Both the position numbers and the translations under genes were made by a program. 64,000 bases of DNA from Saccharopolyspora gloriosae (lineage in GTDB: Bacteria; Actinomycetota; Actinomycetes; Mycobacteriales; Pseudonocardiaceae), in contig NZ_CP059557.1 of NCBI RefSeq assembly GCF_022828475.1, positions 5,937,470-6,001,469 on the forward strand. The letters run 5' to 3'. Of this stretch, positions 1 to 64,000 are shown one piece after another; the stretch's first letter is position 1, and every line of letters begins with the position of its first letter. The notes under the pieces are model-generated. The model did not search any database. It worked only from the letters and a program-made list of their open reading frames with translations, and was not told where the DNA came from.

Positions 1-237
1 GGTCCGCTGCCCATCGATCCGGATGACCGGCGTGCCCGCCTCTTCACCCAGGGTGTTGTAGGTCGGTCCCGGGCCGAGCGCCACGAACGGCACCGGGACG
101 AATGCCCCGAGCAGCCCGAAAGCGGCTACCAGGATGACGCTGGTCAGTAACGTCCAGGTTCGACGGCTCACGAGGCGACAGGGTACGTGTTCGCCCTCGG
201 CGAGATCCTCGGGCGGGTGATCGCCGGATCGAGCCAC
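1..237 (-). CDS. YlbL-like PDZ/Lon-type secreted protease, N-terminus only (partial)
   Basis: Reading leftward from a GTG at 237, the frame stays open to the window edge and encodes about 79 residues. A basic start (SRRTWTLL) is followed by one hydrophobic membrane segment and then VALGPGPTYNTLG, which is the typical start of the PDZ plus Lon-proteolytic-domain proteins of the YlbL family. The PDZ and catalytic domains lie outside the window. An internal GTG at 171 is an equally possible start; neither has a strong Shine-Dalgarno. Actinobacteria usually place this gene divergent from the DUF2342 metalloprotease, as here. Family call from the N-terminal signature and neighbourhood. Confidence 0.72.
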   Translation of the reverse strand, partial: MARSGDHPPEDLAEGEHVPCRLVSRRTWTLLTSVILVAAFGLLGAFVPVPFVALGPGPTYNTLGEEAGTPVIRIDGQRT

Positions 238-311
238 TAGCTGCGGACATCGCACCGGCGAAGGCGTCGAGCTACTTATCCGTGAGCGCGCGATCCGCGT
301 ACGGTGGAGGC

Positions 312-1802
312 ATGAATGACATGCCGTTCGGGTTCGGCCCGCAGGATCCCGACGACGACCGCAACAAAGGGGAGTCGTCGGAAGGGCGCTCCGAGGGTGG
401 CGCCGGCAATTCCGGGCAGCAGCCCGGCTTCGGTTTCGGCGGCGCCCTGCCGGGCGGCATGGGCGGCATGCCAGGGGGCATGAACTTCGACATGGGCCAG
501 CTGGGGCAGATGTTCTCCCAGCTCGGCCAGGTGCTGAGCCACTCGGGCAGCGGCGGTTCGGGGCCGGTGAACTACGACCTCGCCAAGCAGCTCGCCGTGC
601 AGCAGCTGCACTCGAACCAGCGCACCGAACGGCCCAGCCAGCAGGAGGTCAAGGGCGTCGAGGACGCCGTCCACCTCGCGGAGCTGTGGCTCGATCCGAC
701 GACGGCGCTGCCCGCGGGCGTGCGCACGGCACGGGTCTGGTCGTCGGTCGACTGGGTGGAGCAGACGTTGCCGACCTGGCAGCGGCTGTGCGACCCGGTG
801 GCGCAGCGGATGTCCAACGCGTGGCTGGATGCGATGCCCGAGGAGGCCAAGCAGGCCGCCGGGCCGCTGCTGTCCATGCTCGGCCAGATGGGCGGACTGG
901 GATTCGGTTCCCAGCTGGGCAACAGCCTCGCCGAGCTCGGCGCCGAAGTGCTCACCTCGTCCGATGTCGGCCTGCCGCTGGCCCCGGAGGGCACCGCGGC
1001 GCTGCTGCCCGCGAACGTGGCGCGATTCGCGGAGGGCGTGGACCGCCCGCTGGACGAGGTGACCTTGTTCCTCGCCGCCCGCGAGGCCGCGCACCACCGC
1101 CTGTTCAGCCACGTGCCGTGGTTGCGGCAGCGGTTGCTGGCCACCGTCGAGGAGTACGCCCGCGGCATCCAGGTGGACACGTCCTCGCTGGAGGACCTGG
1201 CGAGCAAGATCGACCCGGCGGATCCGAGTTCGATGCAGGAGCTGATGAGCTCCAACCTGCTCGAACCGAAGACCACCCCGGAACAGGAAGCGGCGCTGGC
1301 CAGGCTGGAGACGCTGCTGGCGCTCGTCGAGGGCTGGGTCGACGTGGTCGTGGCCGATGCGCTGGGCGAGCGGCTGCCGGGCTCGGGCGCGCTGAGCGAG
1401 ACGATCCGCAGGCGCCGGGCGAGCGGCGGGCCGGCCGAGCAGACCTTCGCCACGCTGATCGGGCTGGAGCTGCGGCCGCGGCGGCTGCGGGACGCGGCGA
1501 ACCTGTGGCGGCTGATGACCGAGCGGCACGGCACCGACAGCCGGGACCGGGTGTGGGACCACCCCGATCTGCTGCCGGACGCCTCGGACTTGGACGAGCC
1601 GCTGGACTTCGCCGACCGCTGGGGCGGTTCCTCGGACCTGGACGACCCGATCGCGGCGATCAAGCGCGCTGAGGAGGCGGAGCGGGCCGCCCGATCCGGC
1701 GAAGGCGAACCGACGGACTCGGGCTCGACGGACTCGGGTTCGACGGACGCCGACGACCCGAAGGATTCGGACGACAAGGGCGACGACTCCGACACGAAGT
1801 GA
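312..1802 (+). CDS. DUF2342 (zincin_2) zinc-dependent metalloprotease-like protein
   Basis: A 496-residue protein beginning MNDMPFGFGP, the usual opening of the actinobacterial DUF2342 family. A GGAGG lies just before the ATG, so the next ATG (321) is also possible; an upstream GTG at 282 gives only an unconvincing extension. The N-terminal 60 residues are Gly/Met/Pro-rich. Around residues 250-265 is REAAHHRLF, the His-rich helix taken as the metal site of this zincin-like family. The last 60 residues are acidic Ser/Asp/Glu repeats. No signal peptide is seen, so it is probably cytoplasmic. Divergent from ylbL. The substrate of the family is not known to me. Confidence 0.88.
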   Translation: MNDMPFGFGPQDPDDDRNKGESSEGRSEGGAGNSGQQPGFGFGGALPGGMGGMPGGMNFDMGQLGQMFSQLGQVLSHSGSGGSGPVNYDLAKQLAVQQLHSNQRTERPSQQEVKGVEDAVHLAELWLDPTTALPAGVRTARVWSSVDWVEQTLPTWQRLCDPVAQRMSNAWLDAMPEEAKQAAGPLLSMLGQMGGLGFGSQLGNSLAELGAEVLTSSDVGLPLAPEGTAALLPANVARFAEGVDRPLDEVTLFLAAREAAHHRLFSHVPWLRQRLLATVEEYARGIQVDTSSLEDLASKIDPADPSSMQELMSSNLLEPKTTPEQEAALARLETLLALVEGWVDVVVADALGERLPGSGALSETIRRRRASGGPAEQTFATLIGLELRPRRLRDAANLWRLMTERHGTDSRDRVWDHPDLLPDASDLDEPLDFADRWGGSSDLDDPIAAIKRAEEAERAARSGEGEPTDSGSTDSGSTDADDPKDSDDKGDDSDTK

Positions 1803-1884
1803 GCCGAGCGGGCGGCGCGAAGCCGGACTTCGCACTGCCCGCGCTCACCAACGGACGCACCTGACGCGGTTTGCGTCGAGGCGG

Positions 1885-2424
1885 TCAGTCTTCTTGGTCG
1901 CCCATGCTCAGGCCCAGGTTCGCCGCCGCGGAGAGCCCTTCGAGGTATCCGACGGCGCGCTCGGTCTTCGGATACCGGTTGACCCACTTCCAGAACTCGG
2001 CGCCGTGTCCCGGAACGAGAAGGTGCGCGAGTTCGTGCACCAGCACGTAATCGAGCACCCAGCTCGGCACGTCCTTCAGCCGGTCACTGATCCGGATGGC
2101 TTTGGTGCTGGGCGTGCACGACGCCCAGCGGGTGCGCATCGGCGGCACCCAGCGGATCGAGCGGGGCTCGGCGCGGCCGTCGAGGTACTGCTCGGAGAGC
2201 TCCCGGCAGCGTTCGGCTAACGCCGTGTCCGAGTCCCGAGCGGGTGACCTCCGGCGGGTCTCACTGCGTTGCAGGCGGCTGAGCATCTCCGCCACCCACT
2301 TCTTCTCCTCGGCCCTGCTCATCCGAGCCGGGAGCAGCACGATGACTTTGTCGCCGTCCCGGTACGCGCTGACCGTCTGGCGTCGGCGTTTGCTGCGACG
2401 CACCTCGACCTGCGGTTCTGCCAC
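1885..2424 (-). CDS. YgjP/M48-type zinc metallopeptidase
   Basis: A 179-residue protein with the YgjP-like (DUF45) metallopeptidase signature near the C-terminus: HELAHLLVPGHGAEFW, that is HExxH followed by a third histidine in HGxxFW. Upstream is the conserved RWASC segment. The frame is open to 2502, but the GTG at 2424 has AAGG at good spacing and removes an implausible Cys/Arg-rich extension. No membrane segment or signal peptide is visible. It converges with the DUF2342 gene. Such proteins are predicted zinc proteases, sometimes linked to restriction or stress loci; nothing here indicates a specific substrate. Confidence 0.85.
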   Translation of the reverse strand: MAEPQVEVRRSKRRRQTVSAYRDGDKVIVLLPARMSRAEEKKWVAEMLSRLQRSETRRRSPARDSDTALAERCRELSEQYLDGRAEPRSIRWVPPMRTRWASCTPSTKAIRISDRLKDVPSWVLDYVLVHELAHLLVPGHGAEFWKWVNRYPKTERAVGYLEGLSAAANLGLSMGDQED

Positions 2425-2636
2425 GAGATCTGACCTTAGCGAGTGGCACCGACATGGGGACATAACAGTGCGCTTTTCCACATGCCTACTGCGCGTGATC
2501 ACCTAAAGCATTACTCCATTCCCCCTAACATGCGATCAGCTGAATGCAGTCATATCGATACGGCCACCTGTACGGTTCCTCCAGCGCAGCCCGAACGGGC
2601 ACGCGCCGTAGCGATCACAACACCAAGGAGGACGCC

Positions 2637-2786
2637 GTGGCCGAGACCTACAACGGCTACTGCGTGAAATGCCGGGAGAAGCGGGACTTCCCCGGCGAGA
2701 TCACGGAGACCAACGGCCGCCGGATGGCCAAGGGAACTTGTCCGGTGTGCGGTACTCGCATGACCCGAATCCTCGGGAAGGCCTGA
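2637..2786 (+). CDS. DUF5679 small zinc-ribbon protein
   Basis: A 49-residue protein starting at GTG 2637, with AAGGAG six bases upstream. The longer frame from 2544 has no ribosome-binding site and an unlikely sequence. Two CxxC pairs (CVKC and CPVC) about 26 residues apart form a rubredoxin-like zinc ribbon, with a basic end (TRMTRILGKA). The pattern matches the small DUF5679 family common in Actinobacteria. It lies between the divergent YgjP gene and the AarF kinase gene. Role unknown; a nucleic-acid or protein-binding zinc ribbon is a reasonable inference. Confidence 0.85.
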   Translation: MAETYNGYCVKCREKRDFPGEITETNGRRMAKGTCPVCGTRMTRILGKA

Positions 2787-3026
2787 CAGGCTGGGGGCGG
2801 AGCTCGCGCGACTCGGGTGACCGGGCGACGGCACCTCAGGTGATGTCCGCCCGGAAACCGGCTCCACCGCACACGCCACGAGTGAGTTCCGGAACGGAAC
2901 ACGCCCACAACGCCGCTCGGGCGTCCCACAACAGGTCGGTGAAGCATTACGATGTGCTCCGGCCCCGGAGATCCGAAGAGCTTTCGGAGCCGGGGTGGTT
3001 CTCCTGCGCGCGGCAAAGGAGCCCTC

Positions 3027-4349
3027 GTGACCGACATTCCCCGCCGGGCGGCGCATCGCACCGCCAAACTCGCCAGCCTTCCGCTGGGCGTCGCGGGGCG
3101 GGTTGCCGCCGGGTGGGGCAAGCGCCTCAGCGGCCAATCCGCCGACGAGATCAACGCGGAGCTCTCCGCACGCACGGCCGAGCAGCTGTTCGCGGTACTG
3201 GGACAGCTCAAGGGCGGTGCGATGAAGTTCGGCCAAGCGCTGAGCGTGTTCGAGGCCGCCGTACCCGACGAAATGGCCGAGCCGTACCGCGAGGCGCTGA
3301 CGAAGCTCCAGGCCGCCGCTCCCCCGATGTCCGCGGAGAGCGTGCGGCGGGTACTGGAGCAGCAGCTGGGGCGGGCCTGGCGGGACCGCTTCGCCGAGTT
3401 CGACGACGTTCCGGCCGCCGCCGCCAGCATCGGGCAGGTCCATCGCGCGGTGTGGCACGACGGCCGGGACGTCGCCGTCAAGATCCAATACCCGGGCGCC
3501 GGTGAAGCCCTGCGCTCGGATCTGCGCCAATTGAGCCGGTTCTCCCGGCTGTTCCAATCGCTGGCCCCCGGCGCGGAGATCAAACCGCTGCTCGCCGAGC
3601 TGCAGGACCGGATGGTCGAGGAGCTCGACTACCGCACTGAGGCCGACAACCAGCGGGCGTTCGCCGCCGCCTTCGACGGCGACGAGAACGTGCTGATCCC
3701 GAAGGTCGTCGCCAGCGCACCGCAGGTGATCGTCACCGAATGGGTCGCGGGCACGCCGTTCTCCACGATCATCGCCGACGGGGATCAGCGGCAGCGGGAC
3801 GAGGCGGGCCGGCTGCTGGCCGAGTTCCACTTCTCCTCACCCGAGCGCTCCGGGCTGCTGCACGCCGATCCGCATCCCGGAAACTTCCTGATGGCGCCCG
3901 ACGGCAGGCTCATCGTGCTGGACTTCGGCGCGGTTGCCCGGCTGCCTGAAGGAGTGCCCGCCGACCTGGGGCGGATGCTGCGGCTGGCGGCGGAGGATCG
4001 TGCCGACGATCTGCTGGAGCTGCTGCGCACCGAAGGTTTTGTGCCCCCGGGCAGCACGCTGCGCGCCGAGGACGTGCTGGCCTACCTGGGGCCGTTCGTC
4101 GATCCGGTCCGCGAGCCGCGGTTCCACTTCACCCGGGCGTGGCTGCAACGGCAGGCCGAACGGGTCGGCGACCTGCGCAGCCCCGATTTCCGGACGAGCC
4201 GGTCGCTGAACCTGCCACCGGACTACCTGCTGATCCACCGGGTGACGCTGGGCGCGACGGGCATCCTGTGCCAGCTGGACGCCGAGTTCGAAGCCGCGGA
4301 GATCATCACCCGCTGGCAACCGGGCTTCGCGAAACCTGCGACGGACTGA
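3027..4349 (+). CDS. ABC1/AarF (UbiB-family) atypical kinase
   Basis: A 440-residue ABC1-family kinase-like protein. The N-terminal KxGQ motif is present (MKFGQALS, about residue 68), then the Ala-rich loop AAAASIGQVHRA that replaces the usual Gly-rich loop, the VAVKIQYPG lysine, EELDYRTEADN, and the catalytic and metal motifs HADPHPGNF and LDFGAVARL. GTG 3027 has AAAGGAG at ideal spacing. UbiB-type proteins have ATPase activity and support isoprenoid-quinone metabolism; the actinobacterial target is not established. The M. tuberculosis counterpart (Rv3197) also sits next to whiB7 and has been linked to macrolide tolerance. No membrane helices are obvious. Confidence 0.93.
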   Translation: MTDIPRRAAHRTAKLASLPLGVAGRVAAGWGKRLSGQSADEINAELSARTAEQLFAVLGQLKGGAMKFGQALSVFEAAVPDEMAEPYREALTKLQAAAPPMSAESVRRVLEQQLGRAWRDRFAEFDDVPAAAASIGQVHRAVWHDGRDVAVKIQYPGAGEALRSDLRQLSRFSRLFQSLAPGAEIKPLLAELQDRMVEELDYRTEADNQRAFAAAFDGDENVLIPKVVASAPQVIVTEWVAGTPFSTIIADGDQRQRDEAGRLLAEFHFSSPERSGLLHADPHPGNFLMAPDGRLIVLDFGAVARLPEGVPADLGRMLRLAAEDRADDLLELLRTEGFVPPGSTLRAEDVLAYLGPFVDPVREPRFHFTRAWLQRQAERVGDLRSPDFRTSRSLNLPPDYLLIHRVTLGATGILCQLDAEFEAAEIITRWQPGFAKPATD

Positions 4350-4368
4350 GCTCTTGCCGCCGCGGTGC

Positions 4369-5229
4369 TCAACTCCTGCGAGTGCCGACGTGGATCGTCT
4401 GGGCGAGCAGGTAGTAGACGTCATCCCTGGCGCCCGCGTAGTGCGGGCCGTTCGGGTCGAGCAGGGCGTCGACGGCGTCGAGGTCGTCTTGGGCGACGCG
4501 GCCCTCGGCTCCCCTGCGCAACCATTCGAGCCTGCGCAGCACCGCGGTCATCGCAGGTCCGGACACCGGCGCCGGCCGGTCCACCAGCTGCGTCCAGGAC
4601 AGCACGTCGTCGAGCCCGGCCTCGGCCATGGCCTTCGCCCAGCCGGACGGCAACCGCACTGAGCTCGGCATCTCCGCCCGCATCTCGCGGAACCATTCGG
4701 CCCGTGCGGCCGCGAGCCGTGGTTCCAGGCCGGGTTCACCGACGCCGACGTCCCACGGCAGCACCCGTGGTTCCAGGCCGGACTCGACCAGCGCGAGCCG
4801 GCCGCCCGGGCGCACCAGCTTCAGCAGCCGCCGCAGCCCCGCCAGCTGGTCCGGCAGGTGGTGCACCACGAACGAGGCGAACACCAAGTCCGCCTGGCCC
4901 ACCGCGGAAAGGTCACCACGAGCCACGTCGGCCTGCACCGAGAGCACCCGGACATCGGGGCCGGCCGTGGCGGCGGTGTTGCGCGCCGCCACGGCCAGCA
5001 GCTCCGGTGCCGAGTCGACGAGGATGATCGTCCCCCCGGTGTCCCACATGGCGTCCGCGAACGCCGTGGCCGCACCGCCCGCTCCGGAACCGACGTCGAT
5101 CACCGTGCGGTCCTGCGGGCGGAGCAGGTCGCGCACCAGATCAGCGGTCTCCGGGGCGGCCAGCTCGTCGCCTTCGCGCAGCCGCGCGATCTTGGCGTCC
5201 CAGTCGATTCCATCGTGCGAGTGAGCCAC
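4369..5229 (-). CDS. Class I SAM-dependent methyltransferase
   Basis: A 286-residue Rossmann-fold methyltransferase. Motif I is DVGSGAGGAATAF (about residue 42). An acidic strand follows (ILVDSAPEL), then VHHLPDQLAGL and the post-III motif RPGGRLALVESG. The start is taken at GTG 5229. The frame stays open upstream into whiB7 only because of the whiB7 frameshift, so the apparent 525-codon reading is not one protein. It is downstream of, and on the same strand as, whiB7 and the small gene at 5241, so it may share their transcript. Substrate unknown; given the whiB7 context a resistance role is possible but unsupported. Confidence 0.85.
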   Translation of the reverse strand: MAHSHDGIDWDAKIARLREGDELAAPETADLVRDLLRPQDRTVIDVGSGAGGAATAFADAMWDTGGTIILVDSAPELLAVAARNTAATAGPDVRVLSVQADVARGDLSAVGQADLVFASFVVHHLPDQLAGLRRLLKLVRPGGRLALVESGLEPRVLPWDVGVGEPGLEPRLAAARAEWFREMRAEMPSSVRLPSGWAKAMAEAGLDDVLSWTQLVDRPAPVSGPAMTAVLRRLEWLRRGAEGRVAQDDLDAVDALLDPNGPHYAGARDDVYYLLAQTIHVGTRRS

Positions 5230-5240
5230 GAGCGTGCACT

Positions 5241-5483
5241 TTACGGCCTGGTGATCTGCCCCTCCGCGTGGTCCGCACGTTGCTGCGCGTAATGCGCCAG
5301 CAGGCGCCACCAGCGACCGGCGGTGGCCTGCCGGGCCAGCCGGTCGCGGTGCGCCTCGACCAGCAAGTCGCGTTGTCGGATACGTGCCATGTCTTCGGGC
5401 ATCAACATTCGAATCGCTTCCTTCGAGCCGTTCGTGCCGTTCGGGGCGTTCTGGTGGATCCGGGTGAAATCGACGAGGTTCAT
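5241..5483 (-). CDS. Small Arg-rich protein coupled to whiB7
   Basis: An 80-residue protein with no family I recognise. GAAGGAG lies eight bases before the ATG, and the ATG overlaps the whiB7 stop (ATGA), which indicates translational coupling. The sequence is amphipathic and rich in Arg, Ala and Gln: a central helix around PEDMARIRQRDLLVEAHRD is followed by RWWRLLAHYAQQRA. No signal peptide and no cysteine. Its stop is 12 bases before the methyltransferase start, so whiB7, this gene and the methyltransferase may form one operon. Induction with whiB7 would suggest an antibiotic-stress role; this is inference. Confidence 0.72.
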   Translation of the reverse strand: MNLVDFTRIHQNAPNGTNGSKEAIRMLMPEDMARIRQRDLLVEAHRDRLARQATAGRWWRLLAHYAQQRADHAEGQITRP

Positions 5484-5877
5484 GCCGCTCGCTCCTTCGG
5501 TTGCGCGGTTCGGTCGCCGGTTTCGGTCCGGGCGACCGCGGGCTCGGCCGGTACGGGGTTCTTGCGGGGGCGGCCGCGGGAACGTTTGCGGGCGACCACG
5601 GCGCCGCGTTCGAAGATTTCGCCGCCCCAGACCCCCAGGGTTCGCCGCGGGACAGCGCGCCTTCGAGGCAGCGCTGCTTGAGCGGGCACCGTGCGCACAG
5701 GTTCTTCGCCCGTTCCAGGTCGCCCGGGTTTTCGGCGAACCACAGGTCGGGGTCCCGTCGACAGGGCACCTCGTCCGCCCGGTCGGTGGCGCCGTCGAGC
5801 AAAGCTCCGACGGCGCCGTCGTTTCCTGCGTCGACAGCCCTGCCTTCGGGCTGTATCGGGACGCTGGTGGTCAACAT
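5480..5877 (-). pseudogene. whiB7: WhiB7 Fe-S transcription factor (apparent -1 frameshift)
   Basis: AGGAGGAG precedes ATG 5877. The first frame gives the WhiB cluster cysteines: one in EVPCRRDPDLWF, then NLCARCPLKQRC. After EPWG the frame is lost, but a neighbouring frame supplies VWGGEIFERG, the AT-hook RGRPRK and the stop at 5480. EPWG-VWGGE plus a C-terminal AT-hook is diagnostic of WhiB7, the SigA-binding activator of intrinsic antibiotic resistance. Restoring one G in the run at 5632-5636 (C on the plus strand) joins the frames into a normal 132-residue protein. The same kind of one-base deficit is seen in four other genes here, so a sequencing artefact is likelier than real loss. If real, the AT-hook would be gone. 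Confidence 0.85.
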
Positions 5878-5978
5878 CTCTCCTCCTGTCTGTTCGGGGC
5901 AGTGCACGTGCCCGCACGGACGGTCGGTATTTCCCCAGGAACACATTCGGATGGCGCTTCTTCTCTAAGTGGAGATAC

Positions 5979-6019
5979 AAAAAAGGCCGCGGACCCGGCT
6001 GGTGCGGGTCCGCGGCCTT
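5979..6019 (-). terminator. Intrinsic terminator (probable attenuator) in the whiB7 leader
   Basis: On the minus strand a perfect 15-bp stem (AAGGCCGCGGACCCG and its complement, 7-base loop) is followed directly by six T. It lies about 100 bp before the whiB7 start and 36 bp after the stop of the 60-codon leader ORF, downstream of a WhiB7-type promoter. Ribosome-dependent attenuation through a leader ORF and terminator is known for whiB7 in other actinobacteria. It could instead simply terminate the upstream small gene if whiB7 has its own nearer promoter. Confidence 0.85.
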
Positions 6020-6054
6020 GAAGAAGAGCCTGGAGCGAGTCCTCGGTCAGGAGA

Positions 6055-6237
6055 TCAAGGATCAAGCTCCGCGCGAACCGGCACGAAACGGCCATCAACC
6101 AGGAGGCCGCCGTCATTCGGACGCGGCAGAGTGATGACACGCTCATAGCCAGGCTGGGTCGCTGTGCGACCACGGAACAGCGCGATACCCCCGGACATGG
6201 GGTGGCCAGGGGTACCGAGCTTCTGAATGCCGGTCAT
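6055..6237 (-). CDS. 60-codon ORF in the whiB7 leader
   Basis: ATG 6237 has a strong GGAGG-type Shine-Dalgarno (GGAGGGGAGGTGGCAGCG). The product has no family I recognise; it contains TPGHPMSGGIALFRGRT and later LLVDGRFVPV, looks like a small soluble domain, and lacks cysteines. It lies between the WhiB7-type promoter (about 6300-6335) and the terminator at 5979-6019. It is therefore either a real small gene or the upstream ORF whose translation controls read-through into whiB7. At 60 codons it is long for a simple leader peptide, so both roles are possible. Confidence 0.65.
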   Translation of the reverse strand: MTGIQKLGTPGHPMSGGIALFRGRTATQPGYERVITLPRPNDGGLLVDGRFVPVRAELDP

Positions 6238-6296
6238 CGCTGCCACCTCCCCTCCGGATCACGCCGGGTTCCGTACACCACGGCTTGCGCTATTGC

Positions 6297-6335
6297 AGAG
6301 TATGAGGCGCCGGAAGGGTGCCGCAACCGATTTTT
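6297..6335 (-). promoter_or_regulatory. WhiB7-type autoregulated promoter
   Basis: Minus strand: AAAAAT (6335-6330), a 3-bp spacer CGG, a -35 box TTGCGG (6326-6321), 18 bp, and a -10 box TACTCT (6302-6297). An AT-rich box exactly 3 bp upstream of the -35 is the published signature of WhiB7-activated SigA promoters, where the AT-hook binds. It lies just after the uvrD2 stop and drives the leader ORF and whiB7. Confidence 0.7.
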
Positions 6336-6376
6336 CGAGATTCCGCCGATGGAGGCGAAGTTCCTGCTCAGCGAGG

Positions 6377-8464
6377 TCAGTTCCGGTCGTTCTCGCGCTG
6401 GATCAACGCCAGCACGTCATCGCCGAATCTGCGGACCTTGCTGGCGCCGATCCCGGAGATCGCCACCAGGGCCGCCTCATCGGACGGGCGCTGTTCGGCG
6501 ATGGCGGTGAGCGTCGCGTCGGTGAACACCACGTAGGCGGGGACCTTCAACTGCTTCGCCCGATCACCGCGCCAGGCGCGCAACCGGTCCAGCAGGCCCT
6601 CGTCCACGTCGGACGGGCAGGTCGAGCACCGGCCCAGCTTGATGTCCATCGTGCTCACCAGCACCGACTCGCAGTTGCGACAGCGCGGAGTGGCCTGCTT
6701 GCGGGTGGGGCCGGGTTCGGGCGTGCGGCCCTTCGCGGTCAGCGCGGCCGGGTGGCGTTCCGGGATGAGCCCGTAGAGGAACCGGCTGCGACGGCGGTAG
6801 CGACGCCCGTCGGCGGCCCGCGCCAACGCCCAGGACAGGTGCAGGTGCTCGCGAGCTCGGGTGACGCCGACGTAGAGCAGCCTGCGTTCCTCCTCGATGC
6901 CCGCGTCGTCGTCGGCGTGCTGGATCGGCAGGGTGCCTTCGGCGAGCCCGGCGAGGAACACCGCGTCCCATTCCAGGCCCTTCGCCGAGTGCAGCGAGGC
7001 GAGCGTGACGCCCTCGACGGTCGGCGGGTGCTGCGCCTCGGCGCGCAGCTCCAGCTCGGCGACGTAACGGGCCAAGTCGGCTTCGTCGGCGATGGCCGCG
7101 AGCTCCTCGGCGAGTTCGACGAGCGCGATCAACGACTCCCAGCGTTCCCGCGCCGAGCCACCGGCCGGAGGTTCCTCGGTGAGCCCGACCTCGGCCAGCA
7201 CGGCCCGCACCGAGGCGGGCAGGTCGGACCCCGGATCGGCACCGCGGTTGGCGGCGGTGCGCAGCGCCACCACGGCCTGGCGCACCTCGGGGCGGTTGAA
7301 GAACCGTTCGCCGCCGCGCACCTGGTACGGGATCTCGGCGTCCGACAGCGCCTTCTCGTACACCTCGGATTGGGCGTTGACGCGGAACAGGATCGCGATC
7401 TCCGACAACGCCACGCCCTTGCCCGCCAGCGCGGCGATCTTGCGAGCGATGGCCTCCGCTTCGGCGGGCTCGTGGTCGTACTCGGCGAAGTCCGGTTCCG
7501 GGCCGTCCGGGCGCTGCCCGATCAGCTTGAGCCGGGTGCCCGCGGGACGTTCGCGGGCGGCGCCGATCACCCCGTTCGCCAGCGACACGACCTGCGGTGT
7601 GGAGCGGTAGTCCCGCTCCAGGCGGACCACGGCCGCCTCCGGGAAGCGCTTCGGGAATCCGATCAGCCACTTCGGGGCGGCCCCGGCGAAGGAGTAAATG
7701 GTCTGGTTCGCGTCGCCGACCACGGTCAGATCATCGCGGCCGCCGAGCCACGCGTCGAGCACGCGCTGCTGCAGCGGGTTCACGTCCTGGTACTCGTCGA
7801 CGACGAAGGAGCGGTAGCGGCCGCGGAACTCCTCGGCGACCTCCGCGTGCTCCTCCAGGATGGCGACGGTGTGCAGCAGCAGGTCGTCGAAGTCCAGCAT
7901 CCGCGCGTCGTTCTTGAGTTCCTCGTAGGTGGCGAAGACCTTCGCGAGCTGCTGCGGAACCACCGGTGCGTCGCGCCCGGCGCGGGCGGCGGCGGTGGCG
8001 TACTGGTCCGGGGAGATCAGGCAGGACTTGGACCATTCGATCTCACCCGCCAGGTCGCGCACCGATTCCTTCTCGGTGGACAGGCCGACCCGGTTCGCGG
8101 CCTGCATGACCAGGCGGAACTTGTTGTCCACCAGCGGCCACACCTGGGAGTCGTGCACCCGCGGCCAGAAGTAGCGCAGTTGCCGGAACGCGGCCGCGTG
8201 GAAGGTCTGCGCCTGCACTCCGGCGGCGCCGAGGGCGCGCAACCGGGTACGCATCTCACCTGCCGCGCGGGCCGTGAACGTCACCGCGAGCACCTGCTGC
8301 GGAACGACGAGGCCGCGCTGCACCAGGTGCGCGATGCGGTGCGTGATGGTCCGAGTCTTGCCGGTCCCGGCGCCCGCGAGCACGCACACCGGACCACGCG
8401 GCGCCGTGACCGCCGCCCGCTGCTCCGGATCGAGTCCTTCCAGAAGTCGCGGTTGATCGGCCAT
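6377..8464 (-). CDS. uvrD2: ATP-dependent DNA helicase UvrD2
   Basis: A 695-residue superfamily 1A helicase. Q-motif region [10 protein letters not shown], Walker A AGAGTGKT, motif [13 protein letters not shown], motif [17 protein letters not shown], motif [10 protein letters not shown], motif [12 protein letters not shown] and motif [11 protein letters not shown] are all visible. The C-terminal part carries the tetracysteine zinc motif typical of UvrD2 (CRNC then CSTC) and an HRDC domain (about residues 610-690, with [17 protein letters not shown]). ATG 8464 has GAGG upstream; the longer frame to 8566 is an Ala/Gly-rich shadow. In M. tuberculosis this gene is essential and also adjoins whiB7 and nudC. 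Confidence 0.95.
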
Positions 8465-8527
8465 GCCGGGCATCCTCGCAGAAGCACCCTCCCCATCGGC
8501 GGCAACCCCACCGCGCGCCGCGCGAGC

Positions 8528-8564
8528 GGACGCCCCACCCGTTCCAGGAGCGGATGGGGCGTTC
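8528..8564 (-). terminator. Hairpin terminator after nudC
   Basis: An inverted repeat with arms GGACGCCCCACCCGTTCC and GGAGCGGATGGGGCGTTC, pairing over about 17 bp with a few G-T-compatible mismatches. It lies 16 bp downstream of the nudC stop on the minus strand and upstream of uvrD2. There is no strong T-run, which is common for actinobacterial terminators. Confidence 0.55.
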
Positions 8565-8579
8565 ACCGGTGACGCGGAT

Positions 8580-9509
8580 TCAGGACCAGAAGGCCCAGCC
8601 CTTGAGCATGCGATGGGCGATGGAGACGTTCGGCGGCAGGCGTAAGCCGGGGATGGCTCCGTCGTCGGTGCTCATGGCGGCTCGGACGTCCGCTCGGGAA
8701 ACCCAGCGGGCCTCCTCGATCTCGCCGTCGGCGGGGAGCAGTGGCACCGCCGGGTCGGCGATGGCGGCGAAACCGAGCATCAGCGACCTCGGGAACGGCC
8801 ACGGCTGGCTGCCGAGGTAGCGGACCTCGGTGGCGTGCACGCCGACCTCTTCCTCCACCTCGCGCTGCACGCAGGCCTCCAATGACTCGCCGACCTCGAC
8901 GAACCCGGCGAGCACCGAGAACCGCTCCGGCGGCCACACCGGCTGCCGGGCCAGCAGCACCTGGTCTGCGCCGTCGTGCACCAGGCAGATCACCGCGGGA
9001 TCGGTACGCGGGTACTCCTCGCGGTCGCAGCCGGAGCAGCGCCGCGCCCAGCCGACCTTGACCCGGTTCGTCGCCGCGCCGCACACCGCGCAGTAGCGCG
9101 AATGGTCGTGCCAGTTGAGCAGCCCGACCGCCGTGGTGAGCAGGCCCGCGTCGGTGTCGTCGAGCTGCCCGCCGGCGATCCGCAGGTCCTGCCAACCCTC
9201 CTGCGAGCCGTCGCGTTCGGTGCGCAGCGCCCAGTACACCGTGTCCTGCTGACGGCCCAGCAGCACCGCGTGCGGCGTGGGCTGCTCACCGAACACGGCG
9301 GTGTCCTCGTAGACGAGACGCCCGTCCGGACCGACCTGGGTGCGGCCTTTGCCGTCGACCAGCAGGACCCGGCCGGACGACCACAGCTCCGTGACCGGCC
9401 CTTCCCGCAACAGCTCCGTGCGGTCCACCGTGGACCGGGACAGCAGCGGGGCCGAGTCGAGCAGGAAGCCGCCGTCCACCGCGACCGGCGACGCCCACGC
9501 CTCCGTCAC
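8580..9509 (-). CDS. nudC: NAD(H) pyrophosphatase / RNA decapping Nudix hydrolase NudC
   Basis: A 309-residue NudC. The order is an N-terminal NUDIX-like domain, a four-cysteine zinc ribbon (CAVC then CSGC, about residues 148-170), and the catalytic Nudix box [20 protein letters not shown]. The NADH-specific motif [11 protein letters not shown] comes after it. The enzyme hydrolyses NADH to NMNH and AMP and can remove NAD caps from RNA. ATG 9509 overlaps the stop of the upstream M16 gene, so the two are probably translationally coupled. It is the counterpart of Rv3199c and is in the same order relative to uvrD2. Confidence 0.95.
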
Positions 9510-10873
9510 GGCAGCACCACCCCGCCGAGCGCGCCGAGCTGGTCGCCGATCTTGGCCGCGTCACCCACCACGACACCGGTGAACCGGGTCGGCGCGTAGA
9601 GCAGCGCGGCCTCGGCCACCTGCTCGGCGGTGACGGCCCGCAACCGGTCCGGGTGCGCCGTGAGCCAGTTGTGGTCGACCCCGGCGACCGCGAGGGTCAG
9701 CAGCATCGAGGCCATCCCGGACTGCGACGACGTCGAGGTCAGCAGCCCGCCGATGGCGTACTGCCGGGCCGATTCGACCTCCGCCTCGGTCGGCGGGACC
9801 AGCGCCATGCGGCCGAACTCGTAGCGCATCTCCAGCAGCGCGGCCGCGGTGACCTCGCTGGCCGTGTCCGCGTCCACCAGGATCGTGCCGTTCCCGCGGG
9901 TGAACTCGAACGACGAGTGGGCGCCGTAGGTGTAGCCCTTGTCCTCGCGGATGTTCTCCACCAGCCGGGAGGAGAAGTAGCCGCCGAAGCTGAGGTTCGC
10001 GATCTGCAGCGCCGGGTAGTTCTCGTCGGTGCGGTGCAGGCCCTGCGCGGACATCCGCAGCTGCGACTGCACGGCCCCGTCGCGGTGCACCAGCCGCACG
10101 TCGCCGCCGCGCAGCTTCGGCAGGTCGGGAAGCTCGGTGGCGGCCGCCGCCGAGTCCCACGGCGCGAGGATGCGCGTCACCTCGTCGACGATGGTGTGCG
10201 GATCAAGATCGCCGACGAGCACCAAGGTGGATCCGCGCGGCAGCACGGACTTGCCGTGCAGCTCGCGGACGCCCTCCGGGGTGACCTGAGCGACGTCGTC
10301 GGCCTGCGGCACTTCGCGGACGAACGGGTGGTCGCCGTAGCGGTGCCGTTGCAGCTCCTCCCGCGCGATGACGCGCGGCTGCGAACGGGCCACGGCGAGC
10401 CGCTCCACCAGGCGGTCCCGCTCACCGGCGACCTCGTCGGCGGCGTAGGCGGCGCCGGTGAGGGCGTCGGCCAGCACCTCCAGCAACGTGCCCAGCCCGG
10501 TGGAGAGCGCGCTGCCGATGAAGCTGAGGCGTTCCGGGTCGACCACGGCGTGCAGTTCGCCGCCGACGGCGGCCAGGTCGGTGTCGACCTGCACCCGGTC
10601 GCGGGCGGCGGTGCCGGTCAGGATCGTCTCGGCGAGCACCTCGGAACTCGCCGAGTGCATGGCGTCCTCGCCTGCGAACGGGACCCGCAGCCGGGCCTCG
10701 ACCATCGGGACCACGCCGTGCCGGGCGGCGATCAGGCGCAACCCGTTGGGCAGCACGGTGTCCACGACCTCGGGCGTGCGCAGCGGGCGGGGTTCGCCCA
10801 GCGGCGGCAGCGGGCGCGGACCCGCTTCGGTGCGTCCGATCTCCTCGGCACTGCGGTGAGGGGCCTGAGTCAT
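9506..10873 (-). CDS. M16-family peptidase-like subunit lacking HxxEH
   Basis: A 455-residue pitrilysin-fold protein. It has the family opening TVLPNGLRLIAARH, and later SFGGYFSSRLVENIREDKGYTYG-type sequence typical of the C-terminal M16 domain. The zinc motif HxxEH is absent: the corresponding region reads GEDAMHSASSEVLAETIL. It is therefore expected to be the non-catalytic partner of the upstream M16 enzyme, as in bacterial heterodimeric M16 proteases. Its ATG overlaps the stop of that gene (ATGA) and its own stop overlaps nudC. The frame continues to 11272 but that part is a shadow of the upstream gene. Confidence 0.9.
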   Translation of the reverse strand: MTQAPHRSAEEIGRTEAGPRPLPPLGEPRPLRTPEVVDTVLPNGLRLIAARHGVVPMVEARLRVPFAGEDAMHSASSEVLAETILTGTAARDRVQVDTDLAAVGGELHAVVDPERLSFIGSALSTGLGTLLEVLADALTGAAYAADEVAGERDRLVERLAVARSQPRVIAREELQRHRYGDHPFVREVPQADDVAQVTPEGVRELHGKSVLPRGSTLVLVGDLDPHTIVDEVTRILAPWDSAAAATELPDLPKLRGGDVRLVHRDGAVQSQLRMSAQGLHRTDENYPALQIANLSFGGYFSSRLVENIREDKGYTYGAHSSFEFTRGNGTILVDADTASEVTAAALLEMRYEFGRMALVPPTEAEVESARQYAIGGLLTSTSSQSGMASMLLTLAVAGVDHNWLTAHPDRLRAVTAEQVAEAALLYAPTRFTGVVVGDAAKIGDQLGALGGVVLP

Positions 10874-12186
10874 GCCGCACCTCCGGCGGAGTTCGAGTCG
10901 GGCTGCACGCGCAGGGTCGCGCGGGAGTCCGGAGTGAGCGCCTTCGCGGCGGCGGCGACCTGCTCGGCGCTGACCTCGGCGATCCGCCGCGGCAGCTCCG
11001 AGATGAGTTCGGCGCGGCCGTGGATCAGCTCGGTGCTGCCCAGGTCGAGCGTGCGGGAGACGACGCGGTCGTGTTCGCGGTGCAGCGAAGCCGCCCAGCG
11101 GGACGTGACGCGGGACAGTTCCTCCGCCGTGGGGCCGGTCGCGGCGAGCGCTTCCAGCTCCGCGTCGACGGCGCCGATGACGCGTTCCGACTCCACTTCG
11201 GGCGTGTGGATCGCAGTGAGCGTGAAGGTGTCCGGGTCGCGGGCGTCCAGCGGAGCGCCCATCAGGCCGCAACCCGCGTGCACGTCGACGACCAGCGGAT
11301 CCTGGTAGACCATGCGCTGCTGCAACCGGGAGGCGTCGCCGTCGGTGAGCACCGCGGCCAGCACGATGTTCGCCAGGTACTGGTCGAGTTCGCCGATGGG
11401 GTCGGGCAGCCGGTGCCCGAGCGCGATCGCGGGCAGCGGCGCGTGCGGGTCGTTGTGCACGCCGGTGAGCTGCTCGGTCGGCAGCGGCTCGGCGAACGAG
11501 GGGCGCGGGCGCACCTCGCGGGCCGGGACGTCACCGAAGTGCTTGTGCACCAGTTCGGTGGCGCGGTCCACGTCGAAGTCACCGGCGATGGTGAGCACCG
11601 CGTTCGCGGGCGCGTAGAAGGTGTCGAAGAACGCGGCGCAGTCCTCGACCGTCGCCTGTTCCAGGTCGGTGAAGTCGCCGTAACCGTTGTGCGCGTTGGC
11701 GAAGGTGGAGTACAGCACCGGCGGCAGCAGGATCCACGGGAAGCCGCCGTACGGGCGGTTGAGGACGTTGAGCCGGATCTCCTCCTTCACCACGTCGACC
11801 TGGTTGCGCAGGTTCTCCTCGGTGAGCTTCGGTGCCCGCATCCGGTCGGCTTCCAGGAACAGCGCCCGTTCCAGCGCCGCCGACGGCAGCACCTGGAAGT
11901 AGTCGGTGTAGTCCTGATGCGTCGAACCGTTGAAGGTGCCGCCGGAACCTTGGACGTGGCGGAAGTGGGCGAGTTTCTCCAGGCTCTCGCTGCCCTGGAA
12001 CATGAGGTGCTCGAAGAGGTGAGCGAAGCCGGTGCGGCCTTCCGGTTCGGAGCGGAAGCCCACGTCATAGTGCACGCTGACGCCCACGACGGGGGCTGTA
12101 CCGGAGGCGCCCTGCGCCGAGTCCGGCGCGAGCACGACGCGCAGCCCGTTCGGCAGGGTAACGCGATGCAGTGGGGGTTCGACCAT
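10870..12186 (-). CDS. M16-family zinc metalloprotease, catalytic subunit
   Basis: A 438-residue pitrilysin/processing-protease-like enzyme. The inverted zinc motif HLFEH is at about residues 56-60 (GFAHLFEHLMFQGS), with the downstream glutamate helix NQVDVVKEEIRLNV. The C-terminal M16 domain contains the Arg/Tyr-type substrate-clamp region. No signal peptide. Starts at ATG 12186 with GAGG upstream; the next gene overlaps by four bases, giving an active/inactive M16 pair. These proteins degrade peptides or process precursors; the substrate is unknown. Confidence 0.92.
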   Translation of the reverse strand: MVEPPLHRVTLPNGLRVVLAPDSAQGASGTAPVVGVSVHYDVGFRSEPEGRTGFAHLFEHLMFQGSESLEKLAHFRHVQGSGGTFNGSTHQDYTDYFQVLPSAALERALFLEADRMRAPKLTEENLRNQVDVVKEEIRLNVLNRPYGGFPWILLPPVLYSTFANAHNGYGDFTDLEQATVEDCAAFFDTFYAPANAVLTIAGDFDVDRATELVHKHFGDVPAREVRPRPSFAEPLPTEQLTGVHNDPHAPLPAIALGHRLPDPIGELDQYLANIVLAAVLTDGDASRLQQRMVYQDPLVVDVHAGCGLMGAPLDARDPDTFTLTAIHTPEVESERVIGAVDAELEALAATGPTAEELSRVTSRWAASLHREHDRVVSRTLDLGSTELIHGRAELISELPRRIAEVSAEQVAAAAKALTPDSRATLRVQPDSNSAGGAA

Positions 12187-12406
12187 GCCTCGCAGCCTAC
12201 GTGCGCAACGTAACGCTGTGCGTACCCCCTTCGCTGCGCTAGGTGCTCACCGTCCGGGGCCGCGAACGCGGCTCACCGGCCCCGCCGGAGGACGCGCGGA
12301 GGTGCGCCGTCGCAGGCCACACCTTTGTTCGGGCGCCCTTCGGCGAGGCCGGTCGGCCGGGAACCGGTGACGTGCCGCCGCTCGGACGAGCACTCCGGGT
12401 GAGGAC

Positions 12407-12424
12407 GTTCGCCGCTCGGCGAAC
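12407..12424 (-). terminator. Terminator hairpin after the espG-like gene
   Basis: A perfect 8-bp inverted repeat, GTTCGCCG-CT-CGGCGAAC, lies 9 bp after the stop of the EspG-like gene on the minus strand. It sits in a 245-bp gap before the M16 gene in which no other feature is seen. Confidence 0.5.
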
Positions 12425-12432
12425 ACCCGCGA

Positions 12433-13257
12433 TCAGGCGCGGACCTGTGCGATCAGCGCGTCGATCTCGGTGCCGATGACGCGCGCGTCGGCGGGGATGA
12501 GCGCCACGACCTGCTCGCCCGAGCTGCCGCGCTCGACCCGGTTCAGGTACCGGCCGTCCGGTTCCGGGTTGTCGAACCACGACACGACCGTCGAGCGCCG
12601 CCTGCGGCCCTGCTGATCCCGGATGTTCGCCGCGAGCTGCCCGATGCGGTGGTGCGGCGCGTTGCCGATCGTCTCGTAGAGCCGGACCTGCCGGTCTCCG
12701 GTGCTGCCGCGCTCCTCGGTGGCGGACCGCATCATGCTCGCCTGCCCGAAGTCGTCCGGTTGTTGCTGCTTGCGCAGCGAGTTCGCCGGAATCCGCACCG
12801 GTCCCTGGCCGCCGACCCGCGCCGGCGGCAGGGTGGCCAGCAAGACCTGCGGCAGCGGCACGTTCTGGTGCACTTCGACGGTGACCAGGCCGCCGCGCTT
12901 CGGGTCCTCGCTGGGGGACTGCACGCCGAGCACCACCCGGTTGCCGTCGGTGAACACGGCCAGCGCGCGCCAGCAGTGATCGGAACCGACCTGCGGGAAC
13001 CACATCGAGTCGACCCACAGGTACGGCGTGGCGAGCACCTTGAGCGCCGCTGCCAGCGGCGGCGCGATCTCGTCGTCGACGATCACGCCGCTGGCGTACA
13101 TGCGGTCCAGTTCGGCTTTCGCCACGCGGCTGAACTGCTCCGCGGTGTATCCGGCCGAGCGGCTGCTCAGCGGCAACGTGAGCCGTTCGATCCGCAGGTG
13201 CTTGAGCGCCACGTCCAAGTGCACCGGCGGCAGCTGCCAAGACCCCAAAGCGGTCAC
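12433..13257 (-). CDS. EspG-family ESX secretion-associated chaperone
   Basis: A 274-residue EspG-like protein. Typical features are an N-terminal LPPVHLDVALKHL strand, EQFSRVAKAELDRMYASGV, and a repeated central sheet (WRALAVFTDGNRVVLGVQS). The C-terminal half contains DRQVRLYETIGNAPHHRIGQ and ends with a helix (DARVIGTEIDALIAQV). EspG chaperones bind PE/PPE substrates and deliver them to type VII secretion systems. It lies directly downstream of a PPE/WXG-like gene on the same strand, the expected chaperone-substrate pairing. No ESX core genes (eccB, eccC, eccD, mycP) are in the window. Confidence 0.85.
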   Translation of the reverse strand: MTALGSWQLPPVHLDVALKHLRIERLTLPLSSRSAGYTAEQFSRVAKAELDRMYASGVIVDDEIAPPLAAALKVLATPYLWVDSMWFPQVGSDHCWRALAVFTDGNRVVLGVQSPSEDPKRGGLVTVEVHQNVPLPQVLLATLPPARVGGQGPVRIPANSLRKQQQPDDFGQASMMRSATEERGSTGDRQVRLYETIGNAPHHRIGQLAANIRDQQGRRRRSTVVSWFDNPEPDGRYLNRVERGSSGEQVVALIPADARVIGTEIDALIAQVRA

Positions 13258-13342
13258 TGCGTTCTCTCCCCTGTGAAATGCAGATGCCCGGCCCCGATCG
13301 GTCCGGTGGCCGACCGGTCCCCCATGGCCGGTCGGCGGTGAA

Positions 13343-14692
13343 TCACTCGCCCAGCACCGGCGGTGCCGTCTTGGGCATGTCGTTCATCCAGATGTCGTCG
13401 TGCTCCTCCAGCCACGACGGGCGCTCGTGCTCGGCGTCCTCGCCGCCCTGGCCGCGCTGACCGGCACCGCCGCCCATGCCACCGCCCATGCCGCCGCGAC
13501 CGGCACCGGCTCCGCGTGCTCCGGCTCCGCCACCTGCCGCGCCCGCGCCCGGGCCGCCGATTCCGGCTCGTCCGCCCGCTCCGGGGCCGCCCGCGCCCCG
13601 GCCCATGCCGCCGGCACCTGCTCCGCCCGCACCGCCTGCGAGGCCGCCCGCCATGCCGCCCATGCCGCCGCCCGCGCCGGCTCCGCCCGCGCCGGGACCG
13701 CCCGCTCCGGGGCCGCCGCCACCGGGAAGGCCGCCGGGGCCGGGATGTCCGGCCCATTGGCTGCCGCTCTCGGAAGGCGTGGAGGGCGTGGTGCTGCCCG
13801 GTCCACCGGAACCGTTGCCGTACCCGCCACCGGGAAGGTGGGAGCCGCCGTAGCCCCCGCCGGGGAGGTTGGAGCCCGCACCCCCGCCGATACCAGAGCC
13901 GGGGCCGTTGCCGAGTCCGTTGGCGCCGGGGCCGCCGCCCCAGTCGGTGCCGGGCGGCGGAGTCGCCGGTGGCGGCTCCTTGGTGCTGCCGTCCGGTGCC
14001 GTGTACTGCGGCATCTTCGCGTCGATCTGCTGGAGCGCCGGGCTGTAAACCCGGCTCATCGTCTCTTGAGCGGCCTTCTCGGCCTGCTCCTGCTCTTCCA
14101 TCTGGGAGAGCGCGTTGACACCGGCCCCCGCAGCCCCGAACGGGATGGCGGCCGCGGCGGTGGAACCCCAGCTGTAGCCCGCCGGTTGGTCGACCATCTT
14201 GCTGGCCTGGCCTGCGGCATCACCGGCGGCGTTGAGGTTGTTGCCGGTGGCCGCGAAGGCGTCCGCGCTGGCCGTCATCCACTCGGAAGCCGGCTTGCCG
14301 ACCTCCTTCGCGCTGTCGGCCGCCGCGCCCTGCCAACCGCCCTCGACGATCTGCTGCAGATCCCTGCCGTAGTTCTCGCCGCGCCCGCGCAGTCCCTCGG
14401 CGAAGTCGAGCCACGCCTGCGCGACCTCACCGACCTTGCCCGGTTCGATGGAATCCGAGTTGGTCCGGAAGATCTGCGCGTGGTCGAAACCGGACCAGTT
14501 CACGCATTCCGTGATCGCCGGGTTGTCGTAACCGTTGACGGTCAGCCCGGAGTTCTGCTGCGCCAGCTGCGCTTGCTGCTGCTGCGCTATCCGGTTCGCT
14601 TCCTCGCCGTGCTCGCGGCGCTGCTCCTCGGCGTCGCTCTCGTAGCCGAAGATCCGCGAGCCCGCGTTGTCGAGCGTGCTGAGTATCCCCAT
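13343..14692 (-). CDS. PPE/WXG-like ESX substrate with Gly-rich tail
   Basis: A 449-residue protein; GGGGGAA precedes ATG 14692. Residues 90-200 are helical with a WxG turn (EGGWQGAAADSA), the core of WXG100/PPE-type secreted proteins, followed by AFAATGNNLNAAGDAA. From about residue 250 the protein is low-complexity: Pro-rich (KEPPPATPPP), then about 150 residues of Gly/Ala repeats. It ends in an ordered acidic tail (EHERPSWLEEHDDIW). Adjacent to an EspG-like chaperone gene, so a type VII secretion substrate is likely. The Gly-rich DNA also opens long false frames on both strands. Confidence 0.8.
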   Translation of the reverse strand: MGILSTLDNAGSRIFGYESDAEEQRREHGEEANRIAQQQQAQLAQQNSGLTVNGYDNPAITECVNWSGFDHAQIFRTNSDSIEPGKVGEVAQAWLDFAEGLRGRGENYGRDLQQIVEGGWQGAAADSAKEVGKPASEWMTASADAFAATGNNLNAAGDAAGQASKMVDQPAGYSWGSTAAAAIPFGAAGAGVNALSQMEEQEQAEKAAQETMSRVYSPALQQIDAKMPQYTAPDGSTKEPPPATPPPGTDWGGGPGANGLGNGPGSGIGGGAGSNLPGGGYGGSHLPGGGYGNGSGGPGSTTPSTPSESGSQWAGHPGPGGLPGGGGPGAGGPGAGGAGAGGGMGGMAGGLAGGAGGAGAGGMGRGAGGPGAGGRAGIGGPGAGAAGGGAGARGAGAGRGGMGGGMGGGAGQRGQGGEDAEHERPSWLEEHDDIWMNDMPKTAPPVLGE

Positions 14693-14704
14693 GATTCCCC
14701 CAAA

Positions 14705-15250
14705 TCAAGCAGGCAAACGAGACGCGGTCTGACCGGCGATCTTCTCGATCTCACCGCACGGATCGGCAACGGAGTCCCGCATGTAGCCGCTGAGCTGGTA
14801 GAGCACGATTCCACCACCCGCCGGCACGACCGTGATGCAGCCACCCGTCCCTGTTCCACCTGCGACAATCATCCGAGCAGAATCCCGACCAGCGACATTG
14901 ATTCGCGTAAATTCATCATACGAGCCGCCCTTTTCAAGGCTCTCGACAGTATCGTCGGCATTCTTCTGCAAAGCAACACTCAGCCGCTCGCCATCCCATG
15001 AGCAACCAGGCTGGAAGCTGACCTGAGTAAAGTCCTTCGCCTGCGTGGAAACGCCATACGAAGTCAGCTCATCCGGCTTGAAAAACGTGCACGGATCAAA
15101 GCTTTCCAAGCCACTCCCCTGTGCGGCCGAAGTCGGCGACCCGCCATCCGCGCCACCATCGCCAGCGCTCGAATCACCGAGCGAGCACGATGAAAGACCG
15201 AACAGGGCAAGCCCTGCGGACATCGCAACCAGGGATCGGGAAAACTTCAT
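14705..15250 (-). CDS. DUF3558 lipoprotein
   Basis: A 181-residue secreted lipoprotein. The signal peptide ends in lipobox LSSC (lipid-modified Cys about residue 22), followed by a Ser/Gly/Asp linker and a domain with FDPCTFFKPDELTSYGV, FQPGCSWDG and two further cysteines, matching the DUF3558 pattern. ATG 15250 overlaps the upstream stop (TGATG), and a GTG three bases earlier is also possible. Genes of this family commonly accompany EspG/PPE-like genes in Pseudonocardiaceae. Probably a cell-envelope component linked to ESX-type export; exact role unknown. Confidence 0.85.
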   Translation of the reverse strand: MKFSRSLVAMSAGLALFGLSSCSLGDSSAGDGGADGGSPTSAAQGSGLESFDPCTFFKPDELTSYGVSTQAKDFTQVSFQPGCSWDGERLSVALQKNADDTVESLEKGGSYDEFTRINVAGRDSARMIVAGGTGTGGCITVVPAGGGIVLYQLSGYMRDSVADPCGEIEKIAGQTASRLPA

Positions 15251-15663
15251 CACTGCAAACCTCGCCTGAGATCGTCGGCGTTCTGTTCGTCCATGGAACG
15301 GTAGTCGCGCGCTGCCCCGCGGAACGCATCCGCCTGCTTCTGCAACTCATCTTGGAGCGTACGAATCAGTTCGAGCGCACCAGAATCGGGATCCGTCGCC
15401 TTGTCCTGGAACCGCTTCGCAAGCTGCTGCCCGTCGGGATAGTCCCCCAGTCCCCTGACAGAACCGAGGCCTTGCGCCTTCATGTACAGCTGCCTCAGCG
15501 CTTCGATCTCCTCTTCGACCCGCTTCGCGGCTTTCTCCGCGACTTCCGGGTCCAAGGACAGCATGCCCGCCCCGACCTGCTGGTTGATCGTCTGCGTCTG
15601 GGCGCTGACCGCCTTCAGACCTTCCTTCGCCGCCGCGAACCCGCCGGCGTCCGCACTCGTCAT
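15250..15663 (-). CDS. Helical hypothetical protein of the EspG/PPE cluster
   Basis: A 137-residue mostly helical protein beginning MTSADAGGFAAAKEGLKAVS. It contains VAEKAAKRVEEEIEALRQLY and ends in DDLRRGLQ. No cysteine, membrane segment or signal peptide. Heptad-like spacing suggests a helical hairpin similar in size to ESX small substrates, but no WxG motif is seen. It is the first gene of a four-gene minus-strand set with the lipoprotein, PPE-like and EspG-like genes, and its stop overlaps the lipoprotein start. Probably an ESX-associated small protein. Confidence 0.75.
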   Translation of the reverse strand: MTSADAGGFAAAKEGLKAVSAQTQTINQQVGAGMLSLDPEVAEKAAKRVEEEIEALRQLYMKAQGLGSVRGLGDYPDGQQLAKRFQDKATDPDSGALELIRTLQDELQKQADAFRGAARDYRSMDEQNADDLRRGLQ

Positions 15664-15714
15664 CCCCAGGCCCCTCTGGACTCCGCTGATCTCCCCCGGT
15701 GAACCGCGAACACT

Positions 15715-17397
15715 TTAGCGTGGCGCCACCGAATTGGTCACCGGTTCGGGCGAACCCGACGAACCTCGGCGTGCTCCCAGCGCCGCGCACAGCCTCGCCG
15801 CGAACGCGGGGAAGGTCTCCCGGAAACGCTCGAGATCGGAGGTCGCGCCGTACCAGTAGAGACCGGGGGCGCCGTCCGCCTCGGGATCGAGCGCGGCGAA
15901 CTTCTCCAGCCACGGCCCGGCTTCGCCCAGCACCAGCGCGTACGGCAGCGACCGGGAGAACGCGGTCTCCCGATCCGCGACCGGAATCGCGTCGACGGAG
16001 ACCTTCCGCAGGTGATTGCGCAAGCCCTGGATCTGCCCGACCAGCACGCTCCCGCGAGCCGTGCGCGCGGGCATCAGCCGGGCGGCGAAGCTCAACGCCA
16101 CTCCACCGAGGGCCACGGCGACACCGATCAGACCGAGCGGCCCGGTGAGCGCCAGCAGCGCGGTGAGCAGTACGCCCGCCGCCGCCAGCCCGGCACCGCC
16201 CCACCAGAACAGGTTGCGCTCGGCGTCCGGCCTGCGGCCGAACCAGCCGTTCGCGACGACCTCCGCGTAGAGCGCTTCGCGCACCGGTGCGAGGTCGCGG
16301 CCCGCGAGTTCCGAGAGCAGCACCTGCCGCCGGTCGCCGACGAGCACGTCGTGCACGGCGCGTTCGTACTCCCGCAGCGCCGAATCCGGATCGTTGCGGC
16401 GCACGATGCGCCAGTCTCCGGCCAGCTCCTCGATCCACAAGTAGTTGCGCACCGCCAGGTCGACGACGGTGGCGGCGACGTCGACGAGGTCCACCCGCTC
16501 GTCCGCGACGGTGCCGATCTGCCCGGGCAGCACGCCGTCCGGTGACGCGAAGACCGTGGTGCCGTCCGCGCTGACCATCAGGACCTCGACGGGGCCGGGC
16601 GGCGCCGACGATGCCCGGACGTCCCGGCCGCGGAAGTGCCAGAGCACGCCGAATCCGCCGATCAGCAGCAACCCCATCCCCGCGAGGCCGACCCCGATCG
16701 CGGGTGTCAGCGAGAACGCGTAGGCCGGGTCGAAGCGCCGTTCGGTCATCGCGTTCGACGGCACGGCCCCGGCCGGAACCCGCATCGACAGGTCCAGGCG
16801 TTCCCCCGCGGCGAGGCCGAACTCCAGGACATGCACCTGCCGGGTGCGCCCGATCTCGAACCTGCCGCAGCGCTCCTGGCCACCGACCGGTCCGGCGAGG
16901 CAGGTGATGTCCTGCGGCACCTGCGGGGCGAGCAGCGACGCCGACACCCGGTCCACCGGCAGGTCCCAGCCACCGGAGAGCTGCCAGCGGATCTCCTGCA
17001 GGTCTCCGGCTTCCGCGACGGCCCCGTGCACGGTGTAGTCGAAAGTCGCCTCGCCGGGGAGCACCGTCAGCCGGGCGGCGTCCGGCCCGACCGCGATCTC
17101 GCCGCCGTCGACCCGGGCGTCGGTGAGGGTGAAGACGCGGTCGGCTCCTTCGCCGGTGCGCTGCCGCAGCGGAATCGTGCGGTGCACCGGCGGACCATCG
17201 GGCACGGTGATCCGTTCGGTGACGGTGAGCGTGCCGTCGCGTTGCAGCTTGGCCTGCACGTCGGTGGCGATGGTGCCGGGGAGCACGTTGACCGGCGGCG
17301 CGGGCGCCTGCTCGGGTGCGGCTGGAGCGGTCGCGGGGAGACCGAGCAGCGCTGCGGCCGCGACCAGCAGGACGACGGGACCCGGTTTCCGGAACAC
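15715..17397 (-). CDS. DUF2207-type predicted membrane protein
   Basis: A 560-residue protein: signal peptide (residues 1-27), an extracytoplasmic beta-rich domain beginning VQAKLQRDGTLTVTERITV, then a membrane segment near residue 235 (LAGMGLLLIGGFGVLWHF). A cytoplasmic region follows, then two more membrane segments around 405-450, and a C-terminal domain with SLPYALVLGEAGPWLEKF. This order matches the DUF2207 family. GTG 17397 lies after a short divergent promoter region shared with the metallopeptidase. No function is established for the family. Confidence 0.88.
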   Translation of the reverse strand: MFRKPGPVVLLVAAAALLGLPATAPAAPEQAPAPPVNVLPGTIATDVQAKLQRDGTLTVTERITVPDGPPVHRTIPLRQRTGEGADRVFTLTDARVDGGEIAVGPDAARLTVLPGEATFDYTVHGAVAEAGDLQEIRWQLSGGWDLPVDRVSASLLAPQVPQDITCLAGPVGGQERCGRFEIGRTRQVHVLEFGLAAGERLDLSMRVPAGAVPSNAMTERRFDPAYAFSLTPAIGVGLAGMGLLLIGGFGVLWHFRGRDVRASSAPPGPVEVLMVSADGTTVFASPDGVLPGQIGTVADERVDLVDVAATVVDLAVRNYLWIEELAGDWRIVRRNDPDSALREYERAVHDVLVGDRRQVLLSELAGRDLAPVREALYAEVVANGWFGRRPDAERNLFWWGGAGLAAAGVLLTALLALTGPLGLIGVAVALGGVALSFAARLMPARTARGSVLVGQIQGLRNHLRKVSVDAIPVADRETAFSRSLPYALVLGEAGPWLEKFAALDPEADGAPGLYWYGATSDLERFRETFPAFAARLCAALGARRGSSGSPEPVTNSVAPR

Positions 17398-17608
17398 GGC
17401 CCGAACGATAGCCGGACCTGGCTAAGCTGCGGCCACATCGGCACAAGACTTGAGGGGGCGGTCACCGATGGCGGGCAGGCGGCGGTCTTCCGGCACGACA
17501 CGTGGTTCACCTGCACCTCCGATGTGGACTGATCGGTGGGCCAACGGTGGTTCCGGCACCGCTAAGCTCGGTGCGCTCCATTCGTCGGCGAAGCCGGGAG
17601 ATCGGTAA

Positions 17609-18961
17609 ATGACGCAGCCACCGCCGCAGCCGCAACCCCCGTGGGGTGAGCGTCCGGTCGGCCCGCCACCGGCGTCGCAACCATTGCCGCAGGTTCCCCA
17701 GTACCAGGCTCCGGCCCAGTACCAGGGTTCGTCGCAATACCAAGGTTCGACGCAACACCAGGGTTCCGCGCAGTACCAGGGTTCGTCGCAGTACCAAGGG
17801 CCGACGCAGTACCAGAATCAGCCGCAGTACCAGGACCCTTCGGCGCAGCAGCAGGTGAACCAGCAGGCTGGGCAGGAACCGCCGCACTACCTGCCGCCGC
17901 AACTGCCGCCGCCCGCCCAGCCGCAGCAGTGGGGGGCGCCACCACCGTGGCAGCAGGGCTACAACAACCCGGCCGCTCCGCCGCCGCAGCCCCGCAAGAC
18001 CGCATCCGGAATGATCATCGCGTTGGTGATCACCGGGTTATTCCTGCTCGGCGCAGGCACCATCGGAGTGACCGCGCTGTCCCGATCCGGCAGCGACGCG
18101 TCCGACTACGAGACGCCGGTGAACGAGACCGGCGACGGTTCGGCGAACGAATCGCAGGCCCCGGCCGCACCGAACTCGTCGAACGAACCGAGCCCCAGCC
18201 CCTCGTCGAGCGCACCACCCACCGCCACGAGCAACGACTACACGCCGGCCGCACGCCCCGTCGCCGCGCTCGGCGACAACCCGATCAACATTCCCGGCAA
18301 CGGCGCCGTGAACACGCCCTGCCCGCTGCCGCCGTTCGCCACCGACACGGCCTCGCAGTCCGCGTTCTACGAAGCCGCGCTGCCCTGCCTGATGGCGATG
18401 TGGGAACCCGCGCTGCAGGAAGCCAACCTTCCCGTCCTGATGCCGGACGTGCAGACCATCGACGGCACCGTCGCAAGCCCCTGCGGCACCCGGACCTGGG
18501 ACCAGACCGCCATGTTCTGCCCCGGCAACAACACGATCTACATGACGGCGCGCTACTACGCGGACAAGGAAGGCCGCACCGACGCCGGCGTCTTCCTCGG
18601 CCAATTCGCGCACGAATTCGGGCACGCCGTTCAGAGCATGAGCGGCATCAACCAGGCCTACACGGCGGCCTCCTACGACGCGAACGGCACCAGCCCCGCC
18701 GGACTCGAACTCACGCGGCGCTCGGAGTTGCAGGCGACCTGCTACGAAGGAATGGCGTTGGCCTCGCTGCAGAACGGCGGGGTGCACAACGACATCATCT
18801 TCGCCGCCCTCACCGACTCACGAGGCCGCGGCGACGAGTACAACGCCCAACCCGACCACGGCAGCATCGCCACCAACACGGCATGGATCGACCAGGGCTT
18901 CTACAAGAACCGAGTAACCGAATGCAATACGTGGCTTGCTGTACCTGATCAGGTGGACTGA
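17609..18961 (+). CDS. Membrane-anchored neutral zinc metallopeptidase (YpfJ-like)
   Basis: A 450-residue protein. Residues 1-130 are Pro/Gln-rich with repeated QYQGS units (encoded by a degenerate tandem repeat at about 17700-17830), followed by one membrane helix at 133-155 and a Ser/Pro/Thr linker. The C-terminal domain has HEFGHAVQSMSG, the family ELQATCYEGM motif, and paired cysteines, matching the putative neutral zinc metallopeptidase family. The catalytic domain should face outside. The start has GGGAGA upstream. Its stop is 38 bp before copy A of the hairpin module. Confidence 0.9.
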   Translation: MTQPPPQPQPPWGERPVGPPPASQPLPQVPQYQAPAQYQGSSQYQGSTQHQGSAQYQGSSQYQGPTQYQNQPQYQDPSAQQQVNQQAGQEPPHYLPPQLPPPAQPQQWGAPPPWQQGYNNPAAPPPQPRKTASGMIIALVITGLFLLGAGTIGVTALSRSGSDASDYETPVNETGDGSANESQAPAAPNSSNEPSPSPSSSAPPTATSNDYTPAARPVAALGDNPINIPGNGAVNTPCPLPPFATDTASQSAFYEAALPCLMAMWEPALQEANLPVLMPDVQTIDGTVASPCGTRTWDQTAMFCPGNNTIYMTARYYADKEGRTDAGVFLGQFAHEFGHAVQSMSGINQAYTAASYDANGTSPAGLELTRRSELQATCYEGMALASLQNGGVHNDIIFAALTDSRGRGDEYNAQPDHGSIATNTAWIDQGFYKNRVTECNTWLAVPDQVD

Positions 18962-18963
18962 CG

Positions 18964-19140
18964 CCGGTCGTTTGGCTGGGGTGGTCGGGTAGCGGAACCT
19001 CAGGTGTCTTCTCGCTGCGGGATCTTTTTCCCAAGTGGCTCCGCCACGAGGGAAAAAGCTGTCCTCGCGAGAAGACACCTGAGAACCCGCCGGTGAGCGG
19101 CTTTTTGACGTGGGCTATGCGCTGACGCGCATACAGGCAC
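18964..19140 (+). repeat. Composite 3'-end hairpin module, copy A
   Basis: Begins right after the metallopeptidase stop. A perfect 17-bp stem (CTCAGGTGTCTTCTCGC at 18999-19015, complement at 19067-19083) encloses a second inverted repeat (TTTTTCCCAAGTGGC with GCCACGAGGGAAAAA). A small hairpin GCCG-GTGAG-CGGC with TTTTT follows, then GACGTGGGCTATGCGC. The sense-strand arrangement resembles a terminator. Five further copies occur in the window. Confidence 0.9.
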
Positions 19141-19805
19141 GGCTTCGCCGCAAAGCACGGCCATCGGCCGCAAAGCAAGCGGGGCTTCGCCCGCCAACTA
19201 CACGGCTTCGCCGTAAGGCACGGCCTTCGGCCGCAAGGCAAGCGGGGCTTCGCCCGCCAACTGCACGGCTTCGCCGCAAAGCACGGCCTTCGGCCGCAAA
19301 GCAAGCGGGGCTTCGCCCGCCAACTACACGGCTTCGCCGTAAGGCACGGCCTTCGGCCGCAAGGCAAGCGGGGCTTCGCCCGCCAACTGCACGGCTTCGC
19401 CGCAAAGCACGGCCTTCGGCCGCAAAGCAAGCGGGGCTTCGCCCGCCAACTACACGGCTTCGCCGTAAGGCACGGCCTTCGGCCGCAAGGCAAGCGGGGC
19501 TTCGCCCGCCAACTGCACGGCTTCGCCGCAAAGCACGGCCTTCGGCCGCAAAGCAAGCGGGGCTTCGCCCGCCAACTACACGGCTTCGCCGTAAGGCACG
19601 GCCTTCGGCCGCAAGGCAAGCGGGGCTTCGCCCGCCAACTGCACGGCTTCGCCGCAAAGCACGGCCTTCGGCCGCAAGGCAAGCGGGGCTTCGCCCGCCA
19701 ACTGCACGGCTTCGCCGCAAAGCACGGCCTTCGGCCGCAAAGCAAGCGGGGCTTTGCCCGCCCTTCGCGGGCTTCGCCGCCGAAAGCACGGCTTCGCCGT
19801 GAGGT
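19141..19805 (+). repeat. Satellite array A, 63-bp unit
   Basis: About ten 63-bp units alternate between two variants (AACTA and AACTG), giving a 126-bp higher-order period. Each unit carries three mini-hairpins with TTCG-type loops: GGCTTCGCC, GGCCTTCGGCC and GCGGGGCTTCGCCCGC. Because 63 is divisible by three, long frames stay open on both strands (230 to 327 codons); these are not genes. Confidence 0.95.
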
Positions 19806-19830
19806 AGGCGGGGCTTTGTGTGCTGGCTTG

Positions 19831-20280
19831 TCAGCTCAGTGCGCGGGGGCGGGTGATCAGGAGGGCGTAGCCGCCGCCGGCTATTGCGGCGAGGGTGCAT
19901 AGGACCCAGCTGGCTCGGGTGTGCATGCCGCCGCCGCTGTCGGCTTCGCCGGCGCGCACCGCGTGGTCGCCACCGTTCGCGGGAACCTGCACCGGCATGG
20001 TCTGGCCCGCGGTGTGCCCGCAGCCGTCCAACCGCAATCGGCGCACCTCGCCGTCGATGCGGACTTCGACCAGGTCGCCGCGCGCCTCCCGGCCGCACGG
20101 CGAAGACTCGATCACGGTCGCCGTCGCGGACTGCATCTCACCGTCGGCGAAGCCGAAGTTCGGCAGCCGCCACCAGGACAGCGCCACCACGACGACCCCG
20201 AGCAGGCCGAGCGCCACCAGGATCACCGCCACCGATGCCGAACCGCCTCGTCGCCTCACACGGCAATGGTCCCAGAACAC
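19831..20280 (-). CDS. Two-helix membrane protein of unknown family
   Basis: Up to 149 residues; GTG 20259 is an alternative start. A first membrane segment (VAVILVALGLLGVVVVALSW) is followed by an extracytoplasmic domain with two cysteines (SSPCGREARGD and LDGCGHTAGQ) and a second helix near the C-terminus (VLCTLAAIAGGGYALLI). The middle resembles the beta-barrel insert of DUF3592-type proteins, but I cannot assign it firmly. It ends at the edge of satellite array A. Confidence 0.7.
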   Translation of the reverse strand: MFWDHCRVRRRGGSASVAVILVALGLLGVVVVALSWWRLPNFGFADGEMQSATATVIESSPCGREARGDLVEVRIDGEVRRLRLDGCGHTAGQTMPVQVPANGGDHAVRAGEADSGGGMHTRASWVLCTLAAIAGGGYALLITRPRALS

Positions 20281-20360
20281 CGGAAAAGGCTTCCATGGCC
20301 CAAGGTTTCGCTTTGACGAGCGGATTTCCGGACTCCGGACACCCGCCGAGCCCCGTCAAG

Positions 20361-20450
20361 TGAATGGCCCGCTCGACCGATGGGCGTGGGCGAAGGGGCC
20401 GGTCACCCCGTGAGCTTCGCGGAGCGAACGGCCCATTCGACCGGCAGGAC
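20361..20450. repeat. Imperfect inverted repeat between two minus-strand genes
   Basis: GAATGGCCCGCTCGACCG near 20362 and the inverse-related GAACGGCCCATTCGACCG near 20430 pair with two or three mismatches around a 50-bp G+C-rich spacer. A related half (AATGGCCCATTCGACCGG) appears near 27462. Possibly a terminator for the potassium-channel gene neighbourhood, or a dispersed hairpin family related to the repeat at 63719. Confidence 0.45.
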
Positions 20451-20475
20451 CGGGAAGGAAGCGTCGACCTCGAGG

Positions 20476-21576
20476 TCACGATTCGGCCGGGGTGACCTTC
20501 TTGACGTAGAGGAGCCGGTCGCCGTCCTCGATCGCGTCGGCCTCGGGAGCGTCCACCCGGTACAGCTCGCCCGCGCGCACGACGCCCAGCACGATGTCCG
20601 ACAGGTGCCGGGGTGAGCCGCCGACCTCCCTCGGGTCGACCTCCCGTTCCGCTATGGCCAGTCCCACGTCCGGGGTGAGCAGGTCCTCGAACATCTCCAC
20701 CACCGAGGGCGTGGTGGTCGCCATCCCCAGCAACCGGCCCGCGGTCTCGCTGGAGACCACCACGGAGTCGGCGCCGGACTGGCGCAGCAGGTGCACGTTC
20801 TCCGCTTCCCGCACCGCGGCCACCAGCTGCGCCTTCGGTGCCAGTTCCCGCGCGGTGAGCGTGACTAGCACGGCGGTGTCGTCGCGGGCCGGGGCGACCA
20901 CGATGGCCCGCGCCCGCGTAGCGCCCGCGACGCGCAGCACGTCGGAGCGGGTCCCGGATCCGTTGACGGTGACCAGGCCGAGTGAGGACGCCGTTTCCAG
21001 CGCCGCGTGATCGGTGTCCACGACGACGATCCGCTGCGGGTCGGCACCGTCACCGAGCAGCGCGGTGACCGCCGAGCGGCCCTTCGTCCCGTAACCGATG
21101 ACGACCACGTGGTCGCGCACCTTCGTCCTCCAGCGTTGGATCTTCAGTGCCTGCCGCGAGCGTTCGGTGAGCACTTCGAGCGTGGTACCGACCAGCACGA
21201 TCAGGAACAGCACCCGCAGCGGGGTGATGACCAGGACGTTCACCAGCCGGGCGAGCGGGCTGACGGGGGTGATGTCGCCGTATCCGGTCGTGGACAGCGA
21301 CACCGTGGCGTAGTAGACCACGTCGAGCAGGCTCAGTTCGCCGCCGGCGCTGTCGCGGTAGCCGTCGCGGCCCACGTAGACGATGGCGACGGTCGCCGCC
21401 AGCGCCAGGACGGCACCGATGATCCGGCGCACGATCGAGCGCACCGGGCTGATCGTGACCTCGGGCATCCGGATCACGCCGACCAGCGTGTGGTCGGGGC
21501 GGTCGGTGAGCCGCTCGTCGATCGGATTCCGCATCCGCCCGCCGATCAGGTGACCAGCCCGGTTCGGGCTCACCAC
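20476..21576 (-). CDS. Two-TM potassium channel with RCK/TrkA-N and TrkA-C domains
   Basis: A 366-residue channel. Two membrane helices flank the pore loop with selectivity filter TTGYGD. A Rossmann RCK domain follows (VVVIGYGTKGRSAV, then VVDTD for the nucleotide end), then a TrkA-C domain (about residues 280-366, ending DGDRLLYVKK). It should form a ligand-gated K+ channel regulated by NAD(H) or nucleotides. GAGGAG precedes the GTG at 21576; the frame is open to 21840 but that region reads as non-coding. Counterpart of Rv3200c in position and architecture. Confidence 0.92.
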   Translation of the reverse strand: MVSPNRAGHLIGGRMRNPIDERLTDRPDHTLVGVIRMPEVTISPVRSIVRRIIGAVLALAATVAIVYVGRDGYRDSAGGELSLLDVVYYATVSLSTTGYGDITPVSPLARLVNVLVITPLRVLFLIVLVGTTLEVLTERSRQALKIQRWRTKVRDHVVVIGYGTKGRSAVTALLGDGADPQRIVVVDTDHAALETASSLGLVTVNGSGTRSDVLRVAGATRARAIVVAPARDDTAVLVTLTARELAPKAQLVAAVREAENVHLLRQSGADSVVVSSETAGRLLGMATTTPSVVEMFEDLLTPDVGLAIAEREVDPREVGGSPRHLSDIVLGVVRAGELYRVDAPEADAIEDGDRLLYVKKVTPAES

Positions 21577-21748
21577 GGTGACTCCTCGGTTTTCGCGCCT
21601 GCGGACACGATTCCCCCGATTCCGGCCGAGCATGCTGACGACGACGCTGAACATAACCCGCTCGGCGGTGCCGCACCGCAAGACCTCCCGCGCCGCGCGT
21701 CGCTCGGGCCATTGCCGTCGTGCGCCGCATCGTGCAACGCTGCGACGC

Positions 21749-22120
21749 ATGGCCTCCCCCCGTTCAGCCCAGCTGCTCGCCGGCGTGCTCGCCACCGCGG
21801 GCGTGCTGCACTTCGTGCAGCCGAAGCCGTTCGACAGCATCGTTCCGAAGCAGCTCCCGGGTTCGGCGCGAACCTGGACCTACGTGTCCGGAGTCGCCGA
21901 GCTCGGTTGCGCGGCGGCTGTGGCGCACCCGCGGCTGCGCCGGCTCGGCGGGCTGCTCACCGCCGGGCTGTTCATCGGCGTCTTCCCGGCGAACGTGCAG
22001 ATGGCGGTGGATTACCGCCGGAAACCGTTGCCGCAGCGGGCCATCGCCTACGGGCGGCTTCCGCTGCAGCTGCCGTTGATCGCGTGGGCTTGGCGAGTTC
22101 GCTCCACCGCAAGGAAATAG
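21749..22120 (+). CDS. DoxX-like small membrane protein
   Basis: A 123-residue hydrophobic protein with four predicted membrane segments. Recognisable stretches are LLAGVLATAGVLHFVQPKPFDSIVP, read as the first helix and loop, and GLLTAGLFIGVFPANVQMAVD. The spacing and the FD-I-P motif resemble DoxX/DUF4267-like membrane proteins. ATG 21749 is used rather than the upstream frame start at 21578, which overlaps the divergent promoter region. No clear Shine-Dalgarno. Function unknown. Confidence 0.75.
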   Translation: MASPRSAQLLAGVLATAGVLHFVQPKPFDSIVPKQLPGSARTWTYVSGVAELGCAAAVAHPRLRRLGGLLTAGLFIGVFPANVQMAVDYRRKPLPQRAIAYGRLPLQLPLIAWAWRVRSTARK

Positions 22121-22166
22121 CCACCGGACGTAGTCGGAGACGGGGCGGCAGGTTTACCATTTCCCA

Positions 22167-22705
22167 GTGCAGCAGCTTGAGCACGCCGCCGACGCACTCG
22201 GCTGGAAGGGACTCCTCGTCCCGCACGTCGAGGTGCTCGGAACCCGTTTCGCCGCCGTCACGCGCGTGCGGCGCGATGTGCATCTGTGGCGCCGCGAGCA
22301 CGGCTGGGCACCGGAGGACGATCCGATGTGGTTCCGGTCTTGGTCGCAGCCGTCCATGCACGACCACCTGCCGCTGGCCGCGGTCGACGTGGTGGGAATC
22401 CTCGTTCCCGTGCGCAAGGCGAAGTACGGCCTGCGGGCGTGCGGAAACCTGATGACGCTGGCGCCGTGCAGCGTGGTGCTGCCGCGCGGCCATCCGTACC
22501 GGCCGTGGCCGATGACCGAACTGGACTACTACGGAATCGGCGTAGTGGCCGACCACGAGTCCGCACCGTCCGAAGTGCTGCTTCCCCCGAGGACCGCTCC
22601 CCCGAGTTCGGCGCCTCCCTGTTCGGCCGCTGGCTCCAGGAAGTCCTCTACTCCCTGGTCCTCCAACGAGACCCCGAACTGGCGGAGAACCCAACAGGTT
22701 CCTGA
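22167..22705 (+). pseudogene. Hypothetical protein (apparent -1 frameshift)
   Basis: From GTG 22167 the frame encodes a soluble protein with HVEVLGTRFAAVTRVRRDVH and MTELDYYGIGVVADHES; I do not recognise the family. After SEVLLPP the sequence degenerates, while another frame continues sensibly (EFGASLFGRWLQEVLYSLVL) to a stop at 22705. Adding one C to the run at 22584-22588 joins the two into 179 residues. A genuine disruption is possible, but four other genes show the same one-base deficit. The 3' end borders satellite array B. Confidence 0.65.
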
Positions 22706-22744
22706 CCCACCCGCTTCACGACGAACCCGTGCCGCTGGGCTGCG

Positions 22745-22860
22745 AAGTAAGCCCGTCTCGCGGCCGAAGGCCGTGCCCTGCGGCGAAGCCGTGCCTTGCG
22801 GCCGAAGGCCGTGCCCTGCGGCGAAGCCGTGCCTTGCGGCCGAAGGCCGTGCCTGGATGT
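22745..22860 (-). repeat. Satellite array B, 38-bp unit
   Basis: About three units of 38 bp built from GGCCGAAGGCC, CGGCGAAGCCG and related small palindromes, the reverse-strand form of the mini-hairpins in array A. It precedes module copy B, so the composite is inverted relative to copy A. Confidence 0.85.
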
Positions 22861-23020
22861 GCGAAGCACATAGCCCACGTCAAAAAACCGACCACCCGCG
22901 GGTTCTCAGCTGTCTTCTCGCGAGGACAGCTTTTTCCCTCGTGGCGGAGCCACTAGGGAAAAAGATCCCGCAGCGAGAGACCAACTGAGGTTCCGCCACC
23001 CGACCACCCAAGCAAAACGA
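22855..23020 (-). repeat. Composite hairpin module, copy B (mismatched stem)
   Basis: Inverted copy. Arms are CTCAGCTGTCTTCTCGC (22905-22921) and GCGAGAGACCAACTGAG (22973-22989), which leave four mismatches, unlike the other five copies. The inner TTTTTCCC repeat and T-run are intact. The stem ends 36 bp from the stop of the minus-strand gene at 23025. The arms look like a join of two family variants. Confidence 0.85.
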
Positions 23021-23024
23021 GCCC

Positions 23025-23654
23025 TCAAGCAAGAACGTACTCATGCCAATTCATGCCGTGGGGGTTCCAGCCGAGTCCGCGGCCTTCCTTGGCCGCGCGC
23101 AGCGCCTGCATGGTGTGCGGCCAGCGGCGGATCACGTTGGCGACGGCGACGGGGGTCATCAGTTCGCTGGTGCGGCGGTGGTTTCCCGGCCCCAGGAACG
23201 CGATTCCGCCTGGTGTGGACAGGATGTCGGTGAGCGGCATCTGCCCGGACAGCGTGGTCTTCTCCACGCTGATCAGGGTGTTGGGGTGCAGGTCCGGTGG
23301 CCAGGTGCGGCGGTCGAGGTCGGCGGCGACGGGCTGGTCGCAGTTGCCGCAGCGGCAGTCGAACTCACCGGCCCAGCCGTGTTTCGCCCAGGACCACACG
23401 ACGCCGCCGCCCGCGTCCAGGTCGGACAGCGCGGCCACGTGCGGCCAGGCTCCGACGACGGCGCTGAGCATGGTGCGCTTGGTGGGCCGGGTGTCACCGT
23501 CCGGTCCGGTGAACGACCAGGTGCCCCCGTCGTCGCGGTGCACGCGGACCAGTGGCGCGCGCAGCGACAGCACGTCGGTGTCCACGAGCACTTCGGCCTC
23601 GGGCGGGGTGTTGAGTTTCCACTCCGTGTTCTGCTCCATCCCGAGCATGGTCAT
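23025..23654 (-). CDS. Hypothetical protein with CxCxxC motif
   Basis: A 209-residue soluble protein with no family I recognise. Mid-protein is a compact cysteine group (FDCRCGNCDQ) and several Trp-rich stretches (VVWSWAKHGWAGEF, WNPHGMNWHEYV). The N-terminal third has a strand pattern (VDTDVLSLRAPLVRVHRDDGG). Start could be ATG 23654 or 23639; neither has a strong ribosome-binding site. It lies downstream of adnB on the same strand and its stop faces module copy B. Confidence 0.65.
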   Translation of the reverse strand: MTMLGMEQNTEWKLNTPPEAEVLVDTDVLSLRAPLVRVHRDDGGTWSFTGPDGDTRPTKRTMLSAVVGAWPHVAALSDLDAGGGVVWSWAKHGWAGEFDCRCGNCDQPVAADLDRRTWPPDLHPNTLISVEKTTLSGQMPLTDILSTPGGIAFLGPGNHRRTSELMTPVAVANVIRRWPHTMQALRAAKEGRGLGWNPHGMNWHEYVLA

Positions 23655-23756
23655 GCGTCCGAACGGGCTACCACAAGATCCTCCACCCGAAGGTGTGGAT
23701 CTAGCCCATGTCGCCAACCTCGCTGCCACCGCCGTGCATCAGAGGCGGGCTCCCGT

Positions 23757-26700
23757 TCAGGCGCCGGGTTCCGGAACGGAGTCGATCAGCTGGCGGAGGC
23801 CGTCGGCGTCGAAGAGGTCGGCGGGGCGCAGCGTCGTGTCGTGGCGGACGTAGTGGAACGCCGCGCGCACCTTCTCCAGCGGAGCTTCGGCCAGTTCGGC
23901 CCACGCGAGGCGGTAGGCCGCGAGCTGCACGGCGAGCGCGGACACCTGGTCGTCGGCGGGTACCGCGCCGGTCTTCCAGTCCAGCACCGTCCAGCCGCCG
24001 TCGGCGTCGGCGAACACCGCGTCCATTCGGCCGCGCAGCACGATTCCCGACACTTGGGTCTCGAACGGCACCTCCACTTTGTGCGGCACCCGGCCCGCCC
24101 AGGAGCCGCGGAGGAAGGCTTCTTGCAGCCCGGTGAGATCGTCCTGCGCCGGCGCCGTTTCGTCGGCCGATCCGGGCAGTTCGTCCAGGTCGAGCAGTGC
24201 GCTGGAGGTGAACCGGTGTTCCAGCCACGCGTGGAATGCGGTGCCGCGGCGGGCCATCGGGTTCGGCGGCATCGGCAGCGGGCGGCGGAGCCTTCGGGCG
24301 AGGGATTCGGGGTCGGCGGCGAGTTCGACGAGGCGGCTCACGGAGAGGTGGCCGGGCAGTTCGACTTGTTCGCGGCGCTGCGCGGCGGCTTCGCGTTCGG
24401 CGAGCAGCACGTCGACGTCGCGCGCCCAGCTCAGCTCGTCGTCCTCGGCGTCGGGCGGCAGGTCGGTTTCGCCCGGCGCCTGGGCGGTTTCGTCCGGTGT
24501 CGGGTCCGGTGTCTCGTCGTCCGGCGGCGGGACGGACTCGCCTTCCGGCGGCGTGCCGGCGTCTCCGGGCGGCAGGGTGGACGGGTCCTCCGGCGGCAGG
24601 TCCACGTCGTCCGGCGGCAGGTCGGTTTCGTCCTCCGGGGGCGCGTCGGCATCGCCCGGCGGCGGAACGACTTCCGCGGCGGTGACCGCCACCGCGTCCG
24701 GTGCCACACTTGAGTCCACAGTGGACGAATGATTTCGCGCCGTGACCATCGCGGCTCGCACCAGGTCGGCGCCCGCGACCACCGCGCTGCGTCGCGGCCC
24801 CAGCGGATCGACGGGCCACTGCACCGTGCGCAGCGCGTCCGCCAGCGGATTCTCCGCGTCCTCCACCGGTTCATCGACCCACTGCCCGATGTCGCCCGCT
24901 CCGGTCCCGCGCAGCACGTCGGCCAGCTCGGTGAGGAAGTCCGACGGCCCCTTCGGTTTCTTCCCACCTTCCTGCCACCAGTGCCCGGACAGCAGCAACA
25001 CCCGCTCGGACCGGGTCAGCGCCACGTACAGCAGCCGCCGCTCCTCGGTGAGCCGCCGGTCCTCGAACTCACCGTCGTGACGTTTGAGCTCGTCGCTGAT
25101 CTCCTTGCGGTCCATGCCGTTGAGCCGGTCCAAGTCGAAACCGGGCAGGTCCTGGGCGTCACCGCGCATCGTCGCGGGCAGCTCGGTCACCGAGGTCAGC
25201 CAGGAACCGGAATGCCTGCGGCCGGGGAACACCTGATCCACCAGGTGCGGAACCGCCACGACCTCCCATTCCAGGCCCTTCGCGGCGTGCACCGTGAGCA
25301 CCTGCACCCGGTCCTCGGCGACCTCGACCTCGCCCGGTTCCAGGCCGTCCTCGGCGCGTTCGGCGGCGGTGATGTAGTCCAGCAGCGCCGACAGCGGCGC
25401 GGAGGGGCTGGCGGTGGCGAAGTCGGTGACGACGTCGGCGAACGCGTCCAGGTGGATGCGGCCGGCTCCGGTGGGGCGGGCGAGGCTTTCGATGTCCAGC
25501 AGCAAGGTGCGTTCGACGTCGGCCACCAGTTCCGGCAGCGGCTGATCCAGCCTGCGCCGCAGCTGCACCAATTCCTTGCCGAGCGACCGAATCCGCTCGT
25601 ATCCCGCCGCGGAGTAGGGCTCCGGCGGGCCGGGGTCGTCGAGCGCGTCCACCAGACCGGCCTGTTCGGCGTGCTCCCCCGGCAGCACGTCGTCGACCGA
25701 GTCCGCTTCGGTCTCCTCCGCCGCGGGGCCGAGCCGCCGCGCCCGGTCCCACAGCGCGGCGATGTCGGCGGCGCCGAGGCGCCAGCGGGCACCGGTCAGC
25801 AACCGCATCGCCGCCGAACCGGCCAGCGGTTCCACCAGCACGCGCAGCGCGCTCACCAGGTCGCGCACCTCCGGTTCGTCGAGCAGCCCCCCGAGACCGA
25901 CGACCTCCACGGGCAGACCGCGTTCGCGCAGCGCGCCCGCCAGCCCCGCCATGTCGGAGCGGCGCCGCACCAGCACCGCGGACGTCGGCGGCGCTCCCTT
26001 CTCGTCGAGCACCGCGTGCCACTGCTCGGCGATCCGGTCGGCGACCCAGTCGCGCTCCACCCGCACGTCCTCGACCAGCGCGGCGCGGATGTCTCCGGTT
26101 CCCGCGCCGTCGCGGGCGCGGAGTTCGTCGACTTCGAGTCCGGCGGCGCGCAACGGTTCGGAGGCGGCGTTGGCGAGGCTCAGCACCTCGGGCGGGTTGC
26201 GGAAGCTCGTCAGCAGCCCGTACCGCTGCGCGGGCGCCGGTGCTCCGTTCTCGGCGCGGGGGAAGTCGGTGGTGAAGCGCGGCAGGTTCGCCGCGCTCGC
26301 CCCGCGCCAGCCGTAGATGGCCTGCGCCGGGTCGCCGACGGCCGTGACCGGGAGCGGGTCGGTGCCCGCGGTGGCTCCGCCGAACAGCGCCCGCAGCAGC
26401 ACCCGTTGCGCGTGGCCGGTGTCCTGGTACTCGTCGAGCAGCACCGCTCCGTAGCGTTCCCGTTCGCCCGCGACGACTTCCGGATGGTCGGTGGCCAGCA
26501 GCGCGGCCAGCGACATCTGGTCGGCGAAGTCCATCGCGGCCTCGCGGCGCTTCTGCTGCGCGTAGTTCTCCAGCAGCGGCAGCAGCGCGGCCCGCAGCCG
26601 CTGCGCCGCGATGATCTTCGTGAGGTCTTGGGGGAGTTCGGCGCGCTGCCGCTTCGCGCGCGGCGCGTCCTCGATGGCCCGGCACAGCCGTTCGGCGTGT

Positions 26701-27335
26701 TCCCGCAGCTGCTCCGGCCGCACCAGGTGTTCGGCGAGCTCACCGGCGAGGGACAGCAGGTAGCCGGTCACGGTGGAGGGCACCTTCTCGGTGTCCAGGT
26801 CCTCCGTCCACGTCGACACGACACGGTGCGCGAGCTGCCAGGACGCGGTCTGGGTGAGCAGCCGGGCGCCGGGCTCCACCGGAATCCGCAGCCCGTGCTC
26901 GCCGACCAGCCGGCCCGCGTAGGCGTGGTAGGTCAGCACCGTCGGCTCTTCCGCGAGCACCTGGTTGCGCAGTTCCCCGCTGGGGTCCACCTCGTCCAGC
27001 AGCCCGGATCCCGCGAGTCGCCGCAGCCGAGCCCGCACTCGATCCGCGAGCTGCCGGGCGGCTTTGCGGGTGAACGTCAAGCCCAGCACGTGTTCGGGCG
27101 TGACGATCCGGTTCGCCACCAGCCACACCACGCGGGCGGCCATCGTCTCGGTCTTGCCCGCGCCCGCTCCCGCCACGACCAGCGCCGGTTCCGCGGGCGC
27201 CGCGATCACCGCGGCCTGCTCCGGAGTCGGCGGGTGCAGCCCCAGCCCCTGCGCGATGCGATGCGGACTGATCCGTTCAGGCAAGCGTCGCTCCACTCCA
27301 GGCGGCTCCGGGCAGGTCAGCGCCGGTTGTAGCAC
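23757..27335 (-). CDS. adnB: AdnB-type helicase-nuclease subunit
   Basis: A 1192-residue UvrD-like helicase with C-terminal RecB-family nuclease. Walker A is VVAGAGAGKTETMAARV, motif II is LLDEYQDTGHAQR, motif III is AVGDPAQAIYGWRG, and motif VI is LYVALTRSERVLLLSG. The nuclease has RGTAFHAWLEHRF, RGRMDAVF and VLDWKTG. Between helicase and nuclease is an unusual Pro/Asp/Glu linker (about 24450-24680). With AdnA it should form the AdnAB motor-nuclease that resects double-strand breaks in actinobacteria. GTG 27335 is approximate; no clear Shine-Dalgarno. Confidence 0.93.
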   Translation of the reverse strand: MLQPALTCPEPPGVERRLPERISPHRIAQGLGLHPPTPEQAAVIAAPAEPALVVAGAGAGKTETMAARVVWLVANRIVTPEHVLGLTFTRKAARQLADRVRARLRRLAGSGLLDEVDPSGELRNQVLAEEPTVLTYHAYAGRLVGEHGLRIPVEPGARLLTQTASWQLAHRVVSTWTEDLDTEKVPSTVTGYLLSLAGELAEHLVRPEQLREHAERLCRAIEDAPRAKRQRAELPQDLTKIIAAQRLRAALLPLLENYAQQKRREAAMDFADQMSLAALLATDHPEVVAGERERYGAVLLDEYQDTGHAQRVLLRALFGGATAGTDPLPVTAVGDPAQAIYGWRGASAANLPRFTTDFPRAENGAPAPAQRYGLLTSFRNPPEVLSLANAASEPLRAAGLEVDELRARDGAGTGDIRAALVEDVRVERDWVADRIAEQWHAVLDEKGAPPTSAVLVRRRSDMAGLAGALRERGLPVEVVGLGGLLDEPEVRDLVSALRVLVEPLAGSAAMRLLTGARWRLGAADIAALWDRARRLGPAAEETEADSVDDVLPGEHAEQAGLVDALDDPGPPEPYSAAGYERIRSLGKELVQLRRRLDQPLPELVADVERTLLLDIESLARPTGAGRIHLDAFADVVTDFATASPSAPLSALLDYITAAERAEDGLEPGEVEVAEDRVQVLTVHAAKGLEWEVVAVPHLVDQVFPGRRHSGSWLTSVTELPATMRGDAQDLPGFDLDRLNGMDRKEISDELKRHDGEFEDRRLTEERRLLYVALTRSERVLLLSGHWWQEGGKKPKGPSDFLTELADVLRGTGAGDIGQWVDEPVEDAENPLADALRTVQWPVDPLGPRRSAVVAGADLVRAAMVTARNHSSTVDSSVAPDAVAVTAAEVVPPPGDADAPPEDETDLPPDDVDLPPEDPSTLPPGDAGTPPEGESVPPPDDETPDPTPDETAQAPGETDLPPDAEDDELSWARDVDVLLAEREAAAQRREQVELPGHLSVSRLVELAADPESLARRLRRPLPMPPNPMARRGTAFHAWLEHRFTSSALLDLDELPGSADETAPAQDDLTGLQEAFLRGSWAGRVPHKVEVPFETQVSGIVLRGRMDAVFADADGGWTVLDWKTGAVPADDQVSALAVQLAAYRLAWAELAEAPLEKVRAAFHYVRHDTTLRPADLFDADGLRQLIDSVPEPGA

Positions 27336-27452
27336 GCCGCCACGACCGTCCGGCCCGCCGCCCGACACGCGCACACGCCCTCACCCCACCGCTTCAGATC
27401 AACACCCCACCCGACCGCTCCCGCCGAGGAGGCGCTCACCCCGCGGGGCCGA

Positions 27453-27887
27453 TCAGATCAATGGCCCATTCGACCGGTCGAGGTGGCGTTCACCTCGCGG
27501 GGGCGGTGTGGGAGGCGGCGCGGTCGAGGTGCGGTCAGCGGCGCTTCTTGGCCGGGGGACCGGCTTGAGCTGGCGCTCGCATTCGCAGTTGTTGTCGTAG
27601 ACGGCTTCCGCCGTGATCGTCGGACCGTCGTTGAGGCCGGTCACGATCGTCTCGCCACGGCGCGATTCGGTCAGCCAGATCTCGGTTTCGTCGGTGAAGC
27701 CGACCTCGTCCTCGGTGAGTCCCATCGCCGCGCGCAAGGTGCCCGCGAGCCACGCCGCGACCTCTTCCGGGGAGTGCATCACCTCATCGGGATCGAGCAT
27801 CCGCCGCTCCGGCGCGCTCAACGCGTGCGACAGCGTGGAGCGTTCGACGTATCCGTGGTGGTGCAGGCCGTTCGAGTGCTGCGCCAT
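27453..27887 (-). CDS. Hypothetical protein between adnA and adnB
   Basis: A 144-residue protein; GGGGAGTC precedes ATG 27887. The N-terminal half has HALSAPERRMLDPDEVMHS and AAWLAGTLRAAMGLTEDEVG, then a strand-rich part (EIWLTESRRGETIVTGLNDG). The last 40 residues are Pro/Arg-rich and run into a dispersed AATGGCCCATTCGACCGG repeat, so the true C-terminus may have been altered by that insertion. No known domain recognised. It lies within a four-gene minus-strand run from adnA to adnB. Confidence 0.65.
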   Translation of the reverse strand: MAQHSNGLHHHGYVERSTLSHALSAPERRMLDPDEVMHSPEEVAAWLAGTLRAAMGLTEDEVGFTDETEIWLTESRRGETIVTGLNDGPTITAEAVYDNNCECERQLKPVPRPRSAADRTSTAPPPTPPPRGERHLDRSNGPLI

Positions 27888-28088
27888 GACTCCCCTTTCA
27901 ATTCCGGACCCTCACCAAAGTAGCCGCACGCTGCGTCATCTTTCGAGAACCCGCCTGCGCCGATCGTGAACATCACTCCGAGTTCGCAGGGTGGATGCCC
28001 GGCCGGGACCGCGGAGGGGTGCGGTCACCGGCCGGGCGCGGCCCGCCGCCGGGTCGGGGGTCACGACGACGAACCGGGCTCACTCCGC

Positions 28089-29561
28089 CTACCTCGGTAG
28101 GCGGAACTCTTCGGAAGTCGCCACGACCCGATCGCTTCGATCCGGCCGGTCATCGCGCAGCGCGAGCTCGCGAACGCAGGGCACGCAAGGCATTCCACTC
28201 ACAACTACCTCGGCCCGATGCCCGTCGATCTCCGCACCGCACATCGCCAGGTAGACAGCCGAGGACGTCCACACCGCCGTGTGCACGACCCGGCTCGCCT
28301 CGCCGACTTCACCGGCGCGGTACCGGATCGGGACGCGGACCGGACGGGGGCAGGGGACTGCGGAATCACTCATGCCGTCATGTTCGGCCCGATTCCGGAG
28401 AGTCCGGGGGACCAGCTCACCGGCGATCTCCCTGGCCACCGGGTGGCACCGCATCGACTCCTCCCCCGCGCGCACCGCGCGCTGCAGGACGTGCAACGTC
28501 GCGGCGCGGTCCTTGCGCTGGTGGTAAGCGCGCGCCGTTTCCAGCCACAGTCGAGCCCGGCGATCCACCGACGGCACCGACTCGGGATCGACCTGCTCGG
28601 CGGCGTCGATCGCACTGGCCGAGCGGTACAGGTCCACCTGGACGGACACCGAGGTCACCGCACTGTTGGCGCGGCCGAACAAGGTCCACGGGTGCGCGTA
28701 ATCCGCAGGCAACCTGTTCGCCATCGCCTCGGCCTGATCCAGCCTGCGCAGCGCATCACCTTCACGTCCCAGCCGCGCGGCGGTGATCGAGCCGTGCAAC
28801 CGGCACGCTCCCCACAGTGCGCGAACCGAATCTTCGGCCGCGTCCAGTCGAGGTTCGAGCAGCGCGGCGGCGTCGTCCACGAGTCGCACGGCGTCCTCCT
28901 CGCGGCCGGTCGCGCGCCAAACATTGCCCAGCACCCACGCGGATCCGGCCAGCGCGATCGGGTCATCGGCCAGTTCCGCCGACGTCATGCACCGATCCGC
29001 CGCCAACCACAGCAGCGCCGAATCCGACACCCAGGCGAGCACCTGCTCAGCGAGCGCATAAGCGGCCGACAGCGCGATGTGCGCTTCCCGCCGCTCAGAA
29101 CCGTCGAGCACTCGGGCCGCCCTGCGTCCATCGCGAATGATCTGCGGCAGCACCGCCCCCACGGCTTTGCGCGGCGTCGGCGAGGAATGCCACAGCGCCC
29201 AGGCCTCAGCCGTCCGATCCAGCAACGCGGCCGGAGTCGGGCAGGCCTCCGCCGACACCGCCAGAGCGGTTTCCTCAATGGCTTCGCGCAGAACGGGAAC
29301 GACGTCGTGCGAGCAGCGCTCGGTCGAGCCGGGCGGCGGCGGTCCCCCGGTGAGTTCGGATACGTCGCGCACGCCCAGCGCACCGGCGAGTTCAACGAGC
29401 TTCTCCCAGCGCGGCGTCCGCAAACGCCCCTTCTCGACGGCTTTGAGCCACTCCGGCGATCTGCCGACCAGACCCGCCACGACAGGACGGGATTTGCCGC
29501 GACGCTCCCGGAGGATCTGGATGCGTTCGCCGACGGTCTTCCCTGCGAGCTCATCGGCCAT
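28089..29561 (-). CDS. XRE-family regulator with TPR-like helical domain
   Basis: A 490-residue protein. Residues 10-65 form a helix-turn-helix (ERIQILRERRGKSRPVVAGL, then GRSPEWLKAVEKGR). The middle 300 residues are helical with TPR-like spacing (AYALAEQVLAWVSDSALLWL, ARAYHQRKDRAATLHVLQRA). The last 75 residues carry a separate small domain with MCGAE and CVPCVREL, a possible zinc site. ATG 29561 has GAGG upstream. This architecture is common in actinobacterial regulators controlled by small ligands or peptides. It sits between adnA and adnB on the same strand. Confidence 0.85.
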   Translation of the reverse strand: MADELAGKTVGERIQILRERRGKSRPVVAGLVGRSPEWLKAVEKGRLRTPRWEKLVELAGALGVRDVSELTGGPPPPGSTERCSHDVVPVLREAIEETALAVSAEACPTPAALLDRTAEAWALWHSSPTPRKAVGAVLPQIIRDGRRAARVLDGSERREAHIALSAAYALAEQVLAWVSDSALLWLAADRCMTSAELADDPIALAGSAWVLGNVWRATGREEDAVRLVDDAAALLEPRLDAAEDSVRALWGACRLHGSITAARLGREGDALRRLDQAEAMANRLPADYAHPWTLFGRANSAVTSVSVQVDLYRSASAIDAAEQVDPESVPSVDRRARLWLETARAYHQRKDRAATLHVLQRAVRAGEESMRCHPVAREIAGELVPRTLRNRAEHDGMSDSAVPCPRPVRVPIRYRAGEVGEASRVVHTAVWTSSAVYLAMCGAEIDGHRAEVVVSGMPCVPCVRELALRDDRPDRSDRVVATSEEFRLPR

Positions 29562-29666
29562 GACGACCACCTCTTCGCGGTAACGACCTGCGCGCGGCCG
29601 ATCGCCGCCCTGGATCATCAGGCTAGCGAGGCGATGGTGACGCAAGCCATACCGGCACCGCTCCCG

Positions 29667-32600
29667 TCACTGGCCGACTTGGCGGCCTTCGGGGTGGATG
29701 GGGCAGGACGGGCGGGCCGGGCAACGGGGACAGTCGGAGTTCTCCGCGGCGACGTAAGCCGGGCCGACGCTGGAGGCCGCGGCGTCGTGCACGACGTCCA
29801 GCCACACCCGCAGCCGGTCCTCGTCGAGGCCTTCCTGCGCCCGCTCGGTCCACGGCCCCTGGCGGGACGACTTCGCCACGTACAGCAGGCGGGCGCCGCC
29901 GGGTTCGGTGAGCGCGTCGGCCGAGGTCTCGCCGCCTTGGAACGCGCCGAGCGCGGCGGCCAGCTGGTAGACGGCGAGCTGCGGGTGTTCCTGCGCGTCG
30001 CCTGCGCTCACCGCGGACTTGCTGGTCTTGACGTCGACCACCACGGGCTTGCCGTCGCCGTCCGCCTCCAGGCGGTCCACCCGGCCGCGCAACCGCAGCT
30101 TCGGGCCGCCCTCGCGGCTCGGCACCTCCAGGTCCAGGTCCCGCTCCACGCCGAGCTGCGTCAACTCGGCGCGGGAACTCTCCAGCCAGCCGAGGAACGC
30201 GTCGAGCATGCCCTCCACCCGGCGCCGCTCGTGGCGGGAGAACCACGGCGCTCCGGCGTCCACGGACTGCCACGCCTGGTCCAGCGCGACCCGCAGCTGC
30301 TCGCGGTCGGCGCCTTCCGCCGCCTTCTCCACCAGGGCGTGCACCAGGGTTCCGGTGACCGAGGCGAGTTCCGCCGCGTCCTCGCCGCCGTGGCGCTGCA
30401 CCATCCAGCGCAGCGGGCACTTGCTCAGAACGTCCACAGTGGATGGCGAGACTTTGACCGCTTCGTCCTGTTCCACCAGCGGCGCGTCGGTGGAGGACTC
30501 CGGCAGGCCGTACCAGCCATCCGGATCCGCCCCGGGAACTCCGGCGACGGCGAGCCGCGCGAGCTGCTCGGCGGCCCGCTCCCGGCGGCCCGGTTTCGCC
30601 TCGCCGTCGCAGACCACCCGGCGCAGCTCGGCGACCAGTTCGCCCAGCACCAAGCCGCGTTCCGGACGCAGCAGCGGCCGCTGCTGCTCCGCGTCGGTGC
30701 TGATGCCCTCCAACTCGTCGAGGAACCGAGACGGCTGTTCGTCCTCCCCGCGCACCGCGCTCACCAGCAGCGAACGCCGCGCCCGACCGGCGGCGACCAG
30801 CAGCAGCCGCCGTTCCTCCGCCAGCAGCGGCGCCGTCGCCGACACGCGATCCTGCTCGTCCACCCCGGAGAGCGCGTCCACCAGCCGACCGGTGTGCAAC
30901 ACCGAACCGCGCAACCGCAGGTCGGGCCACGTTCCTTCCTGCACACCGGGAATCGCCACGACCCCCCACTCCCGGCCCGCCGAGGCGTGCGCGGTCAGCA
31001 CCGACACCGCGTCGCCCGCCGGAGCCGTCGGCGCGAGGCTGCTGCCGGTGATGCGCTGCTTGCGCAGCTCCTCCACGAAACCCACGACGTCCGAACCGGG
31101 CTTGCGGTCCGCGTACTGCGCGGCGGCGTCGAACAACGCGACCACCGCGTCCAAGTCCCGATCGGCCTGCGCGCCCGTGACGCCGCCGCGTTCGGACGCC
31201 GCGACCCAGCGCTGCTCCAGCCCGGAGGCCTTCCACACTCGCCACAACGCCTCTTCGACGCCCTTGCCGATCACCTCGGTCGCGGTGGCCAGCAACGACG
31301 CCAGCCTCCGGGCGGGGCGCGCGGCGGCGTCCTCCAGGCCCGCCAGCCGGTCGCCGTCGCGCAACACCTCCACCAGCAGGTCGCCGCTCGACTTCTGCTC
31401 ACCGGTGGCCTTCTGCAACCGCAGCAGGCCGCGCCGCAAGCGCCGCAACGCCAACGGATCCGCACCGCCCAGCGAGGAGGACAGCAACGCCTCGGCCGCA
31501 TCCGGATCCAGCGCGGCCGGACTCGCCGCGCAGTGCAGCAACATCAGCAACGGCCGGATCGCGGTGCGATGCGCCAGCGGCACGTCGTCCACCGGAACCG
31601 CCAACGGCACCCCCGCCGCCAGCAGCGCCCGGCGCAGCACCGGCAGCGACCGGCCGGTGGAGCGCACGATCACCGCCATGTCCGACCACGGCACCTCGTC
31701 GAGCAGGTGCGCGCGGCGCAGCTGGTCGGCCACCCACGCCGCCTCCTGCGCCTGCGTGCCGAGCAGCCGCACCTGCACCGAGCCGCCGTCGCCGTCCGGC
31801 GGCCGCAACGCGCGCTGCGGCCCCGCGCCCGGCAGGCCCTTGATCAACCTGCCGACGGCGGTGTGCACGGCGGGCGACATCCGGTAGCCGGTGGTGAGCA
31901 CCTCGGTGCTGTCCGGTTCGGCCTCGGTCAGGCCGCTCGGGTCGGCGCCGCGGAACGAGTGCACCGCCTGATCCGGATCACCGGCCAGCAGGAACTCACG
32001 CGCCGTCCTGCCGAGCACGTTGATCAGATCGAACTGCTGCGGATCCAGCTGCTGCGCGTCGTCGACCAGCAGGTAGCGCACCCGGTCCTGTTCCGCCGCG
32101 AGCAGCTTCGGGTCCGTTCCGAACGCCTGCAGTGCCCGGGCCACCGATTCCGCCGCGTCCAGCTCCGCCGGGCCTCGCCCCTCGCTCCGCAACGACGTGA
32201 CCTGCTCGTACTGGACACCGAACTTGCCCGCCGCCACCCATTCCGGACGGCCGTGGCGCTCCCCCTGCTCGATCAGCTGGGACGGATCCACGCCGCGTTC
32301 TGCCACCTGCAGCAGCAGGTCGCGCAGCTCACCGGCGAACGCCTCCGCCGGCAGCGCCGCGCGCAACGAATCCGGCCAGTTCAGCGCGCCGTGCTCCAGG
32401 TCCCCGTCGAGCAAATCCCGGATCAGCGCGTCTTGATCCGGCCCGTTGAGCATCCGAGGTTGCGGTACCTCCGCCAGCACGGCCTGCAGCCGCAGCACCG
32501 CGAACGCGTAGGAGTGCACGGTGCGCACCAGCGGTTCCTGCGCGGTGCGCAGGCCCTGACGGGAGGTGAGCCGCTTGGTGATCTGCGCCCGCATCCGGGC

Positions 32601-32900
32601 CGCCGCCGCCTTGCCGGAGGTCAGCACCAGCACGTTCTCCGGCGGCACGCCGAGGCGCAGGATGCGGTCGGCCGCCACCTCGGCCACCAAAGTCGTCTTC
32701 CCGGTGCCGGGGCCGCCGAGGACGCGCCGGAAACCACCGTCGGCGTGGAGCACCCGCCGCGCGGGCTCGTCCCAGTCCAGCCGTCGATCGCCGCCGGGGC
32801 GGCGGACGAGCAGCGGCGCGGCGCGCTGAGCCGCTCGGGTCTGCTCGCGCGTTGAGGTCCTGTTCGGGGCGGGCACGGCGACGATGGAATCACGCCGCAC
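29667..32900 (-). CDS. adnA: AdnA-type helicase-nuclease subunit with Fe-S cysteines
   Basis: About 1077 residues from GTG 32900; ATG 32966 is an alternative, and neither has a good Shine-Dalgarno. Walker A is LGGPGTGKTTLVAEV, motif II LVDDAQQLDP, motif III LLAGDPDQAVHSFRG. The C-terminal RecB-like nuclease has GTLVHALVEKA, LRGRVDRLE and VVDVKTSKS, framed by cysteines SKCPLRW and CPRCPARPSC that should bind a 4Fe-4S cluster. It pairs with AdnB for end resection. Unusually, two genes separate it from adnB; in M. tuberculosis the two are adjacent. Divergent from the GH18 gene. Confidence 0.93.
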   Translation of the reverse strand: MRRDSIVAVPAPNRTSTREQTRAAQRAAPLLVRRPGGDRRLDWDEPARRVLHADGGFRRVLGGPGTGKTTLVAEVAADRILRLGVPPENVLVLTSGKAAAARMRAQITKRLTSRQGLRTAQEPLVRTVHSYAFAVLRLQAVLAEVPQPRMLNGPDQDALIRDLLDGDLEHGALNWPDSLRAALPAEAFAGELRDLLLQVAERGVDPSQLIEQGERHGRPEWVAAGKFGVQYEQVTSLRSEGRGPAELDAAESVARALQAFGTDPKLLAAEQDRVRYLLVDDAQQLDPQQFDLINVLGRTAREFLLAGDPDQAVHSFRGADPSGLTEAEPDSTEVLTTGYRMSPAVHTAVGRLIKGLPGAGPQRALRPPDGDGGSVQVRLLGTQAQEAAWVADQLRRAHLLDEVPWSDMAVIVRSTGRSLPVLRRALLAAGVPLAVPVDDVPLAHRTAIRPLLMLLHCAASPAALDPDAAEALLSSSLGGADPLALRRLRRGLLRLQKATGEQKSSGDLLVEVLRDGDRLAGLEDAAARPARRLASLLATATEVIGKGVEEALWRVWKASGLEQRWVAASERGGVTGAQADRDLDAVVALFDAAAQYADRKPGSDVVGFVEELRKQRITGSSLAPTAPAGDAVSVLTAHASAGREWGVVAIPGVQEGTWPDLRLRGSVLHTGRLVDALSGVDEQDRVSATAPLLAEERRLLLVAAGRARRSLLVSAVRGEDEQPSRFLDELEGISTDAEQQRPLLRPERGLVLGELVAELRRVVCDGEAKPGRRERAAEQLARLAVAGVPGADPDGWYGLPESSTDAPLVEQDEAVKVSPSTVDVLSKCPLRWMVQRHGGEDAAELASVTGTLVHALVEKAAEGADREQLRVALDQAWQSVDAGAPWFSRHERRRVEGMLDAFLGWLESSRAELTQLGVERDLDLEVPSREGGPKLRLRGRVDRLEADGDGKPVVVDVKTSKSAVSAGDAQEHPQLAVYQLAAALGAFQGGETSADALTEPGGARLLYVAKSSRQGPWTERAQEGLDEDRLRVWLDVVHDAAASSVGPAYVAAENSDCPRCPARPSCPIHPEGRQVGQ

Positions 32901-33087
32901 CGACACCGATCGCGCAGGCCGGGCCGATCGGGCGAAAATAACGGCAATTTCCCACCCTTTTCCCATTCTGCTGTGAACGCGAGCGAAAAACTCCTCTATG
33001 GACTCATCAAATCGCTGGCCAGCGCTGATACAGAAAGCGACAGAGCAAACACGCCAAGACCCCGGAGGGGGCACGCGAATATTCCTT

Positions 33088-33104
33088 TTGGTGGTACGAA
33101 CCAA
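33088..33104. promoter_or_regulatory. Candidate operator upstream of the GH18 gene
   Basis: TTGGTGGTACGAACCAA contains nested inverted repeats (TTGGT with ACCAA, and TGGT-N4-ACCA). It resembles the outer part of the actinobacterial DasR site (TGGTCTAGACCA), but the centre differs. It lies 74 bp before the GH18 start codon in the 277-bp divergent region shared with adnA. Assignment to a regulator is speculative. Confidence 0.35.
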
Positions 33105-33177
33105 TTTCAGGTTCTGGGAAGGTCCCGCTGTGCCACGGAGCCCCGCCGTGGCGAACAAGATCCCCGAAGGAGGACCA

Positions 33178-34176
33178 GTGGGCAAGCTCCGCAAGAACAT
33201 GCTCACCCTGGCCGGCACCGGTGCCGCCGTCGCCTGCGCGGCCACCCTGACCGCCGTTCCCGCGCTGAGCGCCAACAACGACGCCGCCCCCAAAGCCGAG
33301 AGCCCCGTCGCGGCCTCGCCGTACCTCTACAACGGCTGGGGCAACCCGCCGGCGCCGAGCGAGGTGCAGAACGCCGCCGGCGTCAAGGACTTCACGCTCG
33401 CGTTCATCAACGCCGACGGCACCTGCAACCCGGCGTGGGACGGCACCCGTCCGCTGGACGGCCAGGACAAGGCCACCATCGACGAGATCCGCGCCGGCGG
33501 CGGCGACGTGATCCCCTCGATCGGCGGCTGGAGCGGCAACAAGCTCGGCGAGGTCTGCACCGACGCGCAGTCCCTCGCGGGCGCCTACCAGAAGGTGATC
33601 GACGCGTACGGCCTCACGGCCATCGACATCGACATCGAATCCACCGAATTCGAGACCCCCGCCTCACGAGACCGCGTGATCGAGGCCCTGAAGATCACGA
33701 AGGAGGCCAACCCCGGCATCAAGACCGTGGTCACCTTCGGCACCACGACCACCGGGCCGAACGAGAACGGCAAGGCCATGCTCGCCAAGGCCGCCGAGGT
33801 CGGCGCCGACATCGACGTGTGGACCCAGATGCCGTTCGACTTCAACGGCACCGACATGGCCCAGGACACGATCAACACCACCGACGCGCTGAAAGAACAG
33901 GTCAAGACGACCTTCGGCTACGACGACGCGGCGGCCTACGCGCACGTCGGCATCTCCTCGATGAACGGCAACACCGACGTCGAAGGCGAGCACGTCGACG
34001 TGGCCGCGTTCCAGAAGATGGCCGACTATGCCAAGGAGAAGGGCCTCGGCCGGTTCACCTTCTGGTCGGTCAACCGCGACCGCCCCTGCGACGGCGGCGG
34101 CGACGTCAGCAGCTGCAGCGGCGCCGAGCAGCAGCCCTGGGAGTTCTCCTCCATCGTTGCTGGGTTTGCTGGCTGA
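33178..34176 (+). CDS. Secreted GH18-family chitinase-like protein
   Basis: A 332-residue secreted protein. GAAGGAGG precedes GTG 33178; the signal peptide is residues 1-30 with a cleavage-like end VPALSAN. The GH18 barrel is indicated by [11 protein letters not shown] (strand 3) and the catalytic strand IDIDIEST, in which the DxE pair is intact; the first Asp of canonical DxxDxDxE is Thr. [12 protein letters not shown] and [12 protein letters not shown] are the later barrel strands. No carbohydrate-binding domain is seen. Predicted to hydrolyse chitin or related beta-1,4-GlcNAc polymers outside the cell. The stop is 40 bp before module copy C. Confidence 0.88.
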
Positions 34177-34180
34177 GTCT

Positions 34181-34355
34181 CCGGTCGGTTTGCTTTGGTG
34201 GTCGGGTGGCGGAACCTCAGTTGGTCTCTCGCTGCGGGATCTTTTTCCCAAGTGGCTCCGCCACGAGGGAAAAAGCTGTCCTCGCGAGAGACCAACTGAG
34301 AACCCGCCGGTGGTCGGCTTTGTGACGTGGGCTATGCGCTGACGCGCATCCAGGC
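34181..34355 (+). repeat. Composite hairpin module, copy C
   Basis: A perfect 17-bp stem CTCAGTTGGTCTCTCGC (34216-34232) with its complement (34284-34300), inner TTTTTCCCAAGTGGC repeat, then GCCG-GTGGT-CGGC-TTTGTG and the GACGTGGGCTATGCGC segment. Same orientation as copy A, starting immediately after the GH18 stop. Confidence 0.9.
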
Positions 34356-34700
34356 ACGGCTTCGCCGCAAGGCACGGCTTGCTTCGCTGCCGCACGGCAC
34401 GGCCTTCGGCCGCAAGGCACGGCTTGCTTCGCTGCCGCACGGCACGGCCTTCGGCCGCAAAGCACGGCTTGCTTCGCTGCCGCACGGCACGGCCTTCGGC
34501 CGCAAAGCACGGCTTGCTTCGCTGCCGCACGGCACGGCCTTCGGCCGCAAAGCACGGCTTGCTTCGCTGCCGCACGGCACGGCCTTCGGCCGCGAGGCAA
34601 GCGGGGCTTCGCCCGCCGACTGCACGGATTCGCCGCAGGGCACGGCCTTTGGCCGCTGGGATTGGGCTTCGCCGCGAGGCGCGGCCTTCGGCGGGAGGCG
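34356..34700 (+). repeat. Satellite array C, 45-bp unit
   Basis: Five 45-bp units made of CGGCTTGCTTCGCTGCCG and CGGCCTTCGGCCG hairpins, followed by diverged units (GCGGGGCTTCGCCCGC). The 45-bp period keeps several false frames open on both strands, one reading RKARLASLPHGTAFG repeatedly. Confidence 0.92.
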
Positions 34701-34808
34701 GGTGGGGCGTTGCCTGTCCTTTGTCGGAGTCGCCGTCTTACTGCGGGGGTTCGCCGCTGACGAGGCCAGGAATGGCCGAGGACACCGTTTCCAATTTCAT
34801 CTTTCGCG

Positions 34809-34850
34809 TTGCGCCGTATGTCCTAGCTATTTCTAGGGCATACGGCGCAA
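34809..34850. promoter_or_regulatory. Long near-perfect palindrome upstream of cvnA
   Basis: An 18-bp inverted repeat, TTGCGCCGTATGTCCTAG and CTAGGGCATACGGCGCAA, with one mismatch and a 6-base A+T-rich loop. It lies 231 bp before the cvnA start, in the otherwise empty 380-bp stretch between satellite C and cvnA. It could be a terminator, an operator or a separate hairpin element; no T-run follows on either strand. Confidence 0.65.
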
Positions 34851-35080
34851 TGGTGATCCGCCGTATCATCAGTTGATCTTGACGTGCTAAGATCCCGGCG
34901 GTTTCATGCGGGAAAAGCGAATCGGGGGGAACCGGGACGCGAGCGTCCGATCATCGCCACACCCCGCGAACCCGTCTCCCTCAGCACAACACCACGCCTG
35001 ACGGCGTTGGCGTTTCGCATGCCGCCGAGACCGCCGCGACGCGCTTCGTCGCGTGCACCGGCACACACGGGTGGGACGTA

Positions 35081-38008
35081 GTGCAGAAGCTCGATGACTG
35101 GCGCAAAGGCCGCCGCAGCATCCGCGACCGCCTCTACGGCGTGGTCCTGATACCCGGCATCGCGCTCCTGGTGCTCTGGTCGATCATCAGCGGAGTCACC
35201 CTCTACAACGGGATCCACCTGCGCGGCATCGCCTCCGGCGTGCGCGACGTGTCGCTACCCGCGATGCGGGTGCTCGCCTCGGCGCAGAAAGAACGCACGC
35301 TGAGCCTGCTCCAGTTCGCCTCACCCGGTTCCGCCGGAGAGCGGCTCGGCAGGCAGCGCGAGGCCACCGACCGGGCGCTGACCGCGATGCGCGATGCCGC
35401 CGACCCGACGCTGCAGCAAGCCCCGGACGAAGTCGCCGAACGGATGCGCGCCCTCAACCGAGTCATCGCGGAACTGCCCGTGATCCGCGCGGGCGTGGAC
35501 GGCATGCAGACCGACCGCGCCCGGATCCACGGGCACTACAACGCTTTCGTCGACGCGGGCTCCGCGCTGTTCGAATCGCAGGCCCGGTTGTTCCCGGACT
35601 CCGCGGTCGCGCAGGGCGGGCTGCGGGCCGACGCGTTCTTCACCGCCGCGGACCGGATGGCCCGGGCCGCGTCGCTCGCCTCCGACGGGCTGCGCACCGG
35701 CACCTTCACCGACGCCGACCACCTGGCGTTCGCGCAGCTGACCGGCGCTTACCACCTGGAGCTGGAGTCGAGCGCCGCGTCCGCGCCGCCTGATGTGCGG
35801 GCGCAGTACACCAAGATCATCTCTTCGCCGCACTTCCGGCACCTGGCCGATCTGGAGAACCAGATCATCCAGAACGGCTCGTGGACGTCCGCGGACGACG
35901 CGCCCCCGGTCGACGCGACCGACTGGCTCACCACCAGCGACCTCGTCACCGACGACCTCACCACGCTGGCCTCCACGCAGGCGCAGCGCACCGCAGCAGC
36001 CGGACTGGAAGCGGGCGATCGCAACCTGATCCAGGTCGCCATCGGCAGCGTGGTGGCCCTGCTGATCGTGCTGCTCGCGATCCTGGTCGCACTGCGCGTG
36101 TCCCGCGGCCTGTCCCGGCGGCTCAACGGATTGCGCGACGACACGCTGCTGCTCGCCGGCGGGCAGTTGCCGGAGATCGTGGGCCGGTTGCGCCGCGGCG
36201 AACGCGTCGACATCGACCGCGAAGTCGCGCACCTGGACTACGGCCGGGACGAGATCGGCCAGGTCGCCGAAGCCTTCAACACCGCGCAGCGCACCGCCGT
36301 GTCCGCCGCCGTGCAGGAAGCGCAGGCCCGCGAAGGCGTGCACACGGTGTTCCTCGGCATCGCCGGACGCAGCCAAGCCCTGGTGCACCGGCTGTTGACG
36401 ATGATCGACCGGCTGGAACGCGAAGAGCAGGACCCGGACCGGATGGCGCTGCTGTTCGGCCTCGACCACCTCGCCACCCGCGCCCGCCGCAACGCCGAGA
36501 ACCTGATCATCCTCGGCGGCGGGCAACCCGGACGCCGGTGGTCGCGCCCCATCGAACTCGCCGACGTGCTGCGCAGTGCGGTCGCCGAGACGAAGCACTA
36601 CGCGCGAATCCGGGTGCAGCGGCCGCCGGACCTGGCGCTGCACGGCGACGCCGTCGCCGACACCGTGCACCTGCTGGCGGAACTGCTGGACAACGCGACC
36701 TCGTTCTCCCCGCCGGAATCGCGGGTGAACGTGCACAGCCACACCGTCGCCCGCGGCGTGGTGATCGAGGTGGAGGACCGCGGCCTCGGCATGGCCGACG
36801 CGGACCGAGAAGCCGCGAACACGATGCTGGCCGGACCGCCCGAGTTCGACGCGATGGCGTTGCGCTCCGACAGCAGGCTCGGGCTGTTCGTGGTGGCGCG
36901 GCTCGCCGACCGGCACGGCATCGGCGTGGAGCTGCGCACCTCCGCCTACGGCGGCACTCGGGCGACCGTGCTGCTGCCCGCGAAGCTGATCGTGGAGCCC
37001 ATCGAGCCCGGCCCCGGCGAGGCGCACACCTCGCAGCTCCCGCGAGTGCGCTCCGCCTCCGGCGACGATCCGCGGCAGGAGCCGGACGAGGACGCGGCGG
37101 CGCTCCCGGCTGCTCCGGCGGAATCGGTCGACCTCGTGAAAGCCGCGGACACCACCGGCGAATCCACGGCGGCGGAGTTCGATGCCGTCGGCCCGTCCGC
37201 GGGCTCGGCGGTTCTCGAGCTCGACGTGGATCCCGCGACCGAGATTTCCACCGCGGCGACGTCGGTGGCGTCGAGCACCGAGACCACTGATCCGGAGCTC
37301 GAGGCGATCGGCTCCGACGAACCCGGGACCGCGCAGGACCCCGCCCCGGAATCCGGCACGCCCGACGGCGAACCCACGGCGGACGACCACTCCTGGCCGC
37401 CCGACACGGAAAATTCGGACCGAACGGACGACCTCGCCGAAGACGGGGCTCCCGCAGCTCCTGACGCTGCACGATTGCCACCCGAGCGTTCAACCGACGT
37501 CACCGCTTCGGGCGACGACTCGTCGGCGGAGCACAGCTACCGTTCGGATGGAGGGGAACCGTTCGAGCCCGGAATTCACGGCGAATCCGTGCTCGACGCG
37601 GCATGGCCGACCGAGGATCCCGCCGGGAACGCGGAATCGGTCGCCTGGCCGGGAGACTCGGATCCGGCGATCACCGATCCGAACGGCCACCAGCCGATCA
37701 CCGACACCGCGGCGCCCGCGGCCGACGACGACCAGACCACGAACGACAGCAGCGACAACAGCACGAACGGTCCGGACGGCGATCCGGCGGTGGAGCCCGG
37801 CGAATCCATGGTTCCGCTGCCCCGCCGCCGCAAGCAGGCCAACCTCGCCCCGGAGCTCGCCCGCGACCAACCGGCCGAGGACGAACACCGAACCGAATCC
37901 GGATCCCGCTCCGCGGAGGAGATCCGGGCATTGATGTCGGCGATCCAGCGCGGCACCGACCGGGGACGCAGACCAGCCGACCCGGATGCGGGCACGACCG
38001 ATGAGTGA
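35081..38008 (+). CDS. Conservon sensor kinase-like protein CvnA (NIT-HAMP-HATPase)
   Basis: A 975-residue membrane sensor. A transmembrane helix (about 20-42) is followed by an extracellular NIT-type helical domain with LASAQKERTLSLLQF. A second helix (about 320-343) leads to HAMP, then a helical region (HTVFLGIAGRSQALVHRLLT) and an HATPase domain with N box LLAELLDNATSFSPP and G boxes VEDRGLGMAD and SRLGLFVVARLADRHG. From about residue 640 the tail is Asp/Pro/Glu-rich. GTG 35081 has only a weak GGGTGGGA site. First gene of a cvnA-B-C set; conservons act as heterotrimeric-G-protein-like membrane systems in streptomycetes. Confidence 0.9.
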   Translation: MQKLDDWRKGRRSIRDRLYGVVLIPGIALLVLWSIISGVTLYNGIHLRGIASGVRDVSLPAMRVLASAQKERTLSLLQFASPGSAGERLGRQREATDRALTAMRDAADPTLQQAPDEVAERMRALNRVIAELPVIRAGVDGMQTDRARIHGHYNAFVDAGSALFESQARLFPDSAVAQGGLRADAFFTAADRMARAASLASDGLRTGTFTDADHLAFAQLTGAYHLELESSAASAPPDVRAQYTKIISSPHFRHLADLENQIIQNGSWTSADDAPPVDATDWLTTSDLVTDDLTTLASTQAQRTAAAGLEAGDRNLIQVAIGSVVALLIVLLAILVALRVSRGLSRRLNGLRDDTLLLAGGQLPEIVGRLRRGERVDIDREVAHLDYGRDEIGQVAEAFNTAQRTAVSAAVQEAQAREGVHTVFLGIAGRSQALVHRLLTMIDRLEREEQDPDRMALLFGLDHLATRARRNAENLIILGGGQPGRRWSRPIELADVLRSAVAETKHYARIRVQRPPDLALHGDAVADTVHLLAELLDNATSFSPPESRVNVHSHTVARGVVIEVEDRGLGMADADREAANTMLAGPPEFDAMALRSDSRLGLFVVARLADRHGIGVELRTSAYGGTRATVLLPAKLIVEPIEPGPGEAHTSQLPRVRSASGDDPRQEPDEDAAALPAAPAESVDLVKAADTTGESTAAEFDAVGPSAGSAVLELDVDPATEISTAATSVASSTETTDPELEAIGSDEPGTAQDPAPESGTPDGEPTADDHSWPPDTENSDRTDDLAEDGAPAAPDAARLPPERSTDVTASGDDSSAEHSYRSDGGEPFEPGIHGESVLDAAWPTEDPAGNAESVAWPGDSDPAITDPNGHQPITDTAAPAADDDQTTNDSSDNSTNGPDGDPAVEPGESMVPLPRRRKQANLAPELARDQPAEDEHRTESGSRSAEEIRALMSAIQRGTDRGRRPADPDAGTTDE

Positions 38009-38019
38009 AGGGACGCACA

Positions 38020-38442
38020 GTGCGGCACACGAGCACCACGACCGAATTCGAGCTTGGCCGGTTGCTGGGCGACCTGGTCGATCGCGTCGCGGGCGCCCGC
38101 CACGCGGTCGTGCTGTCCACCGACGGCCTGGTGGTCGAATGCTCGCCTGAACTGTCCACAGTGGATTCCGAGGCGCTGGCGGCGACGGCTTCCGCGCTGC
38201 ACGGGCTCGCCCGCGGAACCGGGCACCGCTTCGGCGGCGGCTCCATCCGGCAGACCGTGGTGGAGATGGACCACGCGTTCCTGTTCGTCACCGCCGCCGA
38301 CAACGGCTCCTGCCTGGCGCTGCTCGGCGAGGAACACGCCGATGTCGGACTCATCGCCTACGAGATCAACCTGTTCGTCCAGCAAGCGGGCCACGCCATC
38401 GAGGCCGCACCGCGCTCCCGGCTCACTCCGACGGCGACGTGA
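38020..38442 (+). CDS. Roadblock/LC7 protein CvnB
   Basis: A 140-residue roadblock/LC7 fold protein: FELGRLLGDLVDRVAGARHAV, then LSTDGLVVECSPEL and FLFVTAADNGSCLAL. AAGGGA precedes GTG 38020, 12 bp after the cvnA stop. In conservons, CvnB is the regulator of the Ras-like CvnD GTPase, in the manner of MglB. Its stop overlaps the next start (GTGA). The rare 12-mer GTCCACAGTGGA lies in this gene at 38154. Confidence 0.9.
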   Translation: MRHTSTTTEFELGRLLGDLVDRVAGARHAVVLSTDGLVVECSPELSTVDSEALAATASALHGLARGTGHRFGGGSIRQTVVEMDHAFLFVTAADNGSCLALLGEEHADVGLIAYEINLFVQQAGHAIEAAPRSRLTPTAT

Positions 38443-38813
38443 CCTCGCGGCGGGCGGCGACGGACGGGTGGCGCGACAGCGCGGCCGGCCCACTCGTGCG
38501 GCCGTACGCGCTGACGCGCGGCCGAACCCACGCCGCCGCCGCCGAACTGGACCGGGCCACCCTCGTCGTGGCCGCACCGGAACCCGCCGCCTCGGACGAG
38601 TGGGACGCCGACCGCGAACGAATCCTGATGCTGTGCGCGCAGCCGAAATCGGTCGCGGATCTGGCCGCCGAGCTGGAGATTCCGCTGGTGGTGACGAAGG
38701 TCCTCGTGTCCGACCTGCTCGACAGCGGCGACCTCAGCGTGCCGCTGACCCCACTTCGCGAACCCGACTACGCCCTGCTGCAGGCAGTGCTGGATGGCAT
38801 CCGCCGCTTGTAA
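38439..38813 (+). CDS. DUF742 protein CvnC
   Basis: A 124-residue DUF742 protein. It has the family opening GPLVRPYALTRGRTHA, a winged-helix-like middle (ERILMLCAQPKSVADLAAEL, then VVTKVLVSDLLDSGDL) and the typical end EPDYALLQAVLDGIRRL. GTG 38439 overlaps the cvnB stop. Normally cvnD (a P-loop GTPase) follows at once; here the next gene, 101 bp on, is unrelated, so the conservon is incomplete in this window. Confidence 0.92.
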   Translation: MTSRRAATDGWRDSAAGPLVRPYALTRGRTHAAAAELDRATLVVAAPEPAASDEWDADRERILMLCAQPKSVADLAAELEIPLVVTKVLVSDLLDSGDLSVPLTPLREPDYALLQAVLDGIRRL

Positions 38814-38914
38814 TAGCGAGCAATCCCAAAGCCATGCGGACGAGCCGTCCCGTTCCCGCTCACCCGGTGATCCGTTGCCGTCACCGACGTTCGGGTCTCT
38901 GGGACACTGCATCC

Positions 38915-39211
38915 GTGGACGAGGAAACACTGGAACGGGTTCGAGCAGTGGTCGCCGCCATCCCGCCCGGATCGGTGCTCGCCTACGGCGACGTCGCGGA
39001 ACTCGCCGGGCTGCGTTCGGCGCGACTCGTGGGCCGGATCCTCGCCGAGGACGGCGCGGACATCTCCTGGCACCGAGTGCTGCGCTCCGACGGCACGATC
39101 GCCGAACACCTGCGGCAGCGCCAGCTCGAACTCCTCCGCGGCGAAGGCGTCCTCGCCGACGGAGCCCGCATCAACATGCGCCGCTACCGCTGGTCCGGCT
39201 CCGAATCCTGA
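38915..39211 (+). CDS. Alkyltransferase-like (ATL) DNA-binding protein
   Basis: A 98-residue MGMT-like domain. It matches the DNA-binding part of O6-alkylguanine transferases (VAAIPPGSVLAYGDVAELAG, then ARLVGRILAEDG), but the active-site PCHRV is replaced by SWHRVL. The missing cysteine defines ATL proteins, which bind O6-alkylguanine and hand lesions to nucleotide-excision repair. GTG 38915 is the start. Position matches Rv3204 in the mycobacterial order. Confidence 0.9.
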   Translation: MDEETLERVRAVVAAIPPGSVLAYGDVAELAGLRSARLVGRILAEDGADISWHRVLRSDGTIAEHLRQRQLELLRGEGVLADGARINMRRYRWSGSES

Positions 39212-39249
39212 CCCCCCTGCTCACCTCCACACCGTGACCGGGGCAGGGG

Positions 39250-40080
39250 TCAGCGGGCGAAGGTGGGGAGTTCGTCCGCGACCAGTTTCACCAGTGCGGC
39301 GGTGCGGGCTCGTTCCGGCATGGCGTGCGGTAGTCCGGCACGGGCGATCGGTGCTGCGGTGACCGGGCCGACGCAGGCGATGAACACCTTGTCCCGCAAC
39401 GCTTCCAGCAATGCCTCGCCGCGCCCGGATCGCTGCGCGCGGGCCAGGAAGTTCGTCGCGGCGGGTGCGCTGGTCAGCGGCAACGCGTGCACTTCACCGG
39501 CGATCACCTCGTCGATCAGCCGGTCCAGCGCGGGCAGGTCCTCCGGATCCGTCCAGCGGTACACCACGATCGGCAGCACTTCGGCGCCCGCCGCGCGCAG
39601 CCGCTCCCGGAAGTCGGTCATCGGGTCACCGTGCAGCTGCACCACGACCCGTTGGCCTTCGACGCCCACTTCCAGCAACCGGGCGAGGATGTCGGCGACC
39701 TCCTCCGTCGGCGCGGTGAACGACTCGCGCAAACCCGCCCCGCGGACCGCTCCGCGCGCTTTCGCGCCCCGCGCCAGCAGCTCGGCCGAACGCAGCTGTT
39801 CGAGCAGCCGCTCCCCCAGGCCACGAACCTCCGCCGACTCGATCCAGCCGCGGAATCCGGTTCCGGTCACCGCGACCACGTGGTGCACCGGCCGCGCCAG
39901 CACCGCCTCCGTCGCCGCGGTCAGCTCACCGTCGTCGTGCACCGGAACCGTGTGCATCGCAGGCGCGTAGCGCACCTGGGCGCCGCGCCGTTCCAGCAGT
40001 GCCCCCAGCTCACCCGCCTTGCGCTCGGCGGTGATCCCCACGGTGAACCCGCGCAGCGGTTCGGTGTCGTCGACAGTCAC
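39250..40080 (-). CDS. Uroporphyrinogen-III synthase (HemD-like)
   Basis: A 276-residue two-domain HemD-like protein. It begins with GFTVGITAERKAGELGALLE, has VVAVTGTGFRGWIESA in the first domain, VVVQLHGDP and VVYRWTDP at the hinge, and IACVGPVTAAPIARAGL in the second domain. It would cyclise hydroxymethylbilane to uroporphyrinogen III for haem and cobamides. It stands alone, with no other haem genes nearby, so it may be an accessory copy. GTG 40080 is preceded by GGGCAG. Confidence 0.85.
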   Translation of the reverse strand: MTVDDTEPLRGFTVGITAERKAGELGALLERRGAQVRYAPAMHTVPVHDDGELTAATEAVLARPVHHVVAVTGTGFRGWIESAEVRGLGERLLEQLRSAELLARGAKARGAVRGAGLRESFTAPTEEVADILARLLEVGVEGQRVVVQLHGDPMTDFRERLRAAGAEVLPIVVYRWTDPEDLPALDRLIDEVIAGEVHALPLTSAPAATNFLARAQRSGRGEALLEALRDKVFIACVGPVTAAPIARAGLPHAMPERARTAALVKLVADELPTFAR

Positions 40081-40125
40081 CTGCCCATCGTCACACCCGG
40101 ACGGCCCCGAGCGGTCCCGGGGAGG

Positions 40126-40923
40126 TCAGAGGACTTCGAGGACCATCTGCGAGGCGTGCTCCAGGCCACCGAGCGAGTCCGTCGTGGAACGCGGGTGCAG
40201 CGCGTGCACCGCGAGCCGGAACAGCAGTGCTCGCAGCAGCGCCTGCGGCCAGTCCGTCAGATGCGACCAGCGCTCCACGATCGCCGCGTCCGAGCCGCCC
40301 CAGGACAGCGCGTCGATCACCGCGACCGCCGCGGCCCATTCCGCCGGTCGCCAGAACGGGGCGAAGTCGATGATGCCGGGCGGCGCGTTGCCCGCGAACA
40401 GCACGTTGCCGAACAGATCACCGTGCACGACCTGCGGGCGCAACTGCGTGCGGCGCCGCGAACCCGCCAGCACGTCGTAGAGCCTGCCGCCCTTGTCCAG
40501 CGGCAGCGGGTAGTCCTCTTCGCCCCAGGACATCCGGTCCGCCAGCGCGTAGATGTCCTGGCGCGCGTCGACGAACTTGGGCCGGGTGAGCACGCTGCTG
40601 GCCGCGTGCAGGCGCAACGACATGGCCACGACCTCGTCGTGGCGCGGCTCCGGACGTCCCGTGATGTCGCGGCTCGCGGACCAACCGGACACCACCCAGC
40701 GACCGTCGGTGGAGCGGACCGGCCTGCCCACTCGCACCTCGTCCGGTTCCAGCAGGTCAAGCGTCTGAGCCACCCAGGCGGCTTCGGCGGTGTTCGCAGC
40801 CGGTTTGAGCACGACCTCACCGCAACGCCAGGCAACGCCGCCGTTGAGCAGTTCCGCGTCCTCCCCGCGCGCACCGAACGCCGCGCGCACGTGCGGCGGG
40901 GGCGGCTCCGGAGTTCCAGTCAC
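40126..40923 (-). CDS. TIGR02569-family APH-like protein
   Basis: A 265-residue protein of the actinobacterial TIGR02569 type. It opens PPPHVRAAFGARGEDAELLNGG, shows VVLKPAANTAEAAWVA as the lysine strand, and has the phosphotransferase-like motifs VVHGDLFGNVLF and GIIDFAPFWRP. The fold resembles aminoglycoside phosphotransferases, but the substrate is unknown. Next to the HemD-like gene on the same strand. Matches Rv3205c in position, immediately before moeZ. Confidence 0.88.
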   Translation of the reverse strand: MTGTPEPPPPHVRAAFGARGEDAELLNGGVAWRCGEVVLKPAANTAEAAWVAQTLDLLEPDEVRVGRPVRSTDGRWVVSGWSASRDITGRPEPRHDEVVAMSLRLHAASSVLTRPKFVDARQDIYALADRMSWGEEDYPLPLDKGGRLYDVLAGSRRRTQLRPQVVHGDLFGNVLFAGNAPPGIIDFAPFWRPAEWAAAVAVIDALSWGGSDAAIVERWSHLTDWPQALLRALLFRLAVHALHPRSTTDSLGGLEHASQMVLEVL

Positions 40924-41204
40924 GGCGCAGACGCTACCTCGGAGATCCCCGAATGGGGGTCAGGCACTCCGCAGATCATGACCCGAAGCGAATCGTGATC
41001 TCACGCGCACCCCGACGAACGACGACCGGCCCGACCCCCGCGAACGGGAACCGGGCCGAAATGACCACCGCACAACGCCACCACAACGCAAAACGACAAC
41101 CCATTCGCCATCCGCGCCAACAAATCCACAACCACCCTGTCAGCCGGCAGAACCGTGCCTCCGCACGGCGAAACCCACCTGCGGCAATTGCCGTCCCTTA
41201 CAAC

Positions 41205-41384
41205 CGAAGGCCACGCCTTGGGCGGCAAAGCCCGCCTGCCTCGCGGCGCAGCCACGCCTTGGGCGGCAAAGCCCGCCTGCCTCGCGGCGCAGCCACGCCT
41301 TGGGCGGCAAAGCCCGCCTGCCTCGCGGCGCAGCCACGCCTTGGGCGGCAAAGCCCGCCTGCCTTGCGGCGCAGCCGTGCTTGT
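41205..41384 (-). repeat. Satellite array D, 41-bp unit
   Basis: Four copies of a 41-bp unit containing CGCCTTGGGCGGC, AAAGCCCGCC and CTCGCGGCGC. The period is not a multiple of three, so frames rotate across the array. It precedes inverted module copy D. The 250 bp before it (40950-41200) contain no gene that I can support. Confidence 0.9.
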
Positions 41385-41552
41385 ATGCGCGCAGCGCATA
41401 GCCCACGTCGAAAAGCCGCTCACCGGCGGGTTCTCAGTGGTCTTCTCGCGAGGACAGCTTTTTCCCTCGTGGCGGAGCCACTAGGGAAAAAGATCCCGCA
41501 GCGAGAAGACCACTGAGGTTCCGCTACCCGACCACCCGAGCAAAACGACCGG
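41385..41552 (-). repeat. Composite hairpin module, copy D
   Basis: Inverted copy with a third stem variant that is perfectly paired: CTCAGTGGTCTTCTCGC (41433-41449) and its complement (41501-41517). On the minus strand the small GCCGGTGAGCGGC hairpin with TTTT follows. The stem is 40 bp downstream of the moeZ stop. Confidence 0.9.
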
Positions 41553-41556
41553 AGAC

Positions 41557-42741
41557 TCAGTAAGTAGGCAAACTGGTGTCGACTTCGTTCGCCCAGCCGA
41601 GGACGCCGCCGCCGACGTGCACTGCGTCGGCGAAGCCTGCCTTGTGCAGTGCTGCGAGGGCCTCGGCGGATCGTCCGCCCGACTTGCAGTGCAGCACGAT
41701 CTGCCGGTCTTGCGGCAGTTCGGACAGCGCCGCGCCGGACAGGATGCGGTCCTTCGGGATCAGCGTGGAGCCGTCGATCTTGACGATCTCGTACTCGTGC
41801 GGTTCCCGGACGTCGACCAGCTGGAACTTGTCGCCCCGGTCGAACTTGTCCTTGAGCTCGCGCGGCGTGATCGTGCTGTTCACCGCGGCCTGCTGCGCGT
41901 CGTCCGAGACGACCCCGCAGAACGCCTCGTAGTCGATCAGCTCGGTGATCTTGTCCGCGTTCGGGTCCTTGCGGATCTTGACCGTCCGGTAGCTCATCTC
42001 CAGCGCGTCGTAGATCATCAGCCGGCCGACGAGGGTCTCGCCGATGCCGGTGATGAGCTTGATCGCCTCGGTGGACATGATCGAACCGATGGAGGCGCAC
42101 AGCACGCCCAGCACGCCGCCTTCGGCGCAGGACGGCACCATTCCGGGCGGCGGCGGCTCCGGGTACAGGTCGCGGTAGTTCGGACCCTTCGCCTCCCAGA
42201 ACACGCTGACCTGGCCTTCGAAGCGGAAGATCGAGCCCCACACGTAGGGCTTGCCCGCCAGCACCGCGGCGTCGTTGACCAGATACCGGGTCGCGAAGTT
42301 GTCCGTGCCGTCCAGGATCAGGTCGTAGTCGGCGAAGATGCCCAGCGCGTTGTCCGTGGACAGGTACGTCTGGTGCAGGTTGACCTTGACGAACGGATTG
42401 ATCTCGGCGATCGAGTCGCGAGCCGACTCCGCCTTGGGCCTGTCCAGGTCGGACTGGCCGTGAATGACCTGCCGGTGCAGGTTCGACTCGTCGACGGCGT
42501 CGAACTCGACGATGCCGATCGTGCCGACCCCGGCCGCGGCCAGGTACAGCAGTGCCGGGCTGCCGAGCCCACCGGCACCGATCACCAGGACCTTCGCGTT
42601 CTTCAGCCGCTTCTGCCCGTCCATCCCGACATCCGGGATGATCAGGTGGCGGCTGTAGCGCGCGACCTCTTCCTTGGTCAACTCCGCCGCCGGCTCAACG
42701 AGCGGCGGTAGCGTCGTTGCCTGGGCTGAATCGCCGGACAT
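41557..42741 (-). CDS. moeZ: Molybdopterin-synthase adenylyltransferase/sulfurtransferase MoeZ
   Basis: A 394-residue fusion of an E1-like MoeB/ThiF domain and a rhodanese domain. ATP motif VIGAGGLGSPALLYL, DESNLHRQVIHG, DGTDNFATRYLVND and the PSCAEGGVLGVLC loop mark the adenylyltransferase. The rhodanese domain (about 295-390) has the active cysteine in VLHCKSGGRSAE. MoeZ adenylates and thiocarboxylates ubiquitin-like sulfur carriers for molybdopterin and thiolation of other products. GAGGAGGAG lies before ATG 42741. Position matches Rv3206c. Confidence 0.95.
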   Translation of the reverse strand: MSGDSAQATTLPPLVEPAAELTKEEVARYSRHLIIPDVGMDGQKRLKNAKVLVIGAGGLGSPALLYLAAAGVGTIGIVEFDAVDESNLHRQVIHGQSDLDRPKAESARDSIAEINPFVKVNLHQTYLSTDNALGIFADYDLILDGTDNFATRYLVNDAAVLAGKPYVWGSIFRFEGQVSVFWEAKGPNYRDLYPEPPPPGMVPSCAEGGVLGVLCASIGSIMSTEAIKLITGIGETLVGRLMIYDALEMSYRTVKIRKDPNADKITELIDYEAFCGVVSDDAQQAAVNSTITPRELKDKFDRGDKFQLVDVREPHEYEIVKIDGSTLIPKDRILSGAALSELPQDRQIVLHCKSGGRSAEALAALHKAGFADAVHVGGGVLGWANEVDTSLPTY

Positions 42742-42989
42742 CTCCCAGCTCCTCCTCAGTGGTCCTCACCTCGTCGTTCACCCGACACCGCGGGGACGAC
42801 GAGCGTCCGCGCCCGGAATCGGCTGAGCCGAACCGTCGCGAAAGGTGCAACGCCAGAGTGGCGGATCGTCTTCCCGCCTCCCAAATTACTCCCACACTCC
42901 GAGAAGGCAGTGGCCGCTACCACGTCCCGGCTTCGAATGATCTTGGTCCGGGCAGGCGCACGCCGGGCCGCGCGGGATCACCGCGGGGC

Positions 42990-44039
42990 TCAGCTGCCGC
43001 TGCCGCCCACGGGGAACGGCCAGGCGTTGTACTTGCAGACGAAGCCGTCGGAGGGGATCTCCGTGCCCTGGGGCACGGCCTTGTTCAGCTCGTGTAGTTC
43101 GTTGTTCGCGGTGCTGAACGTCTGCTGCATCATCACCGGCGCCAGACCGCCCTGCTTCCCGCACGGCACGTGCCCGTTGCCGAAGACGTGGCCCACTTCG
43201 TGATTGATCGCATAACGCCGGTAGGTGCCGATGTCGCCTTCGAACGCCACCGCGCCGCGCACCCAGCGGGCCGCGTTGATGTAGACCCGGTCGGAGATGC
43301 GGCACGAGGTGTCGAACGGGAGCCCGCTGCCGTAACCGCAGATCTCCCGTGCCGTGTTCTGGCTGACCAGCGTCACCCGGAAATCCGGGGAGGCGGAGCC
43401 CTCGACGCGCTGCAGCGCGATGTCCCCCGCCTCCGGATTCGTCCAGCTGCGCGGGTCGGCGAGGGTGTCCTGGGTGAGCTTGCCGAACGAGTCGTTGCCC
43501 TCCGCCAGCTTCACCCCGACCTCGACCTCGACCGTGTAGCGGTACAGGTCGTCGCCGGTGCCGACCTTCGGCGAGCCGCCGGGCAGCACGTCGAAGGTGC
43601 GCCCGCCGACCTCCGGAACCGGGGATCCCGGGGGGAGTTCCGCGGAGAAGAGGTTCGCGTCGTAGGTCTGCCCCGGCGGCGCCTCGGTGACCACCGGCGC
43701 CTCCGGCACGTTCGGCGCCTGGACGTGCGTGCCCGAGCCACCGTCACCGAGCTGCTCGGACTGCGGATCCACGGACTGGAACACGGCCAGCGCGGTGATC
43801 ACGATCAGCAACGGGACCGCGTAGATGCGCCATCCGTACAGCGACCAGGCATTACGCCGCTCACGCCGTGGAGGCTCGGGCTCGTCGATGTCGTAGTCGC
43901 GCTCGTCGAACGGCCGCCAGGACGCGGCGAGCGGTTCGTCCGGACGCGGACTGCGCCTGGCGCGGGGAACGGCGGCTCCGTCCGCCTCATCCGAGTTGCC
44001 GGGGGCGGCGTCACGGGGTCGTCTCGGCGGGCGCGGCAC
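42990..44039 (-). CDS. DUF3152 membrane-anchored metzincin-like protein
   Basis: A 349-residue protein. A charged N-terminal 75 residues precede one membrane helix (VPLLIVITALAVFQSV) and a Pro-rich linker, then a C-terminal domain with NHEVGHVFGNGH, that is HExxHxxGxxH, typical of metzincins, and cysteines in CGYGSG, TSCRIS, PCGKQ and FVCKYN. This is the DUF3152 family, and position matches Rv3207c. GTG 44039 follows an in-frame TAG. The domain should lie outside the membrane; activity is predicted, not shown. Confidence 0.9.
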   Translation of the reverse strand: MPRPPRRPRDAAPGNSDEADGAAVPRARRSPRPDEPLAASWRPFDERDYDIDEPEPPRRERRNAWSLYGWRIYAVPLLIVITALAVFQSVDPQSEQLGDGGSGTHVQAPNVPEAPVVTEAPPGQTYDANLFSAELPPGSPVPEVGGRTFDVLPGGSPKVGTGDDLYRYTVEVEVGVKLAEGNDSFGKLTQDTLADPRSWTNPEAGDIALQRVEGSASPDFRVTLVSQNTAREICGYGSGLPFDTSCRISDRVYINAARWVRGAVAFEGDIGTYRRYAINHEVGHVFGNGHVPCGKQGGLAPVMMQQTFSTANNELHELNKAVPQGTEIPSDGFVCKYNAWPFPVGGSGS

Positions 44040-44135
44040 GGTCTAAGCGTGCCATAGCCCGAGCGTGCCCATCGAGGCTGTGGCCTGCAGCGTCCGACAC
44101 ACTGGACAAAGATCACCCGATTCGGCTTCGCGTGA

Positions 44136-45143
44136 TCACCAACGGTCGACTTCGACCTCCCTGAGCATGCCGAGCACGGCGGCGGCGACCACTCGTGGGC
44201 GCTCCAGTTGCGCTACGTGACCGGTGCGCGGCAACACGAGCAGTCGCCCCCGCCGCAGTTCCCGCGCGGTCCGCGGCGCCTTCCGGACGCTGACGACTCG
44301 ATCTTCCGCGCCCCACACCACAAGCCCGGGTGCCTGCACTTCCGGCAGCAGGTGCCACGACGATCGCCACGGCGGCGACAGCCAGGACCACATCAGCCCG
44401 GTCGTGGTGCGGCCCAGCGCCACCTCGGACCAGGCGAGATCCGCCCGCTCCCGGAACTCCTCGATGGCCAGCAGCAGCCGGTCGTCCGGTATCGCCGCCG
44501 GGTCGGCGACGCACAGCGCCAGCAGTTTCCGCGCCCGCTCCCCCGGCGGCATCGCCGCCAGCCGCCGCCGCACCGCGGGTCCGAGCAGCGGCAGCCACGC
44601 CAGCGGGATGCGGGGATCGGACAGCCGCCGCGGATCGGGCCGCAGATCCGGCATCGCCGGGGAGATCAGTGTCAGCGACGCCACCAGGTCCGGTCGACGC
44701 GCGGCGATGAGCACCGCCACCGACCCGCCGAACGAGTTCCCGAACAAGTGCACCGCGCCCGTGCCGGACTCCTCGAGCAACCGGATCACCACGTGCGCGT
44801 GCTGCTCGCAGCCGTAGTCGAACCAGTCCGGCGGCTCGGAGCGGCCGAACCCCGGCAGGTCCACGGCGAGTCCGCGCAGATTCGGCGCGAGCGACTCCGC
44901 GAGGTCCGTCCAGTTCGCCGCGGAACCGGCGAGCCCGTGCAGGTACACCGCGGTCCCGTCGCCTGCTCCGGGCGTGTCCCGGACGTGCACCGTCACCGGA
45001 CCGAATCCGGTGATCAGCGGCACGTACCGACCGGGCGCGGGAACGCCGGAGAGGTCGGCCGCGACGGCGTCGACGGGCATCGGAACCCTGGTCAGCTCGC
45101 CTCCCGGCCGCGATGCGTCGAGGCGTCGTGTTCTCGTCCGCAT
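44136..45143 (-). CDS. Alpha/beta-hydrolase
   Basis: A 335-residue alpha/beta-hydrolase. Oxyanion region YLHGLAGSAANW, nucleophile elbow HLFGNSFGGSVAV, acid region LVVWGAEDRVV and histidine LPRTGHVAQLERP are in order. ATG 45143 is chosen; the frame to 45344 runs into the promoter of the divergent TetR gene. No signal peptide. Substrate not identifiable. Divergent from tetR at 45274, which may control it. Confidence 0.88.
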   Translation of the reverse strand: MRTRTRRLDASRPGGELTRVPMPVDAVAADLSGVPAPGRYVPLITGFGPVTVHVRDTPGAGDGTAVYLHGLAGSAANWTDLAESLAPNLRGLAVDLPGFGRSEPPDWFDYGCEQHAHVVIRLLEESGTGAVHLFGNSFGGSVAVLIAARRPDLVASLTLISPAMPDLRPDPRRLSDPRIPLAWLPLLGPAVRRRLAAMPPGERARKLLALCVADPAAIPDDRLLLAIEEFRERADLAWSEVALGRTTTGLMWSWLSPPWRSSWHLLPEVQAPGLVVWGAEDRVVSVRKAPRTARELRRGRLLVLPRTGHVAQLERPRVVAAAVLGMLREVEVDRW

Positions 45144-45273
45144 GGCCCCAGCATGCCCCGAGAGGGCGACTGAACGCCGGATAAGGTCGAGACCTTGTTT
45201 ACCGGCGAGTAAGGTTGTGCTTCCCCGACTGGAGCCCCCAGCGAGTGTCACGGAAGGACGGGTGGAGGCAGGC

Positions 45274-45894
45274 ATGACGGAGACCGCGCAGCCGAGCAGA
45301 GGCGTTCGGCTGCCCCGCGACGCCCGCCGAGCACAGCTGCTCACGGCGGCTCAGCACGTGTTCGTGACCAACGGCTACCACGCGGCCGCGATGGACGACA
45401 TCGCCGAGCACGCCGGGGTCAGCAAACCCGTCCTCTACCAGCACTTCCCCGGAAAGCTGGAGCTGTACCTGGCGCTGCTGGAGATGCACGGCGGCGAGCT
45501 GGTGCGCCGGGTCCGCGAAGCCATCGAGACCACCCCGGACAACAAGCACCGGGTGCGTGCCGCGGTGGGTGCGCTGTTCGAGTTCGTCGACGGCGAGGGA
45601 CAGGCGTTCCGGCTGGTCTTCGAATCGGACCTGCGCGGTGAGCCGGCCGTCGACCAGGCCGTGGACGGCGCGCTGTCGGACTGCGTGGACGCGGTCGCGG
45701 AGGCCGTCACCGCCGATGCGGGACTCGACTCGGAACGCGCCCGGCTACTGGCGTTCGGCCTGGTCGGGTTGAGCCAGGTCACGGCGCGCTACTGGCTGGA
45801 CGAGACGGAGTCGGTGCAGCGCGATGAGGCGATCAGCCTCATCTCCACCTTGGCGTGGAAGGGCCTCGCGGGGTTCCCGCTGCAGAACGGCTGA
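45274..45894 (+). CDS. TetR-family regulator
   Basis: A 206-residue TetR regulator. The DNA-binding domain is RRAQLLTAAQHVFVTNGYH, then MDDIAEHAGVSKPVLYQHF. The ligand domain includes FRLVFESDLRGEPAVDQAV. GTGGAGG precedes ATG 45274. Position matches Rv3208. Divergent from the hydrolase at 44136. Effector unknown. Confidence 0.92.
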   Translation: MTETAQPSRGVRLPRDARRAQLLTAAQHVFVTNGYHAAAMDDIAEHAGVSKPVLYQHFPGKLELYLALLEMHGGELVRRVREAIETTPDNKHRVRAAVGALFEFVDGEGQAFRLVFESDLRGEPAVDQAVDGALSDCVDAVAEAVTADAGLDSERARLLAFGLVGLSQVTARYWLDETESVQRDEAISLISTLAWKGLAGFPLQNG

Positions 45895-45904
45895 ACAGGC
45901 ACGA

Positions 45905-45944
45905 CGAACGGGCCGCGCCTCCCAGTGGAGGCGCGGCCCGTTCG
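45905..45944. terminator. Bidirectional terminator between tetR and hydrolase
   Basis: A perfect 18-bp inverted repeat, CGAACGGGCCGCGCCTCC, with a 4-base CAGT loop, lies between the convergent stops at 45894 and 45956. No T-run; the symmetry suits terminating both strands. Confidence 0.85.
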
Positions 45945-45955
45945 TGCTGCGTAGC

Positions 45956-46861
45956 TCAGTGCCGGACCGGTTCGGCGGCGTGGACGAGTTCGGTGATCCG
46001 ATCGGCCACCTCACCGGTGCGTTCCAGCGGCAGCATGTGCCCGGCACCCGAGTACAGCAGGAGTTCCGCGTCCGGCAGCGCGTCGGCGATGCGGCGGGCG
46101 TGCGGCAGCGGGCACAGCCGGTCCTTCAAGCCCGCCAGCACCACCACCGGGATCGACCGCAGCGCCGTGAGCGCGTGCGCGCGATCGTGCGCGGCCAGCG
46201 AGGTGCGGAATCCGGCCATGTTCGACGGGTTGCAGGCCGCGACCCAGTCCGCGGTGTCGGCGACGTCCCGGGATTCGGGGCCGGTGCCGAACAGCAGCCA
46301 GCGCATTCCCGGCCGCAGCGCGCGGGAATTCCCGCTCAGCCGCTTCCCGCGGGCATTGGCCAGCGCGCCGCGCACGCCGAATTCGACGCGGTTCGCGACG
46401 GAGGCGATCGGGGCGGGCAGCCCCAGCGTCGGCGCCACCAGGTCACCGCTGGAGGTGGCGACGAGCGCCGCCCCCGCGACCCGTGCGGCGAACAGCTCCG
46501 GGTACCGCTCCGCCAACGCCATGATCGTCATGCCGCCCATGGAGTGACCGGCGAGCACGATCGGCCCGGTCGGCACCCGCTGCGCGATGAGCTCGGCGAC
46601 GTCGTCGGCGCAGCGTTCGATGGTGGCCGACCCGGCGGGTGCGGCCGCTGATTCACCGTGTCCGCGCAGGTCGAAGCGCACGATGCGCACGCTCGACCCG
46701 CTGAGCACGGCGTCGATGACCCGGTCCCAGGTGTGCGTGGTGAGCGTCCAGCCGTGCACCAGCAGCAGCGTGGTGGCGGCGTCGGCCGGGCCGTGCTCCC
46801 ACACGCGCAGCCGCACGCCGTCGCTGGTGGTGAGGGTGTCCGTGTCCAGAGTGGTCGTCAT
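45956..46861 (-). CDS. Alpha/beta-hydrolase
   Basis: A 301-residue alpha/beta-hydrolase: oxyanion LLVHGWTLTTHTWD, FDLRGHGES, elbow LAGHSMGGMTIMAL, acid VVLAGLKDRLCP and histidine YSGAGHMLPLE. It resembles esterase or haloperoxidase-like hydrolases. It lies 33 bp downstream of the diiron oxygenase gene on the same strand, so it is likely co-transcribed and may act in the same pathway. ATG 46861. Confidence 0.88.
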   Translation of the reverse strand: MTTTLDTDTLTTSDGVRLRVWEHGPADAATTLLLVHGWTLTTHTWDRVIDAVLSGSSVRIVRFDLRGHGESAAAPAGSATIERCADDVAELIAQRVPTGPIVLAGHSMGGMTIMALAERYPELFAARVAGAALVATSSGDLVAPTLGLPAPIASVANRVEFGVRGALANARGKRLSGNSRALRPGMRWLLFGTGPESRDVADTADWVAACNPSNMAGFRTSLAAHDRAHALTALRSIPVVVLAGLKDRLCPLPHARRIADALPDAELLLYSGAGHMLPLERTGEVADRITELVHAAEPVRH

Positions 46862-46894
46862 GGCGGTGCGGGGTTCCTGTTCTGGGAAGGGTGG

Positions 46895-47794
46895 TCAGCG
46901 GATCAGGAAGGACTTGCGCCAGAAGGTCATGCCGGGCTTGCCGATGAGACCCGCCTCGTCCAGGAAGCTCATGATCTTCTCGCCGCCCCAGTGCAAGGTG
47001 TCCTGGAAGTGCGGGTTCGCCCAGGCGGCGGCGTGCGCGTCCCTCGGCCGCAATCCAACTGCCTTGTACACGCGGGGGTTGATCAGGCTGAAGCAGATCG
47101 CGTAGGACACCAGCGCCGTCCAGTACTGGTGCCAGGCACGTTCCGCGGCGTTGCACTTCTCCATCCGCCGGATGACCTCTTCGCGGGCGAAGGTGACGTG
47201 CCGCGCCTCTTCCAGCACGTGGATGCGGTTGACCATGCGCACCAGCGGCTGCACGGCCTCGTCGTTCATCTGGTCGCGCTGGAACCGGTCCAGGATCTCC
47301 TCGGCCACCAGGATCGACGCGTAAGCGGAGGGGCCTTTCAGGATCGCGGGCAGCACCCGGCCGCCTTGGCGCAGCAGCGGCACCGGCCCGTACGCCGGAG
47401 CTCCGACGCGCCGCACCGCCTTGCCGAACATGGTGGAATGCCTGCATTCGTCGGCGATCTCGGTGAGCGCGTAGTGCGCGTGCTCGGTGCGCGGGTCGGA
47501 GTCGTAGAACTCCTTGAGCAGCATCTGCATCAGCAGGACTTCGAACCACAGCCCGTTCGAGGCGATGCTGGCGAATTCGTGCTTGGTCAGTTCGACGCGC
47601 TGCGCGTCGTCCAGCCGATCCCACAGGTGCGTCCCGTAGAGGCTGCTGCGGTGGAAGGGGATGTAGGGCGCGTCCTCCACCAGCGGCGCGTTCCAGTCGA
47701 TGTCGACGTCGGGGTCGTAGCTGTTCTTCGCCGATGACTTCAGCAGCCGTGCCGCTGTCTTCTCCCGATCGTTCACCTGCAAGGTCCTGACCAT
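46895..47794 (-). CDS. AurF-like diiron oxygenase
   Basis: A 299-residue helical protein with the carboxylate and histidine ligands of the AurF (p-aminobenzoate N-oxygenase) family: a Glu helix ahead of YALTEIADECRHSTMFG, then VAEEILDRFQRDQMND and HVLEEARHVTFAREEV. Such enzymes use a dinuclear iron centre and O2 to oxidise amines or other substrates. GTG/ATG start region at 47794 faces a divergent tetR gene across an 84-bp gap containing two palindromes. Followed by a hydrolase on the same strand. Substrate unknown. Confidence 0.9.
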   Translation of the reverse strand: MVRTLQVNDREKTAARLLKSSAKNSYDPDVDIDWNAPLVEDAPYIPFHRSSLYGTHLWDRLDDAQRVELTKHEFASIASNGLWFEVLLMQMLLKEFYDSDPRTEHAHYALTEIADECRHSTMFGKAVRRVGAPAYGPVPLLRQGGRVLPAILKGPSAYASILVAEEILDRFQRDQMNDEAVQPLVRMVNRIHVLEEARHVTFAREEVIRRMEKCNAAERAWHQYWTALVSYAICFSLINPRVYKAVGLRPRDAHAAAWANPHFQDTLHWGGEKIMSFLDEAGLIGKPGMTFWRKSFLIR

Positions 47795-47846
47795 GACGGC
47801 GCTCCCCTTCGACCTCCGCGAGGCCTCACCGACCCGCGAGATTGCG

Positions 47847-47863
47847 TGTTACTTCAAGTAACA
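47847..47863. promoter_or_regulatory. TetR-type operator palindrome
   Basis: TGTTACTTCAAGTAACA, a perfect 17-bp palindrome, sits 16 bp before the tetR start and 53 bp before the divergent diiron oxygenase start. Size and position fit autoregulation by the adjacent TetR and control of the oxygenase operon. Confidence 0.75.
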
Positions 47864-47878
47864 GCTACCTTGGGTAGC
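47864..47878. promoter_or_regulatory. Second palindrome abutting the tetR start
   Basis: GCTACCTTGGGTAGC is a 6-bp inverted repeat around TTG that directly follows the first palindrome and ends at the tetR GTG. It may be a second half of a double operator, or a small hairpin masking the start. Confidence 0.5.
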
Positions 47879-48640
47879 GTGAGCCACCACACTCGGCCTG
47901 TCAAGGCGGTCTCCCCGGAACACCGACCGGAACGCGGCGACGCACGCCGGGAACGCTGGCGCGAACACCGCCAGGCTCGCCGCACCGAATTCGTCGAAGC
48001 CACCGTCCGCGCCATCGGTGCGCACGGCGCCGATGTCGGCATGGACGAGATCGCGTCCGAGGCGGGCGTCAGCAAACCCGTGCTCTACCGCCACTTCCAC
48101 GACAAGAGCGACCTGTACGTCGCGGTCGGCGAATGGGGCACCGAACTGCTGATGCAGCGACTCGCCCCCGTGATCGCCGCCGACGGCAGCCCGAACGAAC
48201 GCATCCGACGGATGATCAGCACCTACCTCGGCGTCATCGAGCAGTACCCCGACCTGTACCGGTTCGTCGTGCGCCGCACCTTCGCCGACAAGCCGGTGCG
48301 CGACGACCCGGTCACCGCCGAGAAGACCGAGATCGCGAACTCGCTGTCCCGGCTGCTCGGCCAATACCTGCGCGCGCTGGGCCTGGACTCCGGCGGAGTC
48401 GAAGCGTGGTCGCACGGACTGGTCGGCATGGTGCAGGCCAGCGGCGACTGGTGGCTGGAACGCCAGTCGATGAGCAGGGACAACCTCACCGATTACCTGG
48501 CCAGGATCATCTGGCACGCCATCGACGGCGTGCTGCGCTCCGGCGGCATCGTGATCGACCCCGACGAACCGCTGGAGCTGAGCACCGGCCTGCGGCTGAT
48601 GACCGAACAGCACGGCGAACCCGACGCCGACGAAGGCTGA
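47879..48640 (+). CDS. TetR-family regulator, divergent from the diiron oxygenase
   Basis: A 253-residue TetR protein: a basic N-terminal tail, RRTEFVEATVRAIGAHGADV, then MDEIASEAGVSKPVLYRHF, and a ligand domain with EQYPDLYRFVVRRTFADKP and SGDWWLERQSMSRDNLT. GTG 47879 is used because it follows the double palindrome. Likely represses the oxygenase-hydrolase operon and itself. The DUF4873 gene follows at 17 bp. Confidence 0.9.
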   Translation: MSHHTRPVKAVSPEHRPERGDARRERWREHRQARRTEFVEATVRAIGAHGADVGMDEIASEAGVSKPVLYRHFHDKSDLYVAVGEWGTELLMQRLAPVIAADGSPNERIRRMISTYLGVIEQYPDLYRFVVRRTFADKPVRDDPVTAEKTEIANSLSRLLGQYLRALGLDSGGVEAWSHGLVGMVQASGDWWLERQSMSRDNLTDYLARIIWHAIDGVLRSGGIVIDPDEPLELSTGLRLMTEQHGEPDADEG

Positions 48641-48656
48641 CCGCAGAAGGAGAACC

Positions 48657-48977
48657 ATGTCCGACGTGCGCGAATCAACGACCGGCGCCGAACAAGAACA
48701 CGGGCCGGAAGAGGAGTACGAAGGCGAGGCGGTGCTGTTCACCGAAGACCACGAGGTCGCGGTGACCGTGCTGCTACGCGGGCACTTCCAACCGATCGAC
48801 GGCCGTTTCCACTGGTACGGCAGGGTTTCCGCGCACGACGGCGTCGCCGAACTGGCCGGCGGGCGCAAGACCGACGTGGTGCTGCGCACCACCCGCGGCG
48901 AGGCGGTGGGCACGCTGGCCGATCCCGACCCGTGGCAGCGCTACCGGATCACCGGACTCGGCCGCCCGCCGTTCTGA
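48657..48977 (+). CDS. DUF4873 small protein
   Basis: A 106-residue soluble protein matching the DUF4873 pattern: an acidic N-terminus, YEGEAVLFTEDHEVAVTVLL, RGHFQPIDGRFHWYGRV and a C-terminal WQRYRITGLGRPPF. AAGGAGA precedes ATG 48657. DUF4873 domains occur alone beside TetR genes or fused to flavin monooxygenases. Co-transcribed with the TetR gene. Function unknown. Confidence 0.85.
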   Translation: MSDVRESTTGAEQEHGPEEEYEGEAVLFTEDHEVAVTVLLRGHFQPIDGRFHWYGRVSAHDGVAELAGGRKTDVVLRTTRGEAVGTLADPDPWQRYRITGLGRPPF

Positions 48978-48989
48978 CCCCGGACACGA

Positions 48990-49028
48990 CGATGCCCCCG
49001 GCGGAGAGATCTCCGGCCGGGGGCATCG
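48990..49028. terminator. Terminator hairpin between DUF4873 and DUF3107
   Basis: Arms CGATGCCCCCGGC and GGCCGGGGGCATCG extend into GGAGA/TCTCC with one bulged base. Located between the convergent stops at 48977 and 49036; no T-run. Confidence 0.8.
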
Positions 49029-49035
49029 CGATGGA

Positions 49036-49263
49036 TCACTGAACTCCGAAACCGACCCGCGGGGACTCCGAAGGACCGATCTCGACGTAGGCCACCTTGG
49101 CGGCGGGCACCAGGTAGCGCCGGCCCTTCTCGTCGGTCAGCGACAGCACCCCGTCGGTGGTCTTCAGCGCGTCGGCGACCAGCGACTCGACCTCGGCCGA
49201 GGACTGACCGCTGGCCACGACGAGCTCGCGCGGGCTGTCCACGACGCCGATCTTGACCTCCAC
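49036..49263 (-). CDS. DUF3107 small protein
   Basis: A 75-residue protein beginning VEVKIGVVDSPRELVV. It ends in PAAKVAYVEIGPSESPRVGFG, which is the DUF3107 family (Rv3208A-like, TB9.4). GGAGGTCAAGC before GTG 49263 fixes the start. Small, conserved across actinobacteria, ATP- or nucleic-acid role not established. Confidence 0.9.
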   Translation of the reverse strand: MEVKIGVVDSPRELVVASGQSSAEVESLVADALKTTDGVLSLTDEKGRRYLVPAAKVAYVEIGPSESPRVGFGVQ

Positions 49264-49367
49264 GCTTGACCTCCGTAATTCGCAACCGATGCGTACGCCC
49301 GAGAGGTTATCCCAGTCCACCACAGCCCCGCCTTCGCCGTGGGTGAACGTGGAGGTGGTTCGAACTT

Positions 49368-49535
49368 GAGCTGCTTTGGGGTCGGGTGGCGGAACCTCAG
49401 TTGGTCTCTCGCTGCGGGATCTTTTTCCCTAGTGGCTCCGCCACGAGGGAAAAAGCTGTCCTCGCGAGAGACCAACTGAGAACCCGCCGGTGGTCGGCTT
49501 TGTGACGTGGGCTATGCGCTGACGCGCATCCAGGC
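49368..49535 (+). repeat. Composite hairpin module, copy E
   Basis: A perfect stem CTCAGTTGGTCTCTCGC (49396-49412) and complement (49464-49480), identical to copies C and F. Unlike the other copies it does not follow a stop codon: the nearest gene on its left is the 5' end of DUF3107, so its original host gene may have been lost. The CCGGTCGTTTTGCT lead-in is shortened. Confidence 0.9.
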
Positions 49536-49775
49536 ACGGCTTCGCCGCAAGGCACGGCCTTCGGCCGCGGGGCAAGCGGGGCTTTGCCCGCCCTTCGCGG
49601 GCTTCGCCGCTAAAAGGCACGGCTTCGCCGCCAGGCACGGCCTTCGGCCGCGAGGCAAGCGGGGCTTCGCCCGCCCTTCGCGGGCTTCGCCGCTAAAAGG
49701 CACGGCTTCGCCGCCAGGCACGGCCTTCGGCCGTGAGGTAGGCGGGGCTTCGCCCGCCTTTGCTCTGCTTTGCAG
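49536..49775 (+). repeat. Satellite array E, 83-bp unit
   Basis: About two and a half units of 83 bp, mixing GGCTTCGCC, GGCCTTCGGCC, GCGGGGCTTCGCCCGC and CCTTCGCGGG hairpins with a GCTAAAAGG spacer. Ends at the 3' end of the MiaE-like gene. Confidence 0.9.
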
Positions 49776-49782
49776 GTGGGTT

Positions 49783-50463
49783 TTAGCCCAGGCCTAGGCG
49801 GGCCATTCGTTTTGTGTGGTTGTTCTGGAGGCGGCGGAAGAGGGCTGCGATACCGGTGAGATCACCGGAACCGGTGATGATCAATTCGGAGAGGGCGTCT
49901 CGTTCCGCTACGACACGCTGGGCCTGGGTGACCGCCTCTCCGAGCAGCCGTCGCCCCCACAGCGTCAGTTTGTCGCGCAGTGAGCGGTCGTCGGCGATGG
50001 CGGCCAGCACCTCGCGCTCGGCGAACGCGGAATGCCCGGTGTCGGCGAAGACGTTGAGCACCAAGTCCCGAGTCGAGTCATCAAGCCACTCGGCGACCTC
50101 GCGGTAGAAGTCAGCGGCGAGCCCGTCCCCCACATACGCCTTGACCAGCGACTCCAGCCAGGAGTGCGGAGCCGTGGAGGCGTTGAACGCGTCGAAGGGC
50201 TCCACGAAGGGCGCCATCACCTCGTCGACGGCCACCCCCCGGCCGGCGAGCGCGTCGTCCAGCAACCGGTAGTGCCCGATCTCGGCGGCGGCCATGCTGG
50301 CCAGCGCGGCCCGCCCGGACAGGGTGGGCGCGGTTCGCGCGTCCTCGGCGAGCCGGTCGAAGGCGGAGAGTTCGCCGTAGGCGAGCGCGGCCAGCAGGTC
50401 CACGACCCCCTCGGCATAAGTGGAATCGTCGGATCCGGCAACGGAGGGGTCGAGCTCGCTCAT
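49783..50463 (-). CDS. Ferritin-like (MiaE_2-type) protein
   Basis: A 226-residue helical protein: [21 protein letters not shown] (Glu ligand), [15 protein letters not shown] (ExxH), [15 protein letters not shown] and [13 protein letters not shown]. The spacing of Glu and ExxH pairs is that of ferritin-like diiron proteins of the MiaE_2 type, related to tRNA hydroxylase. ATG 50463; the extension to 50697 lacks coding character. Position matches Rv3210c. True substrate unknown. Confidence 0.87.
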
Positions 50464-51014
50464 AACCGGCAGCCTAAGGGGTCCGAAACCGTGAAGTCCG
50501 GACAACCGGAGATCCGCAGCGGGCCTCGGACGACGGGTGCGTGCCGGCGCGACACGCGCGGAGCGCGTGCACTGCTCCGCCACGGCACCCGCCCTCGGCG
50601 CTGGTCGTGCGGACCGTTCGACGAAGCTCATCGCACATTGCCGACCTAGATCCGCTGTCGACCAGGTATCCTGGCGGACGCAGAAGCCATGAGGCATCAG
50701 GCAACCGGCAGTGGACCCCTCTCCCCGTACGGGCGCTCAGGGCTCGAAGCGGGCCACGGTCCCACCCCGTGAGCGGCCGGTCGCCCAGGGTCCGTGCGGG
50801 AGGCCCGGGCGTGGGCGCCACCTGTGCCCGGCGACCGGCCGATGAAGCCGGGGGCGCGGGCGACGGCGTGAGCCTCGCCACGATGCCAACCGAACCAGCA
50901 GCGGAATTCCGCTGATCGAACAGGGGCGCGCGACCATCGCATTGGTGACCACGAGCATGCGGCACGCGAACAACGCGGCCGACCGCGAATCAGACGCGGC
51001 GACCATGCCGGAGG
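50464..51014. other. 550-bp gap before the DEAD-box gene
   Basis: No gene, tRNA or clear repeat is visible. It is the divergent region between the ferritin-like gene and the helicase, rich in G+C-rich inverted repeats that could fold in a long helicase leader. I cannot place a promoter with confidence. Confidence 0.5.
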
Positions 51015-52742
51015 GTGTCACCACGAGATCGGCCGAGAATCGGCCGCAGCGCGCCGGTACTGAGAGAGGCGATCACTCTGACCCTCAGCAATGAGCGGGT
51101 CCCCGAGACCCCCGCAACAACGGACAGAACCGAGGACGTGCGCACGCTCGAACACAGCGAGAGCGGCGCCCCCAACGTGGAGGAAGTGCCGCCGCTGCAC
51201 GCGGAGAGCACCGTCCCGGACACCCCGACCTTCGCCGAGCTCGACGTGCACGAGGAGATCGTGCGCGCGTTGGGCGAGGCGGGCATCGAGCACACCTTCG
51301 CGATCCAGGAACTCACGCTGCCGCTCGCGCTGCGCGGTGAGGACCTGATCGGGCAGGCCCGCACCGGCACCGGCAAAACGCTGGGCTTCGGCGTTCCCCT
51401 GCTGCAGCGGTTGGAGGTGCCCGGCGACGGCACCCCGCAGGCGCTCGTCGTGGTGCCGACCCGTGAGCTGTGCGTGCAGGTCGCGCGCGACCTCACCGAC
51501 GCGGGCAAGCACCTGGGCGTGCGCACCCTCGCGGTGTACGGCGGCAGGCCTTACGAACAGCAGATCGACGCGCTCAAACAGGGCGTCGACCTGGTCATCG
51601 GCACGCCCGGCCGGTTGCTGGACCTCGCCGAGCAGCAGCACCTGATCCTGGGCAAGGTCCGCGGACTGGTGCTGGACGAGGCCGACGAGATGCTCGACCT
51701 GGGCTTCCTGCCGGACATCGAGCGGATCCTGAACATGGTTCCCGAGCAGCGCCAGACGATGCTGTTCTCCGCGACCATGCCGGGTCCGATCATCACGCTG
51801 GCCCGCACGTTCCTGAAGCAGCCCACGCACATCCGTGCCGAAGAGGCCGACGCGAACGCGATCCACGAGCGCACCAAGCAGTTCGTCTACCGCGCGCACG
51901 CGATGGACAAGTCGGAGCTGCTGGCGCGGGCGCTGCAGGCGCAGGACCGCGGCCTCACGATGATCTTCACGCGGACCAAGCGGACCGCGCAGAAGCTCTC
52001 CGACGAGCTCGCCGAACGCGGTTTCGCCGCCGCTTCGGTGCACGGCGACCTCGGCCAGGGCGCCAGGGAGCAGGCGCTGCGCGCGTTCCGCTCCGGCAAG
52101 GTCGACACCCTGGTCGCGACCGACGTCGCCGCCCGCGGCATCGACGTCTCCGGCGTGACGCACGTGGTGAACCTGCAGTGCCCGGATGATGAGAAGACCT
52201 ACGTGCACCGCATCGGCCGCACCGGCCGCGCGGGCCGGGAGGGCGTCGCGATCACCCTCGTCGACTGGGACGAGGAGACTCGCTGGAAGCTCATCAACGA
52301 CACCCTCGACCTGGGCAAGCCGGATCCGGTGGAGACCTACTCCACCTCCAAGCACCTGTACGAGGACTTGAACATCCCCGCGGACGCGACCGGCCGGTTG
52401 CCGCTGTCGAAGCGCACTCGCGCCGGACTGGGCGCCGAGCCGGACGAGGACTCGAAGCGTTCCGCCTCCTCCCGCAAGCCGCGCCGCCGGACCCGTGGCA
52501 ACGGGAACGGTGAGCAGGCCTCCGGTGAGTCCGCGGACGACACGCGTCCCGGCGGCCGGACGCGGCAGCGCAGGCGCACCCGTGGCGGTGTGGGCGCCGA
52601 CAGCGGCGCGAAGCCCGCGGAGTCGACTTCGCAGGGCGACGGCGCGGCGGACTCGGCCGAGGCTCCCCGCAAGCGGCGTCGCAGGCGTCGCGGCGGTGGC
52701 GGCGGTTCCGGCTCCGGTGGCGGCGAGTCGGCCGCCGACTGA
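51015..52742 (+). CDS. DEAD-box RNA helicase (RhlE-like)
   Basis: A 575-residue DEAD-box helicase: Q motif FAIQELTLPLAL, I ARTGTGKT, Ia PTRELCVQVA, Ib TPGRLLD, II DEADEMLD, III SATMP, V ATDVAARGID and VI HRIGRTGRAGR. The last 140 residues are Arg/Gly/Ser-rich and basic ([10 protein letters not shown]), an RNA-binding tail. The start is uncertain: GTG 51015 is directly on its GGAGG, and CTG 51058 has GAGAGAGG upstream. Likely role in RNA remodelling and cold or ribosome-assembly stress. Matches Rv3211. Confidence 0.93.
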   Translation: MSPRDRPRIGRSAPVLREAITLTLSNERVPETPATTDRTEDVRTLEHSESGAPNVEEVPPLHAESTVPDTPTFAELDVHEEIVRALGEAGIEHTFAIQELTLPLALRGEDLIGQARTGTGKTLGFGVPLLQRLEVPGDGTPQALVVVPTRELCVQVARDLTDAGKHLGVRTLAVYGGRPYEQQIDALKQGVDLVIGTPGRLLDLAEQQHLILGKVRGLVLDEADEMLDLGFLPDIERILNMVPEQRQTMLFSATMPGPIITLARTFLKQPTHIRAEEADANAIHERTKQFVYRAHAMDKSELLARALQAQDRGLTMIFTRTKRTAQKLSDELAERGFAAASVHGDLGQGAREQALRAFRSGKVDTLVATDVAARGIDVSGVTHVVNLQCPDDEKTYVHRIGRTGRAGREGVAITLVDWDEETRWKLINDTLDLGKPDPVETYSTSKHLYEDLNIPADATGRLPLSKRTRAGLGAEPDEDSKRSASSRKPRRRTRGNGNGEQASGESADDTRPGGRTRQRRRTRGGVGADSGAKPAESTSQGDGAADSAEAPRKRRRRRRGGGGGSGSGGGESAAD

Positions 52743-52934
52743 GTTCCGACGTACGAGCGACGGGCGGCTCGATGACCGGGCGGCCCGTTGGCCGTGCAGG
52801 GTGGCTAGGCTCGGTGGCCGGGAGGCGCCGGGCCTGATCGCCGACGTGAACGACCCCGTCGATACTCGCCGCACTGATCAGCACCGGTTCGCCGACGAAC
52901 GCCGATTGACCAACGAACGCCATTTAGGAGTGCA

Positions 52935-54370
52935 GTGGTACGGCCGGAACGGCGGACGCGGTCCGATTTCGTCGCGGTGGCCCTGATCCTGGTGGCGGTG
53001 CTGTCGGCCGCCGCCGTCATCTGGTGGCGCAGCGATGCCCGCGCGACGGTGTCCGAGCCCGCGGCCGAGCCGCCTCCGGCGGCCGCCGCACCGGCCGAAG
53101 TCCCCGCCACGCTGCGGGAATCGTGGCGGGCGCCCAGCCCGGCGACACCGAGCCCGGTGGTCGCCGATTCGACCGTGGTCACCGGCGACGGCGGCACGGT
53201 CGTCGGCCACGACCCGGAGACCGGACGGGAGCACTGGCGCTACTCTCGCGATCTGCCGCTGTGCACGATCGGCACCGAGTGGGATCGCGCGGTGGCGGTG
53301 TACCGCAAGGCGGCGAACTGCAGCGAGGTCAGCTCGCTGCACGGCGACACCGGTGTGCGCGGTCCTGCGCGCAACTCCGACACCGAGTTCGGCACCCGGC
53401 TGATCAGCGACGGCAAATACCTGACCGCGACCGGTGATCGCGTGCTGGAGAGCTGGCGTTCCGACCTGGTGCGCACCCAGCAGTACGGGATCATGCCCGC
53501 GCTGAAGAACGCCGTGAACAACCTGCGCCGGCCGGAATGCACCTACACCTCGACGGCAGTGGGCAGTGAACGGGTCGCGGTCATCGAGGACTGTCCTGGC
53601 GACCCGAACAAGCGCCTCACCGTGCTCAAGACGAAACCCGAGGACGACGAGGAACCGGAAGAGGTCACGTCCACCGTGCTCGGTGGTTCCGAGGCGACCG
53701 TGGTGGCGGTGTCGACCAAGCAGACCGTCGTCTACCTGCGGGATCGCGGTTCGGTCGTGGTCTACACGAACGCCACCGGCGGTATCGAGGCCGAGTACCC
53801 GCTGCCCGCCGGGGGAACCGAGGTTCCCGAGTCCGGTGTGGAGGCGGTCGCGACGGACCGGGTGTGGACGGTCAACCTGCGTCCCGTCCCCGAACCGGAG
53901 CAGGACCGCGCCGTGCGGTCGATCGCCGCGACGCTGCACCGGTTCGACTCGAAGATCACCGAGCAGAGCGTTCGCGCCGGGCTGGCCGACGCGGGACCGG
54001 ATCGGCCGTTTCGCGTGGCCGTCCTCGACGACGACCAGTACCAGCAGGTCAAGGACAAGGTCGGCGACATCGCCGGAGCCACCTTCGGCGGCCTGCTGTA
54101 CTGGCACAACGGCGCCACGACGATGGCGCTGGACGCCGCCACGTTCGCCCCCCGGTGGACCGTTCCCGACACCTTGGGGCAGGCACGTTCTTCGGCGACG
54201 ACCTGCTGCTCCCCGTCCCCGACGGCATCGCCGTCGTGGACCGCTTCACCGGCGCTCAGAAACGAGTGATCCCGGTGGACCGGCAGGGCTTCAACGGCCC
54301 GATCACCCTGAACTCCGCAGGCGCCACCCTCCTGGAACAACGAGGCCCGACCCTGGTCGCCCTGGGATGA
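52935..54370 (+). pseudogene. PQQ-like beta-propeller membrane-anchored protein (apparent -1 frameshift)
   Basis: AGGAG precedes GTG 52935. One N-terminal membrane helix (FVAVALILVAVLSAAAVIWW) is followed by a propeller domain with blade-like repeats (VVADSTVVTGDGGTVVGHD, HWRYSRDLPLC). Up to TVPDTLG the first frame is good; then the sense continues in another frame (AGTFFGDDLLLPVPDGIAVV) to the stop at 54370. One extra G in the run at 54176-54179 restores a 478-residue protein like Rv3212, which follows the helicase gene there too. The damage is confined to the last blade. Confidence 0.75.
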
Positions 54371-54439
54371 CCAGGCCTGCGCCCCTAGGCGACGAAGCCA
54401 TCTAGCCAAGCCACAAAGGGAAGTGCCCCACCCGCCTCA

Positions 54440-54589
54440 CGACGAAGCCGTACCTCGCGGCCAAAGTCCGTGCCTCGCGGCGAAGCCGTACCTCGCGGCG
54501 AAGCCGTGCCTTGCGGCAGCGAAGCAAGCCGTGCCCTGCGGCCAAAGGCCGTGCCTCGCGGCGAAGCCGTGCCTCGCGGCGAAGCCGTG
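54440..54589 (-). repeat. Satellite array F, left part
   Basis: CGGCGAAGCCG, CGGCCAAAGGCCG and CGGCAGCGAAGCAAGCCG hairpin units, the reverse-strand form of the arrays above. The array is interrupted at 54590 by the IS21-type element and resumes at 56755. Confidence 0.9.
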
Positions 54590-54654
54590 TGTCAACTCCG
54601 GTTCAATCGTGACCCGGTTGTTCCGGGTGAATGTTGACCCACCCGGGTTGGTTG

Positions 54655-55452
54655 TTAGTCGTTGGTCTTGGTGGCTGCGGGGACGCGGCCGAGGTCTCGG
54701 TCTTTGAGTCGGTAGCTGTCTCCTTTCATGGAGACGACCTCGGCGTGGTGGACGAGGCGGTCGATCATGGCTGCTGCGACGACGTCGTCGCCGAAGACCT
54801 CGCCCCAGCGCCCGAAGGGCTTGTTGCTGGTGACGATCAGGCTCGCTCGTTCATATCGGGACGAGACGAGCTGGAAGAACAGGTTCGCCGCTTCGGCCTC
54901 GAACGGGATGTAGCCGACCTCGTCGATGATGATCAGCGGGATCCGGCGGAGCTTGACCAGTTCGGCTTGCAGGTTGCCGGCGTGGTGGGCCTCGGCCAGG
55001 CGGGAGACCCACTCGGCGGCGGTGGCGAACGCGACCCGGTGACCGGCCTGGCAAGCGCGCATGCCGATCCCGATCGACAGGTGTGTCTTCCCGGTGCCGG
55101 GCGGCCCGAGAAACACCACGTTCTCTTTGGCAGTGACGAAATCCAAGGTTCCGAGGTGGTTGATCGTGTCGCGTTTGAGGGAGCGTTGGTGGTCGAAATC
55201 GAACTCTTCCAGGGATTTCCGCGACGGGAACCTCGCGGAGCGGATGCGGCCCTCACCGCCATGAGACTCCCGTGCGGCGACCTCGCGTTGCAGGCAGGCG
55301 GCGAGGAATTCCTCATGCGTCCAGCCCTCATCGCGGGCTCGTTGCGCGAGCCGTTCGACCGCGCCTGCCAGCGAGGGCGCTTTGAGGGCGCGAGTGAGAT
55401 AGGCGATCTCGCCGGCGACGTTGCGGCCACTGGTCGTGGTCGTGGCGGCCAT
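54655..55452 (-). CDS. istB: IS21 helper ATPase IstB
   Basis: A 265-residue AAA+ ATPase: VVFLGPPGTGKTHLSIG (Walker A), LIIIDEVGYIPFEAEAANLF (Walker B), TSNKPFGRWGEVFGD (sensor), MIDRLVHHAEVV. It starts where istA stops (overlap at 55452), the usual IS21 coupling. IstB forms DNA-wrapping oligomers that select the target and stimulate IstA. Confidence 0.95.
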   Translation of the reverse strand: MAATTTTSGRNVAGEIAYLTRALKAPSLAGAVERLAQRARDEGWTHEEFLAACLQREVAARESHGGEGRIRSARFPSRKSLEEFDFDHQRSLKRDTINHLGTLDFVTAKENVVFLGPPGTGKTHLSIGIGMRACQAGHRVAFATAAEWVSRLAEAHHAGNLQAELVKLRRIPLIIIDEVGYIPFEAEAANLFFQLVSSRYERASLIVTSNKPFGRWGEVFGDDVVAAAMIDRLVHHAEVVSMKGDSYRLKDRDLGRVPAATKTND

Positions 55453-56699
55453 CAGGCGATCTCCTCAGCACTGGTGAGGCCGAACATGCGGTCGTAGTCG
55501 GTCAGTTCCCGGTGTTCAACCGTCGTATCGGTCTTGCCGGGCGCAGCGAGACGACGGGACCGGCGCATCTCGACGGCCGCGGCGGCATGGACCGGGTCGG
55601 TGATGCTCTGGTGATCGGCCCAGCATCGAACATGCCGGGCCAGCTCGGTGTCATCGCAGGTCACTGTCACTTCGTCGAGGTTCGCAGCGACCTGGACGCG
55701 GCGACCGACCGCTCTCGGGTGCACCGAGTAGTCGTTGGAATCCAGTCGGACGTAGTGATCCCGCGGCAACCGGGTACTCAGCCGCCATCCGGTCACCGGC
55801 GCGACCGGCGGCAGCACCAGCATCGCCGAGCGATCAGCGCCCCAACGGTCGGCCGGCCTGCAACCCAGCCTGCGGTGCTGACGCTGATTCGCCCGCAACA
55901 GCCAGCCCTGTAGCTGCGTGTTGAAATCCGCCGGGCCAGTGAACGAACGTCCGGGCAAAAACGACGTTTCCAGATACCCGTTCGCCCGCTCGACCAGCCC
56001 TTTCGCTTCTGGATCGCCTGGACGGCACTGGATCACCTTGATGCCCAGCGTTCCCCGGAATGCGTGCATCGCTTCCGTGAGCTGGGGTTTCCCGCCACGC
56101 CACTGCCCGACCGCGGACTCGTTATCCCAGACCAACGCCTTGGGAACCCGGCCCCAGCCACTGATCAAGGCCCAGTGCCCGGCCAGCAAATCCGCCGACT
56201 GCCGCGACGGCAGCATCACCGCCGTCATGACCCGCGAATAGCCACTGACCAGCACCAATACCGGCGGCCGGCCAATCTGGCCGAACCCGAGCGGCACATC
56301 AGCCGGTGGAAACCACAGATCACACTGCGCCAGCTCGCCCGGCTGATACTCCGTGCGCGACGCAGGATCAGCCGGTTTGAACAGCGGCCGCAACTGCGCG
56401 ACCCGCTCGAAAAACACCGTCTTCCCGCGCTGCCAGCCGACTCGCTCCATGATCACAGACGAGGGCATCTCCGGGAACTCCGCCAGCAACGCACGGATCT
56501 GCGGCTCGACCGCATCCACGACCGACCCACGCGCCGCCCGCTCATACAACGGCGGCCCATGCGACGCCAACGCCTTCTTCACCGTGTTCTTCGAGATCCC
56601 CAACCGACGAGCGATGGCCCGAATCGCCATCCCCTCCGACCGGTGCAACCGACGAATCTCCGCCCAGTCCTCCACGCTCAACACCTCATGATCGTTCAT
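55452..56699 (-). CDS. istA: IS21 transposase IstA
   Basis: A 415-residue transposase. N-terminal HTH (RLHRSEGMAIRAIARRLGIS), a second DNA-binding region (MPSSVIMERVGWQRGKTVFF), then a DDE-type catalytic domain: QCDLWFPP (first Asp), VWDNESAVGQ (second Asp) and the Glu in EAKGLVERANGYLETSF. C-terminal SH3-like and binding segment (RDHYVRLDSNDYSVHPR). ATG 56699 is 55 bp inside the right end. Confidence 0.95.
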   Translation of the reverse strand: MNDHEVLSVEDWAEIRRLHRSEGMAIRAIARRLGISKNTVKKALASHGPPLYERAARGSVVDAVEPQIRALLAEFPEMPSSVIMERVGWQRGKTVFFERVAQLRPLFKPADPASRTEYQPGELAQCDLWFPPADVPLGFGQIGRPPVLVLVSGYSRVMTAVMLPSRQSADLLAGHWALISGWGRVPKALVWDNESAVGQWRGGKPQLTEAMHAFRGTLGIKVIQCRPGDPEAKGLVERANGYLETSFLPGRSFTGPADFNTQLQGWLLRANQRQHRRLGCRPADRWGADRSAMLVLPPVAPVTGWRLSTRLPRDHYVRLDSNDYSVHPRAVGRRVQVAANLDEVTVTCDDTELARHVRCWADHQSITDPVHAAAAVEMRRSRRLAAPGKTDTTVEHRELTDYDRMFGLTSAEEIA

Positions 56700-56754
56700 G
56701 GGTGGGTCAAAACTCGCCCGGAACCAGAGGGTCAGTCTTCAACCGGAAGCGACA

Positions 56755-56967
56755 CCGTGCCTCGCGGCTGCGAAGCAAGCCGTGCCTTGCGGCAAAGCCG
56801 TACCTCGCGGCGAAGCCGTACCTTGCGGCAGCGAAGCAAGCCGTGCCCTGCGGCCAAAGGCCGTGCCTCGCGGCGAAGCCGTGCCTCGCGGCTGCGAAGC
56901 AAGCCTGCCTTGCGGCGAAGCCGTGCAGTTGGGCTGCGAAGCAAGCCTGCCCTGCGGCGAAGCCGTG
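56755..56967 (-). repeat. Satellite array F, right part
   Basis: Continuation of array F after the insertion sequence: CTCGCGGCTGCGAAGCAAGCC units of about 35-45 bp joined to CGGCGAAGCCG hairpins. It leads into module copy F. Same reverse-strand orientation as arrays B and D. Confidence 0.9.
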
Positions 56968-57138
56968 CCTGTATGCGCGAAGCGCATAGCCCACGCCAAA
57001 AAGCCGCTCACCAGCGGGTTCTCAGTTGGTCTCTCGCGAGGACAGCTTTTTCCCTCGTGGCGGAGCCACTAGGGAAAAAGATCCCGCAGCGAGAGACCAA
57101 CTGAGGTTCCGCCACCCGACCACCAAAGAAAAACGACC
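56968..57138 (-). repeat. Composite hairpin module, copy F
   Basis: Inverted copy with perfect stem CTCAGTTGGTCTCTCGC (57021-57037) and complement (57089-57105). On the minus strand a small CCGCTGGTGAGCGG hairpin with TTTTT follows. The stem is 39 bp downstream of the stop of the membrane-protein gene at 57144. Confidence 0.9.
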
Positions 57139-57143
57139 GGCTC

Positions 57144-57677
57144 CTAGAGCCACCACCAGTACCAAAGCGCCCCGAAGACTGCGAGGAAGACGCCGAGCAG
57201 CGCCGCTGCCCCCTGTCGGTCTCGATGCCGGTCCGCGAAGGACTGCAGTCCCAGCGCCAGCACCACCCCGACCGCATGCGTGACGATCATGCTCGTGCCG
57301 GGTCCCGCCTCACCTTGGCGGGTGGACCAGATCTGCACGCCGATCAGGCCGAGGGTCACCAGCAGCAGGCCGAACGCCAGCGAACCGGTCAGGCCGCGCA
57401 GCCACGTCCCGGCCAGGGTGCCGCGCGCCGCGCCACCACGGCGGGTCGTCGGGCGTTCGTCCGGTTCCTCTTCCTGGTACCACTCGACCGACTGCCGCGG
57501 CGCGCGCGAGGAGCGGAACGGCACCGTGCCCGGTTGGTCGGCCGGAGCGTCGGCTTCCGTCCGGGTTCCGGATCCGGCGGCTCGGCGAGGCTGCCGCAGT
57601 GTCTGCGGCGGCTGCCGGTGCCGGGCGTCGGAGCTTCCGCGCGCGGCGTCCTGCGGCCCTCGTCGGGGCATGTCCAT
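57144..57677 (-). CDS. Hypothetical two-helix membrane protein
   Basis: A 177-residue protein. The first 90 residues are charged and Arg/Pro-rich (MDMPRRGPQDAARG, then SVEWYQEEEPDERPTTRRGG). Two membrane helices follow (SLAFGLLLVTLGLIGVQIW and MIVTHAVGVVLALGLQSF) and a third hydrophobic end (LLGVFLAVFGALWYWWWL). GAGGAACGAC before ATG 57677 sets the start. No known family. Downstream of the RecB-like gene by 18 bp, likely the same transcript. Confidence 0.75.
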   Translation of the reverse strand: MDMPRRGPQDAARGSSDARHRQPPQTLRQPRRAAGSGTRTEADAPADQPGTVPFRSSRAPRQSVEWYQEEEPDERPTTRRGGAARGTLAGTWLRGLTGSLAFGLLLVTLGLIGVQIWSTRQGEAGPGTSMIVTHAVGVVLALGLQSFADRHRDRQGAAALLGVFLAVFGALWYWWWL

Positions 57678-57694
57678 GTCGTTCCTCTGGTCCT

Positions 57695-58525
57695 TCACTC
57701 GGCCAACCCGGCCCACGGCGCGGCGGCCTCCGCCGCCTGCTGCCCCTCCGGGCAGTGCGCCCGGAATTCGCACCACGCGCATTGCGCGCCGGGCTTCGGC
57801 GGGAAGGCCGATCGTCCGTCCCCCTCGTCGAACGTGTCGGAGGCGGCTTGGAGTTCCGCCGCCGAACGCTCCGCCGCTCGCACGTGCTCGTCGAGGGAGG
57901 CTTGGGTGTGCTCCCACACCCCGACTCGGCCGGTGGGCAGGTGGTGCAGTTCGACCCGCCCGGTCTTCCCGCGCAGCGTCTTGCGCGCGGCGACCGCGTA
58001 CAGCGCGAGCGCTCTGGAATTCCGCGCGTCCTCGTCGGTAGCCGCGCGTCTGCCGGTTTTGTAGTCGACGATGACCAGCGCGCCGTTACGCCGATCGATG
58101 CGGTCCACCCGGCCCTCCGCGATGATCGTGCCCGTCGGAGCCGACACCCACCGCTCCACCGCGACGGGGTCCGCGTCCGGCCCGAGCCGTTCGACGTAGT
58201 CGGCGACCCACCGCTGTGCGCGCCCGCGGTACTCGTCGGCCTGCTCGAAGTCGGCGAAACCGTCGCTCTTCCAGCACTGCCGGACCAGCAGCACCGCTTT
58301 CTCGGGGGTCCGCTGGGCGACCGGGAGCTCGAAAAAGGCCTTCAGCGCGTTGTGCACCACGGCACCGAGCGTGGCGTTGGCGCGGGCACCGGATCGGGAC
58401 GGCGTCGGACGATCCAGGTAGGTCATGCGGAACTTGCGCGGGCAACCGTCCCAGTTGGCGAGCTTCGCCGGAGTGACCCGGACGAGCTTGCCGGGGATGC
58501 CTTCGAGGCCGAGCTGTCCCTGCAC
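57695..58525 (-). CDS. RecB-family PD-(D/E)xK nuclease with Fe-S cysteines
   Basis: A 276-residue stand-alone nuclease. RVTPAKLANWDGCPRKFRM supplies the first cysteine, GAVVHNALKAFFELP is the helix, RVDRIDRRNGALVIVDYKTG is the nuclease core, and CAWCEFRAHC at the end completes a Cas4/AddB-like 4Fe-4S set. The start is GTG 58525, with GGGTAGGGCGA upstream; the frame is open to 58567. It would cut single-stranded DNA ends, possibly in repair; no helicase or CRISPR gene is adjacent. Confidence 0.88.
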   Translation of the reverse strand: MQGQLGLEGIPGKLVRVTPAKLANWDGCPRKFRMTYLDRPTPSRSGARANATLGAVVHNALKAFFELPVAQRTPEKAVLLVRQCWKSDGFADFEQADEYRGRAQRWVADYVERLGPDADPVAVERWVSAPTGTIIAEGRVDRIDRRNGALVIVDYKTGRRAATDEDARNSRALALYAVAARKTLRGKTGRVELHHLPTGRVGVWEHTQASLDEHVRAAERSAAELQAASDTFDEGDGRSAFPPKPGAQCAWCEFRAHCPEGQQAAEAAAPWAGLAE

Positions 58526-58634
58526 TCGCCCTACCCTACGCAGCCGAATCGTCGCGTCGAGTTTCACCCCGCACGGCGCCGAAAACTCACACGATCATGG
58601 TGAATCCACCGCGTCAGGACACTTCACCAGCTGC

Positions 58635-59507
58635 TCAACCGGCGGTGAAGACCTCGCTCCCGCTGCTCTTGTCGACCAGCCGCCGCAAGGATTCCGGCGC
58701 GGTCGTCTCCTGGCCGATCCGGATCGTCTTGTTGGTGCCGTGGTAGTCGCTGCTGCCCGTCGGCACCAGGTTCAGCTCGGTCGCGATATCCCGCAGCTGC
58801 TGCCTGGTCGGCTCGTCGTGATCCGGGTGGTCCACCTCGACGCCGGTGAGTCCCTGCCCGGCGAGCTCCGCCACGACCTCCGGGTTGATCACCCGCCCGC
58901 GTGCCCGCGCGAACGGGTGCGCCAGCACCGTCACACCGCCCGCGTCGGCGATCATTTCGATCGCCCGCAGCACCGGGGTGTCGGTGCGCGGCAGGTAGTA
59001 CCGGCCGCTGCTGCCCAGATAACGCGCGAAAGCCTCGTCCACGCTCGTGACCAGCCCGGCGCGGACCAGCTGCCGAGCCAGGTGCGGCCGCCCGCCCGGC
59101 GAGTCCGGCGGCAGCCCGGCCATCAGAGCCTCCGGATCCACCGGGAACCCCTCGGCCGCCATCCGCTCGGCCATCTCCCGCAACCGGCCGCGCCGCTCCG
59201 CCCGCAGCCGCGACTGCTCCGCCACGAGCGCGGGCGAGGTCGGGTCGAACAGGTACGCCAGCATGTGCACGGTGATGGTGCGGCCGTTGCCGTCCGGGCA
59301 GGTGCAGGACAGCTCGGCTCCCGGAACGACCTGCAGCCGGCCGGAGCAGGCCGCGACTGCGGCCGCGGCTTCCGCCCAGCCTGCCGTCGTGTCGTGATCG
59401 GTGATCGCGACGGCGTCCAGTCCCGCGTCGAGCGCGGCGGCGACGAGCTCCGTCGGCGTATCGGTGCCGTCGGACTCGGTGGAGTGGGCGTGCAGGTCGA
59501 TGCGCAA
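58635..59507 (-). CDS. PHP-domain phosphoesterase
   Basis: A 290-residue PHP-domain enzyme: RIDLHAHSTESDGTD, AITDHDTTAGWAEA, PGAELSCT, TVLAHPFARARGRV and PTGSSDYHGTNK carry the metal-binding His/Asp set of the 3',5'-nucleotide and RNA phosphatase group. TTG 59507 with AAAGG upstream is the start. Likely hydrolyses nucleoside 3',5'-bisphosphate or short oligonucleotide ends. It lies between the RecB-like gene and the PH-domain gene, all on the minus strand. Confidence 0.9.
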   Translation of the reverse strand: MRIDLHAHSTESDGTDTPTELVAAALDAGLDAVAITDHDTTAGWAEAAAAVAACSGRLQVVPGAELSCTCPDGNGRTITVHMLAYLFDPTSPALVAEQSRLRAERRGRLREMAERMAAEGFPVDPEALMAGLPPDSPGGRPHLARQLVRAGLVTSVDEAFARYLGSSGRYYLPRTDTPVLRAIEMIADAGGVTVLAHPFARARGRVINPEVVAELAGQGLTGVEVDHPDHDEPTRQQLRDIATELNLVPTGSSDYHGTNKTIRIGQETTAPESLRRLVDKSSGSEVFTAG

Positions 59508-59685
59508 GCGTGGCCTTTCCGTTCGGAACCCGGCAGTCGGACGAGCCGGGCGTTGCTCCCGGCGTTCCTGCGGAGAACCCGGCGAGAACCCTCCCGAGTG
59601 CTCGACCGGCGCTCGGGGGACCGACCGTCGCTGGACACAGTCTCACCGATGGCGCCCGGAACTCCCGCACCAGCCCACGAAACAC

Positions 59686-59720
59686 GGCCGGGGCCGCAGG
59701 CAATGCCTGCGACCCCGGCC
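59686..59720 (-). terminator. Terminator after the PH-domain gene
   Basis: Arms GGCCGGGGCCGCAGGCA and TGCCTGCGACCCCGGCC pair over 17 bp with one mismatch and almost no loop. It lies 13 bp downstream of the PH-domain gene stop on the minus strand, followed by GTGTTTCG. Confidence 0.85.
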
Positions 59721-59732
59721 GAGAGCAACCGG

Positions 59733-60301
59733 TCAGCTCGGAAGCTTGGCCTTCTTCTTGCCCACCGCGGCGCGACGGGCCTTGAGCATGGAGAACCGTT
59801 CCTGCTGCGCCTTCTTCTCCCGAAGACCAGGTAGGAGATCGCGTCTTCCACCTCGTCCGGGCTGGGCACGTACTCGATGCGGTTGAGCGCCTGGATCTGA
59901 CCGGCCGACTCGACCACCAACGTCCCGTAGCCGAACATGCGCCCGGTCAGGGTCCGTTGGAAGGTCAGGTCGGTGACCTTGCCGATCGGCATCATCGCCA
60001 CGTTGGTGGTGAAAATGCCTTCGGCGATCAGGAACCGCTTGTCGGTGACGACGATGCGCTCCACGTACCAATCCAGCACCTGATAGGTGAACCGGAGCAG
60101 CACGACCAGGCCCGCGTACCAGAGCACGTTCTGCGGCAGGGCCGTGTCCTGCGGCAGTAGTTGGGACACCATCACCACGCCGACGAGCAGCCCGATCGCC
60201 TCGAACAGTTCCCAGACCAGGCTCGCCCAGTGTCTGCGGAGCCGGATGACCCGGCGTTCGGTGTCGAGCAGGTACTCGTCGGGATCCCTAGGCGCGAACA
60301 C
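59733..60301 (-). pseudogene. bPH (PH-like) membrane protein (apparent -1 frameshift)
   Basis: GTG 60301 opens FAPRDPDEYLLDTERRVIRL. Two membrane helices follow (WELFEAIGLLVGVVMVSQL and VLWYAGLVVLLRFTYQVL), then a bPH domain (RIVVTDKRFLIAEGIFTTNV, FGYGTLVVESAGQIQAL). After AISYLVFG the sense moves to another frame (EKKAQQERFSMLKARRAAV, then GKKKAKLPS) ending at 59733. One extra C in the plus-strand run at 59819-59821 restores 189 residues. The basic tail is typical of the family. The alternative reading runs about 200 codons of nonsense. Confidence 0.75.
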
Positions 60302-60319
60302 GTCAACCGCCCTTCGGCA

Positions 60320-60481
60320 CTACACGAAGATGTTCTGCATGAAGGTGATGACCGCCTGCGCAGCCCCTTCGAGACTGGCCAAGATGTTGTTGACCAGGTT
60401 ACCGGCTTCCTGAGGGGCGGAGAAGAGGAAGAAAAGGAGGAACGCGACCCCGGCCCAGGTCAGGATCTTCTTAAGGTTCAC
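60320..60481 (-). CDS. Small single-helix membrane protein
   Basis: A 53-residue protein from GTG 60481 (GGGGTG upstream): NLKKILTWAGVAFLLFFLFS forms one membrane helix, followed by an amphipathic tail (NNILASLEGAAQAVITFM). Sequences of this type are found in other actinobacteria, but no function is known to me. It is 18 bp upstream of the PH-domain gene, so the two may be co-transcribed. Confidence 0.75.
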   Translation of the reverse strand: MNLKKILTWAGVAFLLFFLFSAPQEAGNLVNNILASLEGAAQAVITFMQNIFV

Positions 60482-60625
60482 TGCGATACACCCCGTCCGA
60501 AATGCCATTGAACACGCTGGCGCCTGCCGATCTGTTGTACCGCACTCGGCGGCGTTAGGGCAGCATTGTCCCGCACTTGGGTCAGTCGCCAACCGAACCG
60601 TCCGGATCAACTACCCTCCGTATCC

Positions 60626-61270
60626 ATGATCATACCCAACGGCCCAGTGATTCGCTGCGTCGGTGGGGTCGTTCACGACGCCGGTGGCAGGACGTTGCTG
60701 GTACGACGGGCCAACGACCCCGGCAAGGGACGGTGCCCCCTGCCCGGTGGCCGAGTGGAGGCCGGAGAAACCGATCGTTCGGCGGTACACCGGGAACTTT
60801 TGGAGGAAACCGGACTCTCCGTGATCGTCGAGGAGTGGATCGGGCGGGTGCCGCGCCCCGCGTCGGCGGGCACCCACGACATTCACGGCTACGCATGCCG
60901 GATCAATGATCTGGTGCTTTTCCCTGGTGACGACGCGTCCCAGGCGATGCGGGCGGATACTGCGACCTTCGACACACTTGCCGCCGAGCACCGCCTGACC
61001 GACGTCCTCGCGGGCGCCCTCCGCGCGTGGGCCGACTCCCGCATTCCCTTCCGCCGCAGTGAAACCGGCCGATACGACACTCCGAACAATCGGCGCGATT
61101 CGGACGACAGCCGGGAGCTTTCGCGCGTACCAGGAACCGGAAATCACCCATTTCGCCGTGTCTCATCACACCCGGCACCGCCGCCGAGCACGCGGGGAAC
61201 GGCGAGTATCGTGAATCGTTGGCCGGTCCGGACCAACTCGCCGCAGCGCGAGGCGGGCAGAAGGAGGTGA
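60626..61270 (+). CDS. Nudix hydrolase (MutT-like)
   Basis: A 214-residue frame. Residues 1-140 are a Nudix domain: IRCVGGVVHDAGGRTLLVRR, then the box GGRVEAGETDRSAVHRELLE (continuing ETG). The remaining 70 residues are low-complexity Arg/Ser/Pro text without a domain, and the stop at 61270 lies in the Shine-Dalgarno of the next small ORF. The natural protein may end near residue 150, with the tail due to an undetected indel or a true extension. Substrate is not predictable. Confidence 0.8.
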   Translation: MIIPNGPVIRCVGGVVHDAGGRTLLVRRANDPGKGRCPLPGGRVEAGETDRSAVHRELLEETGLSVIVEEWIGRVPRPASAGTHDIHGYACRINDLVLFPGDDASQAMRADTATFDTLAAEHRLTDVLAGALRAWADSRIPFRRSETGRYDTPNNRRDSDDSRELSRVPGTGNHPFRRVSSHPAPPPSTRGTASIVNRWPVRTNSPQREAGRRR

Positions 61271-61276
61271 GGGATT

Positions 61277-61348
61277 GTGAGCGGCAGTGCCGACAGCGCG
61301 CTTCCGAGTAGTACCAACCGCATCCCCGCCTGGAAGGCCTGCGGCTAG
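61277..61348 (+). CDS. 23-codon upstream ORF in the corA leader
   Basis: GTG 61277 follows AAGGAGGTGAGGGATT, one of the best ribosome-binding sites in the window. The ORF reads VSGSADSALPSSTNRIPAW, then KACG and TAG. Its 3' half overlaps the left arm of a long inverted repeat (61320-61400), so its translation should change folding of the corA leader. A short ORF controlling corA is known in Salmonella (corL); relation here is by analogy only. Confidence 0.5.
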   Translation: MSGSADSALPSSTNRIPAWKACG

Positions 61349-61400
61349 GCCGAATCCAGGCGCCGGACCCTTCGGGTTCCAGCCGCGCCGGCGGGGATGC
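61320..61400 (+). promoter_or_regulatory. Structured leader upstream of corA
   Basis: An outer perfect 11-bp stem (GCATCCCCGCC at 61320 with GGCGGGGATGC at 61390) encloses CTGGAA/TTCCAG, an AGGCC-type hairpin, and a UUCG-capped hairpin GGACCC-TTCG-GGTTCC. It ends 57 bp before the corA start. It may be an attenuator or a metal-responsive leader; it does not match the M-box as I remember it. Confidence 0.5.
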
Positions 61401-61456
61401 GCGATCCAGGTGTGCGAGATCGCCCCAGATCCGATTCCCCGCCTTTGGAGGTCGCC

Positions 61457-62535
61457 GTGCCCAGCCTTCCCTCGCTCGGCCTGCGCAACCGCGCAGCCCG
61501 CAACAACGGTCGCGTCACGCCCGTTCCCCCGCTTCCCCGGCTTACGTCGTCGACTGCGGCGTCTACGTCGACGGCGTGCGCCTGGCCGGTACCTGGTCGC
61601 ACGCCGAGGCGATCGACGAGGTCCGCAGGCGCGGCACCGGATTCGTCTGGATCGGCCTGCACGAGCCGGACGAATCTCAGCTCAACGTGCTGGCCGACAC
61701 CTTCGGGCTGCACGAGCTCGCGGTCGAGGACGCGGTGCACGCGCACCAACGGCCGAAGCTGGAGCGCTACGACAGCACGCTGTTCATGGTCCTCAAGACG
61801 GTGCGCTACATCGACAACGAGAAGCTGACCGCGAACAGCGAGATCGTGGAGAGCGGCGAGCTGATGGCCTTCGTCGGCCGCGATTTCGTCATCACGGTGC
61901 GGCACGGCAAGCACGCCAGCCTCGGGCAGGTGCGGGCTCAGCTGGAGACCGATCCGGAGCAGTTGCGGCTGGGGCCTGCCGCGGTGCTGCACGGCATCTC
62001 CGACCACGTCGTGGACACCTACCTTGAGGTCACCGAGGCCATCCAGGACGACATCGACGAGATGGAAGCGGCCGTCTTCGCACCGCGCACGAAGATCGAG
62101 GCCGAGCAGATCTACCTGATGAAGCGCGAGGTCATGGAGCTGCGCCGGGCGGTGATGCCGTTGGCGCGGCCGTTGCAGCGGCTGTCCGAGGGCTACACGC
62201 CGATAGTGCCGGAGGAGGTGCGCTCCTACTTCCGCAACGTCGAGGACCACCTGACGACGGTGTCCGAGCGTGTGGCGTCTTTCGACGAACTGCTGACCAC
62301 GCTGGTCGACGCGACCCTCGCCAAGATCACGCTCCAGCAGAACAGCGACATGCGCAAGATCTCCGCGTGGGTCGCGATCGTGTCGACGCCGACGATGATC
62401 GCGGGGATCTACGGGATGAACTTCACGAACATGCCGGAAGTGAATTGGCGGTTCGGCTATCCGGCAACGCTCCTGGTGATGTTGCTGGCCTGCATCACGC
62501 TGTTCAAGATATTCCGCAGGAACAAGTGGCTGTGA
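61457..62535 (+). pseudogene. corA: CorA-type magnesium/cobalt transporter (apparent -1 frameshift near N-terminus)
   Basis: GGAGG precedes GTG 61457. The first 24 codons read VPSLPSLGLRNRAARNN. After VTPVPP the sense moves to another frame, PAYVVDCGVYVDGVRLAGTW, and runs to the stop at 62535. One extra C in the run at 61526-61530 gives a 359-residue protein. The rest is a full CorA: long helices (EEVRSYFRNVEDHLTTVSER), then the signature GIYGMNFTNMP and two membrane helices with a basic C-terminus (RRNKWL). If the shift is real, a GTG at 61576 still opens a 319-residue protein lacking about 40 residues. Confidence 0.88.
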
Positions 62536-62674
62536 CCATGCGCTGTAACGTTTTCGATCATTCGAGCGATGAGGTTCGCAGAGGTTCGACAGCGGTTCTG
62601 CACCGCGAGCGTTTCCGCCGAACAACCGCCGCCGTGCTGACTCCGGTGCGCGTCGCAGAGGTGAGGAGGTAGTC

Positions 62675-62866
62675 ATGCCGATCGTCGTGCGGTTCAACGG
62701 GCCGCGTCGCAGCGCGATGGGGCGCCGGGTTTTCACCCGCAGGCTGCCTGTGACCGGTTCGGGGAACGTGGCTCCGGGGCGAAGTCCCGTGCCGCGCCGG
62801 GGGCGAAAACCCGGCGCGATGTGGGACGCGATGTCCGCCTCGCTGCGCGTGTGCTCCATGCGCTGA
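62675..62866 (+). CDS. Possible 63-residue basic protein
   Basis: GAGGAGG lies five to ten bases before ATG 62675, a very good site, but the product (MPIVVRFNGPRRSAMGRRVF, then a Pro/Gly/Arg-rich run) shows no domain and may be chance. It is the only ORF in the 413 bp between corA and the 31-residue protein. Confidence 0.35.
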   Translation: MPIVVRFNGPRRSAMGRRVFTRRLPVTGSGNVAPGRSPVPRRGRKPGAMWDAMSASLRVCSMR

Positions 62867-62948
62867 ACCCCGTTGCGGCTTCGCCGCCCCCACATCGTGA
62901 GACGACTTTCATTTTCGATCATTTCTCACGCTGCCGGGAGGCACCGCC

Positions 62949-63044
62949 ATGACTCGTCTCGCCACCAACAAGCTCGCCGTGCTCACCACCCTGCTCATGG
63001 GGTGGATCTTGACGCTGTTCATCATCATCGCGCAGCAGATGTGA
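62949..63044 (+). CDS. 31-residue single-span membrane protein
   Basis: GGGAGG precedes ATG 62949 at seven-base spacing. The ORF (31 codons) has a short basic start (MTRLATNKLA), a hydrophobic span (VLTTLLMGWILTLFIIIAQ) and stops at TGA 63042. Size and shape match accessory micro-membrane proteins such as transporter or oxidase subunits. The nearest transport gene is corA, 413 bp upstream. No homologue recognised. Confidence 0.6.
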   Translation: MTRLATNKLAVLTTLLMGWILTLFIIIAQQM

Positions 63045-63202
63045 TTCTGATTCGTCCTTTGTGGATGATGATGTCCTGAATCCCGTTCGGGTGGTCCGTG
63101 CAGCGCTCGGATCACCCGTTGCGTGGATTACCGGGCCGACACGCCGAAAAGCACGTTAGAACTGTCCGCACCTGAGACCGCTGTCTTCGAGGAGTGGTGC
63201 GG

Positions 63203-63703
63203 ATGTTCGTTCTCCACCGGTCGATTCCCGGCTCCCCCGCCTTTCGGCGGACGAAGCCGATCCTGCTCTGCGCGTTGCTGAGCGCCGCCGCGATGTTCGT
63301 CCCGTCCGCGAACGCGAGCCGGATGGACGCCCGCACCGCGGAGGTCGTGGACCGCACGAACGCGGCCCGCGCCGAAGCCGGATGCGGGCCGCTTACACCG
63401 ATTCCCGAACTCGAGCGCTCCGCCCAGGCGCACGCCGCCGACATGGCCGCGCACGACTTCTTCGCCCATTCCGACGCCGCCGGGCCGGTGCTCCTGCGGC
63501 TCCTGCCGCGCCCCGGCCGGACGGCCGAGAACATCGCCGCGGGCAACGCGTCACCAGCCGAGACGTTCCACCAGTGGATGACCAGCCCCGGTCACCGCGT
63601 GAACATCCAGAACTGCGCCTACACCGGCATCGGCGTGGGACACGCCTTCGACCCGCACAGCAGCTACGGCCACTACTGGGTCCAGGAGTTCACAGGCCCC
63701 TGA
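63203..63703 (+). CDS. Secreted CAP/SCP-domain protein
   Basis: A 166-residue secreted protein. The signal peptide (about 1-38, ending VPSANAS) is followed by a CAP domain: DRTNAARAEAGCGPLTP, the HAADMAAHDFFAHS motif, AENIAAGNASPAETFHQWM and SPGHRVNIQNCAYTGIGVG. GAGGAG is eight bases before ATG 63203; a GTG at 63194 overlaps that site. Bacterial CAP proteins are extracellular; role unknown. Followed 16 bp after its stop by the tandem hairpin repeat. Confidence 0.9.
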   Translation: MFVLHRSIPGSPAFRRTKPILLCALLSAAAMFVPSANASRMDARTAEVVDRTNAARAEAGCGPLTPIPELERSAQAHAADMAAHDFFAHSDAAGPVLLRLLPRPGRTAENIAAGNASPAETFHQWMTSPGHRVNIQNCAYTGIGVGHAFDPHSSYGHYWVQEFTGP

Positions 63704-63718
63704 CCACCGACCTCCCGG

Positions 63719-63985
63719 AGTGAACGGACCGTTCGTCCCATCCGGCTGGACCAACGGTCCGTTCACTCACCCCGATCACCCCCGCCAAGACACCGACGGC
63801 GAGACGGAGCACGACAACGGCTCCAAGTGAACGGACCGTTCGTCCCATCCCGCTGGACCAACGGTCCGTTCACTCACCCCGATCACCCCCGCCAAGACAC
63901 CGACGGCGAGACGGAGCACGACAACGGCTCCAAGTGAACGGACCGTTCGTCCCATCCCGCTGGACCAACGGTCCGTTCACTCACT
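63719..63985. repeat. 107-bp tandem repeat with a 15-bp hairpin in each unit
   Basis: Two full 107-bp units and the hairpin of a third (starting 63719, 63826 and 63933). Each begins with a perfect inverted repeat AGTGAACGGACCGTT and AACGGTCCGTTCACT around a 19-base loop. The remainder (CCCCGATCACCCCCGCCAAG, then AGACGGAGCACGACAACGGC) is almost identical between units. After the third hairpin the sequence diverges (CACTTCCGG) and the window ends. It may act as terminator or nucleoid element for the CAP gene. Confidence 0.9.
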
Positions 63986-64000
63986 TCCGGGTCACTCCTT

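Follow-up and report, generated by a model that had tools for sequence, protein, structure and literature searches.

The hairpin module that recurs in the window analysed here (64,000 nucleotides of Saccharopolyspora gloriosae, from a genome, G000, of 6.88 Mb in a single contig) is, taken as a whole, best explained as the core of a short non-autonomous transposon (MITE), a reading that we consider probable. It goes beyond an ordinary MITE in two respects: its core is conserved and covarying, and its array-bearing form has a strand-specific footprint. A preliminary description of this DNA had suggested a mobile or recruited 3′-UTR/terminator family. Its proposal of mobility is supported by orthologous sites that are filled and empty in both directions, by inverted ends, by some short duplications, and by a resident IS5-family relative.

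All six copies claimed for the window were located, with the layout as described (Table 1), and the distances between stop codon and outer stem given for the five copies with a same-strand stop (38, 36, 40, 40, and 39 nt) were confirmed. Two details of that layout stood only in part. The 17-bp outer stem holds for the general arrangement, but the copy at 22865 is imperfect, its two arms coming from different subfamilies; the T-run occurs in many copies of the window genome, but varies between them. The hairpin loops of the arrays that follow the modules are, on the module strand, mostly TTCG, TGCG, or TTTG, with periods of 41–83 bp, and the complementary strand presents GCGAAGC, which is an unusually stable DNA mini-hairpin. 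A hairpin array of similar kind, with no adjoining module, is found at 54434–54598.

Table 1. Module copies and the hairpin arrays that follow them, in positions of the window.
Feature	Position	Strand	Remarks
Module copy 1	18964..19124	+	lead-in, hairpin core, GC hairpin with T-run, GACGTGGGCTATGCGC segment; host-gene stop ends at 18961
Array after copy 1	19125..19810	+	UUCG-type hairpin units in tandem, 63-bp period; ends approximate
Module copy 2	22865..23020	-	arms from two subfamilies; host stop at 23025
Array after copy 2	22721..22864	-	ends approximate
Module copy 3	34181..34341	+	host stop ends at 34176; orthologous gene with module in G001 and G002, without in G003 and G005
Array after copy 3	34350..34700	+	45-bp period; ends approximate
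Module copy 4	41392..41552	-	host stop at 41557; orthologous gene with module in G001 and G002, without in G003 and G005
Array after copy 4	41169..41391	-	41-bp period; ends approximate
Module copy 5	49375..49521	+	flanked by two minus-strand genes; no same-strand gene upstream, no same-strand stop nearby
Array after copy 5	49530..49780	+	83-bp period; ends approximate
Module copy 6	56981..57141	-	host stop at 57144; orthologous gene called without module in G001, G002, and G003
Array after copy 6	56749..56980	-	ends approximate

The placement beside stop codons extends well beyond the window. A 49-base core pattern, allowed up to three mismatches, has 129 matches in the genome (67 and 62 by strand), and its reversed control has none in the same 6.88 Mb. 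Placement was measured in 663,152 bases (9.6% of the genome, mostly around matches, together with the whole window and the final 196 kb of the contig), a sample biased towards the subtype of the window, with genes called by a simple home-made codon-usage script. A profile search of these bases recovered 125 copies, of which the 113 scoring above 100 bits were analysed and 12 weaker ones left out. A same-strand stop lies within 60 nt of the outer stem in 82 of the 113, at 35–46 nt in 62 of these; random intergenic position and orientation would bring 9.8% within 60 nt (P ~4e-57). The preference for the region just after stop codons, as the preliminary description had proposed it, thus held when measured on 113 copies, and placement beside stop codons in the sense orientation is real in the window genome. 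The remaining copies have either a same-strand stop more than 60 nt away (9 of 113) or a divergent gene upstream (22 of 113); three of these 22 are modules interrupted by an IS481-family element, and no tRNA gene was found upstream of copies without a sense gene in 18 loci. The IS481-family insertion sequence, about 1.1 kb long, is present three times inside modules (G000 positions 5132414, 5177317, and 5231217; L087, L088, and L089), at the identical spot in three different modules and with GGTAGC on either side, as though it targeted the module. A chromosomal polarity signal was rejected as an account of the module, the copies being balanced between the strands. Between 2.43 and 3.79 Mb of G000 no exact core match falls among the 100 matches listed, and type A copies, described below, do occur there.

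Full-length copies measure about 215–230 bp and have inverted ends (GTCCTTTCAGAATGAYC). These are best seen in type A, a second, more intact subtype (5′ GTCCTTTCAGAATGACC, 3′ GATCATTCTGAAAGGACC); the array-bearing form has degenerate ends, with no clean ends or duplication. A search for the ends with one mismatch allowed gave matches in four of five genomes, including six pairs 214–229 bp apart as well as shorter pairs, which are deletion derivatives (L312–L315, L319); the reversed pattern gave none in the five. Type A shares its terminal inverted repeats, as similar ends, with a 908-bp insertion sequence that is present in G000 in four copies (99.9–100% identical) and whose 274-aa product is an IS5-family transposase (NF033580 of NCBIfam at 231 bits, cut-off 110; Pfam DDE_Tnp_1 and DUF4096). 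Groups of the IS5 family duplicate two to four bases, TNA among them. Nine copies of the insertion sequence in three genomes are flanked by TTA on both sides (seven), by TAA (one), or by a mixed pair (one), the triplet being identical in eight of the nine; the left end of the insertion sequence matches the right end of the element, and hence TTA at the former is TAA in the orientation of the latter.

A perfect duplication is absent from most type A copies. Ten were recognised at both ends: three have an exact TNA duplication (TGA, TAA, TTA) and one a shared 5-bp TGTGA; among the remaining six, five have TAA or TGA on the left, where the right side either has none or differs. At one type A element the TGA is the stop codon of the host gene, and the orthologous site in G000 is without an element. 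The TNA that the insertion sequence duplicates is mostly TAA or TGA in element orientation, which is to say a stop triplet, and this would explain the orientation as well as part of the stop adjacency, as a preferred orientation on TRA would set elements on sense stops. Sense stops make up 24 of 110 CTRAG sites in non-coding or stop-codon positions, and stop adjacency is seen in 17 of 31 copies of type A, as against 82 of 113 in the main set. The target triplet accounts for the adjacency only in part, and the remainder may come from selection against other sites. Of 26 genomes tested, 11 have a fairly close transposase (E 1e-40 or better); none was found in G002–G005, G019, G040, and G107, which carry the element. 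In genera such as that of G019 the element ends differ and a matching insertion sequence was not found. From type A, and from gain and loss between species, we infer that the array-bearing form is mobile as well.

Gain and loss were followed in syntenic stretches of four genomes (G001, G002, G003, and G005) compared with G000, which gave 209 reciprocal best pairs, 189 of them at 60% identity or more. With incomplete genes dropped, 23 orthologue pairs are filled in one genome and empty in the other, 153 are empty in both, and another six are filled in both, counts that carry a caveat for one G000 gene, whose G002 orthologue, called empty, has a module about 185 nt downstream and whose G001 gap holds the module inverted. 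The 23 pairs represent 15 G000 genes, 10 filled in G000 and 5 in the other genome, and the host genes remain in place with and without the element. Next to the orthologues of the gene at window positions 23025–23654, the module, along with the sequence around it, appears to be inverted in G001 relative to G002, the two flanking genes being the same. Two genes have the module in G000, G001, and G002 with arms that differ between the species, and in G002 one and the same arm recurs at three loci; it would therefore appear that whole hairpins are overwritten among the copies of a genome.

Dispersed palindromes, sense orientation, and copies that are homogeneous inside one genome could also be produced by a REP/RAYT-type system, in which a Y1 transposase copies the hairpins, or by a reverse transcriptase that copies them as RNA. 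We consider this extremely improbable. Y1_Tnp (PF01797) has no match in G000, the sole genome tested for it (the controls were positive in 5 of 14), and the REP/RAYT model was rejected for that reason. RVT_1 (PF00078) is absent from 11 of 14 element-bearing genomes tested, G000 included, and present in 8 of the 14 genomes in which no element was detected; reverse transcription was rejected on the first of these counts.

The core has properties of its own. A perfect 17-bp outer stem is found in 98 of 112 copies despite 18 different left arms, and the predicted fold of the module is strong. RNAalifold, applied to 16 sequences from 14 genomes, gave 32 pairs, 14 of them with changes on both sides. 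An alignment of 34 sequences (33 distinct), made by sequence alone, had a covariation score of 0.317, compared with 0.090 (sd 0.007) in shuffled alignments and with at most 0.144 when the partner was slid; none of 500 shuffles reached it, a test inflated by the relatedness by descent of the sequences. The imposed inner helix is a poor fit (66% of cells), the top of the helix differing between genera. The boxes GCGGAACC, GCGGGATC, GCTGTCCTCGCG, and GAGAACCCGC are nearly invariant, and the unpaired boxes are conserved across genera. Rfam covariance models gave no match in the window at gathering thresholds, nor, with E values up to 1, in six loci taken from as many genomes, and assignment to a known RNA family was rejected. 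That the fold is kept across many genera suggests that the core may well have a job to do.

Within its actinobacterial family the core is widespread. A covariance-model search at E 1e-3 recovered it in 41 of 150 genomes (its own included) and 13 of 46 genera, with at most 24 copies per genome among the matches listed; a DNA search found the element in 18 of 100 genomes (its own included) and in none of 40 genomes from other families of the order. Exact core matches outside G000 come from Saccharopolyspora sp. NFXS83, in 21 stretches (records very near the window may be missing). The plasmid and phage collections contained no match to a query made from copy 4, and so lend no support to carriage by plasmids or phages. 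In low-copy genomes the gene upstream is gatB (G111, G138, G158, and G189), recA (G127 and G148), or another, the names gatB and recA being our reading of the translations. An insertion of about 50 bp that begins with CCCACCCGCCAGCCC lies within modules of other genera (L193, L197, L127, and L204, the last at recA) and is perhaps a second small mobile element.

The gatB site bears on whether the compensatory changes reflect selection on the fold. At this site in the four genomes six pairs are changed on both sides (four in G158 and two in G111), as many as were reached in 1 of 500 shuffles. The same matching of arms could come from palindrome-templated repair or from conversion: arms of subfamilies differ in blocks, some copies combine the arms of two subfamilies, and compensation may arise when repair of one arm uses the other arm of that hairpin as its template. 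We hold this explanation to be unlikely, given that the gatB site has single compensated pairs in genomes with one detected copy (G111, G138, and G158 have one match each in the covariance-model search) and that unpaired boxes, too, are conserved from genus to genus. The copy at gatB in G189 has three unpaired cells not found in the other gatB copies, and a second copy lies elsewhere in that genome. Compensation at gatB is not easily explained by conversion from another copy, and we read it as a probable constraint on the fold in place.

Location after stops, a strong fold, the compensatory changes at the inherited single-copy gatB site, and the T-run of many G000 copies would also be expected of a recruited 3′-UTR or terminator cassette, one retained behind stop codons for its effect in ending or stabilising transcripts and spread by recombination as helpful to the host gene. 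Several results speak against it. In 5 of the 14 comparisons listed, the inserted element still has a terminator-like hairpin downstream of it (one hairpin is common to two of the five; the remaining comparisons were not clear), and several elements sit between a stop codon and a terminator-like hairpin. The conserved T-run by which intrinsic terminators are recognised fails here, the run being variable in G000 and missing in relatives. A terminator scan of two copies placed sites only inside the hairpin and found nothing terminator-like at the tail. Moreover, 22 of the 113 copies do not follow a same-strand gene, and the spread is explained by the inverted ends and the insertion sequence. The "recruited terminator" of the preliminary description is thus not supported: the module does not appear to be a terminator family on present evidence, a role in termination being unproven, and the cassette as a whole strikes us as distinctly unlikely.

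The second feature, one of the array-bearing form, is a strand-specific footprint in the flanks of the module. In the last five codons, T occupies 36% of third positions in 73 module-bearing genes, compared with 6% in 298 genes without a module (Mann–Whitney P 6e-27). Synonymous sites in orthologues give a similar picture, with T at 31% in filled and 4% in empty genes over the last five codons, 15% and 1% over the next five, and equal values beyond ten codons. Over 110 copies the flank is A/C-rich at −90 to −70 and G/T-rich from about −65 relative to the stem, and the skew continues through the array and some 120 nt into the convergent neighbour gene. Gene ends free of modules also have a mild A/C excess (skew about −0.1), and the left side of the footprint is therefore only partly specific. 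The footprint is strongest in the array-bearing form (T at 36% in 75 genes; in relatives, 27% in 9 genes and 33% in 3 genes) and weak or mixed outside it: type A has 9% (17 genes), 24% (5 genes), and 17% (G001, 7 genes), and further values are 19% in G003 (17 genes), 7% in G018, and 11% in other genera. An origin at the replication fork was rejected, with keto skews of +0.25 and +0.27 in the two replichore classes (origin of replication assumed at contig position 1).

The footprint could be a product of selection instead of mutation. The lead-in of the module is G/T-rich, and flanks that are G/T-rich as well would avoid pairing with it, so that the hairpin folds correctly in RNA; at synonymous sites of the last five codons T stands in for G (8) besides C (17), which fits such selection. 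We think selection rather unlikely as the cause of a skew that spans the array and part of a neighbouring convergent gene and is unchanged in 19 copies without an upstream sense gene. On the mutational side, the replacement of both C and G by T would be a better fit to bypass of abasic sites, on a module strand that is single-stranded, than to plain deamination. For the core we favour a reading in which it would be a hairpin that is recognised and holds its strand in single-stranded form.

For the proposed transposon, these observations can be arranged as follows. An IS5-type transposase would move the elements in trans, inserting them at TNA in a preferred orientation, such that the duplicated triplet would usually read TAA or TGA in the direction of the element. 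The core would be recognised by a host factor, either as RNA or as a single-strand hairpin; the strand of the array-bearing form would often be single-stranded, with biased mutation and growth of hairpin arrays as the outcome; and copies in one species would overwrite one another. More far-reaching, and put forward tentatively as something we ourselves find doubtful, is the idea of a conserved structured nucleic acid of a new class, maintained family-wide for its own function, that rides the ends of successive insertion sequences onto stop triplets, and that in Saccharopolyspora is now a mobile site holding its own strand single-stranded, where hairpin arrays grow and mutation leaves a footprint that is two-sided and asymmetric between the strands. 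TNA always reads as a stop in one direction, a simple reason for a mobile element to lie on stop codons with fixed orientation. The covarying core, which has no Rfam match, extends over 13 genera of one actinobacterial family, and the inherited single-copy examples at gatB open its function to testing. If the reading of the footprint is true, sequence by itself could be enough to locate DNA that is persistently single-stranded.

Several known systems share some of these properties. MITEs driven by IS5-family elements resemble the element in being short and gene-less, with inverted ends as in a resident IS5-family element, short duplications in some copies, and many intergenic copies; the element differs in an interior that is a covarying hairpin conserved across genera, in insertion largely on stop triplets in one orientation, and in the arrays and strand footprint of one clade. 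REP/RAYT systems likewise consist of dispersed intergenic palindromes with species-specific variants; in contrast, G000 has no Y1 transposase and the element has inverted ends of DDE type. Integron attC is a structured site directly 3′ of a gene, in fixed orientation, with a stem that has an unpaired spacer and a variable top, and in all of these the element is like it; unlike attC, the element comes and goes while the host gene stays, and its copies are dispersed on both strands. Nor does the mobile unit include the upstream gene, as that of attC does, host genes being in place with and without the element. The pneumococcal BOX, RUP, and SPRITE are, like the element, small, intergenic, and mobile, with a stable fold, and differ in their hosts; to our knowledge, they have no cross-genus covarying core. 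In the accessible part of one account they are small intergenic mobile elements with stable folds, SPRITE being described as terminator-like, and stop-triplet targeting, a point of difference from the element, is not mentioned there (PMC10969869). The family itself is not described in the accessible parts of the literature searched, which included PMC3827479, PMC3610266, and PMC10969869, and this is no proof of its being unpublished.

Two further repeats were noted in the window. A strong inverted repeat, TTGCGCCGTATGTCCTAG ... CTAGGGCATACGGCGCAA, lies 3′ of the copy-3 array at 34808–34850. At 63719–63984, reaching the end of the window, a 107-bp unit that contains the palindrome AACGGACCGTT is repeated three times in tandem.
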